The translations under genes were made by a program, and so were the position numbers. The notes beneath the pieces are model-generated. The model had not been told where the DNA came from. It searched no databases and saw nothing but the letters and a program-made list of their open reading frames with translations. A stretch of DNA of 64,000 bases from Treponemataceae bacterium (GTDB taxonomy: Bacteria; Spirochaetota; Spirochaetia; Treponematales; Treponemataceae): contig JAKSTU010000001.1 of the NCBI GenBank assembly GCA_024402435.1, forward strand, positions 1-64,000, in the 5' to 3' direction. Position 1 is the first letter of the stretch, and each line of letters opens with the position of its first letter. Positions 1 through 64,000 of this stretch are shown piece by piece.

Positions 1-188
1 TAACCTTAAGTTCTTCTGTCAGCTCCTCAACAGTTTCTTTTGACAAACCTGAAAGTTCACATATTTCTTCAATAGAGTAATTTCCTTTCTGAATCATTTT
101 TTCTGCAAGTTCTACATTTCTTTCTGCAAGTCTTTCCGCAACTTTTTCGGCAGCCCAAGTATTTCCCCAGTCTTCAACAGCTTTGCAA
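1..188 (-). pseudogene. Second copy of an Rpn-type C-terminal tail, cut by window edge
   Basis: Just downstream of the Rpn-family gene the minus strand stays open and encodes another version of that gene's C-terminal tail. It begins CKAVEDWGNT and ends near EELTEELKV, aligning to the tail of the intact protein but with about eight extra residues in the helical part. The first 30 bases are identical to the intact gene. No start codon lies at the junction, since the intact gene stops first; the first internal ATG begins MIQKGNYSIEE. The fragment runs past position 1, so its end is unknown. It is probably a leftover or reserve C-terminal cassette from duplication or recombination between Rpn paralogues. 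Confidence 0.6.
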
Positions 189-371
189 TGATTACTGTAC
201 ATTCGCACTAACCTTAAGTTCTTCTGCGATTTTTGCAACTTCAGTTTCTGAAAGACCTGAGGCCTCTGCTATCTTATCTATTGGCAATATATTCTGTTTA
301 ATCAAGACTTTAGCTACTTCTATAGATTTTTCCGCTAATACAGTATTTCCCCAGTCTTCAACAGCTTTGCA
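158..371. repeat. 30-bp perfect direct repeat at the start of both Rpn tails
   Basis: The 30 bases at 342-371, inside the intact Rpn gene, are repeated without mismatch at 158-187. They encode the segment around CKAVEDWGNT. A second shared segment, TAACCTTAAGTTCTTCT, lies at 1-17 and 209-225 at the other end of the tail. The two pairs are offset by 184 and 208 bases, so the downstream tail is 24 bases (eight codons) longer. Confidence 0.9.
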
Positions 372-1010
372 CATAGTCTTTACCCCCTGTCCTTCCTGCT
401 TGTAATACCTTACCTTTTTGGCAAGCTCTTCGTATTTCATATCGTCCGGGTTCGGACAACAGAAGTCATGCATCAAATCACCCAGAGAATCATTTCCTCT
501 GTATTCACCGTTCACATACAAGATATGCAAATCGTCTTCAAAAAGCAAATCAGTTCCTTTGATTGATTTTTCAACCTCGTAAACAGAAAGACCTTTTTTC
601 CAGATATCATTTTCCGTAATGAAGATGATGTAAGTGTTTTTCAACTCGTCAAAATTCGTACTCTTTGCAAGAAAATGCGAGTCAAGCATTGCCGCATGGT
701 ATCTGGCTCTTTTTGCACCTGCACCTTTATCTGCGCGCTGGATTTCTACATTTATCAGATTGTGGTCCGAATCTTCTGCAAGAATGTCCAGCTTGATGGA
801 ACGTCCGAAAATATTTCTCAAATCATTCTGACTGTGACTTTCCAGAACTTTAAGACTGTCATTTTTCATCAGAATTCTAAGAATGAACTGTGTAGCTTCA
901 AGATCATCAGAAAAAACTTTTGACATCAAATCATCGTCCATAAGACGAAGACTCATGACTTTTTCAATAATCCTCGGATCAAAAAGCTTCTGCAGGTTTT
1001 CCATACTCAT
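192..1010 (-). CDS. Rpn family recombination-promoting nuclease / PD-(D/E)XK transposase-like protein
   Basis: A 272-residue protein of the Rpn/YhgA-like PD-(D/E)XK family, usually annotated as a 'PDDEXK nuclease family transposase'. The N-terminal ~200 residues carry the nuclease fold: an Asp in KLDILAED and the strand VEIQRA as the E-x-Q/K-type active site, followed by RARYHAAMLDS. The last ~50 residues form a helical tail with an HTH-like segment (ASGLSETEVAKIAEELKV). Family members have been linked to RecA-independent recombination and to phage defence, with variable C-termini that modulate the nuclease. The start ATG at 1010 is followed by a second M (MSMENLQ). The neighbouring duplicated tail suggests C-terminal exchange in this paralogue. 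The in vivo function here is unknown. Confidence 0.8.
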   Translation of the reverse strand: MSMENLQKLFDPRIIEKVMSLRLMDDDLMSKVFSDDLEATQFILRILMKNDSLKVLESHSQNDLRNIFGRSIKLDILAEDSDHNLINVEIQRADKGAGAKRARYHAAMLDSHFLAKSTNFDELKNTYIIFITENDIWKKGLSVYEVEKSIKGTDLLFEDDLHILYVNGEYRGNDSLGDLMHDFCCPNPDDMKYEELAKKVRYYKQEGQGVKTMCKAVEDWGNTVLAEKSIEVAKVLIKQNILPIDKIAEASGLSETEVAKIAEELKVSANVQ

Positions 1011-1097
1011 AATATACCATTATTTTTGAATTTTGTAAGAAGCCTGATCAAGTTTTGGTTATAATTGCAGACAAGTTTACAGGGACATTTTACTGGA

Positions 1098-1133
1098 TTC
1101 GCTTACTTGTTCGGTTACTTGTTCGCTTACAAC
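1098..1133. repeat. Three tandem 12-bp repeats
   Basis: TTCGCTTACTTG, TTCGGTTACTTG and TTCGCTTACAAC follow one another without gaps upstream of the Rpn gene. The region 1011-1151 contains no gene I can support. The repeats may be replication slippage or a binding site; the sequence does not decide. Confidence 0.7.
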
Positions 1134-1151
1134 TGAAGTTGTTTCAGCTTC

Positions 1152-1580
1152 TTAAACTTGAATCTTATAAGCCGGTTTATTTTCTTTGACTATAAAATCT
1201 TCCAATTCCTTTCTTAATGCAGCAGCATTCTTATTTCCGTTTGTCATCAAGAATTGTGTATCAAGGGTAACTGCATGTACATAATGGTAGTTTTTTGAAT
1301 TGTCTTTCCATTCAGAAGTTGCATAACCGAGATACTCAAATTTTCCTTCTGCATTTTTGGCGGGAAGAATAAAAACATTGAAAATATCAGCAGAAGCAAA
1401 ACGATATTTGTCTTTCCGTTTATTGTTCGGATTATTGTTTATTTCTTTATCAATGAATTCTGCATAGGTGATTTGTTTTTGAATTGAATCAGAACCAGGG
1501 ATTGAACCGCTTGTTTCTTCTCCGTTCTCTGTGTCTTCATCTACTCCTTCTTTGGGGAGTTTCCCGCAACGCCCAAAAGA
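1152..1580 (-). pseudogene. Start-less gene fragment of unknown family
   Basis: The minus strand is open for 142 codons after the stop of the EcoRII-type gene and in the same frame. It has no ATG, GTG or TTG that would give a long product. The translation is protein-like: a low-complexity Ser/Gly stretch (GSIPGSDS), then KDKYRFASADIFNVFILPAK, FEYLGYATSEWKDN and a C-terminal helix ending PAYKIQV before TAA. I do not recognise the family. Its 5' end merges into the GC-rich repeat at the edge of the restriction-modification island, which suggests that the arrival of the island or repeat removed the original N-terminus. A frameshifted or GTG/ATT-started short gene is the less likely alternative. 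Confidence 0.5.
1545..1574 (-). repeat. Short variant of GC-rich repeat, left edge of RM island
   Basis: Read on the minus strand, GGGCGTTGCGGG (1563-1574) is followed by a short hairpin-like segment and GAAGGAGTAGATGA. The same 12-mer and a similar tail (GAAGGGGTGGCGGATGA) occur in the longer element at 5561-5650. The two copies bracket the three restriction-modification genes. Confidence 0.55.
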
Positions 1581-2753
1581 TTACCCCTCGATTTCTTTTA
1601 TATATTCTATGAATTTTTTTACTGTCCATATTTCATGTTGGTATTTTTCTGGGTACGTTTTTATATATTTTTCCGGAACAACTAAAACAACTTTCTCTCT
1701 TTTCATTTCTTCAAGCTGAGCTGCAGAAATCCCCTGTTGAAGTGTACATAAAAACTTATTTTTTGAACGTAAACGATCTGCCTCATTCAGAATTTGCCGC
1801 CATCTATCTTTACATGTAGTTTTAGCTGCAAGAGAAGCTAATTTATCTACCGGAAAAGATGCATTATGGTAGGACTCTATAGAAGGGAAAATGAAATCAG
1901 GTTTTTTATTTCCTTCTGTAATTGCCTGAGATGTAAAAGTTATACTATTCCCTAAAAATAATGAACTTAAATGGTGTTCTAAACTTTTACCTGCACGACT
2001 CTTTCTTCTATTCAAAACCTGATTTGCCAATTCTATAAATTTGTCGACATCAGAAAAGTCATTATTTATAAGCACACTATATCGGCTATGCTCGATTGCT
2101 CTAAAAAGACGATATTCTACTTCAGTCCAATCCAACAGTTTATCATCTGGACGCAATTGAATATCTTCTTCATGGTCGAAAACTAAATTTTGAATTCTCT
2201 GTGCAGTAAGAGACATTTCTACTGAAGAAGGAAAATCAGTTTTTAATTTTCTTATGAAATCTTGAATTGCAAGTTTTTCTTTTTCTTCCGAATTGTCAAT
2301 TTCAGTATTTATTAAACGATTGGTTTCTGTCGGGGTAATTCCAAAATAATTAAGGAAATATTCTATTTCGTCCTCAGTTTCAAGAACATATCCTTTATAA
2401 GATGTATCTTTCTGTTTTAATAATATAATTAAAGAACCTGTAAATGAAGGTTTTAAAAATGGAAAATTTTTTCCAAATCCAGTAATACGATACTCGTTTC
2501 TTGTCCCTTGACCATAATATTTGAAATGTGCTTCTGTTTCAAAATCATCTTGCCATTTAATTTTGTTGGAAGATTCTTTATTTTCTCCTTTTACACCAAG
2601 AGTATCAAATATGAGCGAAAAAGAATTCTTTGGAATGTAAATTCCGCTCTGATGGCCTCCAGTTTCTCCTGTATCATTTGCAGAAAGGAACTTACAAAAG
2701 ATTTTATCACTATTTGCGCTATCTTCAATGACTTTATATACAATACTTTCCAT
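1581..2753 (-). CDS. EcoRII-type restriction endonuclease (CC(W/N)GG family)
   Basis: A 390-residue type II restriction endonuclease closely resembling EcoRII throughout. The N-terminal effector/DNA-binding domain (about residues 1-160) has CKFLSANDTGETGGHQSGIY, matching EcoRII's SANDTGATGGHQ segment. The C-terminal catalytic domain (about 230-380) has NRRKSRAGKSLEHHL, AITEGNKKPDFIFPS and TTCKDRWRQILNEADRL, all nearly identical to EcoRII and containing the D...K catalytic residues. EcoRII cuts before CCWGG and is type IIE, needing a second site for activation; the exact target here (CCWGG or CCNGG) is inference. The gene lies 12 bases downstream of the methyltransferase, probably in one transcript. 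Its AT-rich composition contrasts with the core genes and suggests horizontal acquisition. Confidence 0.9.
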   Translation of the reverse strand: MESIVYKVIEDSANSDKIFCKFLSANDTGETGGHQSGIYIPKNSFSLIFDTLGVKGENKESSNKIKWQDDFETEAHFKYYGQGTRNEYRITGFGKNFPFLKPSFTGSLIILLKQKDTSYKGYVLETEDEIEYFLNYFGITPTETNRLINTEIDNSEEKEKLAIQDFIRKLKTDFPSSVEMSLTAQRIQNLVFDHEEDIQLRPDDKLLDWTEVEYRLFRAIEHSRYSVLINNDFSDVDKFIELANQVLNRRKSRAGKSLEHHLSSLFLGNSITFTSQAITEGNKKPDFIFPSIESYHNASFPVDKLASLAAKTTCKDRWRQILNEADRLRSKNKFLCTLQQGISAAQLEEMKREKVVLVVPEKYIKTYPEKYQHEIWTVKKFIEYIKEIEG

Positions 2754-2765
2754 AAACTAGTACCA

Positions 2766-4061
2766 CTAAATCACAAAACGTCTTTCAGCATATATTTTTT
2801 TATTTTCTTCAATTTCATTTTTTACTTCTTTCATAAGGAAAGGTTTTATGAATTCTGCAACAGCATGAAATAAAGGGACTACTACAGAATTTCCAAACTG
2901 TTTATAAGCACGAGTATCAGAAACAGGAATTATATAATCATCAGGATATCCCATTAATCTGGCACATTCTCTTGGAGTCAGTCTTCTTGGATTCTTATTC
3001 TCACCTTGATAAATTAAAATTTCCGAGCCGTCTTTGTAATATCTTGCAGAAAGTGTTCTTGCTATTTCATCAGGTTTTACTAATCCGTAGCCAAATCCAT
3101 TTCCCATAGAACGATGTTTTTGAGCATGAGCTTGCAGATAAGCCCACAGATTATCTGTTAAGGTATACTTATCATGAACTTTATTGTTTTCAAAATCGAA
3201 ATATTTATCTCCATCCTGAATTAACTTTTCTTCCGACCCATCAGTCTTATGTAAAATAGATGAAAGTTTAATCTCTCCTTTTGGAGGTAATTCCATATTA
3301 TCCAATTTAAAATCAATTTTATCTCTGAACCCGACAATAACAATTCTCTCACGATGTTGAGGAACCCAACTTTGACCATCAATAATCTTATAATCACAAG
3401 TATAATTCAAATCTTTTGTCAAAGTTTCCCATATAACTTCAAATGTTCGTCCTTTATCATGTGATTTCAGATTCTTTACATTTTCAAGAACAAATGCTTT
3501 TGGCCGTTTTTCTTTTATGATTCTTGCAACATCAAAAAACAGCGTTCCTTGAGTTTTATCTTCAAAGCCAGTAGGTCGTCCTAATGATTTTTTCTTTGAT
3601 ACACCTGCAATTGAAAACGGCTGACATGGGAACCCAGCCAACAAAACATCATGATCTGGAATGTCTTTTGCATCAACTTTTGTTATATCTCCATTTATCA
3701 AATGTTCGGAAGGATAATTGTTGCTATAAGTTTTTTGGGCATATTCATCCCATTCCGAAGTATACAAGCATTTTCCACCTGCCTGTTCAAACCCTTTTCG
3801 AATTCCCCCAATTCCTGCAAATAAATCTATGAAAGTAAAATCTCCTGATTTTTCGTCATTCTCTTTCGCAGATATCTTTCGTGTAAGCATACTAAATAAT
3901 CTATCTGCTATAAAGTTTTTTGGCTCAACAGTACCATTAAGCCAACGGTGAATTGTACTTTGATTTACTTGAAACTCACTTGCAATATCTGCAATGGTAT
4001 AGAATTTTGTTACTTGTGATAGAAGTTCGGATATTGAGCCTTGGTAAAATGATTCTTGCAT
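2766..4061 (-). CDS. DNA (cytosine-5) methyltransferase, Dcm/M.EcoRII type, with N-terminal HTH
   Basis: A 431-residue C5 methyltransferase that should protect the CC(W/N)GG-type site of the adjacent nucleases. The C5-MTase motifs appear in order: I FIDLFAGIGGIRKGFE (~77), IV GFPCQPFSIAG with the catalytic Cys (~143), VI ENVKNL, VIII QHRERIVIVGF, IX LTPRECARLMGYPDDY and X YKQFGNSVVVPLF. Residues ~20-50 (TIADIASEFQVNQSTIHRWL) form a helix-turn-helix like that of M.EcoRII and M.SsoII, where this region represses transcription of the locus. Autoregulation at the adjacent divergent intergenic region is therefore plausible. The downstream partner is the EcoRII-type nuclease; a second nuclease diverges from the shared promoter region. 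Confidence 0.92.
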   Translation of the reverse strand: MQESFYQGSISELLSQVTKFYTIADIASEFQVNQSTIHRWLNGTVEPKNFIADRLFSMLTRKISAKENDEKSGDFTFIDLFAGIGGIRKGFEQAGGKCLYTSEWDEYAQKTYSNNYPSEHLINGDITKVDAKDIPDHDVLLAGFPCQPFSIAGVSKKKSLGRPTGFEDKTQGTLFFDVARIIKEKRPKAFVLENVKNLKSHDKGRTFEVIWETLTKDLNYTCDYKIIDGQSWVPQHRERIVIVGFRDKIDFKLDNMELPPKGEIKLSSILHKTDGSEEKLIQDGDKYFDFENNKVHDKYTLTDNLWAYLQAHAQKHRSMGNGFGYGLVKPDEIARTLSARYYKDGSEILIYQGENKNPRRLTPRECARLMGYPDDYIIPVSDTRAYKQFGNSVVVPLFHAVAEFIKPFLMKEVKNEIEENKKIYAERRFVI

Positions 4062-4093
4062 ACATTATTTCCATCAAAAAAAGGGATTTATAA

Positions 4094-4106
4094 TTGCATT
4101 ATGCAA
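4094..4106. promoter_or_regulatory. Inverted repeat, candidate operator between divergent RM genes
   Basis: TTGCAT-T-ATGCAA is a perfect 6+1+6 inverted repeat in the 118-bp region between the methyltransferase start (4061) and the divergent nuclease start (4180). Its size and place fit an operator for the HTH domain of the methyltransferase. This is inference from position and symmetry only. Confidence 0.4.
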
Positions 4107-4179
4107 ATTTTATTCCCCATTGTCAATCATTGTAATTACATCACGTATCTTGCCGACAATTTTACAAAGAGAAACAAAT

Positions 4180-5520
4180 ATGGGCTTTTCAAATTATAAA
4201 GAACTCAGCGATTTTTTAATTAAGCTTGGTGTTACAGAAGCATTTTTCAAAATGCTGGCCGAAAATGATAATTCAAAACAGCAATTGTACTTAGGTAGCA
4301 GTTTTAATGTTTTACAGCAACTACCATTTGGAGAAATAACAGAGTATCCTGACAACAAAGAACCAAATTACAAAGCACCGATGGATTTTTATTGGATTGA
4401 CAATTCACTAAATTATGAGAAAGCCCCTCATACACAATTAATTCTTTATCCAAAGTACCCCGAAGTAAGATTGTCAGGATTCTTAAAAGGTTGTTCAACT
4501 GCTCCAAGCAAAGACATGCAACCTATTCCCAAAGGACTAAGAAAAACAAACAACGGAAAAGATGGTCGTGTTTTAATTTTTGGAATAACTCCTGATAATA
4601 AAGTTTATGGATATCTAGCAAGTAAAAATTCTCCACTTGCTATTGATATTGAAAAAAAATTGTATATTTGCATACCTGAAACAGAACGAAAAAAATTAAA
4701 TCATTTTCCTCTTGAAATAAATTCCTTTGCGGATAAGAAAGCGTTGATAATTAAGCTACGGGAACTAGTTCAAAAAGATTGGACACCATCCGTAAGGTTG
4801 AATGCGGATGGTATTGTTAGACCCTATATGGCTCCTAATGGTGGTGGGTATACTATGGAAGCCCATTTTGGAATTATTCCGAATGGAGATGCAGAACCAG
4901 ACTATAAAGGATGGGAATTGAAGTCTTATAGTAAAACCACACTTACACTAATGACCCCAGAGCCAGACAAAGGGTATTACCGTGAAATTGGAGCAAAAGA
5001 GTTTGCCATCAAATATGGACATGATACAGATAAAAAAAATGAACGTTATTTTACCGGACCATTTATCGTAAACAAACCATGTAAGATTTCCGACTTAAAA
5101 TTAGTTCTATCAGGATTTAATGAAAAAACACAAAAAATAGAAGACGTATCTGGCGGAATTATGCTAGTAGATGTAAATAATAATCCAGTTGCAATATGGT
5201 CGTTTTCAGCATTGCTAAAGCATTGGTGCAACAAACATCAACATGCTTGTTATATGCGTTATGAATCTAAAAAAGAAAATGACAATATATTCTATAGATA
5301 TAATCCTGTAGTCCACTTAGGGGAAGGAACAGAATTTCCAAAATTCTTGCAAGCAATGGCAAAAGGTATAATACGATATGATCCTGCCATAAAAGTTACT
5401 TTTGACGAATCTGGAAATAGCAAAGGGAAAGCAAGAAGTCAATTTAGAATCACAGTAAATAACCTTTCGAATCTTTATAACTCATTCAAAAAGATTGATA
5501 TATTCTTAGAAGAAAGATAA
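4180..5520 (+). CDS. MvaI/BcnI family type II restriction endonuclease
   Basis: A 446-residue protein whose central/C-terminal half (about residues 190-440) matches the MvaI/BcnI restriction endonuclease family. PDYKGWELKSYSKTTLTLMT contains the D...E-x-K active site and aligns to the equivalent segment of MvaI; ending blocks such as FRITVNNLSNLY also fit. MvaI cuts CC/WGG and BcnI CC/SGG as monomers. About 190 N-terminal residues extend beyond the ~246-residue MvaI core, possibly an additional DNA-recognition or regulatory domain. I chose ATG 4180 (MGFSNYKE), preceded by AAAGAGAAA, over an upstream in-frame TTG at 4120 with no ribosome-binding site. It is divergent from the methyltransferase and probably restricts the same site as the EcoRII-type enzyme. 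Confidence 0.85.
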   Translation: MGFSNYKELSDFLIKLGVTEAFFKMLAENDNSKQQLYLGSSFNVLQQLPFGEITEYPDNKEPNYKAPMDFYWIDNSLNYEKAPHTQLILYPKYPEVRLSGFLKGCSTAPSKDMQPIPKGLRKTNNGKDGRVLIFGITPDNKVYGYLASKNSPLAIDIEKKLYICIPETERKKLNHFPLEINSFADKKALIIKLRELVQKDWTPSVRLNADGIVRPYMAPNGGGYTMEAHFGIIPNGDAEPDYKGWELKSYSKTTLTLMTPEPDKGYYREIGAKEFAIKYGHDTDKKNERYFTGPFIVNKPCKISDLKLVLSGFNEKTQKIEDVSGGIMLVDVNNNPVAIWSFSALLKHWCNKHQHACYMRYESKKENDNIFYRYNPVVHLGEGTEFPKFLQAMAKGIIRYDPAIKVTFDESGNSKGKARSQFRITVNNLSNLYNSFKKIDIFLEER

Positions 5521-5560
5521 TTTTTTTTTTCATTTTTTAACATTGTTCATAATAAACCAG

Positions 5561-5650
5561 CCGGGCGTTGCGGGCCGGCGCTTGAGGCCCGCAGAAGGGG
5601 TGGCGGATGACGCGACTCGCGGCAGGAGCCAGGGGAAGGCTTTCCCCCTC
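5561..5650 (+). repeat. GC-rich structured repeat, right edge of RM island
   Basis: This is an abrupt GC-rich block in AT-rich surroundings. It contains GCGGGCC (5570-5576) pairing with GGCCCGC (5586-5592), and AGGGGAA (5631-5637) pairing with TTCCCCCT (5642-5649), then a T-rich tail that could end the nuclease transcript. The opening GGGCGTTGCGGG is shared with the inverted short copy at 1563-1574. The rest of 5521-5773 shows no gene. Confidence 0.65.
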
Positions 5651-5773
5651 TTTATTTGATTCCTTCCAATTCTTTGCTGTGCTTCATTTTATTTCCCATT
5701 CCCACACAAAAAAAATGACATTTTTCCCAATCATGCGTGTTACAATACCATTACACGTTTCAAGGAGCCCAAA

Positions 5774-6421
5774 ATGAAAATCAAAGACATATACAGAAAA
5801 AAAGGGAACTTTCTGGTATCCCTGTGTCTGGCAGCGGCCTGTGTCATTGTTACTGCAATATCAGCAATAAATCCGGAGACATACAACGGTCTTGCTTATG
5901 CATTCCCACTGCAGAATCCCCGGCAGCTTTTAACCGGTCTTTTTCTGCACGGTTCACCCGCCCTCTCTCCAGCCGCCACTATGGGGCATCTTGCTTTTAA
6001 TCTTCTGCTGGTTCTGCCCTTCGGCATACTTGTTGAAAAAATCATGGGCTCAAGACGTTTTCTTCTTGTTACCGCAGTTTTTTGGATTGTATACATTTTT
6101 ACTTTCTACACTGTTGCATTTGCAACTGCTGAGGCAGGAGAAACCATATACGGAGCCGGTATTTCTGGAATCGCATTTTCTTACGGTACAATCGGCATTT
6201 ATATTCTTGCAAAACTTTTCAGATCAGACAGAAAAACTCTTTTGAGACAGGTATCCTTTTATCTCCTTCTGAATATAGCTCTAATAATGCTTGTAATGGT
6301 AAATCCCGTGGTGGCAGGGTTTCAGTCCATGATAATTCATCTTGCGGCAATTGCTTCTGCGGCGCTCTTTCTGATTTTCTGCCACAAATCAGTAGACCGG
6401 TTCTTGTCTCCACTACCGTGA
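5774..6421 (+). CDS. Rhomboid family intramembrane serine protease
   Basis: A 215-residue polytopic membrane protein with about six hydrophobic segments. Rhomboid hallmarks are present: the L1-loop region with LTGLFLHGS and GHLAFNLLLVLPFGILVEKI, the catalytic GxSG motif in YGAGISGIAFSYG (Ser about residue 137), and a His in a late transmembrane segment (MIIHLAAI, about residue 196). Rhomboids cleave substrates within the membrane; no substrate is suggested here. The start is supported by AAGGAG seven bases upstream. The Asn/His pair in transmembrane segment 2 sits in GHLAFN. The stop codon lies inside a 23-bp tandem repeat that continues downstream. Confidence 0.78.
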   Translation: MKIKDIYRKKGNFLVSLCLAAACVIVTAISAINPETYNGLAYAFPLQNPRQLLTGLFLHGSPALSPAATMGHLAFNLLLVLPFGILVEKIMGSRRFLLVTAVFWIVYIFTFYTVAFATAEAGETIYGAGISGIAFSYGTIGIYILAKLFRSDRKTLLRQVSFYLLLNIALIMLVMVNPVVAGFQSMIIHLAAIASAALFLIFCHKSVDRFLSPLP

Positions 6422-6480
6422 TAATAGACACTCCATTACTGTGACAGTAAAGTCTCCACTACCGTGATAGCAGAGTCTCC
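6408..6480 (+). repeat. 23-bp tandem repeat, about 3.2 copies
   Basis: Units 6408-6430, 6431-6453 and 6454-6476 plus a partial fourth share the core CTCCACTACCGTGATA (the second unit is diverged: CTCCATTACTGTGACA). The first unit supplies the last codons and stop of the rhomboid gene, so the array spans a gene end. Confidence 0.8.
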
Positions 6481-6549
6481 ACCTTCATGAAACTGCACTT
6501 CGTCCGGCGATTCAACCCATTTAACCCATTTCAGCGCATAAAAAAAAAA

Positions 6550-6597
6550 GTCCGGCCAATGAAGTGCAATTTACACTTCAAAGAACCGGACACCTTT
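6550..6597. terminator. Bidirectional terminator between convergent genes
   Basis: GTCCGG (6550-6555) pairs with CCGGAC (6586-6591), with an inner GAAGTG/CACTTC stem. An A-run precedes it and CCTTTTATT follows, fitting termination of both the rhomboid gene and the opposite SPOR-protein gene. Confidence 0.7.
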
Positions 6598-6615
6598 TAT
6601 TCGGATTTACAATTT

Positions 6616-9171
6616 TTATTTGATTGTACGGAGGAACGCATCCTTGAATCCGTACATTCTGAAGCGTTCAAGCAGAATCGGGTATTCGTCGGCACGGAGG
6701 GAACCGATCATTACCTGAACAAGACCGCTGTCTGTTTCTACAAGCACCAAAGGATATTTTGCACCGAATTTCTCCACGGTTTCTGTTGCAGATGCGGCTT
6801 TGGAAACTGTAAGAATCTGGATGTAATAACCCTTTGCAAGGTCTTCTCTCTTAACGGTTACAAAAACGGGTTCTGCTGTTTCAGAAACAGATTCCGCAGC
6901 TTCTTCTGCAGGTTCTGCGGTTTCTTCGGTTCCAGTGATTTCTTCGCTTTCATCGGTTCCTTCGGAAACAATGTCTTCTGCCGGTTCTGCTTCATCTTCA
7001 GCGGATTCTTCTTCGGCAGCGGCATTTTTTCCGGTGATTCCAAGTTCTTCAAGAAGGTCACGGATGTTTTCCTGATACTCCATGTCAGCCTCGGAAGCAG
7101 TGTAATCAGAACCTGAGAATACAGGAATGATCATTACTTCAGGTTCATCGTAGAAACCTTCATAGCTTACATAATCATCGCTTGAAACAGGAGGCTTAAG
7201 TTCTGCGGGGATGAGAGAAACTTCGGTTTCGTCTTCAGGTTCTTCTGCTGATTCTGATTCTTCGGACACTGCTTCAAAAACTTCTTCAAAGGCCGGGATT
7301 TCTTCAACCGCTTCGGCTTCAATTTCTGCAGCAGGCTCCTCTTCGGCAGCCGGTTCTTCTTCGGGAACCAGTTCTTCTTCTGAAGGTGTTTCTCCTGCTT
7401 CAGCAGGAATCATTTCTTCATCAATGATTTCTTCTTCGATGACTTCCTCTTCGATGACTTCCTCTTCGATAACTGCTTCTTCTTCGAAAGCGGGTTCTTC
7501 TTCGATGATTTCTTCTGTCACAGATTCTTCAGACTCTGCAGGAATATTTTCTTCAATGATTTCTTCATCAGTTTCTGCGGCTTCTTCTGTAACAGCGGGT
7601 TCTTCCTCTATTACTTCTTCTGCAACTTCTTCTTCGGAAAGGATTTCTTCCGGTGCCGCCACAGTTTCTTCAACTTCTTCAGCGGCCTTTTCCATTGCCA
7701 GTCTTTCAGCTTCAGCGGCGGCTTCTGCTTCGGCAGCTGCTTTTGCTTCAGCCTCTTTTTCCTGCTTTATGATACTTTTAAGCCACTCAACAAGATCATC
7801 CTTGTACTGGGACATTCCTGATTTTTCAGGCTCTTTTGCAGGTTCGGGCTCAGAAACTGTTTCAGGGACATTAACCGTTGTTTCTTCCGGGTAAGTTTCT
7901 TCTGTTTCCGGTTCAAATTCATTGTCGTGTTCAGGTTCAGACTCGTAATATTCATCAGGAGTTTTTTCAGCGGATTCATCAGCTTTTGGCTCAGAAGTTG
8001 CGTAGTAATCCGAATATTCAGGATATTCAGGCTCTGTTGCTTCAACCTTTTCAAGTTCTTCAAGCTCTTCAATTTCTTCCGCTTCAGAAACTTTTTCAGC
8101 TGCGGATTCTTCCTCCGGTTCTGATTCTTCGGTTACATAATCCAAAGTTTCTTCAACCACAGGGTTCAAATCATAAGGAACTTCCGTAGGAGCAAAATCA
8201 CCTTCTTCTTCAGTTTCTTCTTTTTCAGATTCTGCTTCAGCAAGTTTTTCTTCTGATTTTGCAAGAAGTGCTTCAACATACTGAGAAATCAGGTCATAAG
8301 GATAACCTTCAGAAATTGATTCAGCACTTTCAGTTTCGCCGGCATCAGGTTCCGCAATGTCAGATTCAGCCGGCCCTTCGCATTCAGTTTCATCAGCAGC
8401 AGGTTCCACAACGGCAGGCACATTCTCCGCATTTTCGGCAGTCCAGGCATTTTCTGCGCTTTCACCCTTTTCTGCATTTTCCACTGTCTCCAATGTTCCA
8501 GGTTCTTCAGAGACAACAGGCACAACAGCAGCTTCCGGTTCGGCTTCTTCTTCAGTTTCATCAGGTTCAGCAGTTTCTTCTGCTGTTTCCGAGAGGTTTT
8601 CATCATCTGCAAATGATTCTTCAGATCCAGTCTCGTCAGCTTCTTCAGCTTCCGGCTCTTCAACAAGAATTTCTTCTATGGGCAGAAGCGGTTCTTCAAC
8701 ATAGAAAATCGGTTCTTCAACAACAATTGCAGGTTTTTCAAAAACCGGATCTTCAATGTTCAGTTCAGGATTGATATCAGCATCTGTTTCCGGAGAATAC
8801 TGCTCAATTTTAGAAGAAAGCAGAATTGACTGCTCCACATAACCGCTTGTTTTTTTCGTTACTTTTACAATTGTATTGGATCCTCTGTTTATGCGCAGTT
8901 CCCGTGCAGCTTCAGGCGAAAGAAGAATTGCAACACCTTCGGAAGGATCAATCGTACCGAAAACCATTACTTCAAGGCTGATGTTTGAATTGGGATTGGT
9001 AACGATTACTGTATCACCCGGCAGAAATCCCGGAGACTTTGCATAGAATCCTACAGGGAGAGCTCCGATATTTGCAACAACGGCACGACCGTCCAAAGAC
9101 GGCTTAACACTTTCTGCAAAAACAGCAGACAAAATCAAAATTGAAAAAAGCAGAGCTGCAATTTTTTTCAT
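6616..9171 (-). CDS. Secreted DPBB-SPOR envelope protein with very long acidic linker
   Basis: An 851-residue exported protein. Residues 1-19 are a Sec signal peptide (LLFSILILSAVFAES). Residues ~28-108 resemble a double-psi beta-barrel of the RlpA type (GRAVVANIGALPVGFYAKSP, PGDTVIVTNPNS, VAILLSPEAARELRI). Residues ~110-770 are extreme low complexity dominated by Glu, Ala, Pro and Ser (EEVIEEEVIEEEIIDEEMI). The last ~75 residues form a SPOR domain (KGYYIQILTVSKAASATETV, VQVMIGSLRADEYPILLERF), which in other bacteria binds septal peptidoglycan lacking stem peptides. RlpA-like plus SPOR architecture suggests a role in cell-wall binding or cell separation; the catalytic residues of RlpA are not evident. 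It overlaps the upstream secreted-protein gene by ATGA, so the pair is translationally coupled. Confidence 0.75.
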   Translation of the reverse strand: MKKIAALLFSILILSAVFAESVKPSLDGRAVVANIGALPVGFYAKSPGFLPGDTVIVTNPNSNISLEVMVFGTIDPSEGVAILLSPEAARELRINRGSNTIVKVTKKTSGYVEQSILLSSKIEQYSPETDADINPELNIEDPVFEKPAIVVEEPIFYVEEPLLPIEEILVEEPEAEEADETGSEESFADDENLSETAEETAEPDETEEEAEPEAAVVPVVSEEPGTLETVENAEKGESAENAWTAENAENVPAVVEPAADETECEGPAESDIAEPDAGETESAESISEGYPYDLISQYVEALLAKSEEKLAEAESEKEETEEEGDFAPTEVPYDLNPVVEETLDYVTEESEPEEESAAEKVSEAEEIEELEELEKVEATEPEYPEYSDYYATSEPKADESAEKTPDEYYESEPEHDNEFEPETEETYPEETTVNVPETVSEPEPAKEPEKSGMSQYKDDLVEWLKSIIKQEKEAEAKAAAEAEAAAEAERLAMEKAAEEVEETVAAPEEILSEEEVAEEVIEEEPAVTEEAAETDEEIIEENIPAESEESVTEEIIEEEPAFEEEAVIEEEVIEEEVIEEEIIDEEMIPAEAGETPSEEELVPEEEPAAEEEPAAEIEAEAVEEIPAFEEVFEAVSEESESAEEPEDETEVSLIPAELKPPVSSDDYVSYEGFYDEPEVMIIPVFSGSDYTASEADMEYQENIRDLLEELGITGKNAAAEEESAEDEAEPAEDIVSEGTDESEEITGTEETAEPAEEAAESVSETAEPVFVTVKREDLAKGYYIQILTVSKAASATETVEKFGAKYPLVLVETDSGLVQVMIGSLRADEYPILLERFRMYGFKDAFLRTIK

Positions 9172-9698
9172 CTTTTTCCTCCCGATTTTTTGGCTTTGAA
9201 TTCCTTTACTTTTTCATTTATGGAATCGGCAATATTCTGTGCCATCTTTTTTATTCCCGAAGAAGAACTGGCTTCCTTTGCAGAAAAACTCAGTCCGTCC
9301 TTTCTGAAAATTTCAGTATTGTCGGCAACGTTTGTAATCACATAATCAATTGACTGGATGTCTGACGCAAGGGGCGTACTTACGTTTGTAGATCCGCGCA
9401 CAAAATGGAGTGTTACCACCACGAAATAATCCATGCAGCCGCTTACCGCATCAGAAAATGCAAAATAAATGTCGTTTTCGGCAGATGCGCCTTTTGTCAT
9501 GGGACTGTCAGAAACAATGTGCCCCATGTCGTAAAGTTCGCTCATCAGATTTGCAGAAAAAGTCTTTGTCGTTTCACGGATTGAAAGCATTTCGCCCTGT
9601 GCTTCCTGCTGGTTGAACATTATGCTTATGTTCGCCGGATGCACCCGGACAGCAGCTGCAACAAACAGACACAAAACACTCATAAGTCGTCTGTGCAT
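9168..9698 (-). CDS. Small secreted protein of unknown function
   Basis: A 176-residue protein beginning MHRRLMSVLCLFVAAAVRVHPA, a probable Sec signal peptide, followed by a mixed alpha/beta domain with no motif I recognise (MFNQQEAQGEMLSIRETTKTFSANLM). The chosen ATG at 9698 follows GGAGGGG by five bases; an in-frame TTG twelve bases earlier overlaps that ribosome-binding site and is rejected. A mature segment with FSDAVSGCMDYFVVVTLHFV and IDYVITNVADNTEIFRKDG hints at a lipoprotein-like or CsgG-like periplasmic fold, but this is only an impression. The gene ends ATGA inside the start of the DPBB-SPOR gene, so the two are probably made together. Confidence 0.7.
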   Translation of the reverse strand: MHRRLMSVLCLFVAAAVRVHPANISIMFNQQEAQGEMLSIRETTKTFSANLMSELYDMGHIVSDSPMTKGASAENDIYFAFSDAVSGCMDYFVVVTLHFVRGSTNVSTPLASDIQSIDYVITNVADNTEIFRKDGLSFSAKEASSSSGIKKMAQNIADSINEKVKEFKAKKSGGKR

Positions 9699-9823
9699 TT
9701 TCCCCTCCAAGTATAAATGCCACGTATTCTTTTATATCTTCGGCAAAAGAGGATTCCGATTTAAGCAAAAAATGTGTTTATTTCAAACAGGCTGCAAATC
9801 CATGTTTGCATTTTTATTTTGGA

Positions 9824-9829
9824 TATAAT
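9824..9829 (+). promoter_or_regulatory. Candidate -10 box for the amino-sugar operon
   Basis: TATAAT lies 33 bases before the GTG start of the dehydratase gene. No convincing -35 box is visible 16-18 bases upstream, so only the -10 is suggested. Confidence 0.35.
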
Positions 9830-9861
9830 AAAATGATTTGCACTAATCAGGAGGAACGCCC

Positions 9862-11400
9862 GTGCCTACACCTACAGAAAAATCGCTTTACATTATCGGA
9901 GCAGGTTTTGCAGGGCAGATGATTGCTGAAGACATAAAGCACAAAAAGATTTTCGGAAAAGTTGCCGCATTTTTGGACGATGACGAATCCATAATAGGAA
10001 AAAAAATTGATGACATTCCTGTTCTTGGCCCCATCAACCACTTTATTTCTTTTTTGCGCCATACCGATTCTGACGAAGCAATCATTGCAATGCCTTCTGT
10101 TCCCAACGAACGGATCCGGCAGGTTTATGACGAACTTGTACGTTGCGGTTTCAGACACATCCGCATTCTTCCTGCAATTTCACAGGTTATAGAAGGCAAT
10201 GCCCATTTTGTTCAGGCAAGAGAAATTGATCCTCTGGACATTCTAGGTCGCACGCCCGTTACGATTTCTTTAAAAGAAAGCCTTGCTTACCTGCGCGGAA
10301 AACGGGTTCTTGTAACCGGCGCGGGCGGTTCCATCGGTTCCGAACTTGCACGTCAGCTTTTGAGCGGCGGTGCAGAAAGACTTTATCTTTTCGGACACGG
10401 GGAAAACTCGATTTATCAGATTGACCGTGAACTGCGGCTTCTTCAAAAAGAAGGCGTGGGCGAAAAAGCAACAGTCGTGCCTGTGATCGGTGAACTCAAG
10501 GACCGCAGCTACATGGAATGGATTCTCAAGCAGCTGCACTGCGACATTGTTTTCCATTGTGCCGCATACAAGCATGTTCCTTTAATGGAAGAAAACCCTG
10601 TTGCAGTAATCGAAAACAACGTTCTCGGCACAAAAAACCTGCTTGATGCTTCTCTTGCATCAGGTGTTTCCCGTTTTGTCCTGATTTCTACCGACAAAGC
10701 TGTTGAACCTGTAAGCGTTTACGGCGTTTCAAAGATGCTGTGCGAAAAACTTGTTCTTGAAGCTTCAAGAACACTTGCGGATTCAGGCGAAGACAAAGAC
10801 AAAGCTTACATGTTCGTGCGTTTCGGCAATGTGCTTGGTTCCAGGGGATCCGTACTTCCTGTATTCATGAATCAGATTAAGAACGGCGGCCCGTTAACGG
10901 TTACTGACAAAGAAGTAAAACGCTATTTCATGACCATTCCCGAAGCCTGCTCTCTGGTGCTCAAAACCGGAGGCGTGGGGACAAACGGCATTCCTTACAT
11001 GCTTGACATGGGCGAACCCATAAAGATTCTTGAACTTGCAGAACAGTGCATAAGATTTTCGGGTCTTGAGCCATACAAAGACGTTCAGATTGAAATTACG
11101 GGACTCCGTAAAGGCGAACGTCTTGACGAACCTCTCTGGCTTGATGAAGAAAACCCGAGGCAGACGCAGTATCCCAAAATCATGCAGCTTACACCGCCAA
11201 AAGACAATTTTTCAGGCGAAAACCTTGCGAATCTGCTTAAGAAACTTGATGAAATCTGTACCGGCAGAGGATCAGCTGATTCCCCTGAGTCGGCAGAAAA
11301 ATACAGAAACAGGGATCTCCTCAAAAAAATCCTCAGTGATCAGGTTTCAAGCTACAGATACTTTCTGGAATCCAACGGAGAAAAGGCTGGTTCAAAATGA
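9862..11400 (+). CDS. CapD/FlaA1-like sugar-nucleotide 4,6-dehydratase
   Basis: A 512-residue polysaccharide-biosynthesis protein of the CapD/WbpM/PglF group, which converts UDP-GlcNAc-type substrates to 4-keto-6-deoxy sugars. Residues ~1-130 are the CoA-binding-like Rossmann domain; the four N-terminal membrane helices of full-length WbpM are absent. The SDR domain starts near residue 150 with VTGAGGSIGSELARQLL. It also shows HCAAYKHVPLMEENPVAVIE and STDKAVEPVSVYGVSK, which keeps Tyr where WbpM-type enzymes often have Met. The start is GTG, seven bases after AGGAGG. Its ATGA overlap with the aminotransferase indicates a coupled operon making a 4-amino sugar nucleotide for surface glycans or protein glycosylation. 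Confidence 0.85.
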   Translation: MPTPTEKSLYIIGAGFAGQMIAEDIKHKKIFGKVAAFLDDDESIIGKKIDDIPVLGPINHFISFLRHTDSDEAIIAMPSVPNERIRQVYDELVRCGFRHIRILPAISQVIEGNAHFVQAREIDPLDILGRTPVTISLKESLAYLRGKRVLVTGAGGSIGSELARQLLSGGAERLYLFGHGENSIYQIDRELRLLQKEGVGEKATVVPVIGELKDRSYMEWILKQLHCDIVFHCAAYKHVPLMEENPVAVIENNVLGTKNLLDASLASGVSRFVLISTDKAVEPVSVYGVSKMLCEKLVLEASRTLADSGEDKDKAYMFVRFGNVLGSRGSVLPVFMNQIKNGGPLTVTDKEVKRYFMTIPEACSLVLKTGGVGTNGIPYMLDMGEPIKILELAEQCIRFSGLEPYKDVQIEITGLRKGERLDEPLWLDEENPRQTQYPKIMQLTPPKDNFSGENLANLLKKLDEICTGRGSADSPESAEKYRNRDLLKKILSDQVSSYRYFLESNGEKAGSK

Positions 11401-12575
11401 CAGAAAACAATGATTCCATTCCTTTTTTCAGGGCAGACATAGGTCCGGAAGAAGAAAACGCGGTTTTGCGCGTGCTCAGAAGCGGATGGCTTACTACTGC
11501 AAAAGAAACAAAGGCTTTTGAAGAAGAATTCAGTGCATTTACAGGCGCAAAGCACAGTCTTGCCGTAAACAGCAACACATCGGGTCTGGTGCTTTCAATG
11601 GAAGCCTGCGGAATCCGGGAAGGGACCAAAATCCTTACAACGCCCTACACCTTTGTTTCTACGGCTACTTCTGCAAGACATCTGGGTGCAGACGTGGTTT
11701 ATGCGGACATTGAAAAAGACTCATACAATATTGACCCGGAACAGATTGAAGCAAAACTCAAAGCTGATTCTTCCATAAAAGCCGTGGTTCCGGTACACAT
11801 TGCAGGTAATCCCTGCAACATGAAGGCAATTCTTGACATTGCAAAAAAATACGGCGTGCGTGTAATTGAAGACGCGGCCCATGCTTTTCCCGCCAAAACT
11901 GATTTAGGTTATTGCGGAACACTGGGAGACACCGGAGTTTTCTCTTTTTATGCAACAAAAACCATTACAACCGGTGAAGGCGGAATGGTCTGCACCAATG
12001 ATGACGAACTTGCAAAGCGTATGTCCACAATGCGCCTCCACGGAATTGACAGAAACGTCTGGGACCGTTACACGTCAAAAACTGCGTCCTGGCAGTATGA
12101 CGTAACAGATCCCGGATTCAAGTTCAACTTGCCTGACATTCTGAGCGCAATGGGCCGGGAACAGCTTAAAAAAGCAAACCGGCTTTTTGAAAACCGTAAA
12201 AAAATTGCGGAAAAATACAGCAAGGCTTTTGTTGACTGCGATTTTCTCCGTATTCCGCCTGACGGAAATGGAAACGCCTGGCATCTTTACATAATCAGAA
12301 TTGTTCCTGAAAAACTGAACATTTCACGTGATGAATTTGCCGCAGAACTTCAGAACCGGGGCATTGCAATTTCCATGCATTTCATTCCCCATTATCATTT
12401 TTCCTACTGGAAAGATCTTTACTGCCTTGAAAGCAGAGATTTTCCCAATGCGGAAGAAAAATTCCTGGCAAGCATAACATTGCCCATGTTCCCTTCCATG
12501 ACTGAAGATCAGGTGGAAAGAGTCATAAAAACTGTAAGAGACATCGGCAAAGAGCATTACAAAAATCAGGGTTGA
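11397..12575 (+). CDS. DegT/DnrJ/EryC1/StrS family sugar aminotransferase
   Basis: A 392-residue PLP-dependent aminotransferase. DegT-family landmarks are the N-terminal FFRADIGPEEENAVLRVLRS, NSNTSGLVLSMEACGI, TPYTFVSTATS, VIEDAAHAFPA, the PLP-lysine segment FSFYATKTITTGEGGM (Lys about residue 188) and RNRGIAISMHFIPHY-like end blocks. It would aminate the 4-keto sugar nucleotide made by the preceding dehydratase. The gene begins ATGA within the stop of the dehydratase gene and its own stop is two bases before the next ATG. The exact sugar product cannot be read from sequence. Confidence 0.88.
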   Translation: MTENNDSIPFFRADIGPEEENAVLRVLRSGWLTTAKETKAFEEEFSAFTGAKHSLAVNSNTSGLVLSMEACGIREGTKILTTPYTFVSTATSARHLGADVVYADIEKDSYNIDPEQIEAKLKADSSIKAVVPVHIAGNPCNMKAILDIAKKYGVRVIEDAAHAFPAKTDLGYCGTLGDTGVFSFYATKTITTGEGGMVCTNDDELAKRMSTMRLHGIDRNVWDRYTSKTASWQYDVTDPGFKFNLPDILSAMGREQLKKANRLFENRKKIAEKYSKAFVDCDFLRIPPDGNGNAWHLYIIRIVPEKLNISRDEFAAELQNRGIAISMHFIPHYHFSYWKDLYCLESRDFPNAEEKFLASITLPMFPSMTEDQVERVIKTVRDIGKEHYKNQG

Positions 12576-12577
12576 AA

Positions 12578-14881
12578 ATGGCTAAGAAGAAAACTGCAAA
12601 AGGAACCGCAGAAAATACGGCTTCGAAAAACAAATATGTCTCAAACTTTTACAGCGATCTTGAAAAAGACGGCATGCTTCATGCTGTGCTGCTGAGAAGC
12701 CCGCGGAAATGCGGAAAAATTGAAGACATACGGCTTCCTGTTTCAGAAGGTGATGACATTCACCTGATTACTGCAAAAGACATTCCCGGGAAAAACCAGG
12801 TGGAGACAGTGGACACACAAATGCCGCTGCTTGCTGACAAAGAAGTTTTTTACGCCGGACAGCCAGTTGCCATTGTTGCAGGCCCGGATTTGAAAAAACT
12901 GCAGATTCTTCTTGAATCGGCAGAAGTGATTTTTGAAAAAGCCGAAGCCCCGCAGAAAGAAGAAAGCGGCGCTGAAAAAAGCGAAGACGATTCCGGAACA
13001 GAACCGGACTCAGAAAACGCAGAAAACGCAGCAGAAACAGCTCACTCTGAATCAGTGACGGAAGCAGCAGCAGAAACTGGAGCGGAAGCGGAAATCCCTG
13101 AAGAATCACTTGCAGAAGCCCCGCAGATAGCGGAAGCAGAAGCAGAAAAATCAGAGTTCTCAGAGCATGCAGAATCAGAATCATTGCCGAAACCTGTCAA
13201 AAATCAGGAACCGGCTGAAAAAGTTCTGTACAAAAGAACCGTTTCCTGGGGAGATTTTGAAACTCTTTTTCAGGAAGCACCCAATCACCTGGAAAATACT
13301 TTTTCTTTCAACCTGCAGAAAAGCAGCTATACGGAAACAAACGGTGCATTTGCTGATTTTTCCGACAATTCACTTGAAATCCATACTCCTACAAAATGGA
13401 TGTCCCATCTTAGGAAAAATCTTTGCGCCGTACTTGGAATCACGGAAGACAGACTGACAATTCACCGCACACCATCTACAGCAGAACAGACAAACAGCGT
13501 GTGGAACAATACGGTTCTTTCCTGTCTCTGCGCAGTGGCTTCATGCTGCACAAAACAGCCTGTAATGCTTTCTCTGAGCCGTGAGGAACAGGAAACCTTC
13601 ATTGACAAAGAGCCTTCCGTAACAATTACCCACCAGACAGCTTTTACAGACGAAGGCGCAATCTCCGCGGCAAAAGTCAGCATCACTCTGGAAACAAGTC
13701 CATACAGTCCCTTTATTTCCAACTTCATTGACCACTTGGCACTTTCCGCTTACGGAGCATACAAGCCTGCCTCCGTGTACATAGAAGTAAAGGCTCTGGA
13801 AGCCAATGTTCCGCCCTTTGCATTCCAGATGCAGAGTGCAAACTCCCAGGCTTTCTTTGCCCTTGAAAGCCAGATTTACTCAGTCTGCACAAAGCTCCAT
13901 CTTACGCCGATTGAAGTCCACCTGAAGAACTTTTTCCCCGCAGCTTTGTTTGCACGCCCTGTCATACCCTATGCAATCGAAAGCAACGATCTTTTCGGCA
14001 TATACGAATCAATTCAGGTCAAAAGCGATTTTCTCAGAAAATACAGTTCATACAATTTCATGCACCTTACGGACAGCAGTTATGCAGAAACTTTCCCCGT
14101 CCGCGGAATTGGTTTTTCAACTGCTTTTGAAGGCAACGGCTACTACGACGAAACCCTCAATGCACTCAAGCAGAAAATTGCCGTTACAATGGAAACGGAC
14201 GGTTCCGTTACAGTGCATCTGCCACAGCCGTCACGTTCCATAACAAGCATCTGGAAGCGGATCGTATCAGAAGAACTGGAAGTTCCGCCGGAATCAGTAC
14301 GCATTGACGAAAGCGACCCGGAACTGAACAACTCTGCTCTTCCCGAAACCCTTATGAACAATGTCAATATTGTTTCAACACTGATTCAGAAATGCTGTCA
14401 GGGAATACAGAAACAAAGATTCAGGACACCGCTTCCGATTACCGTAAAAAAAGGTCTCAGCATTTCCAACAAAAAGCTCTGGGATTCGGAAACTTTTACA
14501 GGAACACCCTATTATTCAACCACATGGGGAGCCGCAGTCTGCGAAATCGAAATAAATCCTGTGATTTACGAAATCGGAATCCGCAATCTCTGGATTACGA
14601 TCAACTGCGGAAAAATGATGGACAAAAAGCAGGCTCAGTCTTCCGTATTGAGGGAAACCCAATATGTGCTGAAAAACCTCATAGACAAGGTTCCGCTTGT
14701 TCCGCCAAAAATCCATATTGACTTTCTGGAGAGTGAAGACGAACCCAAACAGATCGGGCAGCTGATACGTTCCGTCGTACCTGCCGCCTTTGCAAGTGCC
14801 GTTTCTCAGGGAATAAAAAACACGATTCATGAAATGCCGCTCAAGAACAGTTCTGTCTACAGGATGGTTAACCCGCAATGA
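12578..14881 (+). CDS. Xanthine-dehydrogenase-like large subunit with degenerate molybdopterin site
   Basis: A 767-residue protein aligning end to end with the molybdopterin subunit of xanthine dehydrogenase/aldehyde oxidase. The hammerhead domain (GMLHAVLLRSPRKCGKI, PLLADKEVFYAGQPVAIVAG, ~25-120) and linker landmarks (SYTETNGAFADF, FFALESQIYSV, TPIEVHLKNFF, YYSTTWGAAVCEIEINP) are preserved. Cofactor motifs are not. Where GGGFGGK is expected there is TPSTAEQTNSVW; FRGFG is replaced by FAFQMQSANSQ; GQGxHT by PQPSRSITS; and the catalytic Glu of the final GEPP block by Gln (IGQLIRSV). An insertion of ~95 residues rich in Glu, Ala and Ser (about 125-220) interrupts the hammerhead. ATG 12578 follows CAGGG; the TTG at 12572 is rejected. 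It probably forms a complex with the next two gene products without a molybdenum cofactor. Confidence 0.75.
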   Translation: MAKKKTAKGTAENTASKNKYVSNFYSDLEKDGMLHAVLLRSPRKCGKIEDIRLPVSEGDDIHLITAKDIPGKNQVETVDTQMPLLADKEVFYAGQPVAIVAGPDLKKLQILLESAEVIFEKAEAPQKEESGAEKSEDDSGTEPDSENAENAAETAHSESVTEAAAETGAEAEIPEESLAEAPQIAEAEAEKSEFSEHAESESLPKPVKNQEPAEKVLYKRTVSWGDFETLFQEAPNHLENTFSFNLQKSSYTETNGAFADFSDNSLEIHTPTKWMSHLRKNLCAVLGITEDRLTIHRTPSTAEQTNSVWNNTVLSCLCAVASCCTKQPVMLSLSREEQETFIDKEPSVTITHQTAFTDEGAISAAKVSITLETSPYSPFISNFIDHLALSAYGAYKPASVYIEVKALEANVPPFAFQMQSANSQAFFALESQIYSVCTKLHLTPIEVHLKNFFPAALFARPVIPYAIESNDLFGIYESIQVKSDFLRKYSSYNFMHLTDSSYAETFPVRGIGFSTAFEGNGYYDETLNALKQKIAVTMETDGSVTVHLPQPSRSITSIWKRIVSEELEVPPESVRIDESDPELNNSALPETLMNNVNIVSTLIQKCCQGIQKQRFRTPLPITVKKGLSISNKKLWDSETFTGTPYYSTTWGAAVCEIEINPVIYEIGIRNLWITINCGKMMDKKQAQSSVLRETQYVLKNLIDKVPLVPPKIHIDFLESEDEPKQIGQLIRSVVPAAFASAVSQGIKNTIHEMPLKNSSVYRMVNPQ

Positions 14882-15366
14882 ACATACCGGTAATTGTCAA
14901 CAACAAAGAAATAACATTCAATGCCAAGCCTGATGATTCCTTGGCCGACGTCCTCCGCAGCTACGGCTTCAAGTCCGTCAAATGCGGCTGCAAACGCGGG
15001 CTCTGCGGTTCATGCACCGTTCTCCTTGAAGAAAAGCCTGTCTGTGCATGCAGAAAACCCATCGCATCCGTACGCGGTCAGCATGTAACCACTCTGGAAG
15101 GCTTTATGTCCACGCAAATTTACGCTGACATAACAAAGGGCTTTGAACAGGCGGGAATCCATCTGTGCGGTTTCTGCAATGCGGGCAAATATTTCGCTGC
15201 CTACGAAATCCTCAACAGCGGAACAAGGCCTACTCAGGAATCAATTATCGAATACACCAATTCCTTTACCTGCGAATGCACCGAAAACTCAAAAGTTATT
15301 TCAGGAATTCTTACAGCGGCCACATTATACAGAAAACACAGTTCAGGAAGCGAAAATGCCAATTAA
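14878..15366 (+). CDS. 2Fe-2S subunit of the XDH-like complex
   Basis: A 162-residue two-cluster ferredoxin subunit of the xanthine dehydrogenase type. The plant-type cluster ligands lie in CGCKRGLCGSCTVLL plus a later Cys (KPVCAC), and the helical-domain cluster ligands in CGFC and CEC (FTCECTENSKVISGIL). All expected Cys appear present, so both clusters should assemble. The Gln that normally precedes CGFC and touches the molybdopterin is Leu here (HLCGFC), which fits the missing cofactor site in the partner. It starts within the ATGA stop overlap of the large subunit and overlaps the FAD subunit by 11 bases. Confidence 0.88.
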   Translation: MNIPVIVNNKEITFNAKPDDSLADVLRSYGFKSVKCGCKRGLCGSCTVLLEEKPVCACRKPIASVRGQHVTTLEGFMSTQIYADITKGFEQAGIHLCGFCNAGKYFAAYEILNSGTRPTQESIIEYTNSFTCECTENSKVISGILTAATLYRKHSSGSENAN

Positions 15367-16177
15367 CAAAAGTTCAGTATATTTTGCCAACAACAGCAAT
15401 GATGTTCAGTTTCATCTCAAGACAATCTCAAATCTTGAAGTTTTCGGCGGCTGCACAACCGTAAAAACTTTTCCTCCGGCAGCCCTGATAATCGGAAATC
15501 TTGCCGAATACAAGGGAATCGTGCGTCACGAACGCTTTATTGAGTTCGGGGCCGCGGTAACACTGGGAGACATTCTTGCCCTGCAGAAAAAAAGGCTTCC
15601 TGCAGTTTTTTACCAGGCAGCCCTTTCCGTAGCAAATCCCTTCATAAGAAATGCAGCCACCATCGGCGGCAACATCTGCGGCCAGCATCCGTCCGGTGTA
15701 CGCCACACTCTCTACGGGCCGCTCCTTGCCCTCGACGCAATGATAGAACTGCGTTCATCCGCGTCAACCAGTACGATTCCGCTGAGCAAGTTTACAGGCG
15801 TGCCGAAAGGGTATTTTCTTTCAAGAGTGCGCGTTCCCATTGAAGACTGGGACATTGAAGAACAGGTAAGGCTCGGGCCGCCTCATGAGCTTACGGAAGA
15901 ATCTGGCACCTACACTTTTCTTGCAAACACACAGAAGGGCATTCTTTTTGACGTGCGCATCGCTTTCTGCAGTTCAATCGTTCTCCGCAGCCGTGAACTT
16001 GAAAACAACATCGTAGGAAAAAGACTTCCTCTTTCAGAAAACGACATTGAAAAAATGACTGATACGGCAATGGCGGTCTTTGATTCCATTCAGGAAATCC
16101 ACGACCACAACATACAGCCTGTGCTTAGAGCCCAGTTTGAATCACTGCTCAAGCATTCTTTAAGCCAGCTGTCCTAG
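15356..16177 (+). CDS. FAD-binding subunit of the XDH-like complex
   Basis: A 273-residue FAD subunit like CoxM/XdhB. FAD motifs are intact: GGCTTV near residue 30 (GGxT) and IRNAATIGGNICGQHPSG near residue 105 (TIGGN block). The C-terminal CO-dehydrogenase-flavoprotein domain follows (VRIAFCSSIVLRSRE, GKRLPLSENDIEKM). I chose ATG 15356; the longer open frame upstream is out-of-frame reading of the 2Fe-2S gene. Its TAG stop shares the palindrome CTAG with the stop of the convergent DUF4340 gene. With the two preceding subunits it gives a plausible FAD plus two 2Fe-2S electron-transfer module. Confidence 0.85.
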   Translation: MPINKSSVYFANNSNDVQFHLKTISNLEVFGGCTTVKTFPPAALIIGNLAEYKGIVRHERFIEFGAAVTLGDILALQKKRLPAVFYQAALSVANPFIRNAATIGGNICGQHPSGVRHTLYGPLLALDAMIELRSSASTSTIPLSKFTGVPKGYFLSRVRVPIEDWDIEEQVRLGPPHELTEESGTYTFLANTQKGILFDVRIAFCSSIVLRSRELENNIVGKRLPLSENDIEKMTDTAMAVFDSIQEIHDHNIQPVLRAQFESLLKHSLSQLS

Positions 16178-17100
16178 AAAAGTTCCTTAAGTTTGTTCAG
16201 GGACCAGCTGCTTATTACGAAACCCCAGCTTTTTTCTTCCGTACCGGATTCACTCCGGAGAACGCAATACTGGTCTTCACCTGCTTCATACACGGAAAAA
16301 CCTTTTTTCTCACCCTGCTGGCTTTCCAGTTCAAACACAAGAAGAAGGTTTTCCGGCTTTGCTGCGGGGCTTTCATAAACAAGGGAATAGCCGCGCAAAG
16401 AAAAAAGCGTATGCACTTTTGCCGCAAAATCCGCTTCGTTTTCTACACCGCGATAGATTCCCTTTCCGTTGCAATTGATTCTGATTACGGAAGTTTCTGC
16501 AAAATCCACGGAAGATGGCAGCAGTTCCATTACAATCCATTTTTCCGCATCACGCTGAAGATATGAATAGAGAGCGTTTTCAATCAGATAAACATCATTT
16601 TTCCGCCCGGAACGCACATAAATCATGGAACCGTCAGCATTTTCAAATCCTGCATAAACAGAAGAATATTCTTCGCTGCTTCCGTCCCGGTTTTCCCTTC
16701 CGAAAACAAAATGCGTACTGTCTTTTTCAGAAAGCCCGAAAGAATCCCAGTCAGAAACCGATCCGGAAATTTTTGTGAATGTCTGAACGGAAGAAACTTT
16801 TTCAATCAGCTGGTTGAGCATTGCGCTGTCGGCCGCCAGTCTTTTTCCCCCGGCAACAAGATTCCAGTTTCCTCCGTCATCAAGTTCAAAACGCAGGCTT
16901 TTCCCGATTTTCTGAACTTCTTCCGGAAACGTCACTTCTATGACATTTACCTGTTTCACATACTTTTTGTTGAGCAATGCTGACTGAACAGTCTCAAGAT
17001 TCCGCGATTTTCCGTTTCTTATCATTCCTGTCAGAGCAAATATTCCAAGAACAAGACACAAAGCTGCCAGAGCAATATTAATCTTCAATTCATTTTTCAT
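16174..17100 (-). CDS. DUF4340-type membrane-anchored protein
   Basis: A 308-residue protein with one N-terminal membrane helix (INIALAALCLVLGIFALTGMI) and a large extracytoplasmic part resembling DUF4340 proteins, with repeated lipid-exporter-like beta units (WNLVAGGKRLAADSAMLNQLI, YVRSGRKNDVYLIENALYSYL). DUF4340 proteins usually accompany GldA/GldF/GldG-like ABC systems, exactly as here. ATG 17100 (MKNELKIN) overlaps the GldFG stop by 11 bases; a start nine codons earlier is possible but lies inside the upstream gene. Function is unknown, presumably an accessory of the exporter. Confidence 0.72.
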   Translation of the reverse strand: MKNELKINIALAALCLVLGIFALTGMIRNGKSRNLETVQSALLNKKYVKQVNVIEVTFPEEVQKIGKSLRFELDDGGNWNLVAGGKRLAADSAMLNQLIEKVSSVQTFTKISGSVSDWDSFGLSEKDSTHFVFGRENRDGSSEEYSSVYAGFENADGSMIYVRSGRKNDVYLIENALYSYLQRDAEKWIVMELLPSSVDFAETSVIRINCNGKGIYRGVENEADFAAKVHTLFSLRGYSLVYESPAAKPENLLLVFELESQQGEKKGFSVYEAGEDQYCVLRSESGTEEKSWGFVISSWSLNKLKELF

Positions 17101-19393
17101 GTTTTTCAGAACCACCGTATGCAGCAAGAGCCGCCCTCAGCCTGCGATTTCTTGCTTTTCTTTCATAAGCAAAGACCAGATAAAGAGCGACAATGCAGAA
17201 AGGAACAGCAAAAAGTCCGCAAATCAGAGCCTTTGTTTTTTCCCGGTTGAACTCCCCGTCGGAATCAATCTTGTACAGATAATTGTTTTCAATGCCCTTT
17301 GTCTTAAGACCGATTGATTCGTCTTCACCGCAGAGCCAAAGCGCACTTGTGGCTAGAAAATCAAGGTTTCCGGAACTGCCGGTGTTTTCAATGACATTGG
17401 ACGCAAAATACTGGTCCCCGATCACCATAAAACGCGTTTTCTTGCTGTAGCCGAGTTCGTAAAAGCAGAAAACTTCGCCTTCTGCACAGGCCGCAAGGAC
17501 ATACTGTCCCATTGAAGACTGGTCGGCAGACATTTCTTCCACCACAAAAGGATTTGATACAAAAGGAGTTTCCAGATTCTTTTCCGCTTTCTGAAGCCAT
17601 GCCCGGGGCGTCGTGGAAACAAGGGGAACCACTTCAAGGCGCTCAGTAGGATAAAGGGTTAGCGGACTTGCCCAGAAGGCTTCAAATCCGGTGTAGCCCT
17701 GAGTCACGGGATGCTCGGCCACATACTGGGGAAGCGATGCAATCCACAAAGGATAGTTTACGTGGATGAACTGGGTCGTGTCATTGGAACTTACCAACTG
17801 GATACGGCAATTGGAAATGTCTTCCACCAGAGTGTTCTCTACCTTTATGCCCCAAAAATCAAGCAGTTCCAGAAGCGGATCCTGTCCCCGGGGAGTAACT
17901 TCCCAGGTTCCTGCTATGTCACAGGTATTGGGCGAAACAGCAAACAGCGCCGCTCCTCCATTTTTTACCCAGTTTTCAACAGCCGCCGCTTCATCATCAG
18001 TAAAACCGCTTGAACCGAAAACCATAAGCGCCGTTCCGTTCCTGGGAATTTCATCATAAAGCATTTCAGCATCAGTTCTCTGTGTCTCAAAACCTGCAGA
18101 TTCAAGCCACGGCTCCACATAATAATACTCATCACCGTCATACCCGTATGAATTTTTATACATGATGAGTATTTTTCTCCGGTATCCCGTGGTAAGATAC
18201 CGTATTTTTCCTGTCACCTCATATTCCAGAGTGTTCTGTGAAAGCACAAAAGGTATGACAGCAGACTTTCCGCCGTATTCAAGAAGAACTGATGAATAGA
18301 CAGTTACAAAAGACGTGCGGTTGTCTTCCGTCGTCTGAAGCTGCTGGCTTCTTATTCCCATTTTCTCAAGAACGGATTCAAGCCCTTTTTCGGAAGGATC
18401 AGTCACCTTTACGGAAATATTCCGGTGCTCCGTTTCGTATGAACGCAGAAAATCTTCAACATCACGCACCTGCGGATAAAGAACCTTCAGTTCTTCAGTC
18501 AGATAATAAGTTATCTGCAAAGGTCCGTTCACATAATCAAGAACAGCTTCCGTTTCTTCAGACAAAGAATAAAGCCTGTTTTTCGTTACATCGATTCTTT
18601 TGTAATACAAAGAATTGTCAACAAGAAAAAGAATCAGGGCAGCACAAAGCAGCAGAATTCTGACCGTTCTTCTTTTTTTCTTGCGGGCTTCCAATGTCTC
18701 AAGGCTCATAAAAACGAAAAAGCAGGTCAGCGCAGCAAAGAACAGGCAGTCCCTTGAATCAATTATTCCTTTTGAAGCAGCATCAAAATGCCATGCAAAG
18801 GAAATCAGTCTGCAGAAACCGGAAAAAACCGGATTGAGCGAAACATAAAGCGGCAGAAAGTGGGCAACATTGCTTATGAAAAGAATGCCGGAACAGACAA
18901 AGAACGAAAGCACCGGATTTTCAAGTTTCAGGGCAAGAAACTTACATAGCGCGGCGGCGGCTCCGAAAAAGAGGACTATAACAAAAAAACTGCTCAGAAC
19001 CGAAGGAAGATTCACGTCACCGAAACGGCCAACCAGCAGGACAGAAGGAATCAGTGCCAAAGTGCAGAACAGGCACACCGCAAAAGCACCTGTCCACTTG
19101 GCAAGAACAACCTGAAAATCTGACAGCGGCAGACTCTGAAAAAGCAATGTCCTGTCCTTCCAGGAATTCATGGTGAGGGCGGGAACAACAAAAATCGAAA
19201 TATATGGAAGAAAGTTGAAAAAAGAACGCATGCTCGTGGTTCCTGTTTCTATGTTGAAAAAGCCGTCCACAACAAAAAACAGGAAATTGGCAGCAAAAAC
19301 AAAGGCTGCACAGACAAAGCAGGCAAAAGCGGAATGGACATGCCGCCATAATTCGGTTTTAAGAACTGACAGAAATGAAGCTGATTTTTTCAT
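17090..19393 (-). CDS. GldF-GldG fusion: ABC-2 permease joined to ABC auxiliary domain
   Basis: A 767-residue protein. Residues ~1-240 have six or more membrane helices and the ABC-2 permease pattern of GldF (SFFNFLPYISIFVVPALTM, LPLSDFQVVLAKWTGAF). After a KKKRRTVRILLL helix, residues ~265-730 form a GldG/ABC_transp_aux periplasmic domain (DVTKNRLYSLSEETEAVLD, LEYEVTGKIRYLTTG, LMVFGSSGFTDDEAAAVENW), with a last membrane helix near 735-755. In Bacteroidetes GldF and GldG are separate gliding-motility genes; in other bacteria related systems are exporters of unknown cargo. ATG 19393 overlaps the ATPase stop by ATGA; upstream in-frame starts lie inside the ATPase gene. Confidence 0.82.
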   Translation of the reverse strand: MKKSASFLSVLKTELWRHVHSAFACFVCAAFVFAANFLFFVVDGFFNIETGTTSMRSFFNFLPYISIFVVPALTMNSWKDRTLLFQSLPLSDFQVVLAKWTGAFAVCLFCTLALIPSVLLVGRFGDVNLPSVLSSFFVIVLFFGAAAALCKFLALKLENPVLSFFVCSGILFISNVAHFLPLYVSLNPVFSGFCRLISFAWHFDAASKGIIDSRDCLFFAALTCFFVFMSLETLEARKKKRRTVRILLLCAALILFLVDNSLYYKRIDVTKNRLYSLSEETEAVLDYVNGPLQITYYLTEELKVLYPQVRDVEDFLRSYETEHRNISVKVTDPSEKGLESVLEKMGIRSQQLQTTEDNRTSFVTVYSSVLLEYGGKSAVIPFVLSQNTLEYEVTGKIRYLTTGYRRKILIMYKNSYGYDGDEYYYVEPWLESAGFETQRTDAEMLYDEIPRNGTALMVFGSSGFTDDEAAAVENWVKNGGAALFAVSPNTCDIAGTWEVTPRGQDPLLELLDFWGIKVENTLVEDISNCRIQLVSSNDTTQFIHVNYPLWIASLPQYVAEHPVTQGYTGFEAFWASPLTLYPTERLEVVPLVSTTPRAWLQKAEKNLETPFVSNPFVVEEMSADQSSMGQYVLAACAEGEVFCFYELGYSKKTRFMVIGDQYFASNVIENTGSSGNLDFLATSALWLCGEDESIGLKTKGIENNYLYKIDSDGEFNREKTKALICGLFAVPFCIVALYLVFAYERKARNRRLRAALAAYGGSEKHEK

Positions 19394-20115
19394 GGGCGGA
19401 CCTTTGAAGAAGCCAGTTTTACAAAAGCATCTTCCAGATCTTCTGCACCGACTTCCGCACAAATGCTTTCTTCTGTGCCTTCTGCTATCACACGGCCCTG
19501 ATGCATTATCACAAGATGGGAACACAAAGCATGAGCTTCCTGCATAAGGTGTGTTGAAAGAAGAACAGTACGGGTTTTTGCAAACTCCGCAATCATGGAA
19601 CGCATTTCCACAATCTGAACAGGATCAAGCCCAGACACAGGTTCATCCAGCACGAGCACCGAAGGATCTGCAATCATGGCGCAGGCAAATGCCAGACGCT
19701 GCCTGAAACCTTTTGACAGGGCACCGGTCTTCTTGAGAAAAACTTCTTCAAGTGCAAAGTCCTTTGCAGCTTTAAGAACGGCTTCCGTCCCTGACTTTTC
19801 GCTGCCGGTCCTGAGGCGGTAAAACTGGAGCAATGTTTCCGCAACATTAAGCCCGGGATCAAAGTCCGAAACTTCGCTCATGAATCCTATCATTCTTTTT
19901 GCCTGGGCACAGTTTTCTTCAACAGAAACACCGTTCACCCACACTTTTCCCGATGCCGGAAAATGGATTCCGCACACCGCCTTGAGCACTGTAGTCTTGC
20001 CGGCGCCGTTCGGTCCCAGAAGCCCTGTAACACAGTTGTCAGGACAGCGGAAAGACACGTTGCTTGCAGCGGCAACATCACCGTAATTCTTGCAGAAGTC
20101 AGACAGTTCTATCAT
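19390..20115 (-). CDS. ABC transporter ATP-binding protein (GldA-like)
   Basis: A 241-residue ABC ATPase: Walker A GLLGPNGAGKTTVLKAV (~34), signature LSKGFRQRLAFACAM (~132), Walker B VLVLDEPVSGLDPVQ and the switch His in LLSTHLMQEAHAL. The YxxL-free Gld-type arrangement with a GldFG permease directly downstream (4-bp overlap) makes it the motor of that exporter. The start codon overlaps the rnz stop (TGATG). Confidence 0.92.
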   Translation of the reverse strand: MIELSDFCKNYGDVAAASNVSFRCPDNCVTGLLGPNGAGKTTVLKAVCGIHFPASGKVWVNGVSVEENCAQAKRMIGFMSEVSDFDPGLNVAETLLQFYRLRTGSEKSGTEAVLKAAKDFALEEVFLKKTGALSKGFRQRLAFACAMIADPSVLVLDEPVSGLDPVQIVEMRSMIAEFAKTRTVLLSTHLMQEAHALCSHLVIMHQGRVIAEGTEESICAEVGAEDLEDAFVKLASSKVRP

Positions 20116-21041
20116 CAGTCTTTATTGGGAATTTCAAAATGCATTCTGTCATGGGACAGAACAGTCCGCGGGAAAACACCCTGTGCTTCTCTGAGCAACG
20201 GTTCCAGTTCTTTGTCCGTGTATCTGGGACTGTAGTGAATCAATGCCATCTGATCAACATTTCCGTCCCTTGCAATCGTTCCGGCCTGACTGGCTGTCAT
20301 GTGTTTCTTTTCTGCGGCCTGATCAGCAAATTCTTCGGCAAACATTCCCTCGCAGAACAAAAGGTCAGACCCCTGAACTTCCTTGGCAATGGAAGGAAGA
20401 TACTGGGTATCGGTAACATAGCTCAGTTTGCGTCCGGGGCGTCTTGTACCCATTACATCTTCCGGCCTTACGACAAGACCGCTTTCCGTAGTAACGCATT
20501 CTCCGTGCTGCAGTTTTGAAAACAGAGGACCGCAGGGCACACCAAGTTCCATTGCCTTTTTGGGATTGAATTCCCCGGGCCGGTCCAATTCTTCAAGAGT
20601 ATAGCCTACACAAGTTTTTGTGTGCTTGAGCGGGAAAGCCCTGATATAAAAATCTTCACCGGAATGGACAATACCCGGCTCAAGAACTTCTTTTACGATC
20701 ACCGGATAATTTATGTACATGTCAAGGACTTTTCTGCTTGATTCAACATATTCTGCAGTTTTGGGAGGCCCGTAAATATAAAGGGGCTCGGTCCTGTCCA
20801 CTTGAGAAGACAGCATCATGATTCCCGGCAGTCCGGTAACATGGTCCGCATGGGTATGGCTTATAAAAATCGCGTTGATTTTTTTCCATTTGAGATTGAG
20901 ACGGCGCAGAGAAACCTGAGTTCCCTCCCCGCTGTCAAACAGAAACAGATCACCTTCCCGGCGAACAAGAACAGATGTAAGATGCCGGTACGGAAGAGGC
21001 ATCATTCCTCCGCAGCCGAGCACAAAAGCTTCCAAATTCAT
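20115..21041 (-). CDS. rnz: Ribonuclease Z, tRNA 3' processing
   Basis: A 308-residue metallo-beta-lactamase-fold nuclease that removes tRNA 3' trailers. SHTHADHVTGLPGIM carries the HxHxDH zinc motif (~62-67); further ligands are in FPLKHTKT, CEGMF, ALIHYSPRY and the final HDRMHFEIP. The length is typical of bacterial RNase Z. The enzyme matters here because the tRNA and tmRNA in this window have no encoded CCA. ATG 21041 (MNLEAFVLGCGG) begins the conserved domain; a start 13 codons upstream adds only unconserved residues. It is the first gene of an rnz-gldA-gldFG-DUF4340 unit. Confidence 0.9.
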   Translation of the reverse strand: MNLEAFVLGCGGMMPLPYRHLTSVLVRREGDLFLFDSGEGTQVSLRRLNLKWKKINAIFISHTHADHVTGLPGIMMLSSQVDRTEPLYIYGPPKTAEYVESSRKVLDMYINYPVIVKEVLEPGIVHSGEDFYIRAFPLKHTKTCVGYTLEELDRPGEFNPKKAMELGVPCGPLFSKLQHGECVTTESGLVVRPEDVMGTRRPGRKLSYVTDTQYLPSIAKEVQGSDLLFCEGMFAEEFADQAAEKKHMTASQAGTIARDGNVDQMALIHYSPRYTDKELEPLLREAQGVFPRTVLSHDRMHFEIPNKD

Positions 21042-21128
21042 GTGAAAAATATACCATAAATTCACAGCAGAATTCAACAAAACAAATTTTCTTTGACGAA
21101 GTCTCTCAGATGTAATAAATTAAAACCC

Positions 21129-22001
21129 ATGAACAGAATAATTTCATTTCTTTTAATACTTTTTCTTTCAGCTTTGTTTTTTTCTTGCGAAAGCGCACCT
21201 GAACAAGAACCGGAACCAGAAGTCATTCTGCCTGTCATGATTCCTTCAGCCGAGCCAGAACCTGAACCGATTCCGGAACCGGAGCCTGTTGTTGAGCCGG
21301 AGCCGGTTGTGGAACCCGAACCTGAAGTGATTCCGGAACCGGAACCCGTCGTGGAACCTGAACCGGAGCCCGTTGCCGAGCCTGAACCAGAACCAGTTGT
21401 CGAGCCTGAACCGGAGCCGATAGTGGAACCCGAACCGGAGCCCGAGCCTGAACCAGAACCCATCGTTGAACCTGAACCGGAGCCGGAGCCCGAACCGGAA
21501 CCAGAAGAAGTGATTGAAATTCCCGAAGAAATCATCGAAGAACCTGAAGTAATCGTCTTTGAAGAAGTGGAAACAGAGTATTCCCGCTCAGTAGGTATGA
21601 TTGAAACTTCAGTCGTCATTACGGAAGACCAGTTCAAGGAAGACAAGGAAGAGATTCTTCAAATCATTGCCCAGCTTGATTCAATAATGAAGAACAAGAA
21701 TTACACGAAATGGCTTACCTATCTTTCCCAGAAATCAATCGACTACTGGTCCAACACACGGAACCTTGCAGCACTTTCGGACCGGCTCTTCTCAAACAAG
21801 TCTTTCCGTTTCAACAACATGCGTTCCTACTTTGAATATTTCTTCATTCCGGCACGCAAAGGCCGTGTAGTCGATGAAATCCGATATGTAACACCTGAGC
21901 TGGTCAAAGCAGTTCAGTACAAGGACAAACAGGACATAATCTACTATTACTTCATAAGATCTGATGATCAGTGGAAAATCGTCCTTGACGAACTGGACTG
22001 A
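21129..22001 (+). CDS. Lipoprotein with long Pro-Glu repeat and C-terminal globular domain
   Basis: A 290-residue lipoprotein. The signal peptide ends in a lipobox (ALFFSC, Cys about residue 20). Residues ~22-130 are a Pro-Glu dipeptide repeat with occasional Val/Ile ([20 protein letters not shown]), followed by a Glu/Ile spacer. The last ~130 residues are a globular domain of unknown family ([51 protein letters not shown]). PE repeats behave as stiff rods, as in TonB-like spans, so the domain may be held away from the lipid anchor. There is no clear ribosome-binding site; start 21129 is chosen because it begins the signal peptide. Confidence 0.75.
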
Positions 22002-22200
22002 TTTTTTTTCAAGGGAAACTAATGGTTTTTCGGATTCGTACCGATAAACAAAAGCGAAAATGTTGAGAAACCGTAAAGTTATCGTGAAACTTACTGTTTT
22101 TTGATTTTTTTGCTTTATACTAATAAAGTGACAATTTGAATTGACAAAGGCTTTAACATAATTCTGTCCTATTGTTTGCTTCAATATTGTGGAGGAACTG

Positions 22201-22896
22201 ATGAAAGTTACAAAAATTCTGGCTTGCGTCCTTGCGGGAGCAATTGCACTTACACCTGTATTTGCACAATCAAGAACAGAAACAACTGCAGAAGAAGATT
22301 ACATGAGCAGCTTTGAAGACCTGATTATTTCAGAGCTGACAGTTTCAGAAGAGTATGACAACAAGACTCTGGCTTTGGACTACATTGAAGAAGCTCTTGC
22401 AAAAGCAAGCAGCAGCAGAGACCTTTCAACCATTCAGGCTTCTCTTGAAAGTCTTGCAGGAGAAGGAGTTCTCACAGAATCAAGAACAAGCGGCCGGGTC
22501 AGCAACAACTATCCGGACGTACGTGCACGCGCCTGTGAACTTTTGGGACGTCTTGACACATACGAATCAAAAGACACCCTTGAAAAAGTTGCTTTGGCAG
22601 ACAACGAGCCCATGGTTGCTTCCGCTGCAATCCGTTCTTTGGGAAACGTAAGCAGCACTGATCCTGACGGTGCCATTGCAACGATCATTTGGGTTGAAAA
22701 CAAGTATTCAATTCTCAACCCCACCGGTTCTCTTGCTTGGGACGTTCTCGTGACATACGAAAAACTTGCTCCGAAACTTGCTGACAAAACGGACATGATC
22801 CGCTCAATCACAAAAATTGCCAGTGACTATCATTATCCCACAGTAGTCCGTGACAAGGCAAAAGCACTGCTCAAACAGTACACAGGAAGAAGATGA
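22201..22896 (+). CDS. Exported HEAT-repeat-like protein
   Basis: A 231-residue protein with a Sec signal peptide (MKVTKILACVLAGAIALTPVFAQS in outline; cleavage after VFA) and helical repeats of HEAT/PBS-lyase type (YPDVRARACELLGRL, DNEPMVASAAIRSLGNV, YPTVVRDKAKALLKQY). Such repeats bind other proteins; no enzyme motif is present. ATG 22201 has GGAGG seven bases upstream; an in-frame start four codons earlier overlaps that site. A terminator follows at 22931. Confidence 0.75.
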   Translation: MKVTKILACVLAGAIALTPVFAQSRTETTAEEDYMSSFEDLIISELTVSEEYDNKTLALDYIEEALAKASSSRDLSTIQASLESLAGEGVLTESRTSGRVSNNYPDVRARACELLGRLDTYESKDTLEKVALADNEPMVASAAIRSLGNVSSTDPDGAIATIIWVENKYSILNPTGSLAWDVLVTYEKLAPKLADKTDMIRSITKIASDYHYPTVVRDKAKALLKQYTGRR

Positions 22897-22930
22897 TTTT
22901 TCGCTGACGCTTGTCCAGCAGAAAACGATG

Positions 22931-22976
22931 AATACCCGGAACAGGAAACCGATTCTGATTCCGGGTATTTTTTTTT
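22931..22976 (+). terminator. Rho-independent terminator after the HEAT-repeat gene
   Basis: AATACCCGGAA (22931-22941) pairs perfectly with TTCCGGGTATT (22959-22969) and is followed by an eight-T run. Confidence 0.9.
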
Positions 22977-23093
22977 CTGCAGATTCCTTCACTTCCGCAT
23001 TTTTTGGCATCAGAAAAAAAAGAAAAAGCCCGGCTCAAAAACTGAAGTGTCAGACAGTTTTCAAAAACGGGCTTTTGCTGTAGAATGAAAAAA

Positions 23094-23167
23094 CGAGAGA
23101 TACAGGATTCGAACCTGCCACCTTCGCCTCCGGAGGGCGACGCTCTATCCAAATGAGCTAATCTCTC
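23094..23167 (-). tRNA. tRNA-Arg (anticodon CCG)
   Basis: The minus strand folds as a complete cloverleaf: acceptor GAGAGAT/ATCTCTC, D-stem GCTC/GAGC, anticodon stem TCGCC/GGCGA with loop CTCCGGA (anticodon CCG, reading CGG), T-arm GCAGG-TTCGAAT-CCTGT and discriminator G. CCA is not encoded and must be added after RNase Z cleavage. It is divergent from maf. Confidence 0.95.
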
Positions 23168-23177
23168 AGACAGAAAG

Positions 23178-23207
23178 AAGATACACAATAATAGTTTTCT
23201 TTGTCAA
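23178..23207 (-). promoter_or_regulatory. Sigma-70-type promoter of tRNA-Arg
   Basis: On the minus strand, TTGACA (23202-23207), an 18-base spacer and TATCTT (23178-23183) place transcription start a few bases before the tRNA 5' end. Confidence 0.65.
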
Positions 23208-23217
23208 GGAATATTCT

Positions 23218-23808
23218 ATGGAGCCAATAATTCTTGCATCAACTTCTCCCCGCCGTCAGGAAATTCTTAAGAATCTCAACATACCTTTCAAAGTTATTCC
23301 TGCCAATTTCGAAGAAATCAAGCCTGACGACATCAGCGCAGAAGATGCTCCTGAATACTTTGCCAGCAAGAAAGTTGAATCCGTTGCACGGCTTTTTCCC
23401 GCAGAGCAGACGATTCCGCTCATTCTTGGTGCAGATACGGCAATTGTGTACAAAGGCAAGCTTTACGGAAAACCCGCAGACCGCAACATGGCGGAAGAAT
23501 TCCTCAAAACTTTTTCAGGAAAAACCCATTCGGTTATCACAGCCCTTGCAATGTTCAACGGTCAGCTCAATTACCTGAGCACAAGAGTTTCAAAAAGCAC
23601 AGTAACTTTCAGGAAAATGACACAGGAAGAAATAGACTGGTACCTCAACACAGGCGAATGGCACGGGGTTGCAGGTGCATACAGAATCCAAGGTCTTGCC
23701 CAGTGCTTCATCACGTCAATCAAAGGAAGCACCAGCGGGATTATCGGCTTGCCTATTTCTGATTTTTATGATTTAATAAGCGAACAAGGCTATTCCCTTT
23801 TGGAATAG
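23218..23808 (+). CDS. maf: Maf family nucleoside triphosphate pyrophosphatase
   Basis: A 196-residue Maf protein, a house-cleaning pyrophosphatase for dTTP/UTP or modified nucleotides. Motifs are IILASTSPRRQEILKNL at the N-terminus, LGADTAIVYKGKLYGKP (~75, catalytic Asp) and GVAGAYRIQG near residue 146. AAGGA precedes the ATG by seven bases. It is transcribed away from the tRNA-Arg and lies upstream of the rpsB cluster. Confidence 0.93.
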   Translation: MEPIILASTSPRRQEILKNLNIPFKVIPANFEEIKPDDISAEDAPEYFASKKVESVARLFPAEQTIPLILGADTAIVYKGKLYGKPADRNMAEEFLKTFSGKTHSVITALAMFNGQLNYLSTRVSKSTVTFRKMTQEEIDWYLNTGEWHGVAGAYRIQGLAQCFITSIKGSTSGIIGLPISDFYDLISEQGYSLLE

Positions 23809-23936
23809 ATTTGTCGGCATGTAGGGAACTGTATGTTCTCAAAGTGCTGTAATCTTCCGTATGCTGTAAAAACAGCTATCGAGAAACAGAGTCAGGTGGA
23901 AAGACATTAATTGTTTTTCCGGTGAAGGAGTCACTC

Positions 23937-24803
23937 ATGGCAGTAGTAACCATGAAAAGTCTGCTTGAGTCCGGTGTACATTTCGGACATCAGGTAAAAC
24001 GTTGGGATCCCCGCATGAAGAAATATATCTTCGCAGAACGCAACGGGATTCATATCATCGATCTGCAGAAGACAATTCTTGCAATCAAAGATGCTTACGA
24101 AGCAGTTCGCAAAGTAACAGCTTCCGGCAAATCCGTACTTTTTGTAGGTACAAAAAAACAGGCACAGCAGGCAATCGCAAAAGAAGCAGAACGCTGTGGC
24201 ATGTACTATGTAAACAACCGCTGGCTCGGTGGTATGCTTACAAACTTCTCAACAATCAAAAAATCACTTCTCCGTCTCAAGAAACTTGAGAAAATGGAAG
24301 TTGACGGCACATACGAAAGCATCACAAAGAAAGAAATTTCTCAGTTCCAGAAAGAAAAAGCAAAACTGGAAAAGAACCTCGGCGGTATCAAAGAAATGAA
24401 AGAACTGCCCGGTATCATTTTCGTAATCGACACACACAAAGAAGCTATTGCAGTTGCAGAAGCACGCCGCATGGGCATTCCGATTGTTGCTGTTGTTGAT
24501 ACAAACTGTAACCCCGAAGGAATTGACTATCCCATTCCCGGAAACGATGATGCAATCCGCGCAATTACACTGTTTACATCAATCATTGCAAACGCTGTAA
24601 TCGAAGCAGACAACGAAACAGGTCTCAAAATCATCGAAGGACTTCAGGATGACGAAGAAGAACTGATCGCAGGCGATGCTTCTTCAAAAGCAAAAGACGA
24701 AGAAATCGTTGACTACTCAAACTACACACCTACCGAGCCCAAAGAAGAAGACACAGACTCTTCTGACGACGAACTGGTAGACGAAGACAAACTCTACAAA
24801 TAA
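23937..24803 (+). CDS. rpsB: 30S ribosomal protein S2
   Basis: A 288-residue S2. The start [19 protein letters not shown] at 23937 follows AAGGAG by seven bases; an earlier in-frame start is not conserved. Core S2 segments are [37 protein letters not shown] and [19 protein letters not shown]. The C-terminus ends in a ~45-residue acidic tail ([19 protein letters not shown]) longer than in E. coli. The 128-base leader has a small GCTGT/ACAGC hairpin but no element I can name. Confidence 0.97.
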
Positions 24804-24819
24804 TTTCAGTTTGTACTGG

Positions 24820-24862
24820 TCCGGCATCATAAGAATGTTTTGATGCCGGATTTCCGGTTTTT
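24820..24862 (+). terminator. Terminator or attenuator between rpsB and tsf
   Basis: TCCGGCATCA (24820-24829) pairs perfectly with TGATGCCGGA (24841-24850), followed by a short T-rich stretch (TTTCCGGTTTTT). It may set the S2 to EF-Ts ratio. Confidence 0.65.
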
Positions 24863-24923
24863 AAAGCAATTTGCTCCACCCCGGTGTTTTGCCGGATTCC
24901 GGAGTATTCTAGGAGAAACAAAA

Positions 24924-25772
24924 ATGGATATTAAGGCCGCTGACGTTAAAGCTTTGCGCGATGTTACAGGCGCAGGTATGATGGAATGCAAGAAGGCTCT
25001 GGTTGAATGCAACGGTGACGCTGCAGCAGCAGAAAAACTTCTTAAAGAAAAAGGTCTGGCAGCTGTTGCAAAACGTGCAGAACGTGCAACTGCAGAAGGA
25101 CGCATCTTCATCAAACAGGAAGGAACAAAAGCAGTTATCGTAGAAATCAACTGTGAAACAGACTTTGTTGCAAAGAATGCTGATTTCATTGCTCTGGGTA
25201 ACGAAATTGCAGCTGTTGCTTTTGAAAAAGGTTATACAACTGTTACAGATGAACTCAAGAACATGCTTCTTGACCTGGCAACAAAAATCCGTGAGAACAT
25301 GAGCGTTCGCCGTCTTGAACTGATTGAAGCTCCCGCAGACTGCGTTGTTTCAAAATACATCCACAGTGACGGAAAAACTGGTGTTGTCACAGTTATCAAA
25401 GCAGATCCCGCTGCTGCAGTTGAAAATGCAGATGTAAAAGCATTCGGTTATGACTGCTGTCTGCACATTGCTGCATTCACACCTGCTTTCCTCAGACGCG
25501 AAGATGTAAGCGAAGAATACATTGCTGAACAGCGCGGTATCTTCAAAGCACAGATGGACAATGACGAAAAAATGGCAGGAAAGCCCGACAACGTTAAAGA
25601 AGGCATCCTGAACGGAAAAATCAACAAACACCTTGCTGAAATCTGTTTCCTGGACCAGGCTTTCGTAAAAGACGACAAAGTTTCTGTTTCCAAGAAAATG
25701 GAAATGGTTGGAAAAGATGCCGGAGCAAAACTTGCTCTGGATAAAGCAGTCACCTTCATCCTGGGTGCATAA
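24924..25772 (+). CDS. tsf: Translation elongation factor Ts
   Basis: A 282-residue EF-Ts, the nucleotide exchange factor for EF-Tu. The N-terminal UBA-like domain has KALRDVTGAGMMECKKAL, and the core domain EINCETDFVAKNADFIAL with the TDFV motif. ATG 24924 follows AGGAG by eight bases; the longer frame upstream is unconserved. A strong terminator follows. Confidence 0.97.
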   Translation: MDIKAADVKALRDVTGAGMMECKKALVECNGDAAAAEKLLKEKGLAAVAKRAERATAEGRIFIKQEGTKAVIVEINCETDFVAKNADFIALGNEIAAVAFEKGYTTVTDELKNMLLDLATKIRENMSVRRLELIEAPADCVVSKYIHSDGKTGVVTVIKADPAAAVENADVKAFGYDCCLHIAAFTPAFLRREDVSEEYIAEQRGIFKAQMDNDEKMAGKPDNVKEGILNGKINKHLAEICFLDQAFVKDDKVSVSKKMEMVGKDAGAKLALDKAVTFILGA

Positions 25773-25777
25773 TTATC

Positions 25778-25815
25778 ATCGGGTGGACTTGCAGAGCGGG
25801 TTCACCCGATTTTTT
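25778..25815 (+). terminator. Rho-independent terminator after tsf
   Basis: ATCGGGTG (25778-25785) pairs with CACCCGAT (25803-25810), directly followed by TTTTT. frr lies only 25 bases further on, so readthrough or a separate promoter must serve it. Confidence 0.85.
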
Positions 25816-25840
25816 ACCGAAAAAGAATTGGAGGCATAAC

Positions 25841-26395
25841 ATGTCAGAAGTACAGAACGCTTGCGAAGAACGCATGAAAAAAACAATTGCTTCTCTTAAA
25901 GATGAATTAGGCACCATCAGAACAGGTCGTGCATCAACTGCCCTTTTTGACAGAGTGCGTGTAGACTATTACGGTGAAAAATCACCTCTGAGTCAGGTTG
26001 CTACAATTTCTATCCCTGAAGCACGCATGGTTGTTATTCAGCCTTGGGACAAAAACCTCATAAAAGAAATTGAAAAAGGCATTTTGAGTGCTGATTTGGG
26101 ATTGAATCCTTCCAATGACGGAAAAGTAATCCGTATTTCAATTCCGCCGCTTACAGCAGACAGACGCAAGGAACTCTGCAAACAGGCAAAAAATACTGCA
26201 GAAAACAGCCGCGTTGCTATCCGTAACATTCGCCGCGACGGTAACGATGAACTGAAAAAACTTCAGAAAGACAGTCAGATTACAGAAGATGACCTGAAAC
26301 AGGGTGAAGACGCTCTTCAGAAATCAACTGATTCTTATATTCAGGAAATCAACAAGATTCTTGAAGCAAAAGAAAAAGAAATCATGGAAGGCTGA
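25841..26395 (+). CDS. frr: Ribosome recycling factor
   Basis: A 184-residue RRF, which splits post-termination ribosomes with EF-G. Family blocks are ELGTIRTGRASTALFDRVRVDYYG, IQPWDKN, NDGKVIRISIPPLTADRRKE and VAIRNIRRDGNDELK. The start follows TTGGAGG. The stop overlaps the uppS start by one base (TGATG), so the two are coupled. Confidence 0.97.
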   Translation: MSEVQNACEERMKKTIASLKDELGTIRTGRASTALFDRVRVDYYGEKSPLSQVATISIPEARMVVIQPWDKNLIKEIEKGILSADLGLNPSNDGKVIRISIPPLTADRRKELCKQAKNTAENSRVAIRNIRRDGNDELKKLQKDSQITEDDLKQGEDALQKSTDSYIQEINKILEAKEKEIMEG

Positions 26396-27102
26396 TGCCA
26401 GACTTGAATGATAAACCGACCGTACCTGTTCATGTGGGAATCATTATGGACGGGAACGGGCGATGGGCTCAACAACAGGGTTTTCCCAGAACACAAGGTC
26501 ACAAAGTCGGTGCAGAAGTTGCAAAAAAGATTATTCTGCGTGCCAGAGATTTGGGTGTAAAGTATCTTACGTTGTATACTTTTTCAACGGAAAACTGGTC
26601 CAGGCCGAAAGCTGAAGTTGACTTCATCATGAATCTGCTGAGTTTTCATCTGAAGACTGAGCGGGATTTTTACACAAACAACGGAATACGCCTTTTGCAT
26701 TTGGGTGATATTTCGAGACTTTCAAAGGATTTGCAGCATCAGATTAATGCGGCAGTCGATGAAAGTAAAAACAATGACAAAATCAACCTTGTTTTTGCAA
26801 TCAATCATGGCGGCAGAGACGAGTTGATTAGAACAATTAATAAAATCAAAGCAGATTCTTCTTCCGAAAACATTACCGAAGAAAGTTTGAGAGGATACCT
26901 GGATCTGCCGGAAGTTCCGGATGCTGATCTGATTATCAGAACCGGCGGAGAACAAAGGTTAAGCAATTTCCTGCTTTGGCATTCTGCTTATGCTGAACTT
27001 GAATTTTCAGATAAATTATGGCCGGATTATACTCCGGATGATTTTGAACATAATATACAATCTTTCGCTGCAAGAAACAGACGTTTCGGCGGTGTAAAAT
27101 AA
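26395..27102 (+). CDS. uppS: Undecaprenyl (polyprenyl) diphosphate synthase
   Basis: A 235-residue cis-prenyltransferase making the C55 lipid carrier for peptidoglycan and glycans. HVGIIMDGNGRWAQQQG has the catalytic Asp; LYTFSTENWSRP and the C-terminal RTGGEQRLSNFLLWHSAYAE complete the family pattern. It is the second gene of the frr-uppS-cdsA-dxr-rseP run and shares TGATG with frr. Confidence 0.96.
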   Translation: MPDLNDKPTVPVHVGIIMDGNGRWAQQQGFPRTQGHKVGAEVAKKIILRARDLGVKYLTLYTFSTENWSRPKAEVDFIMNLLSFHLKTERDFYTNNGIRLLHLGDISRLSKDLQHQINAAVDESKNNDKINLVFAINHGGRDELIRTINKIKADSSSENITEESLRGYLDLPEVPDADLIIRTGGEQRLSNFLLWHSAYAELEFSDKLWPDYTPDDFEHNIQSFAARNRRFGGVK

Positions 27103-27116
27103 AGAAAAAGGTTTTT

Positions 27117-27977
27117 ATGGGAAAGACAGTACAACGTTTATTGGTTTTCTTTATCGGATTGCCCGCGGTTGTAGCTTTGGCGTTCATAAAAGTTAACAAT
27201 CACCTTCCTCTGAATATTGCAGTCTTTATAGTCAATATTTTGGCTGTTCTTGAACTGAATTCGATTCTTTCAAAAAAATTGAGTACTCAGAACAAATGGT
27301 TTGTCGTCGTCCTTTCAGAAATCATTCCTGTTGTTACATACCTTTATATTGTTCTGAATCTTTCCTACACTGTTGTTACTCTTTCAATAATCACAGTTGT
27401 TTTTCTTTCTCTGATTGCAGAACTTTTTTTCTACAAGAAGGATTCTTCCGGTTCGCCGGATTTTTCCCGCTGCATTGAAAACTATGTTTCCACTGCTTTT
27501 ACACTTTTTTATTGCGGTTATCTGATTTCCTACATTACAAGAATGACTTCTTGGGAACATTCAGATGCGGCCATTGCTTTGTTTTTCCTGATGGTATTCG
27601 GCTGCGACTCCATAGCCTGGCTTTTCGGTATTCTTTTGGGAAAGAGCACCCGCGGTTTTGTGAAAGTTAGCCCGAACAAGAGTCTTGTAGGTTTTTTGGG
27701 CGGATTGGTCGGTTCTGTAAGTGCAGGTTTTCTTGGCAGACTTTTTGTTCCCTTTTTGCGGGAACAGCCCTTGTATCTTATCGTAATTCTTGGTCTTGCA
27801 ACCGGAATTGCATCCATTATCGGTGATCTTGTTGAATCTGCATTCAAACGCTCAGCGCAGGTAAAAGATTCCGGAACCATTATTCCCGGTCGTGGCGGAA
27901 TTTTGGACTCAATAGATTCTATACTTTTTACGGCACCGATTTATCACCTGCTTTGTTCTCTGTTTTTCGGACTATAG
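27117..27977 (+). CDS. cdsA: Phosphatidate cytidylyltransferase (CDP-diglyceride synthase)
   Basis: A 286-residue polytopic membrane enzyme converting phosphatidate and CTP to CDP-diacylglycerol. About eight membrane helices are visible. The C-terminal signature is present as SAFKRSAQVKDSGTIIPGRG followed by GILDSIDS; the usual HGG and DR of the PROSITE pattern read RGG and DS. It sits between uppS and dxr, the common bacterial arrangement. Confidence 0.9.
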   Translation: MGKTVQRLLVFFIGLPAVVALAFIKVNNHLPLNIAVFIVNILAVLELNSILSKKLSTQNKWFVVVLSEIIPVVTYLYIVLNLSYTVVTLSIITVVFLSLIAELFFYKKDSSGSPDFSRCIENYVSTAFTLFYCGYLISYITRMTSWEHSDAAIALFFLMVFGCDSIAWLFGILLGKSTRGFVKVSPNKSLVGFLGGLVGSVSAGFLGRLFVPFLREQPLYLIVILGLATGIASIIGDLVESAFKRSAQVKDSGTIIPGRGGILDSIDSILFTAPIYHLLCSLFFGL

Positions 27978-27986
27978 GATAAAGCC

Positions 27987-29120
27987 ATGAAAAAACGTGT
28001 TCTCGTCCTTGGGTGCACTGGTTCAATCGGCACAAGCACATTAAAGATCATCAAAGAATTTCCTGATTTGTTTGAAGTTGCCGGTTTGACTGCACATACA
28101 AATGCAGACAAACTTTCTGAAATTGCAAGGGAATTCAACTGTTCAAAAACTTTTCTGACAGGTTCAGGAAAAAAAAGCGGAACTTCTTTTGATTTTCCGG
28201 AACTTGCTGACTTTATTTCTTCCTGCGGAGCCACAATTGCAGTAAATGGAATTGCAGGCAGTGCAGGTCTTCTGCCTTCTGTTTATGTTCTTGAAAACGG
28301 AATTGATCTGGCTCTTGCAAACAAAGAAACTGTTGTAATGGCTTGGGATTTGATCAAAGATCTTGCTGCCAGACACAACGCAAAAATTCTTCCTGTTGAT
28401 TCTGAACATTCTGCTGTTTTTACACTTCTGGAACATTATGGAAAAAAAGCTCTTGATTCAATTGTTTTGACAGCCTCAGGCGGTCCTTTCAGACTTTTTT
28501 CCAAAGAACAGCTCAAAGAAGTCAAAGTTGAAGATGCCCTTAAACATCCCACCTGGAACATGGGCGCAAAAATCACCATTGACAGTGCAACTTTGGCCAA
28601 CAAAGGGCTGGAAGTAATTGAGGCCACCAGACTTTTTGATGTTCCGCCCTCAAAAGTTTTTGTTTCAGTCCATTGTCAGAGTCTGGTCCATTCACTTATT
28701 AGAACAAAAGACGGTGCCCTTTATGCCCAAATTTCAAAACCTGACATGAGGCACCCTATTCTTCAGGCAATGACATGGCCTGACTTTTACGAAAACAGCC
28801 TGGAAGAGCTTGATTTGTCTGCCTTTGCACCGGATTCACCGTTAACAATGACTTTTGCAAAAGCAGATACAGACAAATTCCCCATGTTGGCTTTGGCATA
28901 TCAGGCTGCCGATTCAAAACCTTCTGCAACAATCTGCTACAATGCGGCCAATGAAACAGCTGTTTCAGCATTCGCTTCCCATAAAATCGGGTTTTATGAC
29001 ATTTCGAACCTTACGGAAAAAGTTTTGTCCAATCATCACGGATTCATCCCCTCTTCCTTTGAAGCCGTCTTTGACTGTGATAAAGAAGCTCACATTTATT
29101 CTCAGGAGCTTTTGCAGTAA
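27987..29120 (+). CDS. dxr: 1-deoxy-D-xylulose 5-phosphate reductoisomerase
   Basis: A 377-residue Dxr, second step of the MEP isoprenoid pathway; ispG of the same pathway lies at 59.6 kb. LGCTGSIGTSTLKIIKEF is the NADPH-binding start, LANKETVVMAW and PVDSEHSAVF (metal and substrate site) follow, then SGGPFR and the MGAKITIDSATLANKGLEVI block. Its stop overlaps the rseP start by one base (TAATG). Confidence 0.96.
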   Translation: MKKRVLVLGCTGSIGTSTLKIIKEFPDLFEVAGLTAHTNADKLSEIAREFNCSKTFLTGSGKKSGTSFDFPELADFISSCGATIAVNGIAGSAGLLPSVYVLENGIDLALANKETVVMAWDLIKDLAARHNAKILPVDSEHSAVFTLLEHYGKKALDSIVLTASGGPFRLFSKEQLKEVKVEDALKHPTWNMGAKITIDSATLANKGLEVIEATRLFDVPPSKVFVSVHCQSLVHSLIRTKDGALYAQISKPDMRHPILQAMTWPDFYENSLEELDLSAFAPDSPLTMTFAKADTDKFPMLALAYQAADSKPSATICYNAANETAVSAFASHKIGFYDISNLTEKVLSNHHGFIPSSFEAVFDCDKEAHIYSQELLQ

Positions 29121-30469
29121 TGGTTTTTGTATACGGCATAATCGGTCTTGGAATCATTGTTATTGTCCATGAATTCGGACATTTTATCGCGGCAAAGGCT
29201 TTCGGCGTAAAAGTTGAATCTTTCTCCGTCGGCATGGGGCCTGTACTTCTCCACAAAACTTTCAAAGGAACAGATTACCGTCTTTCACTTATTCCGTTGG
29301 GCGGCTATTGCGGCATGAAAGGCGAAGACGCGTTCCAGAAGGCAGTCGAATCCAACGCTTCTGAAATGCAGGACGATCCAGACGGTTTTTACGGTGTTCA
29401 TCCCCTTAAACGGGCAACAATTGCTTTTGGAGGTCCTTTTTTCAATGTAATTTTCGCTGTGATTGCCTACACCATAATTTCCATGATCGGCTACACTTAT
29501 TACACATCCGGCAATCAGGTAGTCCTTGCTTCCGAACTTTATCCCGATTCATGCACAATTGCAGAAGCTGCCGGTTTGGCAACAGGTGACAGAATCATTT
29601 CCATCAACGGAAAACCTACACCATATTTTTCTGACATTTCTGAAGCTGTTTCGTTGAATGCCAAGGAAAACATTTCAGTGGAAGTTCAGCGCAATGGACA
29701 GATTCTTCATTTTTCATTGGTGCCGGAAATGGAAACATCAACTGGTGCCGGAAAAATCGGAATTACAAACTGGATCGATCCATATATTTTTGACGTAGAA
29801 CCGGGCTCTCCAGCAGAAAAAGCCGGTTTGTCCGCAGGGGATCTGATTCTGGAAATCAACGGAAACATAATTCTCAATTCTGTTGATGTTCAGAAAAACA
29901 CCCGTTTTTCACCAAGAGTTAAAATTTCAGTAGAACGTAACGGACAAGTTGTCACAAAAGAATTTGATACTTCGTTGAATGCTGAAACCGGTACGTATTC
30001 TTTGGGAATTTCCTTCGGACTCACACCGGTTCAGACAAATGTCTACAGTTTTTTCCCTGCAATATGGCAAGGAATCAAGGAAACTGCAAATCTCATCGGA
30101 ATGACTTTCAAAAGTTTGGGATTGCTTTTTAAGGGTGTTGATGTGTCAAATGCGGTGTCCGGCCCGATTCGCATTACAAAAATGCTTGGGGACACTGCAG
30201 AAGCCGGTTTTTCTGCAGGTTTCTCTGTGGGGCTGATTTCCGTGCTGCAGCTGCTTTCACTGATAAGCATTTCCCTTTTCATCATGAACTTGCTTCCTAT
30301 ACCGATTTTGGACGGCGGTTTGATTCTTTTTGCATTGATTCAATGGATAAGGAAAAAACAGATCCGGCCAAACGTTCTTTATAAAATTCAATTTGTTGGA
30401 ATCGGAATAATCGCTCTGATATTCGTATTTGCTTTTGTTGGCGATATCCGATATCTTTTTACTAAGTGA
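29120..30469 (+). CDS. rseP: RIP metalloprotease RseP, site-2 protease
   Basis: A 449-residue membrane zinc protease. HEFGHFIAAKAFG near residue 13 is the HExxH site; the C-terminal LLPIPILDGGLI supplies the third ligand (LDGG). Two PDZ-like regions lie between (AEAAGLATGDRIISINGKP about residue 147; GSPAEKAGLSAGDLILEING about 227). Such enzymes cut anti-sigma factors or signal peptides in the membrane; the target here is unknown. Confidence 0.93.
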   Translation: MVFVYGIIGLGIIVIVHEFGHFIAAKAFGVKVESFSVGMGPVLLHKTFKGTDYRLSLIPLGGYCGMKGEDAFQKAVESNASEMQDDPDGFYGVHPLKRATIAFGGPFFNVIFAVIAYTIISMIGYTYYTSGNQVVLASELYPDSCTIAEAAGLATGDRIISINGKPTPYFSDISEAVSLNAKENISVEVQRNGQILHFSLVPEMETSTGAGKIGITNWIDPYIFDVEPGSPAEKAGLSAGDLILEINGNIILNSVDVQKNTRFSPRVKISVERNGQVVTKEFDTSLNAETGTYSLGISFGLTPVQTNVYSFFPAIWQGIKETANLIGMTFKSLGLLFKGVDVSNAVSGPIRITKMLGDTAEAGFSAGFSVGLISVLQLLSLISISLFIMNLLPIPILDGGLILFALIQWIRKKQIRPNVLYKIQFVGIGIIALIFVFAFVGDIRYLFTK

Positions 30470-30475
30470 GGTTAT

Positions 30476-32401
30476 ATGAAAAAGATTTCCATTGTAATTC
30501 TGTTTATTTGCTTCGTTTCATTCAATCTGATGGCTGCCGCCGCCCAATTTACAACACAACCTCATGAAAATGCCGTCAATGACATCGTTCTTTTTGGGGA
30601 CTACATTTACACAGCGGGAGATGACGGTTTCATAATCCGGTGGCAGAAAATTCAGGACGAAGAAAGCGGCACTTTTTATTACACAGGTGAACATTACCAG
30701 TTTTCCGACATGGAAATCAAAAAAATTGCACTCAGTCCCGACGGTGAAAACATAGCGATTTATGAAACTGACGGTTATGCGGTCAACCGTGTTTCAATTT
30801 GGAACTGGGCAAGCAAAACCCGTGTTCTGGCAAGACGTGTAACAAACACGGTTTCTTCCATTGCATATTCTGCAAAAGGCACATATCTGCTCATCGGCGT
30901 AAACTCTACAGAAGGAATTATTTTCCTGAATCTTTCAAACGGAAAAACAGTTCGTAAACTTCAGGACACTCCCAGTATGGTTTCTTTTACAATGACAAGC
31001 GAAACCGAAAATACTTGCGTAATGTATTCTTCTTTGGGAGATCTCCTCTACTCAAACATGGTAACAACAGACATAAAAGCCGAACTGAGTGTCACTTCCA
31101 ATCTGCAGCAGACTTTGCTTTTCAACAATGACCTTATGTTTGCCGGCTACAAAGACGGATATATCTATATTTTTCAGAGTGTTACAGGAACCCAGCTTGC
31201 AAAAATCAAGGCTTCATCACCGCTTTTCGCAAGCGGAAGAGAGGATTATTACCTCTATTATATTGAACAGAACGGAAAAAACTGCAGTCTTAAAATGATT
31301 CAGACATCCGGAAACACTGTTTTCATCAATCCGGTGATTGTAAAAGATTTTACAACTTCAGGTGAATCACCTGTAACTTCGGTGGTAAAGAAAGGAACAC
31401 AACTCTTTGTAGGCTGCAAAAACGGATCCGTACAGAATCTCAGTTCTCAGGCTCAAATCGAGAAAACTGTCTGTTCATCAATTTCACAGATGCAATACAA
31501 ATCCGTTCTGGACATAGAATCTTATGACGGTCAATTCTACGTTCTTACGGACTCTTCTCTTTTCATAACAGATTATACGGACGAAAGTTCGATTCTTCTT
31601 GCAAATCCCGGTTATAACAACATTCTGGTTCTCAACGAAAAAACATTGCTTTTCTGGTCAAAAGATTCAACAAAAGCCATCCAGAAGGCAACAAAACGTG
31701 ACAACGGAACCTGGAGAACTGAAAATCTTTATTCCCCCGGGTCAACTCTCCAAAGTTTGCATTATCAGAATGACAGACTTGTAATTGTTGAAGGTTCAAG
31801 TACGGTACGGCTTTTTGATTTCTCCAGCAACAAGGCAAAAACTGTTTATTCAGGTACAGGTATTCAGGATGCGCTTCTTTTGAACCAGAACGATTTGTAT
31901 GTTGCAAAGTCTGCAGCTTCTACACCAAAGGCTGCCTTGGTAAAAGTCAATACTCAAACTCTGGAAACACTCCCCATTGATATTTCTGCAGAAGTTGCAT
32001 TCTCTCTTTCACCCAATACAAGCAACAGCAATCTTTTTTACGGTGTCTGCGTTTTCTCCGGTGATTCACAAAAAACGGATGTTTTCTCATACAATGTTTC
32101 AACAAAGAAATATTCAACTCTTATGTCCTGGGGAGACGAAGATACACAGGCCTTTACCTGGTATTCAAACGGCAAAATCTATACGAATATTGCCAAAAGC
32201 CAGATTCGTTCCGTAAACACATCAAGCAAGCAGCAGATTACATATACACGATTTTCTTCAATTCCAAAGAAAATTGCCGGAAATAAAACTTACATTCTTG
32301 TTCTTAACAGGGACGGAAGCATATCCTGGTACAGTGCAAGCACCAACAGGCATTATGCAAACTGGCAGGTTTCAATGGACAACAAACTTGTAGAGGAATA
32401 A
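30476..32401 (+). CDS. Exported WD40-like beta-propeller protein
   Basis: A 641-residue protein with a signal peptide (IVILFICFVSFNLMAAAA) and repeated four-strand blade-like units: VNDIVLFGDYIYTAGDDGFI, IKKIALSPDGENIAIYETDG, VSSIAYSAKGTYLLIGVNST, LLFNNDLMFAGYKDGYIYIF. The pattern suggests one or two beta-propellers in the periplasm acting as a scaffold. No enzyme motif is seen. It starts six bases after the rseP stop behind AAGTGAGG, so the two are probably co-transcribed. Confidence 0.75.
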   Translation: MKKISIVILFICFVSFNLMAAAAQFTTQPHENAVNDIVLFGDYIYTAGDDGFIIRWQKIQDEESGTFYYTGEHYQFSDMEIKKIALSPDGENIAIYETDGYAVNRVSIWNWASKTRVLARRVTNTVSSIAYSAKGTYLLIGVNSTEGIIFLNLSNGKTVRKLQDTPSMVSFTMTSETENTCVMYSSLGDLLYSNMVTTDIKAELSVTSNLQQTLLFNNDLMFAGYKDGYIYIFQSVTGTQLAKIKASSPLFASGREDYYLYYIEQNGKNCSLKMIQTSGNTVFINPVIVKDFTTSGESPVTSVVKKGTQLFVGCKNGSVQNLSSQAQIEKTVCSSISQMQYKSVLDIESYDGQFYVLTDSSLFITDYTDESSILLANPGYNNILVLNEKTLLFWSKDSTKAIQKATKRDNGTWRTENLYSPGSTLQSLHYQNDRLVIVEGSSTVRLFDFSSNKAKTVYSGTGIQDALLLNQNDLYVAKSAASTPKAALVKVNTQTLETLPIDISAEVAFSLSPNTSNSNLFYGVCVFSGDSQKTDVFSYNVSTKKYSTLMSWGDEDTQAFTWYSNGKIYTNIAKSQIRSVNTSSKQQITYTRFSSIPKKIAGNKTYILVLNRDGSISWYSASTNRHYANWQVSMDNKLVEE

Positions 32402-32407
32402 GGAAAT

Positions 32408-32443
32408 GAAAGGAAAGGAGAAACTTTAATCACCTTTCCTTTC
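32408..32443. terminator. Inverted repeat between convergent propeller gene and dnaB
   Basis: GAAAGGAAAGG (32408-32418) pairs perfectly with CCTTTCCTTTC (32433-32443). The right arm includes the dnaB 3' end. There is no clear T-run in either direction, so termination is uncertain. Confidence 0.45.
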
Positions 32444-33760
32444 GGAAGCGTTTTCGAACTTTGTATAAGAAGGCAGGAAAACCAAATCCACAGGACCGAT
32501 CGGACCGTTACGCTGTTTAGCAACGATAAGCTGAGTATCAATTGCCATGGCAAGACCGTCGCTGTCTTTTGTGGTATCACGTTCGCGATGCAGAAACATG
32601 ATTATATCAGCGTCCTGCTCAATTGAACCGGACTCCCGCAAATCAGCAAGCGTAGGTGCGCGTCCTTCTGAGTCACGTTTAACCTGGGACAAAACAACTA
32701 CAGGAATTTCAAGCTCACGGGCAAGGCTCTTAAGAGAGCGGGAAATTTCTGCAATCTGTTCATGCCGGGGAATCATTGTATTTTCGGACTGAATAAGGGT
32801 TATATAATCAATAAAAATAATTTCAACTTTGTATTGCAGACGGAACCTGCGTGCCATAGCACGAAGATCCAAAAGTTTCATGTTCGGAGTATCAACAAGA
32901 TACAGAGGAGAATCATAAATGCGACCGGCAGCATTCTGAATTTTCTGCAATTCATCCATTTTCAGGCGACCGGCCCGGAGTTTTTCAGAAGGAACCCTCG
33001 CCTCCTGAGCAAACAAACGCAGCATAAGCTGTTTGTCTGACATTTCCAAAGAGAAAAAAGCAGTTGGAATGTGTTTCTCGATTGCAGTATATTGAGCCAT
33101 TGAAAGTGCCAATGCTGTCTTTCCCATAGAAGGTCTGGCACCGACAATAATAAGTTCTGCCGGATGAAAACCTGAAGTCATGCTGTCAAGGCTGGTAAAA
33201 CCACTTGGAATACCATTAAGGTCACTTTTGTCATTGCACAGCTTCTGAATCATTTCCAGCGTCTGGCTGACTTCTTCATCCATTGTCTTAATGCCTTGAG
33301 TCTGTTTACTGTCTGTAAGCTCAAAGATTTTCTGCTGAGCTGATTCAAGAACAGCACGGCTTTCAATTGTTTCATCATGAGCACTGCTTACAATGGAGGA
33401 AGAAACTTTTATCAGTTCGCGACGAATAAAATGATCAAAAACAATCTTAGCGTAATACTCAACGTTTGCACTGGTAGGTACTGTATCAATAAGGGAAGAA
33501 AGATAAACTGATCCGCCGGCTGCTTCCAACTGTCCGCTCGACCTCAGTTCATCCTGAATAGTTAGCAAATCTCCATGAATTCCTTTGTTGAACAAAGAAA
33601 GAATTGCTTCAAATATTTTCTGATTTTGAAATGAATAAAAACGGTCGGGACGCAAATATGGCAAAACTTCACCAACTGCATCCCAATCCAACAATAAGGC
33701 TCCCAATGTCGCCTGCTCTGCATCCAGATTATGCGGGGGAACCTTATCTTTTAAGGACAT
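32426..33760 (-). CDS. dnaB: Replicative DNA helicase
   Basis: A 444-residue DnaB. The N-terminal domain begins VPPHNLDAEQATLGALLLD; the RecA-like domain has Walker A GARPSMGKTALALSMA (~207), AFFSLEMSDKQLMLRL, IIFIDYITLIQ (Walker B) and VLSQVKRDSEGRAPTLADLR. No intein is present. The start overlaps the rplI stop (TAATG), making it the last gene of the rpsF-ssb-rpsR-rplI-dnaB operon. Confidence 0.97.
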   Translation of the reverse strand: MSLKDKVPPHNLDAEQATLGALLLDWDAVGEVLPYLRPDRFYSFQNQKIFEAILSLFNKGIHGDLLTIQDELRSSGQLEAAGGSVYLSSLIDTVPTSANVEYYAKIVFDHFIRRELIKVSSSIVSSAHDETIESRAVLESAQQKIFELTDSKQTQGIKTMDEEVSQTLEMIQKLCNDKSDLNGIPSGFTSLDSMTSGFHPAELIIVGARPSMGKTALALSMAQYTAIEKHIPTAFFSLEMSDKQLMLRLFAQEARVPSEKLRAGRLKMDELQKIQNAAGRIYDSPLYLVDTPNMKLLDLRAMARRFRLQYKVEIIFIDYITLIQSENTMIPRHEQIAEISRSLKSLARELEIPVVVLSQVKRDSEGRAPTLADLRESGSIEQDADIIMFLHRERDTTKDSDGLAMAIDTQLIVAKQRNGPIGPVDLVFLPSYTKFENASERKGD

Positions 33761-34272
33761 TATTCTGCCTTTTCTTCTGCAGGAGCTTCAGCTTCGGGAG
33801 CAGCTTCTTCAGGTTTACCAACTTCGTCCTGATTTTTTACTTCTACAGCAATTGTTGCAACAGAAGCTTCGTACAGGCGTACAGTTACAGTATATTTACC
33901 CAGGTTTTTGATTGTTGCACCGGGAACATCAATACGTTTGCGCTCAACTTCAAAGCCTTCTTTTGCAAGAGCTTCGGCAATTGTGATGTTTGTAACAGCA
34001 CCATAAAGTTTTCCGTTTGCGCCAGCGGGCATAGGAATAACCAGATTAAGAGCATCCAGTTTCTCTTTGAGAGAAGCAGAATCCTTGCGTTTCTGAGCTT
34101 TGCGTGCTTCAATTTCTTCTTTTTTGCTTTCAAAGTAAGCAACAGTAAGATCATTGTAAGGCAGAGCCAAATTGCGAGGGAACAGGTAGTTACGAGCATA
34201 ACCGTTAGCTACGATTTTTACGTCACCTTCTTCACCAAGGTGTTTAACATCTGAATTAAGAATAACTTTCAT
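33760..34272 (-). CDS. rplI: 50S ribosomal protein L9
   Basis: A 170-residue L9. MKVILNSDVKHLGEEGDVKI and the signature GYARNYLFPRNLALPYN mark the N-domain. The C-terminal domain is followed by an Ala/Glu tail (PEEAAPEAEAPAEEKAE) not found in E. coli. ATG 34272 follows TTGGAG; the in-frame TTG in that site is rejected. Confidence 0.96.
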   Translation of the reverse strand: MKVILNSDVKHLGEEGDVKIVANGYARNYLFPRNLALPYNDLTVAYFESKKEEIEARKAQKRKDSASLKEKLDALNLVIPMPAGANGKLYGAVTNITIAEALAKEGFEVERKRIDVPGATIKNLGKYTVTVRLYEASVATIAVEVKNQDEVGKPEEAAPEAEAPAEEKAE

Positions 34273-34419
34273 TTCGAACTCCAATCTTAGGAAAAACCTA
34301 ATAGTTTCAATCTGCTTCGGAGTATGAAACAGACTTGAGGTTCCAGAAGAACCTCGACTGAAAAATCAGTCCCTTTGCCGCAAAAACAAAATCGCGGCAA
34401 TTGATCAATCAAGTATCAA

Positions 34420-34731
34420 TCAGTCAGCAACGAAAGGAAGCAGACAAATTGCACGTGCGCGTTTGATTTCAAGTGAAAGGCGGCGCTGGTGTTTTGCACA
34501 AGTTCCTGTAATGCGACGGGGAAGAATCTTTCCGCGCTCTGTTGTATAGCGGCGAAGACCATCCGGATCTTTATAATCGATTTTTGCTTTCTGTGCACAG
34601 AAGCGGCAAACCTTTTTGCGGAAGAAAGTTTTTCCCTTTCCGCGAGCTGAACGCTCATCTGCGTCACGGATAACATCCTGCATCTGAACATCAGGTGTTG
34701 TGTCAATATTTTTTGTTACTTCGTCTGACAT
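34420..34731 (-). CDS. rpsR: 30S ribosomal protein S18
   Basis: A 103-residue S18 with an N-terminal extension of about 35 residues. The core [19 protein letters not shown] and [19 protein letters not shown] keeps a CxxC plus Cys/His, so it may be a zinc-binding form. It lies between ssb and rplI. The 147-base gap to rplI holds two hairpins: GAGGTTC/GAACCTC and GCCGC/GCGGC. Confidence 0.96.
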
Positions 34732-34746
34732 ACGTCATGTCTCCTA

Positions 34747-35259
34747 TTAAAATGGAATTTCATCGGGAAAACCGGAATCACCGCCAAAAGCAGGATCACT
34801 ATCATAAGAAGGAGCCGGCATTTCATTACGGGGCTGATATGATCCCCGGCCTGTTCCGCCATTTCCACTGTTGCCATAACTTCTGTTCTGGTAGCCGCCT
34901 GCGTTGTACCCCTCGGCACTGTCGCCTCCATCGCTTCTGCCACCAAGCAACTGAACATTATTTGCAACAATGTACACTCTGCTGCCTTTCTGTCCGTCTT
35001 TTTCCCATCTGTCCTGTCGTAATTCACCGTCAACAGCAACTTGTTTGCCTTTGACAAGATACGACTTCAACGTTTCAGCAGATTTTCCGAAAAGAGTCAC
35101 GTTAAAGAAACTTACTTCATCAATCCACTGTTCTCCACTCTTGCGACGGCGGTTGACAGCAATAGAAAAATTAGAAACCGCAGTTGCACTTCCTTTGATA
35201 TAAGAAAGATCAGCGTCATTTGTGAGACGACCGACCAGTGTTACACGATTCAAATCCAT
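34747..35259 (-). CDS. ssb: Single-stranded DNA-binding protein
   Basis: A 170-residue SSB. The N-terminal OB fold begins MDLNRVTLVGRLTNDADLSY and includes EVSFFNVTLFGKSAETL and GELRQDRWEKDGQKGSRVYI. A Gly/Asn/Ser-rich linker leads to the acidic tip SGFPDEIPF used for partner binding. It lies between rpsF and rpsR as in most bacteria. Confidence 0.96.
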   Translation of the reverse strand: MDLNRVTLVGRLTNDADLSYIKGSATAVSNFSIAVNRRRKSGEQWIDEVSFFNVTLFGKSAETLKSYLVKGKQVAVDGELRQDRWEKDGQKGSRVYIVANNVQLLGGRSDGGDSAEGYNAGGYQNRSYGNSGNGGTGRGSYQPRNEMPAPSYDSDPAFGGDSGFPDEIPF

Positions 35260-35289
35260 ATGCTTACCTCCGTTCAGAATAGATTCTAA

Positions 35290-35574
35290 TTATTTTTCGT
35301 CAACACGAACAAACATGAATCTGAGCAACTGCTGCTCAAGTTTCAGCTGTTTGTCAATTTCGATTACTTTTGCAGGATTTGCAACAATGTTAAACAGAAT
35401 GAAACGACCTTTCTTGTGTTTTTTGATTTCGTAACACAAATCGCGGTCTCCGATCAGATTTTCGCTTTCAATTTCTGCACCGAACTGTGCGAGAATTGCA
35501 CGAACAGCATCTGAAGCTGCTTTTGACACATCTTCTTCAACAGGGAAGATTGTCATCAATTCATACTTTCTCAT
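35290..35574 (-). CDS. rpsF: 30S ribosomal protein S6
   Basis: A 94-residue S6 (MRKYELMTIFPVEEDV, EIESENLIGDRDLCYEIKKH, RFMFVRVDEK), first gene of the rpsF-ssb-rpsR-rplI-dnaB operon. AAGGAG lies six bases before the start. A hairpin in the leader may be an S6:S18 control site. Confidence 0.95.
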   Translation of the reverse strand: MRKYELMTIFPVEEDVSKAASDAVRAILAQFGAEIESENLIGDRDLCYEIKKHKKGRFILFNIVANPAKVIEIDKQLKLEQQLLRFMFVRVDEK

Positions 35575-35596
35575 AGTATCTCCTTGTGGACTAAGT

Positions 35597-35618
35597 GAAA
35601 TCTCCAGTCTGAGATTTC
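35597..35618 (-). promoter_or_regulatory. Leader hairpin of the rpsF operon
   Basis: GAAATCTC and GAGATTTC form a perfect 8-bp stem around a six-base loop, about 20 bases before the rpsF start and just after a CCCCCTT run. The position fits autoregulation by the S6:S18 complex, known in many bacteria, but the CCG-bearing bulge of that motif is not clear here. Confidence 0.4.
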
Positions 35619-35711
35619 AAGGGGGTTCTAATAAATTATCAGAACAGAGGAAAAAAATCAATAGGCTTTCAGAATTTTTACATAATCTTTGTATAGTTCT
35701 ATAAAAATCCG

Positions 35712-35740
35712 TAGACTGATCACTCTTTTTTTTTTATTAT
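35712..35740 (+). promoter_or_regulatory. Promoter giving a leaderless start
   Basis: TAGACT (35712-35717), a 17-base spacer and TATTAT (35735-35740) would start transcription at about the ATG at 35748. No ribosome-binding site precedes that ATG. Confidence 0.5.
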
Positions 35741-35747
35741 ATTACAC

Positions 35748-37034
35748 ATGGAAAATTTTGACTGCGTTATTGTCGGATCCGGTCCAGCCGGCTTGGGAAC
35801 CGCTTTTGAACTTCTGGCTCATAAGCCTAATACAAAAATACTTTTGATTGATTCTTCTAAAATCTCTTCCGGCGGATTAAGAAATGACTGCAAAATGAAT
35901 TTTTCATTTCCTGTAGGTTTTCCGACGGATTACTGGACAAAAGAACAGGCTGATTTTTATCTTGCAAAAATTGAAGATTTTCTGAAACCGGAGATCATGG
36001 AAAAAGACAACCTGTCGGTCTATTCAAAACGTGCGGAACGCGTAGGCGTAGAGCTTCTAAACATCAGGCAGTCTCATCTGGGAACGGACGGGGGAATAAA
36101 ACTCATAAACAGGCTGACTTCTGAACTGAAAGACAAAGGTGCAGAATTGGCATTTGAAGAGACTCTTGTTTCTGCTGACAGCGAATCCCATGTGGCAAGA
36201 ACGGACAAACGGGAAGTTCACTACAAAAGCCTTGTGGTGGCCCCGGGCAGACACGGTTTTGATTTTTTGCGCAGATTCATGACAGAACAGAACATTGTTT
36301 TTACGGACAACAGCATTGATGTAGGAATCAGAATTGAAGCAAAACAGGAAAACTATCAGATAACAAAAGATTATTACGATCCCAAATTCCTTTTTCCGGA
36401 GAGGACGAGAACTTTCTGTACAAACAGCGGCAGTGCTCATGTAGTTCAGGAAAAATATGTTTCCCGCAGCGGCCAGGAATATTATGTTGCAAACGGCCAT
36501 GCTTATTCCGACAAAGTCAAAGCAACAGGACTGGTAAACTTTGCAATGCTCCGCTCAGTAGCTTTTACAGAACCGCTGGCCAGTGGTCAGGATTATGCGG
36601 AATACCTTGCAGAACTTGCAATGCTCACAGGCGGCGGACATCCCATAATGCAGAGAATCGGGGATTTCAGGCTTGGAAAAAGGACTACAAAAGAAGGTCT
36701 GAATGACGATCTTTATGACTTCAAACCGACCCTTGCAAGCGCTACGCCCGGAGACATTTCTCTTGCAATGCCTTCAAAGTTTCTGAATTCAATATGGAAA
36801 GCGCTGAAAAAACTGGATACGATCGTTCCCGGAATTCTTCACCCCAGCACAATCATGTATTACCCTGAAATCAAGCTTTACGCAAACAAACCTGTTTTCA
36901 AAAATGATTTCTTCATGGCAAAAGAGGATATTTATCTTATTGGAGACGGAGCCGGAACATCCAGGGGCATAACCGGTGCCTGGGCCAGCGGAATGAGAGC
37001 AGCTGCAGGAATTCTAAAAGGAGCATTGTCATGA
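35748..37034 (+). CDS. FAD-dependent dehydrogenase, COG2509 type
   Basis: A 428-residue flavoprotein. FDCVIVGSGPAGLGTAFELL is the FAD dinucleotide-binding motif at residues ~5-24, and the end carries IYLIGDGAGTSRGITGAW, the second FAD contact. The middle has SLVVAPGRHGFDFLRR and TDNSIDVGIRIEAK, typical of uncharacterised COG2509 dehydrogenases. The substrate is unknown. It overlaps rsmD by four bases, and its promoter suggests a leaderless mRNA. Confidence 0.8.
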   Translation: MENFDCVIVGSGPAGLGTAFELLAHKPNTKILLIDSSKISSGGLRNDCKMNFSFPVGFPTDYWTKEQADFYLAKIEDFLKPEIMEKDNLSVYSKRAERVGVELLNIRQSHLGTDGGIKLINRLTSELKDKGAELAFEETLVSADSESHVARTDKREVHYKSLVVAPGRHGFDFLRRFMTEQNIVFTDNSIDVGIRIEAKQENYQITKDYYDPKFLFPERTRTFCTNSGSAHVVQEKYVSRSGQEYYVANGHAYSDKVKATGLVNFAMLRSVAFTEPLASGQDYAEYLAELAMLTGGGHPIMQRIGDFRLGKRTTKEGLNDDLYDFKPTLASATPGDISLAMPSKFLNSIWKALKKLDTIVPGILHPSTIMYYPEIKLYANKPVFKNDFFMAKEDIYLIGDGAGTSRGITGAWASGMRAAAGILKGALS

Positions 37035-37573
37035 GAATTACCGGAGGAGCCTTGAAAGGCAGAACAACTCAGTGTCCGGACGGCGTCATCAGACCTGCGA
37101 TGGACAGGATGAGAGAATCATTTTTTGCAGTTTTGGGCGATTTGAGCGGAAAATCATTTCTGGACATGTTTTCCGGTTCAGGCACGATTGCCATTGAAGC
37201 AGTTTCCCGGGGAGCAGAACGTGTTGTTCTTTGTGAAAAAGACAAAATCAAAATCAAAACCGTCCTGAAAAATGTTTCAATGACAGAGCCTTTGGGAAAG
37301 AAGATCGAGTGTCATTTCATGCCCGTGGAACTTTTTCTGAAACGCTGTCATGATTCTTTTGACATTATTTTCTTTGACCCGCCATTCCCCTACCGTTTTC
37401 ATGAAGAACTGGTGAAATCAGTTTCGGACAACAAGCTTATTACTGAAAACGGACAGGTTCTGATTCATTATCCCGAAGAAAAAATGCTCCCTGACACAAT
37501 CGGCAATCTGGTCAAAAAAGATCATCGTATATATGGGCGTTCCATCGTAGATTTTTACGAATGGCGTCCTTGA
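37031..37573 (+). CDS. rsmD: 16S rRNA (guanine(966)-N2)-methyltransferase RsmD
   Basis: A 180-residue SAM methyltransferase: ITGGALKGRTTQCP and RPAMDRMRESFFAVLGDL at the N-terminus, SAM motif SFLDMFSGSGTIAIEAVSRG, and the catalytic IIFFDPPFPY. This is the RsmD pattern; its target is G966 in E. coli numbering. It starts inside the COG2509 gene stop (ATGA). Confidence 0.9.
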   Translation: MRITGGALKGRTTQCPDGVIRPAMDRMRESFFAVLGDLSGKSFLDMFSGSGTIAIEAVSRGAERVVLCEKDKIKIKTVLKNVSMTEPLGKKIECHFMPVELFLKRCHDSFDIIFFDPPFPYRFHEELVKSVSDNKLITENGQVLIHYPEEKMLPDTIGNLVKKDHRIYGRSIVDFYEWRP

Positions 37574-37627
37574 CATATTAGAGATTTCAAAGGATAATTT
37601 CAAAATAACGGTAAAGTAAAGTTGTTT

Positions 37628-37969
37628 ATGCAGAATGAGTTAAAAAAGGATTTCGAGCGCTTGCATCAGCCGGAAGGATTCATAAAAACTTCGGATTCGC
37701 CTGTATCCACTTTAACAGATCAGCAAAAAGTAATTCTCAACCGTAAAGGCAATATGCTTTTTAATCAGGGTGACATCCTCGGTGCCCGCAGACTTTTCAT
37801 TACAACCGGTTATTCCGACGGATTGACACGAGTTGCAGAAGTAAGCAGAGAACAGGGAGACGAGCTGGATGCCCTTAAACTGTATTGGCTTGCACACAAC
37901 AAGAAGCAGGCAGAACCCTTGATTGAAAAACTTGCCCAAATTATTTCACAAGTGATATCAGGAGACTGA
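37628..37969 (+). CDS. Small TPR-associated protein, unknown function
   Basis: A 113-residue cytoplasmic protein with no signal peptide. One helical pair (NRKGNMLFNQGDILGARRLF, ELDALKLYWLAHNKKQAEPL) resembles a degenerate tetratricopeptide repeat. It stops three bases before the TPR gene that follows and is probably its partner. I prefer ATG 37628 to the in-frame TTG six bases earlier; neither has a strong ribosome-binding site. Confidence 0.65.
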   Translation: MQNELKKDFERLHQPEGFIKTSDSPVSTLTDQQKVILNRKGNMLFNQGDILGARRLFITTGYSDGLTRVAEVSREQGDELDALKLYWLAHNKKQAEPLIEKLAQIISQVISGD

Positions 37970-37971
37970 AC

Positions 37972-39129
37972 ATGGATGACATCTTTTCAACCTTTGCACC
38001 TCAGGACAACCTTATGGAGAATGTGCCGGAAACACCTGAGATGGATGCCCAGACAAACGAAATTTCAGAGTTGTCCAAAAAAGGTTACCAACTGCTGAAA
38101 GAAAACCGCATTTCTGAAGCGGAAGATTCATTCAAACAGATTCTCGCAATTGAAGACAACAACAATTATGCTTTGGTTGGATTGGGTGATTCTGCAAGGA
38201 AGCAGAACCATTTCCACGAAGCAATCGATTATTATACACGATGTCTTTCCTATCACCCCGGAAACAACTATGCACTGTTCGGACTTGCAGATTGCTACAA
38301 AGCACTTAATCAGTACCACAAAGCAATTGAAATTTGGGAACAGTACCTTCTTCACGATGACCGGAACATTACAGTTCTTACGCGCGTTGCCGATGCATAC
38401 CGCAAAATCCGGGATTTCAGAAAGTCAAAAGAACTTTACAACCGTGTTCTCGAGATGGAAGAAAACAACGCTTATGCGCTGATCGGTCTGGGACACCTTC
38501 ATTATGATTTCAAAGAATATCGCGACGCACTTTTCTTCTGGCAGAGAATGCTTGAACAGAATGAAAATGCTGTGGATATCAGGGTTCTTACTTCAATCGG
38601 AAACTGCCACAGAAAGCTGAAAACCTTTGACAAAGGTGTTTATTACTTTGAACGCGCCCTTTCAATGGATGAAAACAATTTTTATGCATTGTTCGGTCTT
38701 GCGGACTGTTACCGCGGAATGAACCAGCAGTACCGTTCAGTAGAGTACTGGAACAAAATTCTGGAAATTGATCCCAGAAACAAAGTGATTCTTACACGTG
38801 CAGGTGACGCTTACCGCAACATGGGCGATTACGAAACTGCAAGCAAATATTACAACAAAGCTCTGGACATTGAATTCGACCTTTATGCAGTCCTTGGTCT
38901 GGCACTGATCAGCAAAGGTGAAGGAAAATACGACGAAGCCATTGCAAGTCTTACACGTCTTATTCAGTCTGATTCAAAGAATTACAGACTTTACATCGAC
39001 CTGGCAGACTGCTACATTAAGCTGAACCAAAAACAGCGTGCCATTGAGACACTTCAGGATTTTCAGCGTTTGGGAATCAGAAGCCAGGCTGTTGCAGAAC
39101 TTTTGGACAAACTTCAGAACAACGCTTAA
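37972..39129 (+). CDS. Tetratricopeptide repeat protein
   Basis: A 385-residue protein built of about nine consecutive TPR units (NYALVGLGDSARKQNHFHEA, NYALFGLADCYKALNQYHKA, AYALIGLGHLHYDFKEYRDA, FYALFGLADCYRGMNQQYRS). The repeated NNxYALxGL signature every 34 residues shows recent internal duplication. The N-terminal ~40 residues are acidic and non-repetitive, and there is no signal peptide. It presumably scaffolds a cytoplasmic complex; partners are unknown. Confidence 0.88.
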   Translation: MDDIFSTFAPQDNLMENVPETPEMDAQTNEISELSKKGYQLLKENRISEAEDSFKQILAIEDNNNYALVGLGDSARKQNHFHEAIDYYTRCLSYHPGNNYALFGLADCYKALNQYHKAIEIWEQYLLHDDRNITVLTRVADAYRKIRDFRKSKELYNRVLEMEENNAYALIGLGHLHYDFKEYRDALFFWQRMLEQNENAVDIRVLTSIGNCHRKLKTFDKGVYYFERALSMDENNFYALFGLADCYRGMNQQYRSVEYWNKILEIDPRNKVILTRAGDAYRNMGDYETASKYYNKALDIEFDLYAVLGLALISKGEGKYDEAIASLTRLIQSDSKNYRLYIDLADCYIKLNQKQRAIETLQDFQRLGIRSQAVAELLDKLQNNA

Positions 39130-39132
39130 AAC

Positions 39133-40158
39133 ATGTCAAAAATACAGATTGCAGCTTTTTCTCCTGACGAAATTAATGAAGTTTTGGGAGAAAAAGCCGG
39201 CTCTTTCAGAGGAAAGCAAGTTTACAAGTGGATTGCTTCCGGAGCTGATTCTTTCGACCAAATGACCAATATTTCTCAGGCAATGCGGGAAAAACTTGAA
39301 GAATCCTGTACTTTAAGGAGTTCCGAAGTTTCTCAAGTGCTCAAAGATCCTGACGGGACTGTTAAACTTCAGTTGAAACTGGAAGACGGTTATTGTGTAG
39401 AAACAGTGCTTCTGACAGATATTGAAGAAAGAAAAACTGCCTGTGTATCAAGTCAGGTAGGATGCGCTATGAAATGCGCATTCTGTCAGACAGGGAAATT
39501 GGGTTTTGCCAGAAACCTTACTGCTTCGGAAATTGTAGAACAATTTTTCCATCTGGAAAAAATCTGCGGCAAACTGGACAATATTGTGTTCATGGGAATG
39601 GGAGAGCCGCTTCTTAACCTGGAAGCTGTCAGAAAAGCAATTGCCGTACTGACAGATGAAAAAGGCCGTAATCTTTCTTTACGGAGAATTACCATTTCAA
39701 CATCAGGCATTATAAAAGGCATCTACGATTTGGCTGACAACGGTCCGAATCTTCGTCTTGCAGTATCGCTGACAACAGCGGACGAAGATTTGAGAAAGGA
39801 ACTTATGCCGGTTACAATCGGGAATCCTTTGTCAAAACTTTCAGAAGCCATCGGGTACTACATGGAGAAGACAGGAAACAGATGCACTTTGGAAGCTGCC
39901 CTGCTCCACAATGTGAACACGACAAAAGGAAGTGCTTTGGCACTGAAAAAATTCGCAAAGCAGATGCCTGTGCATGTAAATGTAATTCCATGGAATCCGA
40001 TTGAAGGTTTGCCATACACAACACCCTCGCAAAATGAATGCAAAGAATTCATGCGGAACTTGGAAGCCCTGGGCATCAAAGCTACACAGCGGACAAGACG
40101 TGGCCAGAAAATCGGCGGTGCCTGCGGTCAGTTGGGAAAAACACAAAAAATCGACTAA
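39133..40158 (+). CDS. rlmN: Dual-specificity RNA methyltransferase RlmN
   Basis: A 341-residue radical-SAM enzyme methylating A2503 of 23S rRNA (and A37 of some tRNAs). GCAMKCAFCQTG holds the CxxxCxxC cluster ligands near residue 116; GMGEPLLN and LRRITISTSGI follow, and the C-terminal RTRRGQKIGGACGQLG carries the second catalytic Cys. It lies three bases after the TPR gene. Confidence 0.95.
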   Translation: MSKIQIAAFSPDEINEVLGEKAGSFRGKQVYKWIASGADSFDQMTNISQAMREKLEESCTLRSSEVSQVLKDPDGTVKLQLKLEDGYCVETVLLTDIEERKTACVSSQVGCAMKCAFCQTGKLGFARNLTASEIVEQFFHLEKICGKLDNIVFMGMGEPLLNLEAVRKAIAVLTDEKGRNLSLRRITISTSGIIKGIYDLADNGPNLRLAVSLTTADEDLRKELMPVTIGNPLSKLSEAIGYYMEKTGNRCTLEAALLHNVNTTKGSALALKKFAKQMPVHVNVIPWNPIEGLPYTTPSQNECKEFMRNLEALGIKATQRTRRGQKIGGACGQLGKTQKID

Positions 40159-40172
40159 TTTTTCTAAAAATA

Positions 40173-40202
40173 TTGATACTCCCCTTGTTTTTTGCATATA
40201 AT
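40173..40202 (+). promoter_or_regulatory. Promoter of the HMA-like small gene
   Basis: TTGATA (40173-40178), an 18-base spacer and TATAAT (40197-40202) lie about 95 bases before the gene, leaving a long AT-rich leader. Confidence 0.55.
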
Positions 40203-40298
40203 GCGCTATGCACTTTTTTCAAAAGCTGATGAAAATTTTTATCACTTTTTAAGAAAGTCTTATAAAAAAACAGATTTAATCTTTCTGGGGAGAATAAG

Positions 40299-40505
40299 AT
40301 GGAAAAGAAAATTTACGTTGTAGGTCTTGATGACGAGAGCGTAGAAAGCAAGGTAAATTCTGCTGTTGCGGCTGTTGCAGGAGTATCTTCTGTTGTAGCA
40401 AATTCATCAAAAGCACAGGTTCTGGTCAATTATGACGAATCTATTGCAGGAATTGAAGACGCTATTGAAGCAGCCATTGCGTCTGCAGGTCCCACAGTTC
40501 TTTAA
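40299..40505 (+). CDS. HMA-like small protein lacking the metal-binding CxxC
   Basis: A 68-residue protein whose length and strand-helix-strand pattern match heavy-metal-associated domains: KKIYVVGLDDESVESKVNSA, GVSSVVANSSKAQVLVNYDE, and a final helix EDAIEAAIASAG. The loop that should hold MxCxxC reads LDDESVES, with no Cys anywhere in the protein, so it cannot bind copper in the usual way. GGGGAGAA lies upstream of the ATG. It is monocistronic, with its own promoter and terminator, which suggests a well-expressed protein of its own. Confidence 0.7.
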   Translation: MEKKIYVVGLDDESVESKVNSAVAAVAGVSSVVANSSKAQVLVNYDESIAGIEDAIEAAIASAGPTVL

Positions 40506-40517
40506 TAAATTTCACTC

Positions 40518-40568
40518 AAAAAAAAAGGCTGTCTGTTCAGTTTTTCAGAACAGGCAGCCTTTTTTTTT
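40518..40568. terminator. Strong bidirectional terminator
   Basis: AGGCTGTCTGTTC (40526-40538) pairs with GAACAGGCAGCCT (40548-40560) with one G-U pair, flanked by an A-run and a T-run, between two convergent genes. Confidence 0.92.
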
Positions 40569-40583
40569 AGCAGGCAGTTATTT

Positions 40584-40961
40584 TCAAAGAAGATAACTTT
40601 TTGAAAAACTGCCGGAAATGCACTTGAATTTCAATGCACCTTCTTCGTTTGTGCTCAGGAAAGATTCGGTGTCTTTGTCACCAAAAGTCCTGATAACATC
40701 TTCCAAAGAACGTTTGTCAAGATTTGCACTGCAAATGCCCTCTTTTTCACAGGCTGCAGCAAAATCAGGATCAATTCCACCTGCTGCAACAACACAAATC
40801 CCATGTTTTTTTAAATTCTCGGCCGCTTCGTTCACTTTGTCACCGGAATCCATTTTTTCTCCGACAACCAAAACTTTTGCTCCGGCAAACTGACCTGAAA
40901 TAATATCACCAGCCGTAATACCGGATGTAAAAAAAGCGGTTTTTCCTCCGATTTTTTCCAT
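40584..40961 (-). CDS. Orphan swivel-domain-like small protein
   Basis: A 125-residue soluble protein. The segment from AGDIISGQFAGAKVLVVGEK through LKKHGICVVAAGGIDPDFAA to GICSANLD follows the order of the swivelling small domain of aconitase or LeuD (there: VLVVGENFGSGSSREH, then a helix, AVIAKSFARIF, NNGLLPL). The catalytic GSSREH loop is replaced by MDSGDKVNE, so no isomerase activity is expected. This is a by-eye resemblance. The ATG has GGAGG six bases upstream. It faces the HMA-like gene across a terminator and may be transcribed from a promoter in 40962-41050. Confidence 0.6.
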   Translation of the reverse strand: MEKIGGKTAFFTSGITAGDIISGQFAGAKVLVVGEKMDSGDKVNEAAENLKKHGICVVAAGGIDPDFAAACEKEGICSANLDKRSLEDVIRTFGDKDTESFLSTNEEGALKFKCISGSFSKSYLL

Positions 40962-41051
40962 TTAAATCCTCCAAAAGCAGTACAAAAGTACTTTACTATG
41001 AAAGTATAATAACAAATCCCGGATTCAGTGAAAAAAATCTTTTGATTTTTC

Positions 41052-41612
41052 TTAATTTTCTACAATCAGATTTCTTTTCTTGAGTTCGTCAGCAATCAGA
41101 TCAACAATTTGCTCCGGATTGTATTTTTCCGTATCAATAATCAAGTCTGCAAAATCATAGACATTGTTGTCAATGTTGTACAATGTCATGTAACGGCCTG
41201 AATCCTGTCTGTCACGCATTGAAGTAAAGTCCATGATTTCCTGAAGATTTCCGCCTTCCCGCTTGAGGATACGTTTGGCCCGTTCTTCATCTGATGCATA
41301 AAGATAAACTTTCAGGTCAGCTTCTTTGTACATCCAGATTGCCAGTCTGTTGCCCAAAACGCTGGATTTCTCTTTTGCAAGTTTTACCGCAGTGGTATCC
41401 ACAGTAACATCATAAGAATTGTCAGTTTTGGCAAGTTCAATTATTTCAGCCAAAGTTTTCCCTTTTTCGGCAGCCAGCTGACGGAAAGTGTAATTAATCA
41501 TGGGAATACCCAGTTTTTCTGCCAAAAGGGAAGAAACTGTGGTATTGCCGCATCCGCTTTTTCCGGAAATCGCTACGTGAAGTTCTTTGTTTTCAGGTAC
41601 AGAATATTTCAT
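41052..41612 (-). CDS. Cytidylate-kinase-like P-loop protein
   Basis: A 186-residue NMP-kinase-like protein with the AAA/cytidylate-kinase-2 layout: ELHVAISGKSGCGNTTVSSL at the N-terminus, NYTFRQLAAEKGKTLAEII, SSVLGNRLAIWMY, LYASDEERAKRILKREGG (lid) and YDFADLIIDTEKYNPEQIV. The P-loop reads GKSGCGNTT where GxxGxGK[ST] is expected, so the usual Lys is Asn and a Lys appears earlier in the loop. It may be an active CMP kinase variant or a relative with another role. It is coupled to coaX by TGATG. Confidence 0.72.
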   Translation of the reverse strand: MKYSVPENKELHVAISGKSGCGNTTVSSLLAEKLGIPMINYTFRQLAAEKGKTLAEIIELAKTDNSYDVTVDTTAVKLAKEKSSVLGNRLAIWMYKEADLKVYLYASDEERAKRILKREGGNLQEIMDFTSMRDRQDSGRYMTLYNIDNNVYDFADLIIDTEKYNPEQIVDLIADELKKRNLIVEN

Positions 41613-42415
41613 CAGAGTTTTTCTCCTTCAAGTAAAGTTGCTATTCTATGTAATCCTTTCAATGTAAGCTGTTTGTCAACGGTCTGGAAAACACTGGAAA
41701 TCGGTTTCAGGACGCTGTTCAGTCCGCCGGTTGCAATTACAACGATATCTTCAGGGCAAATGCCTGTCTTTGCAGCCATATCATTCTTTATTGTGCCGAT
41801 AAGAGACTCTACAAGGCCTTTATAACCGAGAACGATTCCTGATTGAATGGAATGAATTGTATTTGTGCCCAAGCTTGAAGGCGGTGTTTCCAAAGGAACA
41901 GAGGGAAGCTGGGCTGTATTTGTAAAAAGTGAATTTACGGCAGTGCGGAGTCCCGGTGCAATTGCGACACCCAGAATCTCGCCTTTGTCACTGATTGCAG
42001 TCCAGGTAAGTGCAGTACCGAAATCAACAACAATGCAGGCTTTGTTCAAAGAACAATAAGCTTCAACAGCATTGCACACAAGATCAGTACCGATTTCATG
42101 ACGGGCCGATTCGGGAATTGTTACAGGAAGTCTGTCATAAAGCGGAGAAGACACAATCACCGGCTTTTTACCGATCATTCTTTCGATTACAGAAACAAAA
42201 GGTCCGATGAGCAAAGGCACAACAGAACTGAGAATTGCCGACGTAATGGAAGCCTGAGTAACTCCGGCATCCCGCATCAACGAAGAAAGCATTGAAGAAT
42301 ACTCGTCAGAAGTACGGTTCGGGTCACTGTACATACGCCATTCATAAACCAGTTCATCACCCTGAAAAAGTGCAGTTACGATATTCGTGTTTCCGATGTC
42401 TACAGCCAACAGCAT
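41612..42415 (-). CDS. coaX: Type III pantothenate kinase
   Basis: A 267-residue CoaX, the first committed step of coenzyme A synthesis. MLLAVDIGNTNIVTALFQGD is the phosphate-binding start; RTSDEYSSM, RHEIGTDLVCNAV and CIVVDFGTALTWTAIS (catalytic Asp region) follow, and APGLRTAVNSLF completes the type III pattern. Its stop overlaps the cytidylate-kinase-like start, and it diverges from hisS with only 34 bases between the start codons. Confidence 0.93.
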   Translation of the reverse strand: MLLAVDIGNTNIVTALFQGDELVYEWRMYSDPNRTSDEYSSMLSSLMRDAGVTQASITSAILSSVVPLLIGPFVSVIERMIGKKPVIVSSPLYDRLPVTIPESARHEIGTDLVCNAVEAYCSLNKACIVVDFGTALTWTAISDKGEILGVAIAPGLRTAVNSLFTNTAQLPSVPLETPPSSLGTNTIHSIQSGIVLGYKGLVESLIGTIKNDMAAKTGICPEDIVVIATGGLNSVLKPISSVFQTVDKQLTLKGLHRIATLLEGEKL

Positions 42416-42449
42416 TGAATTTTTCTCCTGTAAAAGCTATTATACCGAC

Positions 42450-43772
42450 ATGGAAACACTCATACAACCCAAAGTATTAAAAGGCTTCCGCGATTTTTTG
42501 CCGGAAGCGGAAATCAAACGCACATTATTGCAGGAAAAACTTACAAAAGCTTTCAGAGCATATGGTTTTGTGCCGATTGATACACCTGTTCTTGAGTATT
42601 CAGAGATTCTTCTCCGCAAGAGCAACGGTGAAACAGAAAAACAGGTTTTCCGTTTTGAAGACAACGGAAAGCGTGATGTTGCACTCAGATTTGACCTTAC
42701 AGTTCCTTTTGCACGCTTTGTAGCAGAGCATAAAGACGAACTTTACTTTCCTTTCAAACGTTATCATATTGCAAAAGTTTGGCGCGGTGAAAAACCACAG
42801 GCCGGCCGCTACCGTGAATTCGTCCAGTGTGACTTTGATATGGTCGGTTCTGACTCAGCCTGCGCAGACTTCGAAATTCTTTCTCTGATGAAAAGCGCTC
42901 TGGCAGCTATCGGCGTTGAAGACATTACAATCCGTATGAGTCATCGGGGTGTTTTCAATGCGTTCCTCAAAACCATAGGGGCCACAGACAAAAGTGAAGA
43001 TGTTCTGCGAATAGTGGACAAACTGGCCAAAATCGGGGAAGAAGAAGTTTCACGCCAGCTTACGGAACTTCTTGACGGCGATTCAGAAAAAAGCGGAAAA
43101 GTTCTGGAGTTCATCAAAGGTGCAGATTCTTTTGACGCAACTTTGGATGTAATGGCTCGTCTTGCAAAAGCAGATACAGATGAAGACGCAGCAAAAGCCG
43201 TGAACCGTCTTAAAGAAGTACGCAAAATGATGGAAGCCGCAGGCATTGAATCAACATTTGTACTTGATCCTTCCATTACCCGCGGTTTGGATTACTATAC
43301 AGGAATCGTTTACGAAACATTCCTCAACAAACTCCCTTCAATCGGTTCCGTATGTTCAGGCGGACGTTATGACAATCTGGCCGGACTTTACATGAAAGAC
43401 CGAATTCCCGGTGTAGGTTCATCAATCGGTCTTGACCGCCTGATTGCAGGACTTGATCAGTTGGAAGCCGCAGAAGCCCGCGGAAGTTTCCTGGATGCTG
43501 AGATTTTCTGCATGGATGACAATCTTTCTGTTCATTACCAGAAAGTTGCAGGACAGCTGAGAGAAGCCGGAATTGCATGCGAAGTTTTCCCTGATGCGAA
43601 AAAAATCGGACAGCAGTATACGGTTGCAGAGAAGAAAGGTATTCCTTTCGGAATCATCATTAAAGCGGAAGACGCGGAAAACAACGTACTCACACTGAAA
43701 AATCTCAAAACCCGGGAACAGTTCGAGAAAATCAGTGTTTCGAAATGCATTGAAAAGTTGAAAAACAACTAA
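42450..43772 (+). CDS. hisS: Histidine--tRNA ligase
   Basis: A 440-residue class II synthetase. Motif 1 region KGFRDFLPEAEIKR, motif 2 KRYHIAKVWRGEKPQAGRYR, histidine motifs GLDYYTGIVYE and CSGGRYDNLAGLY, and motif 3 GVGSSIGLDRLIAGL are all present, with an anticodon-binding domain at the end. Start 42450 (METLIQPKV) begins the conserved domain; the longer frame overlaps the coaX start. It ends overlapping the convergent pfkB-type gene by four bases. Confidence 0.94.
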   Translation: METLIQPKVLKGFRDFLPEAEIKRTLLQEKLTKAFRAYGFVPIDTPVLEYSEILLRKSNGETEKQVFRFEDNGKRDVALRFDLTVPFARFVAEHKDELYFPFKRYHIAKVWRGEKPQAGRYREFVQCDFDMVGSDSACADFEILSLMKSALAAIGVEDITIRMSHRGVFNAFLKTIGATDKSEDVLRIVDKLAKIGEEEVSRQLTELLDGDSEKSGKVLEFIKGADSFDATLDVMARLAKADTDEDAAKAVNRLKEVRKMMEAAGIESTFVLDPSITRGLDYYTGIVYETFLNKLPSIGSVCSGGRYDNLAGLYMKDRIPGVGSSIGLDRLIAGLDQLEAAEARGSFLDAEIFCMDDNLSVHYQKVAGQLREAGIACEVFPDAKKIGQQYTVAEKKGIPFGIIIKAEDAENNVLTLKNLKTREQFEKISVSKCIEKLKNN

Positions 43773-44719
43773 AAACCGATTTCTGCAAACTGGGCGTCGG
43801 TCAGACCGGCGCCTTCTGTTCCAACCACTTTTGCAGAAACTTTATTTGCTTTCTTTACGGCTTCTTCATAAGAGAAGCCTTTTTTCTTTGCTGAAATAAC
43901 TGCTCCCAGATGGGAATCCCCTGCTCCGATCGTATCAATCACTTCAGTTCTGCAGGCAGGACAATGAACAAGCCCGGAAGAAGGGTTTTCAAAAAGATAA
44001 GCACCGTCGCTTCCAGAGGTTATGATCACACAGTTTCCTGTTTTTTCATAAAGGGCTTCTGCAAGTAAAGAAACGTCAGACTGCATGATTCCGCAACAGC
44101 GTTCTGCAAGGGTTTTTGCTTCTGACAGACTCAAATGAAGGACAGGATTCAAAACCAGCAGATTTTCAAGCATTTCCAGCGGAAGAAACGCGACACGGGA
44201 ACTGACCGCAAGAAAAATCTGAAAATCATCAGGTGACTTTTTTTTGCGCTGCTCAACAAGAAACTCAAGAATTTCCTTTCCCGTAGGTTCTTCAAGTTCA
44301 ATTCCGCAGACAAAAGCACTGTCAAAAGAATTTTCCGGAATTGACTTCATCCATTCCTTATGAAACAAATATTCTGCACCGTGATGAGCAATAAAAGTCC
44401 GTTCTCCGTCATTTTCCACAAAACAATAACAGCAGCCGTTTTCCACAGAATCAAGCCGGACAAAGGGCACGATATTCCTTTCTGCAAGCCGGGATGCGAC
44501 AAAATCCCCATAAATTCCGCAGCCTACCGGAGAACAGAGAACATAAGGAGTTTTTGAATGCCGTAGGATCTCAGACACATTGAAAGCACATCCGCCAAGT
44601 TTTACAGACTGGCTTTTTGTATTGGAATCTTCACCTGTTTTGGGCAGTTTGTCGATATTGACAACAACATCAGCCACCGTGGAGCCGATTATTAAAGTTT
44701 TAAGTGATTCGGAAAGCAT
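43769..44719 (-). CDS. PfkB family carbohydrate kinase
   Basis: A 316-residue ribokinase-like sugar or nucleoside kinase. The N-terminal signature region has LGGCAFNVSEILRHS, and the C-terminal one VIDTIGAGDSHLGAVISA with the catalytic Asp and anion hole (GAGD). The substrate cannot be told from sequence. It is the last gene of the minus-strand operon from the tmRNA-linked lipoprotein, three bases after the SH3-like lipoprotein gene. Confidence 0.88.
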   Translation of the reverse strand: MLSESLKTLIIGSTVADVVVNIDKLPKTGEDSNTKSQSVKLGGCAFNVSEILRHSKTPYVLCSPVGCGIYGDFVASRLAERNIVPFVRLDSVENGCCYCFVENDGERTFIAHHGAEYLFHKEWMKSIPENSFDSAFVCGIELEEPTGKEILEFLVEQRKKKSPDDFQIFLAVSSRVAFLPLEMLENLLVLNPVLHLSLSEAKTLAERCCGIMQSDVSLLAEALYEKTGNCVIITSGSDGAYLFENPSSGLVHCPACRTEVIDTIGAGDSHLGAVISAKKKGFSYEEAVKKANKVSAKVVGTEGAGLTDAQFAEIGF

Positions 44720-44722
44720 TTA

Positions 44723-45112
44723 CTACCTGCTGAACTCTCTGGAAGCTTCCTGAGCCTGCAAAAGATTTTTGTATAACTGAACGTCGGTTTCGCAAAGCCA
44801 ACCTTGCGGACATTCATACCAAAGCTGTGTAACATTTCCGTTTTTTACATATTTTTTGCCTTTGACTTCAACAACATCAGCAAGACGCCCGTTGTTTGCC
44901 ACAAGAGCTGATTTGGAAGGTTTTTCTCTATATGCAGCATAGGGTTCGGAAATCACGAGGTATTCCACAGAAACAGGCAATCCTTCAACAGAAGAAAAAT
45001 CGGCAGGAACCTCATTTTTTCTTTTGTCGCAGGAAACTGTAGAAAAAACGGAAAAAAGCAGAAAATACAATAAAATCAGAACAAGTTTATTTTGACTTTC
45101 TGCTTTCTTCAT
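44723..45112 (-). CDS. SH3-like lipoprotein
   Basis: A 129-residue predicted lipoprotein: membrane segment LVLILLYFLLFSVFSTVSC with a lipobox-like end (STVSC, Cys about residue 28). The mature part has an SH3b-like order (YLVISEPYAAYREKPSKSAL, GRLADVVEVKGKKYVKNGNV, LWYECPQGWLCETDV), as in bacterial SH3 domains that bind cell wall or ligands. The start overlaps the NUDIX gene end by 26 bases. Confidence 0.72.
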   Translation of the reverse strand: MKKAESQNKLVLILLYFLLFSVFSTVSCDKRKNEVPADFSSVEGLPVSVEYLVISEPYAAYREKPSKSALVANNGRLADVVEVKGKKYVKNGNVTQLWYECPQGWLCETDVQLYKNLLQAQEASREFSR

Positions 45113-45524
45113 ACTTCAAAATTTCCGGATAAATCGATAGATCTGAATCAACAAAATCAAGCTGCCCTACACTGCTCAAAGGAACGAATTTTGCTTCAGT
45201 ATGTTCTGTAAATACAAGAGATGAAAGATCTTTGTACAATTCGGCATCAGCAAAACTGACTTCAAAAGCATGCAGATGATTAATTTTTCCGTTGTGTTCA
45301 AAAGTTCCGTCGCAAATATGATTTCCAACAATGATTTCTGCAGAAAATTCTTCAGAATATTCCCGCTGGAGTGTCAGCTCAAAAGGTTCATCACCTTCAA
45401 CTTTTCCTCCGGGAAATTCCCAGCGGCCACCCATCTGCCCCACAGGATTGCGTTTTGCAATAAAAACTTTCGGCTCATCACCGAACATCAGAATTCCGGC
45501 AACAGAATGACATTCACCTTTCAT
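45087..45524 (-). CDS. NUDIX hydrolase, MutT-like
   Basis: A 145-residue NUDIX protein. The NUDIX box GKVEGDEPFELTLQREYSEE has the catalytic Glu pair; Ser replaces the usual Gly after it (EEFSAE). GRWEFPGGK before it is typical of 8-oxo-dGTP and related hydrolases, as is the nearby INHLHAFEVSF. ATG 45524 overlaps the preceding gene stop (TGATG); a longer frame upstream lies inside that gene. Confidence 0.86.
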   Translation of the reverse strand: MKGECHSVAGILMFGDEPKVFIAKRNPVGQMGGRWEFPGGKVEGDEPFELTLQREYSEEFSAEIIVGNHICDGTFEHNGKINHLHAFEVSFADAELYKDLSSLVFTEHTEAKFVPLSSVGQLDFVDSDLSIYPEILKYEESRKSK

Positions 45525-45919
45525 CAGAACACGCTCACAGTCGGGAAAAAGAAATGCAGGAAACATGCAGCAAGAGAAACATAACCTAAGTATTTACGTC
45601 CGCTTGTTGCAATAAAATCAACAAATCCCGGAACATTCAGATTGATTTGGGAATATTCACGATAATAGTCAAGCAGGAAACACACTCCGCAGAAGATTGA
45701 TGCAAGTGCAGGCAAAAGATCACCGATTATTACAAAACCGCCTGCAACAACAAACAGTTTTACAAGTCCCACAAAAACACAGACAAAACCGAAAATCTGA
45801 AGAAAGGAATCTTTCTGCTGTTTGTCAAACCGGTCTCCAAAGTGGAAAATGTCTTCAAACGCCAAATATGCACCACCAAGTCCGGTGCAGACAATCGCAA
45901 GAAAATAAAACTGAAGCAT
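45524..45919 (-). CDS. Small polytopic membrane protein
   Basis: A 131-residue membrane protein with about four hydrophobic helices (FYFLAIVCTGLGGAYLAF, IFGFVCVFVGLVKLFVVAG, LPALASIFCGVCFLLDYY, LGYVSLAACFLHFFFP). No family recognised. ATG 45919 has GAGG six bases upstream; an earlier start 24 codons upstream is less well supported. It is coupled to the NUDIX gene. Confidence 0.7.
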   Translation of the reverse strand: MLQFYFLAIVCTGLGGAYLAFEDIFHFGDRFDKQQKDSFLQIFGFVCVFVGLVKLFVVAGGFVIIGDLLPALASIFCGVCFLLDYYREYSQINLNVPGFVDFIATSGRKYLGYVSLAACFLHFFFPTVSVF

Positions 45920-45965
45920 ATTTACCTCAAATCTCCAAAACCAGGCAACGGAACATGACAACCAA

Positions 45966-46502
45966 TCAGTTTTTCGAAACCGCTGCTTCAAGTTTTTTTT
46001 GAGAATCTGTCGTGTGAATCTCGGCAGTCACCTGAATTATATCATAATCCTGAAAAATTGTCCGTAAGAAAAGTTCATCTCCGTCATAAAATCCTGACAG
46101 TGTTTCTTTTTGGATAACATTGCTGTCCTTGTCCAAACCACAAATCTCAGCAGAAACAGTCCCGGAAAAACTGCTGTTTTTTTTCTTCGGCGGAGAAAAC
46201 ATGAGGCTGATGTATATGGAATCATCATAAGAAAATGCATTCAGTTCCGTATTTATGCCTGATATGGTGCCGGAATTTGAAATGCGCGCCGTAAAAGTAA
46301 TGAACAGAGAAAGAATAAGTGCAAAAACAAGAACAATGAATACAATGCGCGAAGAACGCTGATAGAACAGCATTCGGAACAATCCCTTGGGAGGCATTTT
46401 CATTGTTCCGTTATAAAAATCCTGAACATTTTTCGGAGCATTTTCAAGACGTTTCTGACGGTTGTAATAAAAATTCAGTCCTGAATTATCCTGATCTTCC
46501 AT
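45966..46502 (-). CDS. Single-pass membrane protein of unknown function
   Basis: A 178-residue protein with a basic cytoplasmic N-terminus (YYNRQKRLENAPKNVQDF), one membrane helix (IVFIVLVFALILSLFITF, ~53-70) and a ~105-residue extracytoplasmic domain rich in beta strands (DSIYISLMFSPPKKKNSSFS). No family recognised. It follows the large lipoprotein gene by 24 bases, and a 46-base gap leads to the next gene. Confidence 0.7.
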   Translation of the reverse strand: MEDQDNSGLNFYYNRQKRLENAPKNVQDFYNGTMKMPPKGLFRMLFYQRSSRIVFIVLVFALILSLFITFTARISNSGTISGINTELNAFSYDDSIYISLMFSPPKKKNSSFSGTVSAEICGLDKDSNVIQKETLSGFYDGDELFLRTIFQDYDIIQVTAEIHTTDSQKKLEAAVSKN

Positions 46503-46526
46503 AAAATCCCGTTATTTAAAACCCTG

Positions 46527-47795
46527 TTATTTGAAATTCAAAGTGACCGAAGATACACCGTTCAGAATGGAATCGATTACAGAATCTGTACGCCACCAGA
46601 CCACAGAAGCCCTGTCATCCTGACAATGCAAAGCAGAAATGATTCCTTGCGGAGAAACGTTAAGATCATGATAAACCAGATTTTTCGTATCGCATGAAAG
46701 ATTGCGTCTGATACTTTTCTGACCGCCTGAATGAACAAAACAGACTGAATAACCGTCATCTTCAGCAATACAGAAATAAAACCAGCCGGATTCCGTCATT
46801 CCAAGAAAATCATAGGGAACTGAATATGACACACGGCTAAAATCTTCAACAATTGTCTTTTCATAAACAGGAATGTGTATGGGCCTTTCATAAGTGCCGG
46901 ATTCCAGATTGAGGGGATAAAGCAGAGTTTTGCCGAATTTCATACCGGCAAGGATTTTTGTGGATTCATCGTATTCAACAAAACTGTAGTCAATCTTAAG
47001 ATAAAGTTTCTGCTCGTTGTAATCGGGGAAAATCGTGTCCAAATGGGCAAAAAGTTCTTTATTCCTGTCTTCTTCTTCAAGAGGAAGCTGATTGTAATCA
47101 AATGGAATCTGATACTTCAGGAAACCATCAGAAGAAAACCAGTATGCAATTGCCTGCTTTTCTGTAATTGCGATTACTATAAGTTCATTTTGTGAATTGG
47201 TATAAATATCAGTTATATAAGGAAATGGAGTTCCACCAGGTCCCTGCTGTCCGATAAAATCAATATAATCACCTTCACTGGAAAAACGGAGAACAATCTG
47301 TCTCAAAAGCATGTCGTCGTCAGTACTGAATTCATAGCGGTCGTCGCTAAGATAATCAACAACGTAAAAATTGCGCTCAGTATCCACGGCCAAAGACGAA
47401 ATGTTCCTGAAAGAGTAAGTTGTTGCACGTTGTGTTGCACTGTCAGAAGCAATTCCGTCTGACTGCAGCTGAATACCGGAAAATTCGATAAAAGAAGGAA
47501 CAGGATTTTTTTCTTCGTTATAACAGACTGAAATCAAATCTCCGTAAGAATTGAACTGACATACTTTTGCCGCTTCGGAATCAGCAACAAAAAAGAATCC
47601 GTCCCGCATCACAACGGAAGCCTCATGGTTGTTTCCAGTCAGATTTGAAAACAAAGGCAGTTCATTTTCATAAGATCCGTAAGGAATGGAAAAGAGAGAT
47701 TCGGTATTGAGTGAAGAAACTGCGGAAGTTTCTTCACAGGAGGAAAAAAACAGGCAAAGCCCGGCCAAAAACAAAGCAAATATACAGTTTTTCAT
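46527..47795 (-). CDS. Lipoprotein, probable beta-propeller
   Basis: A 422-residue lipoprotein with signal peptide and lipobox (ALFLAGLCLFFSSC, Cys about residue 20). The mature chain has blade-like repeats (MRDGFFFVADSEAAKVCQFN, ISSLAVDTERNFYVVDYLSD, ITDIYTNSQNELIVIAITEK) resembling NHL/6-bladed propellers. Start 47795 (MKNCIFAL) is right: the longer open frame runs into tmRNA. Only 24 bases separate it from the tmRNA 3' end, and no terminator lies between, so read-through from the tmRNA promoter is possible. Confidence 0.78.
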   Translation of the reverse strand: MKNCIFALFLAGLCLFFSSCEETSAVSSLNTESLFSIPYGSYENELPLFSNLTGNNHEASVVMRDGFFFVADSEAAKVCQFNSYGDLISVCYNEEKNPVPSFIEFSGIQLQSDGIASDSATQRATTYSFRNISSLAVDTERNFYVVDYLSDDRYEFSTDDDMLLRQIVLRFSSEGDYIDFIGQQGPGGTPFPYITDIYTNSQNELIVIAITEKQAIAYWFSSDGFLKYQIPFDYNQLPLEEEDRNKELFAHLDTIFPDYNEQKLYLKIDYSFVEYDESTKILAGMKFGKTLLYPLNLESGTYERPIHIPVYEKTIVEDFSRVSYSVPYDFLGMTESGWFYFCIAEDDGYSVCFVHSGGQKSIRRNLSCDTKNLVYHDLNVSPQGIISALHCQDDRASVVWWRTDSVIDSILNGVSSVTLNFK

Positions 47796-47819
47796 CAAAA
47801 GTTTTTTCTCTAAAAAGAA

Positions 47820-48185
47820 TGGAGGTGGCGGGAATTGAACCCGCGTCCGAGTGAGCGAACCAAAAGCCTCTACAAGTTTATCAGTGCGAGGTAGTTGTCG
47901 GGAAACGGTAGCAGCACCGCAAGCGTCGTCTCCGTATCCTGCTGAAAGTCCCTTATGCGTTGCAGAATCCGCATAAAGCAAGCTCTGGTTGGCAACGGAC
48001 TGGCAAACCGCTCAGAGCAGTGCCGAATGCCGTCCGGTAGATTATGCAGCGAGAGCGAACTCTTCTTCTGCTTCTACGAAATAATCGCGTTTTTTGGCAA
48101 TTATAGTTTTTGTCAGTTCAGAGGACTGGCGGCCTCACTTGCAACTAATGACCACGAACACACCCGTCGAAACCGGTGCACCCCC
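47820..48185 (-). ncRNA. ssrA: tmRNA
   Basis: The minus strand begins GGGGGTGCACCGGTTTCGAC, the conserved tmRNA 5' end, and finishes with a T-arm (GGGTTCAATTCCC) and acceptor strand CACCTCC that pairs with GGGGGTG (one G-U). The tag frame is 48042-48098: GCC resume codon, 18 residues, stop TAA, ending FALAA. CCA is not encoded; the discriminator A is at 47820. It rescues stalled ribosomes with SmpB. Confidence 0.96.
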
Positions 48186-48199
48186 AATCACTACTGATT

Positions 48200-48228
48200 A
48201 ATATATCAATCTTTGGGCAAAACGGCAA
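48200..48228 (-). promoter_or_regulatory. tmRNA promoter inside the nadE 3' end
   Basis: On the minus strand TTGCCG (48223-48228), a 17-base spacer and TATATT (48200-48205) precede the tmRNA 5' end by 14 bases. The -35 box lies within the last codons of nadE. The gap to the mature end implies 5' trimming. Confidence 0.55.
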
Positions 48229-50164
48229 GCCAATCAGAAGAACTTGCGTCACTGGGCATTCGCCAGTCACCTCTGGGCGAAAGACAAACTGTACCGACTT
48301 TTGCTCCGTCAGGCAGACAGGATCTTTTGAACTGCTGGGCAAAAAATCTCCGGAAGAAATTGTTGAGCCATTTTAGAATGAAGGCCCTGTCATAAATTCC
48401 GGCAAAAGCAGTTTCTGCAAGGTAAAGGATTTTATCAGGACTGAATCCGAAGCGCATCATATAATAAAGAAAGAAATCGTGAAGTTCATAAGGTCCCACA
48501 AGTTCTTCTGTTTTCTGAGCAATTTTTCCGTCTACAGGCGGCAGAAGTTCAGGACTGACCGGTGTTTCAAGAATATCATAAAGGACTTCGGCAAGTTTCT
48601 GCCGGCTCTTCTTTTCTGCATTCTTTGCATACCAGAATACAAGATAGCGGACCAGTGTCTTGGGAATTGATGCATTAACACCGTACATGCTCATGTGATC
48701 ACCGTTGTAAGTTGCCCACCCCAAAGCCAGTTCTGACAAATCACCGGTTCCTATGACAAGTCCGCCTGTTTTGTTTGCCAAATCCATCAGGATTTGAGTG
48801 CGTTCACGGGCCTGACAGTTTTCATAGGTTACATCATGCACGGCTTTGTCATGTCCGATATCTGCAAAATGCTGCTCAACAGCTTTGACAATGGAAATTT
48901 CCTGCAAGGAAGCCCCGATTTCTTTGGCAAGGCACAATGCATTGGTGTAAGTACGGTCTGTGGTGCCGAAGCCGGGCATTGTAACAGCAGTAATCTGGCT
49001 TCTTGAAATACCGCAAATGTCAAAAGCTTCTGCAACAACAAGCAAAGCCAACGTTGAATCCAGACCGCCAGAAAGCCCCAGAACAGCAGACTTGGCATGA
49101 GTATGTCTCAGACGCTTTGCAAGTCCTCTGGCCTGCATTTCAATGATTTCTTTACATCGGGATTCCTGTTCACCTGCACTTTGAGGAACAAAGGGAGAAG
49201 ATTCAATCCGGCGTTCCAAATTCATTGCAAGAGAATCATTATCTTCAAGAAGAGGAATTCTGACACGGCGATATGAAGCAGCAGATTCATCACCTGTAAA
49301 AGTTGTAATTTTGCGCCGTTCCTGACAAAGTCGCTCAATATCAATGTCAGCCACAATCATCCCGTTTGAATAAGGTTCTGATTTGGCCAAAATTGAACCG
49401 TTTTCCGAAATCAGACTGTCACCGTCAAAAATCAAGTCAGTACTGGATTCACCGGTTCCCCCATTGGCGTAAAGATATGCCGCGCAAAGACGTCCGCTCT
49501 GTGACTTTACAAGCATTTCTCTGTAGGCTTTTTTTCCTACAACCTGATTGCTGCATGACAAATTGAAAATTACGTTTGCTCCGGCAAGCGCATGAGAAAC
49601 TGAAGGCGGTTCGGGAACCCACAAATCTTCACAGATTTCTGCAGCGATACATAAATCAGCTGAAAAATTGTCTTCAATAAGAATGTCTGTCCCGAAAGGA
49701 ACGTCTTTCTGAAAAACCAAATCCACCGTTTCGGGCATTCCGAGTTTTTTTGAAAAAGGTGTAAAATGCCTTGCTTCATAAAATTCCTGATAATTGGGAA
49801 TATTCACTTTCGGAACAATTGCAAGCAGCTTTCCTTTATATGCAAAACATGCAGTATTGAACAGAAACTGCCTTATAGCCAGAGGAAGACCGACGGCAAA
49901 AAGAACATTGCAATCCTTAGTTTCGAAAAGAATGTGTTCAAGCGCACTTATTGCAGAATTCTGCAGATTTTTCTGAAGAAACAGATCACTGCAAGTATAA
50001 CCTGTTACACAAAGTTCCGGAAAACAAAGAATTTGTACATTTTTTGCAGAAGCTTCCCTGACATTTCGTATGATTTCTTCAGCATTGAACCTGCAATCCG
50101 CAACAACAAGTTCCGGACTGGCACAAGCAGTGCGTAAAAATCCGAATCGAAAAAAATCCTGCAT
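48206..50164 (-). CDS. nadE: Glutamine-dependent NAD(+) synthetase
   Basis: A 652-residue two-domain enzyme. The N-terminal nitrilase-type glutaminase (about residues 1-280) has Glu in CFPELCVTGYTCSD, Lys in VPKVNIPNYQEFYEARHF and Cys in NLSCSNQVVGKKAYRE. The C-terminal synthetase has the PP-loop VLGLSGGLDSTLALLVV (~365), GTGDLSELALGWATYNGDHM and KTLVRYLVFWYA. It makes NAD+ from deamido-NAD+ with glutamine. It abuts the ParB-domain gene with no gap. Confidence 0.94.
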   Translation of the reverse strand: MQDFFRFGFLRTACASPELVVADCRFNAEEIIRNVREASAKNVQILCFPELCVTGYTCSDLFLQKNLQNSAISALEHILFETKDCNVLFAVGLPLAIRQFLFNTACFAYKGKLLAIVPKVNIPNYQEFYEARHFTPFSKKLGMPETVDLVFQKDVPFGTDILIEDNFSADLCIAAEICEDLWVPEPPSVSHALAGANVIFNLSCSNQVVGKKAYREMLVKSQSGRLCAAYLYANGGTGESSTDLIFDGDSLISENGSILAKSEPYSNGMIVADIDIERLCQERRKITTFTGDESAASYRRVRIPLLEDNDSLAMNLERRIESSPFVPQSAGEQESRCKEIIEMQARGLAKRLRHTHAKSAVLGLSGGLDSTLALLVVAEAFDICGISRSQITAVTMPGFGTTDRTYTNALCLAKEIGASLQEISIVKAVEQHFADIGHDKAVHDVTYENCQARERTQILMDLANKTGGLVIGTGDLSELALGWATYNGDHMSMYGVNASIPKTLVRYLVFWYAKNAEKKSRQKLAEVLYDILETPVSPELLPPVDGKIAQKTEELVGPYELHDFFLYYMMRFGFSPDKILYLAETAFAGIYDRAFILKWLNNFFRRFFAQQFKRSCLPDGAKVGTVCLSPRGDWRMPSDASSSDWLAVLPKD

Positions 50165-50761
50165 TTAAGACTTCCTGAGACAAATGTACCGTATGAAAAA
50201 AATGATTCCAACTGTTATGGAAATAATTGATAAAACATTCAGAAATGTAAGAAGAACTGAACTTATGAGTTGATATTTTGTAAGTACCGCAGCAGCCACA
50301 ATCAGAAGGCAGCCAAAAACAAGAAACAAGGAAAGAAGCAGAGAATTTTTTGTCTTTTTTTCCCGTTTTTCAGCAGAAGATTCTGAAATGCAGAAGAAAA
50401 ATGATTTGATTGCATCCATAAGCCGGCGGAACAAACCCGGATTACGGTATTTCTCAAGCAAAGTATAACCTTCAAGCAACTCTTCATCAGAAAAATCACT
50501 GCGCTGAGTGTTTTCTTCCAGTTCAATTTCAAGCTGACTGATTTTGTCATTTATGTCCAGAACCTGAACATTGATATTCTGCCAACCAAGCTGTTTTGCA
50601 GCTTCAAGACGACGCTGACCGGCAATAAGTTCGTTGCGGCTGTTTACTGTAATCGGATTCAAAAGCCCGTAACGGCGGAGACTGTCTTTTAATGGAGTAA
50701 GGTCTCCCAAGTCTTTGCGAACCCTGTGTTTGATTTTAATTTCGTTGATATTCAACAGCAT
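50165..50761 (-). CDS. ParB N-terminal-domain protein with two membrane helices
   Basis: A 198-residue protein. Residues 1-105 are a ParB/Srx-type N-terminal domain: RKDLGDLTPLKDSLRRYG, NPITVNSRNELIAGQRRLEA (the GERR-like nucleotide motif as GQRR) and IELEENTQRSDFSDEELLEG (the ENxQR motif). The DNA-binding HTH domain of ParB is missing. A basic stretch (SSAEKREKKTKNS) leads to two membrane helices (LLLSLFLVFGCLLIVAAAVL, LSIISITVGIIFFIRYICL). ParB N-domains bind and hydrolyse CTP as a clamp switch; this one would act at the membrane. It sits between the PBP1A gene (14-base gap) and nadE. Confidence 0.82.
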   Translation of the reverse strand: MLLNINEIKIKHRVRKDLGDLTPLKDSLRRYGLLNPITVNSRNELIAGQRRLEAAKQLGWQNINVQVLDINDKISQLEIELEENTQRSDFSDEELLEGYTLLEKYRNPGLFRRLMDAIKSFFFCISESSAEKREKKTKNSLLLSLFLVFGCLLIVAAAVLTKYQLISSVLLTFLNVLSIISITVGIIFFIRYICLRKS

Positions 50762-50775
50762 GTCATACCTCGGAA

Positions 50776-53367
50776 TCAGTCCAAAAGATAGTTTGTCAAA
50801 GGAAGTCCGTTTGCATCGATTTCGTAACCCAATTCACTGATTTCTGCAACAGCTCCCTCTTCCCCATCAATAAGAATTCCTTCTCCATCTTCATCAGATT
50901 CTTCAGAATGATCAAGGAAGGACAAGTCAAAAACCAAAGTTGTAGGAGATACGTCAAAATCCGAAAGACCGGACTGAAGACGCTCCGTATTGAGCAAATC
51001 AAGAGACCGGATCTCTGCAACTTTGCGCAACGCATGATACGTACAAAGTTCAGTTGGTTCCGTACCTTCAAGATAATATCTTGTGACGTAATCCTCACAA
51101 TCAGAAGTAAGCAAACCGCCGGAAACAGAACAGACTTTTGCCTGAACAACACCTTGAGGAGCACTGGGGAAATCTTTGTAAGGCAGGTTTTTGTGGGTCA
51201 TCTGAACAAAATCACCCCATGCAACACCTGCGAGAGTTGCACCGGTAAGAGATGTTCCCAATGTATTTCCTTTCTGGTCAAATCCGAACCACCAGGCAGA
51301 TGTGTAATACGGTGTAAATGCAACAGTCCAAGCATCTTCCCAGTTCTGAGTGGTACCGGTTTTTCCGGCGGCCGGCATTGAAAAACGCTTTCCGTTTTCA
51401 TCATAGAAGCGGAGTTTTGAACCCCATCCTGAACCGCGAGCCAATGTACCCATAGAAACAGTATTCTGAAGGAGACTGGTCATTACAAAAGCCGTCTGAG
51501 GTGAAATTACCTGGATATTCTCACCTTTTGCCTGCTGAGCTTCACGGATTTCACGTTCCGGATTAAGAATAATGTTTCCGTTCTTGTCTTCAACATTCCT
51601 GATTGCCATAGGCGTAACTTCTTTACCCTGATTGGCAAAAATTGCAAAAGCACGTGCCATTTGAATTGGCTGAACGACACAAACACCAAGTCCCAAAGAA
51701 TAAACAGGCTTCAGACTTCTTGATTCATACTCGCTTTCATCAATTCCGAGCAGTGCGGCCGCTCTGTTGATGGCAGCATCAAATCCGACCTCATTCAGAA
51801 TCTTTACGGAAGGAATGTTCATTGATGTGGCCAAAGCATACCACAGCTGAACATGGCCCATGAATTCACCTTTGAAGTTGTTGAGCAGATAGGGAGAACC
51901 GTCTTCTTTATAGAAGATTACAGGCGTATCATAAATCATTGTGGTGGCAGTAAGTTTGCGTGAATCAATTGCCGCCGAATAATAAAGCGGTTTGAAAGTA
52001 CTTCCCGGCTGCAACGTAGCTTGAGTTGCACGGATAAACTGGTTGTCATCATCGTATGTGCTTCCGCCGACCAAAGCAGTTATGTAGCCGGTACTGTTCT
52101 CCAGCTCAATCATCGTACCTTCAATCAGATCTTTTCTCGACGTATCCTTTGCGGTAGTAGAAGTTTTGTTTACAACACCAACTTTCAGGTTCTCAATACC
52201 GCAAACCATGGAGAAAATGTCCAGCATGGGATTGATTTCTTTTCTGAACTGGGACATTGCTTCTGTTTCACGGCGCAATTCTGAATTCCGGAGTTCAGGA
52301 ATATTGAACACAAGTGAGAACAGTTCAGTCATGGGAATATAAGTATTGATTGCGTCGGAACGGCGTTTTCCTGAAGAAGCCTGATAAGAATCATTTGCAA
52401 GAGCAATATATTTTGCCATTACTTCATCAGCGGCGGCCTGGTGCTGAAGATTCAATGTTGTGTTGACAGTCAGTCCGTCGGTATAAACACTGTTTGTTGC
52501 GTAGTTATAAAGAGAATCAAGTTCACGGCGGACATATTCACTGAACCACGGAGCCCTGTTTTCCGTCAGATTGAGTGCACCGGTATTCGTTCTTGTGTAG
52601 TCAAAGTTAAGCCAGTACTCATCAAAAGAAGCATCAGCCACTTCCTTTGTAATGTATCCGTTTGAAACCATTTCACCAAGAACATACTGCTGACGTTCAC
52701 GGGCACGGTTGGGATAGTTGAAAGGATTGTAATAAGTAGGGCTGGAAAGCTGGATAACAAGGATTGCTGACTCTGCAGGAGTGATTTTTTCGACTCCATG
52801 CCCGAAATAATATTTTGATGCAGTACTTACACCATAAGTTCCGCCACCAAGGTAAACCTGATTAAGATAAAGTTCCAGAATCTCGTCCTTGGAATACCGG
52901 CGTTCCATCTGAATGGCCCACCAAAGTTCAACAAGTTTTCGGGTAATTGAAATATCTTTTCGGTCACAGTACAAAGTTCCGGCAATCTGCTGAGTAAGTG
53001 TACTTCCGCCACCAAGTGACAAACCTGCAACTTTACCGACAACAGCGCGCAGAATGGATTTTACGCTGAACCCTTTATGCTTGTAAAAAACCTGGTCCTC
53101 ACGAGTCAGAAGAGCATCGAGAAAGTGCTGGGGAATCTGAGTAATGCTGATTATTTCACGTTTTTCATCAGAAGAATACTCTGTAATCAATTCACCGTTG
53201 ATATCAAGAATTTTTGTTGGCAGAGCGGCAGTAAATTCCGTAAAATTTTCACTGTTGATGACATTAATCGTCATCGCTGCGAGGGCACCTGCAACGGCGC
53301 CGAAAACCAGAGCGAAAAAAACGGCAAATATAAGAAAAAAATGGGTCCGCTTTTTGATTTTTTCCAT
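50776..53367 (-). CDS. Penicillin-binding protein 1A, bifunctional peptidoglycan synthase
   Basis: An 863-residue class A PBP. After the N-terminal membrane helix, the GT51 glycosyltransferase has REDQVFYKHKGF, LGGGSTLTQQIAGTLY and RRYSKDEILELYLNQVYLGG. The transpeptidase has the three active-site motifs: SxxK in LQPGSTFKPLYYSAAI, SxN in ATSMNIPSVKIL and KTG in AAGKTGTTQNWEDAW. An acidic tail (LDHSEESDEDGEGILIDGE) follows. It is first in an operon with the ParB-domain gene and nadE. Confidence 0.93.
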   Translation of the reverse strand: MEKIKKRTHFFLIFAVFFALVFGAVAGALAAMTINVINSENFTEFTAALPTKILDINGELITEYSSDEKREIISITQIPQHFLDALLTREDQVFYKHKGFSVKSILRAVVGKVAGLSLGGGSTLTQQIAGTLYCDRKDISITRKLVELWWAIQMERRYSKDEILELYLNQVYLGGGTYGVSTASKYYFGHGVEKITPAESAILVIQLSSPTYYNPFNYPNRARERQQYVLGEMVSNGYITKEVADASFDEYWLNFDYTRTNTGALNLTENRAPWFSEYVRRELDSLYNYATNSVYTDGLTVNTTLNLQHQAAADEVMAKYIALANDSYQASSGKRRSDAINTYIPMTELFSLVFNIPELRNSELRRETEAMSQFRKEINPMLDIFSMVCGIENLKVGVVNKTSTTAKDTSRKDLIEGTMIELENSTGYITALVGGSTYDDDNQFIRATQATLQPGSTFKPLYYSAAIDSRKLTATTMIYDTPVIFYKEDGSPYLLNNFKGEFMGHVQLWYALATSMNIPSVKILNEVGFDAAINRAAALLGIDESEYESRSLKPVYSLGLGVCVVQPIQMARAFAIFANQGKEVTPMAIRNVEDKNGNIILNPEREIREAQQAKGENIQVISPQTAFVMTSLLQNTVSMGTLARGSGWGSKLRFYDENGKRFSMPAAGKTGTTQNWEDAWTVAFTPYYTSAWWFGFDQKGNTLGTSLTGATLAGVAWGDFVQMTHKNLPYKDFPSAPQGVVQAKVCSVSGGLLTSDCEDYVTRYYLEGTEPTELCTYHALRKVAEIRSLDLLNTERLQSGLSDFDVSPTTLVFDLSFLDHSEESDEDGEGILIDGEEGAVAEISELGYEIDANGLPLTNYLLD

Positions 53368-53572
53368 AATATTAGAATAAGAAAAACAGCACTAAAAATC
53401 AAGGGCCAGACTTCAGATCAAACTAAAGCAGGATTTGACGAACGGCAAAAATGGCACCGTTCAATCAAACAAAACACTAAACTCAAAAAACCATTTTCCG
53501 AAAATATTACTGTAGTTTTGCAAAGCAGAACTGAATGACATCAAAGTAATTTTAGACGCGGAGGTTTTCAAA

Positions 53573-53785
53573 ATGGATTGTTACGCATTAAAAGGACATA
53601 ACGAGTCAAAAGACTACATGATGATTGTGAATGAAATAGATGACGGCTATGTTGTCCGAATTGTCCGTGATCTGGACGGATACGAAGAAGTCACAACTGA
53701 TTTTATGAGCAAGACATTGTTCGACAGTTGTGTCCGCACCGGTTATCTGACAAAAATGGAAGCAAGTCTGGCAGTTACAGCTTAA
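53573..53785 (+). CDS. Small conserved-looking protein, unknown function
   Basis: A 70-residue soluble protein (MDCYALKGHNESKDYMMIVN; DGYVVRIVRDLDGYEEVTTD) with an alternating strand pattern. GCGGAGG lies seven bases before the ATG, strongly supporting translation. It overlaps the convergent miaA end by 11 bases. No family recognised. The 205-base gap upstream toward PBP1A holds no gene I can support. Confidence 0.72.
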   Translation: MDCYALKGHNESKDYMMIVNEIDDGYVVRIVRDLDGYEEVTTDFMSKTLFDSCVRTGYLTKMEASLAVTA

Positions 53786-54737
53786 TCTGTCCTGACTCAA
53801 TGCCTGTCTGAATCAGCTGCTTTGCATTTTCGAAGCGGTTTTCAACAGGCAGCCAATGAATCACCGTCCCCTGTTTTTCCATACGGCGGAACCATGTCTC
53901 CTGTCTTTTTGCAAACTGCCCTATCGCAATGTACAAAGACTGGCGCAATTCTTCCTGTCCTGCGATTTTTCCCTGAAGATATTCGGCAATAAAGCGGTAT
54001 TCCAGGCCCAGTCTTTCAAGACGTTCCCAGGAAACACCTTTGTCATGCAAAGCCGAAACTTCACCGATCATGTCTTCCTGAAAACGTGCAGAAAGCCGGG
54101 TTCCTATGCGTTCCCGCAATGTTTTTCTGTCAAAGGTTGTTCCGATTATAAAAGGATTTATTTCCGGGACAGCAGAATCGTCACTCATTTCTACAGGGTT
54201 TTCACGGCTATAAACTTCAATCTCAATTGCCCGCAGAACCCGGTGCCGCTCCACTGTGTCAGTAGTGTTATGGAGTTTTCCGCCTTTAAGATCTGCAAGG
54301 TACTCTGCAAGTTCAGAATCAGTTTTTCCTGCCAAAGAATTGCGGAGTTCCACGTTGCACGGCACAGTGGTAAGCCTGTAGCCGCGGACTATTGAATCAA
54401 GATACATTCCGGTACCGCCGCAGAAAACAACAGCTTTGTTCCGTGATTTTATTTCGGGAAAAACTTTGTAAACCGATTGCTGATAATCAAAAACTGAATA
54501 TTCCGTGTCCAGGTCAGTTACATCAATCAGGTGATATGGAATCAGTCTCTCAGGATCGTGCAGTTCATATTCACACAAATCCTTTCCGCTGCCGATATCC
54601 AGTCCGCGATAAACCTGCCTTGAATCAGCGGAAATTATTTCACCGCCGAAAAAATCCGCAAGCTTTACAGCCAAAGCAGTTTTTCCTACTGCAGTGGGAC
54701 CAAGCACCATAAGACAGTTACAAACTTTTTCTTCCAT
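53775..54737 (-). CDS. miaA: tRNA dimethylallyltransferase
   Basis: A 320-residue MiaA adding the isopentenyl group to A37 of tRNAs reading UNN codons. LMVLGPTAVGKTALAVKLAD is the P-loop, followed by GGEIISADSRQVYRGLDIGS and CGGTGMYLDSIVRGY. ATG 54737 begins the conserved domain; an in-frame ATG at 54785 adds 16 unconserved residues and neither has a clear ribosome-binding site. It ends a dapB-rlmI-miaA unit. Confidence 0.93.
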   Translation of the reverse strand: MEEKVCNCLMVLGPTAVGKTALAVKLADFFGGEIISADSRQVYRGLDIGSGKDLCEYELHDPERLIPYHLIDVTDLDTEYSVFDYQQSVYKVFPEIKSRNKAVVFCGGTGMYLDSIVRGYRLTTVPCNVELRNSLAGKTDSELAEYLADLKGGKLHNTTDTVERHRVLRAIEIEVYSRENPVEMSDDSAVPEINPFIIGTTFDRKTLRERIGTRLSARFQEDMIGEVSALHDKGVSWERLERLGLEYRFIAEYLQGKIAGQEELRQSLYIAIGQFAKRQETWFRRMEKQGTVIHWLPVENRFENAKQLIQTGIESGQIKL

Positions 54738-54803
54738 ATTATTTGCATTATTTGCCAATTTTTGCCATCCACAATCTGTTGCCATTGATGACAGACGAAA
54801 AAC

Positions 54804-56060
54804 TTACAGAACTCTCAGAACAGCGCACTTAAGGTACTCTGATTTGGGATAACCGACCAGAAGAGGATGATCCGGTCCTGCACCGCGCTTTTCGAGAATC
54901 TGAACTGTACGATGAGCATCGAGGGCTGCATGCATGATCATGTCATAGAATGTGTTGTAATCAAAGAAATGAGAACATGAGCAGGTTATGAGGATTCCGC
55001 CTTTTTCAAGAAGCTTCATGGCACGAAGATTGATTTCTTTGTATCCGCCATAGGCTTTCTTTACCATTTTGGCACTTTTTGTAAAAGCTGGAGGATCAAG
55101 AATAATCATGTCAAAAGTGCGCTGCTGATTTTCGTATTCTTTAAGAAGATCAAAAACGTCAGCGCAAACAGCGGTAACAGTTTTTTCCTGTTTGTTGAGC
55201 GCGATATTTGCCTTGACAGTGGCAACAGCTTCTTCTGAAATGTCGCAAGCCGTAACTTCTTTTGCACCGTTGAGAGCGCAATTCAATGCAAAGGCACCGG
55301 TATGTGTAAAAGTATCAAGAACCCGTTTTCCGCGGGCAAAAGCAGCTGCAGTCACACGGTTGAATTTCTGATCCAGGAAATATCCTGTTTTCTGTCCCTG
55401 TGCAATATCAACTTGAAGAAGCACTCCATTTTCTCTGATTGTGATTACAGGATTCCGTTCCGGACCAATCCAACCTACACTTTCAGAAAGTCCTTCTTTT
55501 TCACGGATTGAAGCTTCGCTGCGTTCATAAATGCCGAAGGGATGGCACAAAGTCTGAAGGGCAGAAAGGATTTCTTCACGGTAGACTTCAGTACAAAGCG
55601 CAAGAAACTGAATTACAAGAAAAACACGTCCGTCAATGTCGCAATAGCGTTCAACCGTAAGACCGGGCAAAAAATCAGCTTCGTCAAAAACAAGCCTGTA
55701 GGAATCATGTTTTGAATAGTAAGCAAAACGCAGCTGCAAAGCCTGTTCAATGCGGTTGTAAAAAAATGCATTGTCAAAAGCTTCTCCTCTGGTACGGCTC
55801 AGAATGCGCACAGTAATCTTTGACTTTTTGTTGATGATTCCGGTTCCCAAAAAGAGACCGGATTTGCTCATTACTTCTACAGGAGATCCGTCTTCAACAG
55901 AAGAAGACTCAAGTGATTCATCAGCAACATGATGTTGTCCGCCTTTAAGCGTGGTTTCGTAGCGGACATGATCAATCTCGTTGTCAAAAACCCATGGAAA
56001 TCCCTGACGGATTTCTGTTTCCTCTTTTGCTTTGAGAAAAACTTTTGAAATGTATTCCAT
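54804..56060 (-). CDS. RlmI-like 23S rRNA (cytosine-C5)-methyltransferase
   Basis: A 418-residue PUA plus Rossmann methyltransferase of the RlmI/YccW group. The N-terminal PUA domain (GFPWVFDNEIDHVRY) carries a ~20-residue insertion before GSPVEVMSKSGLFLGTGI; the middle has LPGLTVERYCD, and the C-terminal domain the SAM site VLDTFTHTGAFALNCALNGA and MIILDPPAFTKS, with the catalytic Cys in ITCSCSHFF. E. coli RlmI makes m5C1962. It starts four bases after the dapB stop. Confidence 0.85.
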   Translation of the reverse strand: MEYISKVFLKAKEETEIRQGFPWVFDNEIDHVRYETTLKGGQHHVADESLESSSVEDGSPVEVMSKSGLFLGTGIINKKSKITVRILSRTRGEAFDNAFFYNRIEQALQLRFAYYSKHDSYRLVFDEADFLPGLTVERYCDIDGRVFLVIQFLALCTEVYREEILSALQTLCHPFGIYERSEASIREKEGLSESVGWIGPERNPVITIRENGVLLQVDIAQGQKTGYFLDQKFNRVTAAAFARGKRVLDTFTHTGAFALNCALNGAKEVTACDISEEAVATVKANIALNKQEKTVTAVCADVFDLLKEYENQQRTFDMIILDPPAFTKSAKMVKKAYGGYKEINLRAMKLLEKGGILITCSCSHFFDYNTFYDMIMHAALDAHRTVQILEKRGAGPDHPLLVGYPKSEYLKCAVLRVL

Positions 56061-56064
56061 ATTA

Positions 56065-56841
56065 TCAACCGAAAATATCGTTCATTGTATAAACATTGCC
56101 TTTGGCAAGTTTTCCGTCTTTGAGACCGTTGAAAAGCCATTCACAGGCAACAACTGCACCCAAAGCAAAACCTTCGCGGCTGCGGGCGGTATGTGTAAGT
56201 TCGATGGTATCTGCAGGACTGTCAAAGAATACGGTGTGTGTTCCTGGTACGCTGCCGACACGTGTGCTTGAAACATGAAGCTGATTTTTCTGAGGGCGGC
56301 TGTAAAAAGCATCAGTTACAATTTCTGTTTTGGAGGGGAAATTTGCCATAACCTGGCGAGCAATCTCAAGAGCTGTTCCTGAAGGACTGTCGGCTTTCTG
56401 GTTGTGGTGGGCTTCCCAAGTGGCAACATCGTATTCATCATAAGCACTGATCAGTTTTGCAGCTTCGGCAACAACACGGTAAAAAAGGTTTACACCTACA
56501 GAATAGTTTGCTGCATAAAACAGGTTTGATCCGGCAGCGGCCACATCTTTACTTACCTGTTCCAGATTTCCGAGCCATCCGGTTGTACCGACTACCAGCG
56601 GAATGTTTGTAGGAATAAAAGCCTTTATATTGTTCATTACACTGTCAGGATGAGTAAACTCAATGATGCCTTCTGCTCCGGACTCAATGATTTTGGACGC
56701 CAGTTCAGCAGGATCTCCGGATTTGACGGTGGCATCAGGAGCGAAAGGATCGCATGTAACAACAACCTGATTTCCGCGTTTTACTGCAGCCGTTTCAATC
56801 ATATGGCCCATTTTTCCGTATCCGACCAATGCAATTTTCAT
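56065..56841 (-). CDS. dapB: 4-hydroxy-tetrahydrodipicolinate reductase
   Basis: A 258-residue DapB of lysine/diaminopimelate synthesis. IALVGYGKMGHMIETAA binds NAD(P)H; GIIEFTHPDSVMNNIKAFI, VVGTTGWLG and the substrate motif EAHHNQKADSPSGTALEIA follow. Together with the upstream aspartate kinase it feeds the peptidoglycan precursor pathway. GAGG lies five bases before the ATG. A CATG-CCATC inverted repeat sits in the 108-base gap to the kinase gene. Confidence 0.94.
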   Translation of the reverse strand: MKIALVGYGKMGHMIETAAVKRGNQVVVTCDPFAPDATVKSGDPAELASKIIESGAEGIIEFTHPDSVMNNIKAFIPTNIPLVVGTTGWLGNLEQVSKDVAAAGSNLFYAANYSVGVNLFYRVVAEAAKLISAYDEYDVATWEAHHNQKADSPSGTALEIARQVMANFPSKTEIVTDAFYSRPQKNQLHVSSTRVGSVPGTHTVFFDSPADTIELTHTARSREGFALGAVVACEWLFNGLKDGKLAKGNVYTMNDIFG

Positions 56842-56949
56842 AAAAACCTCTGTGATTAAAAAATGTGTCTGACAAAGGCTTTATAAACTTACGCCCTGTC
56901 GCAGACTTCATGACCATCAGTCAAACCGATGGCCATGAACAAACGGGAA

Positions 56950-58299
56950 TTATTTGAGTTCGTCGCCTTCTTTCATTCCGAAGAAAGCATTGTGAAGAAT
57001 CCGAACAACATCATCAGCCTGAGAACCTTCACAAATCATGCTGAAGTTGACTTTTGACGCACCCTGACTGATCATCTGAACATTGATGTTCTGTTTTGCA
57101 AGAGCGGCAAAGGCTACTTCCAGAATGCGGGAAGAACGTTCTACATCACAAATGATTGTAACGATAGCTTTTCCTGTCTTGGTCTGTGTATCAGCAACAC
57201 GGGAAACATCCTCGATAAGTCCTGTAAGATCTTTTTTTGTCTTTACAGTGAGCGAAACAGAAACTTCGCTGGTTGCAACTACGTCAACACTGATATCCCA
57301 TTTCAGGAACTGGTTGAAAATGTGAGCCAGGAAACCGGCAGCTCCCAACATACGGGTGGACACAATGTCAATAACCGTAACGTCTTTGACAACTGTAATC
57401 GCACGGACGGGAATAGGCTGTTCCAGATGTTCTTTGATTATGATTGAACCGGGATGATCAATATTGTATGAGTTCTTTACACGGACCGGAGTTCCTGTCT
57501 TGCGGCATGGAACCATTGAACGTGGATGCAGAACCTGAGCACCGAAATATGCAAGTTCAGAAGCTTCTTCGTATGTTACTTCAGGAACTGTGCGGGCTTC
57601 TTTTACGATACGGGGATCAGTTGTAAGAATTCCGTCAACGTCTTTCCAAGTCTGGACTTCTTCTGCACCGAGAGCAGCACCGAGAATTGTTGCTGTAAGG
57701 TCACTGCCGCCGCGGCCCAAAGTTGTGATGTATCCGTTTTTGTCTTTGGCAATGAAGCCGGTTACTATGGGAAGTTCTTTGAGTGTTCCGTCTTTGTAGC
57801 CGCCCAAAGCTTCAGGGATTGTCTGCCATACGGAATCAAGAAGGTCAGCAGACATGAAATTTGAGTCGGACTGAATACCGGCGTCCCATGCGTCATAGAA
57901 TTTTGCAGGAACACCCTCTTTCTGCAGATAAGCTGTTGCAATGCGCACGGAAAGCCGTTCACCAAAAGAAACGAGATAATCCCTTGTACGTTTGGTAAGC
58001 TCGTGAAGCATGGAAATGCCTGTGCACAAAGTCTTGAGTTCTTCAAGAAGATTTTCCACTTCTGTTGAATAAACACCAAGTTCTTTCATTGTGTCAAAAT
58101 GCAGTTTTTCTACATTCTCAATGTCCACAACACCGGTAAGCGCTTTTTCAGCTGCTTCAAGCAGGTAATCTGTTGTGTCACCCATGGCAGAAAGCACCAC
58201 AACAGGTTTTTTAGTTTCATAGGCCTTAATAATAGAAGCCACATGGCGAATTCTCTCTGCATTTGCTACAGAAGAGCCACCGAATTTCATTACAATCAT
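56950..58299 (-). CDS. Aspartate kinase
   Basis: A 449-residue monofunctional aspartokinase, first step of the aspartate family pathway. [20 protein letters not shown] is the nucleotide-binding start, [16 protein letters not shown] and [20 protein letters not shown] the catalytic core, and the C-terminal ~150 residues hold two ACT domains ([38 protein letters not shown]) for amino-acid feedback. GGGAGAAAG precedes the ATG. It could be the Lys- or Thr-regulated form; sequence alone does not say. Confidence 0.94.
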
Positions 58300-58390
58300 G
58301 ATTCTTTCTCCCTAATATGAAGTTTGAAAACTGATTTTGTACACGTAACAAAAGCAGGCAACGCCTGAAAAAGTACTGCACTTTAGGGGG

Positions 58391-58419
58391 ATTATAGTAA
58401 AAATGATTATAGGGTGCAA
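58391..58419 (-). promoter_or_regulatory. Sigma-70-type promoter of the aspartate kinase gene
   Basis: TTGCAC (58414-58419), a 17-base spacer and TATAAT (58391-58396) on the minus strand. The ~85-base leader contains CAGGC-GTT-GCCTG and AAAGT/ACTTT hairpins; no lysine riboswitch is recognisable. Confidence 0.65.
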
Positions 58420-58462
58420 GGCTCAAAAAGCCTTAAGAGAAAAAAACTTTGATTATTTGGAT

Positions 58463-59584
58463 TTATTTTCCGAGAACACGTTTGCTGGATTCTTTTATGC
58501 GGGAATCTGTGCTGTACAAAGCCAAGGCATTGTACAAATCCGAAGAAAGTGCCTGATTTCCGTAAAAGGACGCATATTTTGCAAACAGCTCGAAACCTTT
58601 CCAACCGTCATTGTTCTTGAGCCAGTCAACAATATCACTGTGTTTTACAGCAGCAGCAAAGAATGCATCCAATGTTGTAAAACTGAATTTCTGGCTGCGC
58701 TGTGTCAGGACTGAATAAATCCGTGTAAAAACTCCCAGAGAGGAAAGACATGCCATCCGGAATGCCTGCTCGGGATAGCCGCTCTGATCATAAAAGGATG
58801 CAAGCTGAACCGATGCATTTATTGAACGGTAATATCCGCTGCGGTAAAGCAGGAAAAACTTCTGGGCGTCCACACCTTCACCCTTTTTTGCATAATTCAT
58901 GGCAATGTCAACATAGGGAGTGTCACCGTCAGTTCCCACAAAATCAGGATTTCCCTGCATTACTGTCAGAAGGGCTTCTTCCATCTGGTTCTGATCCCCG
59001 ACAAGATTGGAAAGATAAGCAATGTCATAAAGGATGTCAGTCTTTACATCAGGAATATCAAGTGCAGCAGAATGGTTGTAAGCCTCAAGATAATAATTCA
59101 GAGCAGTCTTGTATTCACCTTCCTGAACGAAAAGTTTTCCAAGAAGATACTCCGCTTCAGGATAAAGTCTCTGTCCTGCCAGGTGTTCATAAAGGGAAGA
59201 AATTGAAGAAGAATCAAAAAAATCACTGTAAAAGAGCAGCTGTTCGTCTATTACAGCAACGGCGGATGTTTCCATCCGGTCAACAAGAAGATTGCGCACT
59301 GCAGTCACGTTGTCTCCCGCATTCTGCACGGCAAGAGGAATGATTGCGCTCTGCAGCGTATCAAGTTTTTTCTGGACTTCAGAAGTCCTCAATTCTTTTG
59401 CAGTCTGTGCCAGTTTGAAGGATTGGGAAATGTTGCCCAGCTCGTACTGCCGCTGTGCCTGATCCAGAAGTCGCCAGGAATCAAGATTCGTAGCTTGGGA
59501 AAAACATGGATAAGCCACGAACAGCAAAGTGGCAAGTACAAAAAAAATCAGTCTGACTCTGTCTGCAAAAAAAATCCGGGTCAC
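58463..59584 (-). CDS. Exported TPR-like protein
   Basis: A 373-residue protein with a signal peptide (LIFFVLATLLFVAYPCFSQA) and helical repeats of TPR/Sel1 type (LLDQAQRQYELGNISQSFKL, YPEAEYLLGKLFVQEGEYKT, AALDIPDVKTDILYDIAYLS). It probably stays in the periplasm as a scaffold. The start overlaps the ispG stop by four bases (ATGA), an odd pairing of an isoprenoid enzyme with an envelope protein. Confidence 0.75.
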   Translation of the reverse strand: MTRIFFADRVRLIFFVLATLLFVAYPCFSQATNLDSWRLLDQAQRQYELGNISQSFKLAQTAKELRTSEVQKKLDTLQSAIIPLAVQNAGDNVTAVRNLLVDRMETSAVAVIDEQLLFYSDFFDSSSISSLYEHLAGQRLYPEAEYLLGKLFVQEGEYKTALNYYLEAYNHSAALDIPDVKTDILYDIAYLSNLVGDQNQMEEALLTVMQGNPDFVGTDGDTPYVDIAMNYAKKGEGVDAQKFFLLYRSGYYRSINASVQLASFYDQSGYPEQAFRMACLSSLGVFTRIYSVLTQRSQKFSFTTLDAFFAAAVKHSDIVDWLKNNDGWKGFELFAKYASFYGNQALSSDLYNALALYSTDSRIKESSKRVLGK

Positions 59585-60741
59585 AGTTTGAACAATTCCT
59601 CTCTGAATGCTTTATCGGCAGATTCTCTGAGGGAATTAAGAATCTCCTGCTGATTTGATCCTTTTTGCTCAGCACGTATTGTCCGCACAACTTCTCCGTG
59701 ACGGAAAATCATTACACTGTCTCCGGTTCCGGTTATGCCGATATCCGCATGTTTTCCTTCGCCGGGACCGTTTACGACGCATCCCATGACGGCAACTGTA
59801 ATATCTTTGTCCAAAGCATAAAGTTCATTCTGCCAGCGCGCCACGAATCCGTGTACATCAAATCCGTTTCTGCCGCACCGCGGACAGCTTACGATTTTTA
59901 CACCACCGCTTCTTTTTCCTGTTTCACGGAGTATTTCCCGGGCAGCGATGATTTCGTTTTCGGGAGTATCTGAAAGGCTTACACGGATTGTGGCACCGAT
60001 TCCTTCATAAAGAAGATGGCTGAATGCCAAAGTGCTTTTTACAATTCCGCCTATAATGGGGCCTGCTTCTGTAACGCCGATATGAAGAGGCGCACGGTAT
60101 TTTGAAGCAAAAGCTTCATTGGCGGCAATTGTTTCCTGAACACTGGAAGCTTTCATTGAAACAACATAATCGGAAAAATTCAGCTCTTCAAAAACGCTGG
60201 TTTCGCGGAATGCAGTTTCTGCAAGCGCTTCTGCACGGGTTACGCTGCCCGCCTGAACTTTTTCCGCCAAATCACGGGGAAGGCTTCCTGCATTGATTCC
60301 GATACGGATTGCAACACCTTTTTCTTTGCAGCGGTCCACAACGGCTTTGGTTTTTTCAATGCTGCCGATGTTTCCAGGATTGATGCGGATTTTTGAAACA
60401 TTGCCTTCAAGGCATGACAATGCAAGTTTGTAATCGAAGTGAATGTCTGCAACCAGAGGAAGCACTGAATCTTCTGCAATGCGGCAAAGGGCTTTCGCAC
60501 TGGCCTGGTCAGGAACGGCAAAACGGAGAATGTCACAGCCGCACATGGCCATGCGTTCTATGCGGTCAAGAACTGAATGCAATGCTTGGGAAGAACCGGG
60601 TTCCGACAGTGGAACAATTGATTCTTTCCACATTGTCTGCACAGAAACAGGTGCATCCCCGCCGATGCTGATTTTTTTTGCTTTTTTTGTGCCGCCGATT
60701 GTTACCATATTTGACACCGGGTATTTTTTTGAATCCATCAT
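59581..60741 (-). CDS. ispG: 4-hydroxy-3-methylbut-2-en-1-yl diphosphate synthase
   Basis: A 386-residue 4Fe-4S enzyme of the MEP pathway. TIGGTKKAKKISIGGDAPVS and MCGCDILRFAVPDQASAKAL start the TIM-barrel; FDYKLALSCLEGNVSKIRIN and the C-terminal IVSCPRCGRNGFDVHG and MGCVVNGPGEGKHADIGITG hold the cluster Cys and Glu. The large insert domain of plant enzymes is absent. Two adjacent ATG codons (60741, 60738) follow AGGAG; the second has better spacing. The ribosome-binding site lies in the first copy of the 68-bp repeat. Confidence 0.94.
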   Translation of the reverse strand: MMDSKKYPVSNMVTIGGTKKAKKISIGGDAPVSVQTMWKESIVPLSEPGSSQALHSVLDRIERMAMCGCDILRFAVPDQASAKALCRIAEDSVLPLVADIHFDYKLALSCLEGNVSKIRINPGNIGSIEKTKAVVDRCKEKGVAIRIGINAGSLPRDLAEKVQAGSVTRAEALAETAFRETSVFEELNFSDYVVSMKASSVQETIAANEAFASKYRAPLHIGVTEAGPIIGGIVKSTLAFSHLLYEGIGATIRVSLSDTPENEIIAAREILRETGKRSGGVKIVSCPRCGRNGFDVHGFVARWQNELYALDKDITVAVMGCVVNGPGEGKHADIGITGTGDSVMIFRHGEVVRTIRAEQKGSNQQEILNSLRESADKAFREELFKL

Positions 60742-60745
60742 ATTT

Positions 60746-60813
60746 CTCCTATAAAAACACCGCGTTAGCGGCGAGCCATGGATGGCGAGAATAATCAGTT
60801 TGAGAGCGCAACG
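60746..60813. repeat. 68-bp repeat, copy 1
   Basis: Identical except for one base to copy 2 (60865-60932); contains ACACCGCGTTAGCGGCGAGC and GAGAATAATCAGTTTGAGAG. On the minus strand its end supplies the AGGAG of ispG. The downstream CAAACT can pair with its AGTTTG. Confidence 0.92.
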
Positions 60814-60827
60814 CGCGAACAAACTGA

Positions 60828-60863
60828 CGTGATAAAAATTACACGGACGTAATTTTTTTCACG
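60828..60863. terminator. 15-bp hairpin between the two 68-bp repeats
   Basis: CGTGATAAAAATTAC (60828-60842) pairs with GTAATTTTTTTCACG (60849-60863) with one mismatch around a six-base loop. It may terminate rnhB transcription on the minus strand or be part of the repeat element. Confidence 0.6.
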
Positions 60864-60864
60864 C

Positions 60865-60932
60865 CTCCTATAAAAACACCGCGTTAGCGGCGAGCCACGG
60901 ATGGCGAGAATAATCAGTTTGAGAGCGCAACG
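60865..60932. repeat. 68-bp repeat, copy 2
   Basis: Second copy, 119 bases from the first, with a single C/T difference in GCCA(C/T)GG. It starts 15 bases beyond the rnhB stop and is followed by unrelated sequence at its right end. Confidence 0.92.
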
Positions 60933-60947
60933 ACAGCCTTTTTCCGT

Positions 60948-61517
60948 TCAAATCTTGAAAGAAAGGCGCTGAATCGGAGAAGGTCCGAATTCTCTGCAGG
61001 CTTCTTTATGAGCCTTTGTCGGATAGCCTTTATGTTTTTTGTACCCGTACTGCGGATACAAAGCATCGTACTCGCACATTACCCTGTCACGCTCATTTTT
61101 TGCAAGAATCGAAGCCGCCATGACACAGGGATAGTTTCCGTCCGCTTTGGGTTCGCATCTGCAGGGAACCGGAACCTCAGGGCAAAAAGTTCCGTCCACA
61201 ATGCATGAAATGCCGGACAAAGCATCGGCACTCATTTTCTGTGTCATGTTTTCAAAAGCTCTGGCCATGGCAGTCAAACTTGCCTGAAGAATATTAATCG
61301 AGTCAATCTCTTCATGAGTTGCAAAACCGATTCCCCAAGCCAATGCACGCTCTTTGATCAGTTTTTCAGCGGCCAGACGTTTTTTTTCAGACAGTTTCTT
61401 TGAGTCATCAAGAATTTCCACAGGAAAACCATCACCGAGGATCACGGCCGCAGCATAAACAGGCCCTGCCAAAGGTCCGCGCCCGGCTTCATCAATACCG
61501 CACAAAAACTGAATCAT
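60948..61517 (-). CDS. rnhB: Ribonuclease HII
   Basis: A 189-residue RNase HII removing RNA from RNA-DNA hybrids. CGIDEAGRGPLAGPVYAAAV has the Asp-Glu pair near residue 8; ILDDSKKLSEKKR, the central Asp in CIVDGTF, and MAASILAKNERDR follow. It is the last gene of its operon, overlapping the preceding envelope gene by ATGA. Confidence 0.95.
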   Translation of the reverse strand: MIQFLCGIDEAGRGPLAGPVYAAAVILGDGFPVEILDDSKKLSEKKRLAAEKLIKERALAWGIGFATHEEIDSINILQASLTAMARAFENMTQKMSADALSGISCIVDGTFCPEVPVPCRCEPKADGNYPCVMAASILAKNERDRVMCEYDALYPQYGYKKHKGYPTKAHKEACREFGPSPIQRLSFKI

Positions 61518-62695
61518 TTGCCGTGCCTTACAACAATCCGACCTTTTGATTCCTCTGGAATTTCAGCACCGTCAAAAGCGCCGGACACAATATAGTAAAA
61601 AATAGAATCATCCAAATGAAGAGAAGTCACAGGACGATCATCCAGATAACCAAGGCTCATGGACAAGCGTTCGCCATTTTCTGAAAAAACGGCAACAAAA
61701 GTTCTTTCCTTTACAACTGCGCCTTTTTCATCAACAAGACTGATTGTATGCAACCCCTGTTCCATCGGCGAAAAAACAAAAACTGAAGTTCTGTCAATTG
61801 AAAAATAGCCTGTTGCAAAATTGTTGTCTTCGTCAGGAGGTAGAAAAAATCCTGTCTCAGGAAATTCGCCGGACGAAAACGCATTTATGCCAAGAAGATA
61901 CAGTTCATTCCGCAGAGATCCATAGAATTTGTCAGAAGCGGTAAAAGCCGAAAAAAGGTTTTCTTCACAGGACATGGGAGACTTCTGTGTTTCAGCTGCG
62001 AATTCTCCTTGCGGAAGATTGTCACCGAATACAAAAGCATAATTTTTTCCGTCACGGCCAGCAAAAACAAAAGCATTTTCCCAAGCGCAGGCGCGTCCCA
62101 ACGGATAATTTATGTCCCATTGTTCAAAAGAAACTGAATTGTCTTTTCTGTTTCTGACTACAAGACGCGGCTCTGATGTAATAAAAGCGTCAGCATCGGC
62201 AAATTCTACAACGGGAGTAAGGATTGCATATCCGTTGTAAAAATCCATGGAAATTGCATCCTTTACATTCTGCAAATCTGCGCCGGTATTGCGATAAATC
62301 TTTTCTGCGGATTCATCAGTCAAAGAATACAGAACCGGGTTTTCTGCAAGAATCAGAGCTTTGTCAGGAATTTTTGCAGCAGAAACCGGTTCGCTTATGA
62401 TTTCTTCAATAATTGAATTTGATTCTTCTGATTCTTCCGAAAGTTCTTCGTAATCGGTAACAGAAGGATTATCTTCAGTTTCTGCAACTGATTCCGACGC
62501 TTCAGCAGAATTCGCAGCATCTTTTTTTTCAACTGATTTTTTTGTCACAAGGAAAGTGATTTTTTGAACTGCAGTGTCCACAGCACGGTTAAAAGAAGGA
62601 AAAGAGCCTGCAAAATAAGCAGCCGTAAGAAGCCCGGCAACAATCAGCAATCCTGCAAGAAAAAAAAGAAAGCCCGATTTTTTTTTGTCACTCAT
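61514..62695 (-). CDS. Membrane-anchored acidic protein, unknown function
   Basis: A 393-residue protein: short basic cytoplasmic start (MSDKKKSG), one membrane helix (FLFFLAGLLIVAGLLTAAYF), an acidic Ser/Glu linker (~60-105) and a ~280-residue extracytoplasmic domain of beta character (YAILTPVVEFADADAFITSE, ACAWENAFVFAGRDGKNYAF), perhaps a propeller. No family recognised. Coupled to rnhB downstream and overlapping the gene upstream by eight bases. Confidence 0.72.
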   Translation of the reverse strand: MSDKKKSGFLFFLAGLLIVAGLLTAAYFAGSFPSFNRAVDTAVQKITFLVTKKSVEKKDAANSAEASESVAETEDNPSVTDYEELSEESEESNSIIEEIISEPVSAAKIPDKALILAENPVLYSLTDESAEKIYRNTGADLQNVKDAISMDFYNGYAILTPVVEFADADAFITSEPRLVVRNRKDNSVSFEQWDINYPLGRACAWENAFVFAGRDGKNYAFVFGDNLPQGEFAAETQKSPMSCEENLFSAFTASDKFYGSLRNELYLLGINAFSSGEFPETGFFLPPDEDNNFATGYFSIDRTSVFVFSPMEQGLHTISLVDEKGAVVKERTFVAVFSENGERLSMSLGYLDDRPVTSLHLDDSIFYYIVSGAFDGAEIPEESKGRIVVRHGK

Positions 62696-63530
62696 CAGAA
62701 ACCTCCTTTCTCAAAAGCTCTTCCATTGATTCGCCGTAAAAAGCGAAAAAATCATTTACAAAAGTAAGGCAGCTGTTCAAATAATTTGCTTCCTGCTGTG
62801 TCAGACAAAAAAGGTAGAAACCGTCTTCCTTAAAAAGAGACAGCATTTTTCCGGCACTGGGAGGAATTGCTACAGCGGCGGGAATTCCGAAACGGCCAAG
62901 AATCAAAGTGATTTCATCAGCCAGTGTCTGAATTTCGTACAAATTCCATGCGTATTTGCCATAATCTTTTTTTCCCGAAACTGCAGAACTGATTTTTTCC
63001 TTCCATATTTCATAGCGGGAATCCTTTTCCAAAAGAAACACAAGGGCCGGGTCCTGCATAATCTGATCAACTGTCATAAAAAGACTGCCGTTCAAAAGAG
63101 CTTCTGCTTTGCAGACTGTGTTGAATTTTTCTTTTCTCAGTTTTTGCCGCAAATCTTCAGTTTTCGGCATCAGCTGGGATCCGTCAATCTCTTTTACATC
63201 ATAATAAAAGAGAGCTTCAGAAAGATAAGGCAAATTCTGGCCCACATCCTGTTTTTCAAAAAGAAAATCATCCCGGTAGAACTCAAATATCCTGTACGCT
63301 GTCTGAGAACATTCATCATTCAGATTATCAGCACCGTCAAAACCAAGACTCTGAGGATCCGCAACATTTCCGTCATTCAGAAAAAAAGTGTTGAAAATCA
63401 CCTCAGATGTAAGAATCCAGTCCGGAAGAGATGAACAATAAAGTTTTGCACCCGGCAGCATGAACAGAATCAGTGCTGCTGTGCAAAAACACAACAAAAA
63501 ATGCTTTGTTCCAAAATTAATCATAGGCAT
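62688..63530 (-). CDS. Exported protein of unknown function
   Basis: A 280-residue protein with a signal-peptide-like start (FLLCFCTAALILFMLPGAKLY) and a helical mature part (LNDECSQTAYRIFEFYRDDF, YAWNLYEIQTLADEITLIL). I do not recognise the family. ATG 63530 shares TGATG with the stop of the next gene; an in-frame TTG one codon earlier is rejected. Confidence 0.68.
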   Translation of the reverse strand: MPMINFGTKHFLLCFCTAALILFMLPGAKLYCSSLPDWILTSEVIFNTFFLNDGNVADPQSLGFDGADNLNDECSQTAYRIFEFYRDDFLFEKQDVGQNLPYLSEALFYYDVKEIDGSQLMPKTEDLRQKLRKEKFNTVCKAEALLNGSLFMTVDQIMQDPALVFLLEKDSRYEIWKEKISSAVSGKKDYGKYAWNLYEIQTLADEITLILGRFGIPAAVAIPPSAGKMLSLFKEDGFYLFCLTQQEANYLNSCLTFVNDFFAFYGESMEELLRKEVSDE

Positions 63531-64000
63531 CAAAAAAGAGAGGAAAATCCTGAATAAACATTTGAATCCAACAGGGCTTTGTCGGAACAGAATGATTTAT
63601 TGTCCTGCCAAAGTACTGATGACAATGTCTGTACATTCTTAGCAGAAAAAAATGAATCTGAAAGGTTCCATCTGACGCCGGAAAACTCTGCACCTCTGGC
63701 AAAAGAACCGGAAATGGAAAGATTCAATCCTGAAAGAGAACAAGAACCGCCTGACACACTCAAACACACACCTGTTTTTGCCTGAAGAACTCCCTTGACT
63801 TTATTCAGGTTCAAATCTGAATTTTCCGAAGTTACAAAAACTCCGTAACTGGCAGCGGAAACTGAAACACTGCAGTATTTCAAATCCAAAACGCTGTCTT
63901 TTACAGAAAAGCATGAAAACCTGGATTCACCGACGGAAACAAAATCGCAATCGGAAGCAGAGAAAGATCCGTTTTTGATTGAGATCAGCTGTTTCTGAAA
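63530..64000 (-). CDS. C-terminal part of a probable right-handed beta-helix protein (runs off window)
   Basis: The frame is open from the window edge to the stop at 63530; a TTG at 63889 is probably internal. About 155 residues show the short-repeat pattern of parallel beta-helix proteins: alternating Ser/Val/Leu strands every ~20-24 residues (DFVSVGESRFSCFSVKDSVL, GVFVTSENSDLNLNKVKGVL, CSLSGLNLSISGSFARGAEF). Such proteins are often secreted or surface polysaccharide-binding; function here cannot be judged without the N-terminus. It is coupled to the following exported-protein gene. Confidence 0.6.
   Translation of the reverse strand, partial: FQKQLISIKNGSFSASDCDFVSVGESRFSCFSVKDSVLDLKYCSVSVSAASYGVFVTSENSDLNLNKVKGVLQAKTGVCLSVSGGSCSLSGLNLSISGSFARGAEFSGVRWNLSDSFFSAKNVQTLSSVLWQDNKSFCSDKALLDSNVYSGFSSLF

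Follow-up and report, generated by a model that had tools for sequence, protein, structure and literature searches.

A xanthine dehydrogenase-like protein trio of spirochaetes that has very probably lost its molybdenum cofactor site

The window analyzed here, the whole stretch of 64,000 nucleotides from a Treponemataceae bacterium, encodes a trio of proteins shaped like xanthine dehydrogenase (XDH), comprising a large subunit (L), a ferredoxin-type subunit (S) and an FAD-binding subunit (M). The molybdenum cofactor (Moco) site of L is almost certainly gone and the trio Moco-free, and this loss extends to nearly every branch of the spirochaete class that was sampled, the syphilis spirochaete apparently among them. 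The trio genes follow a CapD-type (C) and a DegT-family (D) gene, and the five genes lie on the same strand with each overlapping the next, indicating translational coupling (Table 1). The initial annotation had placed the trio correctly and had missed the coupled CapD-DegT genes. The ATG of M is at 15356, although its frame is open from 15143. Pfam and NCBIfam models assign L, S, and M to the XDH family, with matches of L to MoCoBD_1 (2.5e-32), MoCoBD_2 (2.1e-14), and Ald_Xan_dh_C (4.5e-9) and of S to Fer2 and Fer2_2, and the best score of L is about 104 bits as compared with XDH equivalog cut-offs of about 780–850. Sequence searches of the PDB with the trio returned only members of the XDH family above background. 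The AlphaFold model of L (pLDDT 82) gives a TM value of about 0.72 to bovine xanthine oxidase and matches XDH large subunits over its length in Foldseek, and the fold, made up of a hammerhead domain, MoCoBD_1 and MoCoBD_2, is kept as judged by Pfam, the model and Foldseek. The model of M (pLDDT 93.6) matches FAD subunits of the XDH family.

Table 1. Positions of the five operon genes and of selected features in the window
Feature	Position	Strand	Remarks
C: CapD/PglF-type nucleotide-sugar 4,6-dehydratase, operon gene 1/5	9862..11400	+	Polysacc_synt_2 6e-107
D: DegT-family sugar aminotransferase, 4-nt overlap with C	11397..12575	+	DegT_DnrJ_EryC1 2e-113
L: XDH-like large subunit, Moco site very probably lost	12572..14881	+	start TTG 12572 or ATG 12578
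L insert, acidic low-complexity, residues 126-212	12947..13207	+	pLDDT < 50; predicted disordered
L Trp276, adjoining the column of the Mo-contacting Gln (bovine Gln767)	13397..13399	+	clade-specific
L segment TAEQTNSV, at the place of the lost GG(F/A)FGGKE	13478..13501	+	alignment
L Gln730, column of the catalytic Glu (bovine Glu1261)	14759..14761	+	EPKQIGQ vs GAKGAGE
S: ferredoxin-type subunit, 2 x [2Fe-2S]	14878..15366	+	Cys38/43/46/58 and Cys97/100/132/134 present
S Leu96, replacing the Moco-contacting Gln before CGFC	15163..15165	+	Gln in 4/4 true XDHs
M: FAD-binding subunit, overlapping S	15356..16177	+	FAD_binding_5 2.7e-21
M FAD motif 1, GGCT	15446..15457	+	sequence motif
M FAD motif 2, TIGGN	15659..15673	+	sequence motif

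Relatives of L were drawn from 145 genomes of the family, 247 genomes of the phylum, and 80 named loci; a single-protein query of the named genomes matched nothing, and these loci were recovered with a narrower alignment. Four true XDHs from the same searches (L036, L079, L080, and L086) served as controls and all carry GG(A/G)FGGKE, RGFG, GQG, and GAKxxGE. At the aligned columns, FGG, RGFG, and GQG are found in none of the 156 related L sequences, a set that includes a few genes fetched twice, compared with all four true XDHs. The initial annotation had described L as alignable throughout with GGFGGK, FRGFG, and GQGxHT lost, and the profile alignment to bovine xanthine oxidase agrees, with non-matching residues at the places of the motifs and no FGGK(E), FRGFG, or GQGxxT in the window L. 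Intact motifs lying elsewhere in the window L, which it had also considered, were found neither by alignment nor by string search. Displaced motifs in the relatives were likewise rejected, the two FGGK strings encountered (L101 and L166) being chance occurrences at unrelated positions. The catalytic Glu is replaced in the window as first described, but its column varies among relatives, with Glu kept in 24/76 and 35/80. Similarly, the proposal that every Moco contact had been lost holds for the three glycine-containing motifs and not for the column of the Mo-apical Gln, which is still Gln in 51 of 76 relatives. The consistent losses of L are FGG, GQG, and RGFG, with a freely varying Glu column. 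The numbering and roles of bovine Gln767 and Glu1261 are taken here from general knowledge of the XDH family.

The residue directly after the Mo-apical Gln is Trp in 73/76 and 79/80 relatives, as opposed to Cys in all four true XDHs, and this position, Trp276 in the window, is the one strong new feature of L. The clade-specific conserved columns of L are G48, W276, L621, P622, and P737, none of polar catalytic type; as these are Gly, Leu, Pro, and Trp, L shows no sign of having acquired a conserved polar active site. L evolves fast, with identities of 24–40% compared with 51–69% between the window CapD and its class-wide operon copies, and the insert at residues 126–212 is variable in relatives and absent from several.

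In the window, S retains all eight cluster Cys and M retains GGxT and TIGGN, and the residue before CGFC is Leu in place of the Gln present in the four true XDHs, all as read in the initial annotation. Gln precedes CGFC in 0/75 S subunits of the named relatives. The plant-type Cys are complete in 67 of the 75 S sequences first collected and in all 75 from named relatives, and, judged by sequence, the FAD site and both [2Fe-2S] sites are intact in the window organism and most relatives. Exceptions are scattered over the class. In one closed genome (G020, 1,139,633 bp), which from its size we take to be that of Treponema pallidum and in which the locus would be TP0077-TP0081, all four plant-type cluster Cys of S are replaced (by H, N, S, and Y). 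The plant-type Cys are partly lost in six more S sequences, and the plant-type cluster is lost in the T. pallidum-like clade and in G010. All eight cluster Cys of S are gone from one trio (L063), 19/75 S sequences have another residue at the first Cys of the CxC pair, mostly with a neighboring Cys still present, and FAD motif 1 of M is lost in one family (f9; L070 and L083). No cofactor site is invariant across the class. These scattered losses in S and M exclude, for the class, a common function needing every ancestral redox site, and the classical route from FAD to the clusters is interrupted wherever the distal cluster is missing. The earlier view that the electron-transfer subunits are kept is therefore correct for the window and most relatives and incorrect for G020, L063, and f9, and an electron-conduit role is not supported as universal, cluster Cys or an FAD motif being lost in these three cases.

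The hosts are mostly unable to supply the cofactor. A survey of homologues and molybdopterin genes, suggested with the initial annotation and carried out here, found an L homologue in all 106 good-quality genomes of the family, MoaC in 12/106, and MoeA in 5/106. Neither MoaC nor MoeA was found in the window genome (G000, 93.6% complete) or its genus relatives, nor in G020, and class-wide most tested hosts of the degenerate trio are also without MoaC. Together with the motif counts, the missing genes of the window genome bear out the central claim of an XDH-shaped trio lacking its molybdenum site. An intact XDH (L036) occurs alongside a degenerate trio (L084) in one genome (G034), which shows the two lineages to be distinct. 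In the tree built from 69 L proteins, some long branches of which are of uncertain placement, a branch with an SH-aLRT support of 100 separates the four true XDHs from the rest, and the degenerate sequences cluster largely by taxonomic family, as vertical inheritance would give. The degenerate trio is a single lineage that reaches about twelve families of the class.

In close pairs the dN/dS values of L, S, and M are about 0.02–0.21, indicating purifying selection on all three genes and a trio that is not decaying. The reading frames are intact in the genomes of the family, including the reduced genome of 1.14 Mb. With the loss common to one class-wide clade, these values agree with the original interpretation of selection and not decay. 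As the Moco site is lost and the trio is yet kept by selection, the trio must now do another job. No study of the trio or of TP0079-TP0081, and no experiment on the trio, was found in the literature searched.

For most members, we give about even chances to a Moco-free FAD/2Fe-2S redox complex in which L would act as a scaffold, a reading suggested by the retained sequence motifs. An L-S-M heterotrimer of the XDH family would have lost molybdopterin before the sampled spirochaete families diverged, and would then have been kept for another function. A soluble donor, for example NAD(P)H, may supply electrons to M, and S may pass these electrons through its two clusters. L would no longer be catalytic, its old cofactor cavity being altered around Trp276, and would provide a scaffold with a face to which the true acceptor or donor docks. 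Where CapD-DegT is coupled, L-S-M probably serves a redox step or a protein partner in the same amino-sugar (flagellin-glycan) pathway. Some lineages would have shed cofactors successively, and the trio there may work with fewer cofactors or purely as a scaffold.

The scattered cofactor losses are better accommodated by a pure pseudoenzyme. On this reading L-S-M would bind a protein or ligand as a structural or regulatory assembly without redox function, and FAD and the clusters would be dispensable structural remnants. There is no cofactor site that some lineage has not lost, in varied combinations (Moco everywhere, the plant-type cluster, both clusters, or FAD motif 1), and the fast-evolving L has gained no conserved polar residue. 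The redox reading fits the window and most relatives, however, since most members keep the plant-type Cys and the FAD motifs under purifying selection and a plain scaffold needs neither, which leaves the pseudoenzyme a possible but clearly less probable explanation. Should it apply, for which we hold a tentative case, a class-wide pseudo-molybdoenzyme with an XDH fold and no need of any ancestral cofactor would constitute a new kind of scaffold or regulator, retained even in the highly reduced genome of the syphilis spirochaete.

The neighboring genes point to sugar metabolism. The best solved relatives of the window CapD are WlaL entries (5bjy and others, E ~1e-72), and DegT matches PseC with 361 bits, below the cut-off of 423.5, and is ArnB-like in the PDB. 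The PLP lysine of DegT (K188 in SFYATK) is invariant in 14/14 relatives, indicating an ordinary aminotransferase and ruling out an E1-type dehydratase that needs an Fe-S/flavin reductase. A CapD-type UDP-GlcNAc 4,6-dehydratase, a PLP aminotransferase, and a genomic NeuB are thus present together, as in an amino-sugar pathway of the nonulosonic-acid or bacillosamine type, and the NeuB-family gene occurs in 106/106 good-quality genomes of the family, including G020. The order C-D-L-S-M is found on one strand in 62 of the 80 named loci, most others being cut by contig ends, and is kept in families f1 to f5, f8, f10, f11, and f14 with single exceptions. L-S-M is retained in f9 and f12, two families that have neither flagellin nor the cognate CapD and DegT, and all five genes are absent from f6, which bears flagellin and has small Borreliaceae-type genomes. 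Where CapD-DegT is lacking, L-S-M adjoins housekeeping genes in f12 (DnaE, DNA ligase, and YggT) and, in f9, a gene resembling NusG; these neighbors give no functional clue. Presence of the C-D link follows flagellin, and L-S-M persists without C-D. The flagellins of Treponema denticola carry a novel 450.2 Da glycan that is essential for filament assembly (PMC9481697), and C-D therefore plausibly feeds a flagellin glycan of this kind. The persistence of L-S-M in f9 and f12 indicates another or additional role beyond the sugar pathway, and weakens a role solely in the flagellin glycan.

These observations bear on the proposal that L-S-M is an enzyme dedicated to a redox step in making a flagellin glycan of the nonulosonic-acid type, with the nucleotide amino sugar of CapD/DegT as its substrate. 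The coupling and conserved order of the five genes, the NeuB-family gene in all good-quality genomes of the family, the absence of C and D where flagellin is absent, and the T. denticola glycan would all be expected of such an enzyme. We nevertheless regard it as unlikely, as the trio is kept in flagellin-less families without cognate CapD/DegT, f6 has flagellin and none of the five genes, and L shows no conserved catalytic residues. It is highly improbable that the trio has remained a molybdoenzyme, or that a different pterin occupies the old cavity by way of changed contacts; the kept fold and the partly retained Gln and Glu columns would allow it, but the glycine-rich cofactor loops are intact in none of the 156 relatives, most hosts lack genes for making Moco, and the pterin-contacting Gln of S is replaced. 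Least probable of all is a decaying relic, to which the motif loss and the fast evolution of L could point, pseudogene decay being refuted by the selection and distribution data, namely the low dN/dS, the intact frames even in the 1.14-Mb genome, and the operon order kept across families.

When compared with known members of the XDH family (bovine XOR, Rhodobacter capsulatus XDH, quinoline 2-oxidoreductase, and nicotinate dehydrogenase), L-S-M has the same three-part architecture, subunit types, and L fold. In contrast to these enzymes, it is without the Moco motifs in L and the Gln before CGFC in S, has the clade-specific Trp beside the Mo-apical Gln, and is found mostly in hosts without Moco synthesis. 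Of the features of a functional XDH, the window trio has the L fold, the two [2Fe-2S] sites, and the FAD site, and lacks the cofactor loops, the catalytic Glu, the Gln of S, and a Moco supply in its host. The NuoG/Nqo3 subunit of complex I is also derived from a molybdoenzyme, has lost Moco, and stays in an electron-transfer complex; it belongs to the DMSO-reductase family, with a fold unrelated to L, and its function is known, whereas L-S-M is a soluble-type complex. In the synthesis of 3,6-dideoxysugars, a DegT-fold E1 dehydratase pairs with an FAD/[2Fe-2S] E3-type reductase. The pairing of a DegT-family protein with a flavin/iron-sulfur partner is shared with the window, but the window DegT keeps its PLP lysine and L-S-M is unrelated to the E3 reductases.

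Family models label L-S-M as a molybdopterin-binding dehydrogenase, and thereby attribute to Treponema a molybdenum enzyme whose cofactor most of the class is unable to provide. No good-quality genome of the family is without the trio, not even the apparent T. pallidum genome of about 1.14 Mb, and the trio probably matters to the cells. L-S-M offers a natural series of an electron-transfer complex shedding its cofactors stepwise, comparable with NuoG in another molybdoenzyme family, and it gives a testable link to the amino-sugar pathway thought to feed the flagellin glycans of spirochaetes.

A few Treponemataceae genomes hold, in addition to the degenerate L-S-M trio (XDH-like large, ferredoxin-type, and FAD-binding subunits), a complete xanthine dehydrogenase (XDH) with intact motifs and the Moco synthesis protein MoaC. 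L036 (G034:C110) is an example of such an XDH in a genome that also holds the trio. At the L063 locus (G248:C1:2505000-2520000) all eight cluster cysteines are gone from the S subunit, and the five-gene CapD operon (C-D-L-S-M) is nonetheless intact.

Features of the window and of two L-S-M loci from f9, a flagellin-less family lacking cognate CapD/DegT
Location	Feature	Remark
window 1581-2753	EcoRII-type restriction endonuclease	
window 2766-4061	C5-cytosine methylase	
window 4120-5520	MvaI/BcnI-family endonuclease	
window 6616-9171	acidic, repetitive long protein	divergent from CapD operon
window 9168-9710	small gene upstream of acidic repetitive protein	divergent from CapD operon
L070:8947-9501	NusG match	directly upstream of L-S-M, same strand
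L083:8679-9302	relative of L070 NusG-matching gene	same place, directly upstream of L-S-M

The adjoining restriction-modification genes (window 1581-5520) comprise a single methylase flanked by endonucleases of two distinct families. Pfam gave no matches for the acidic repetitive protein or its small upstream gene, and the position of both genes is kept in many Treponemataceae.
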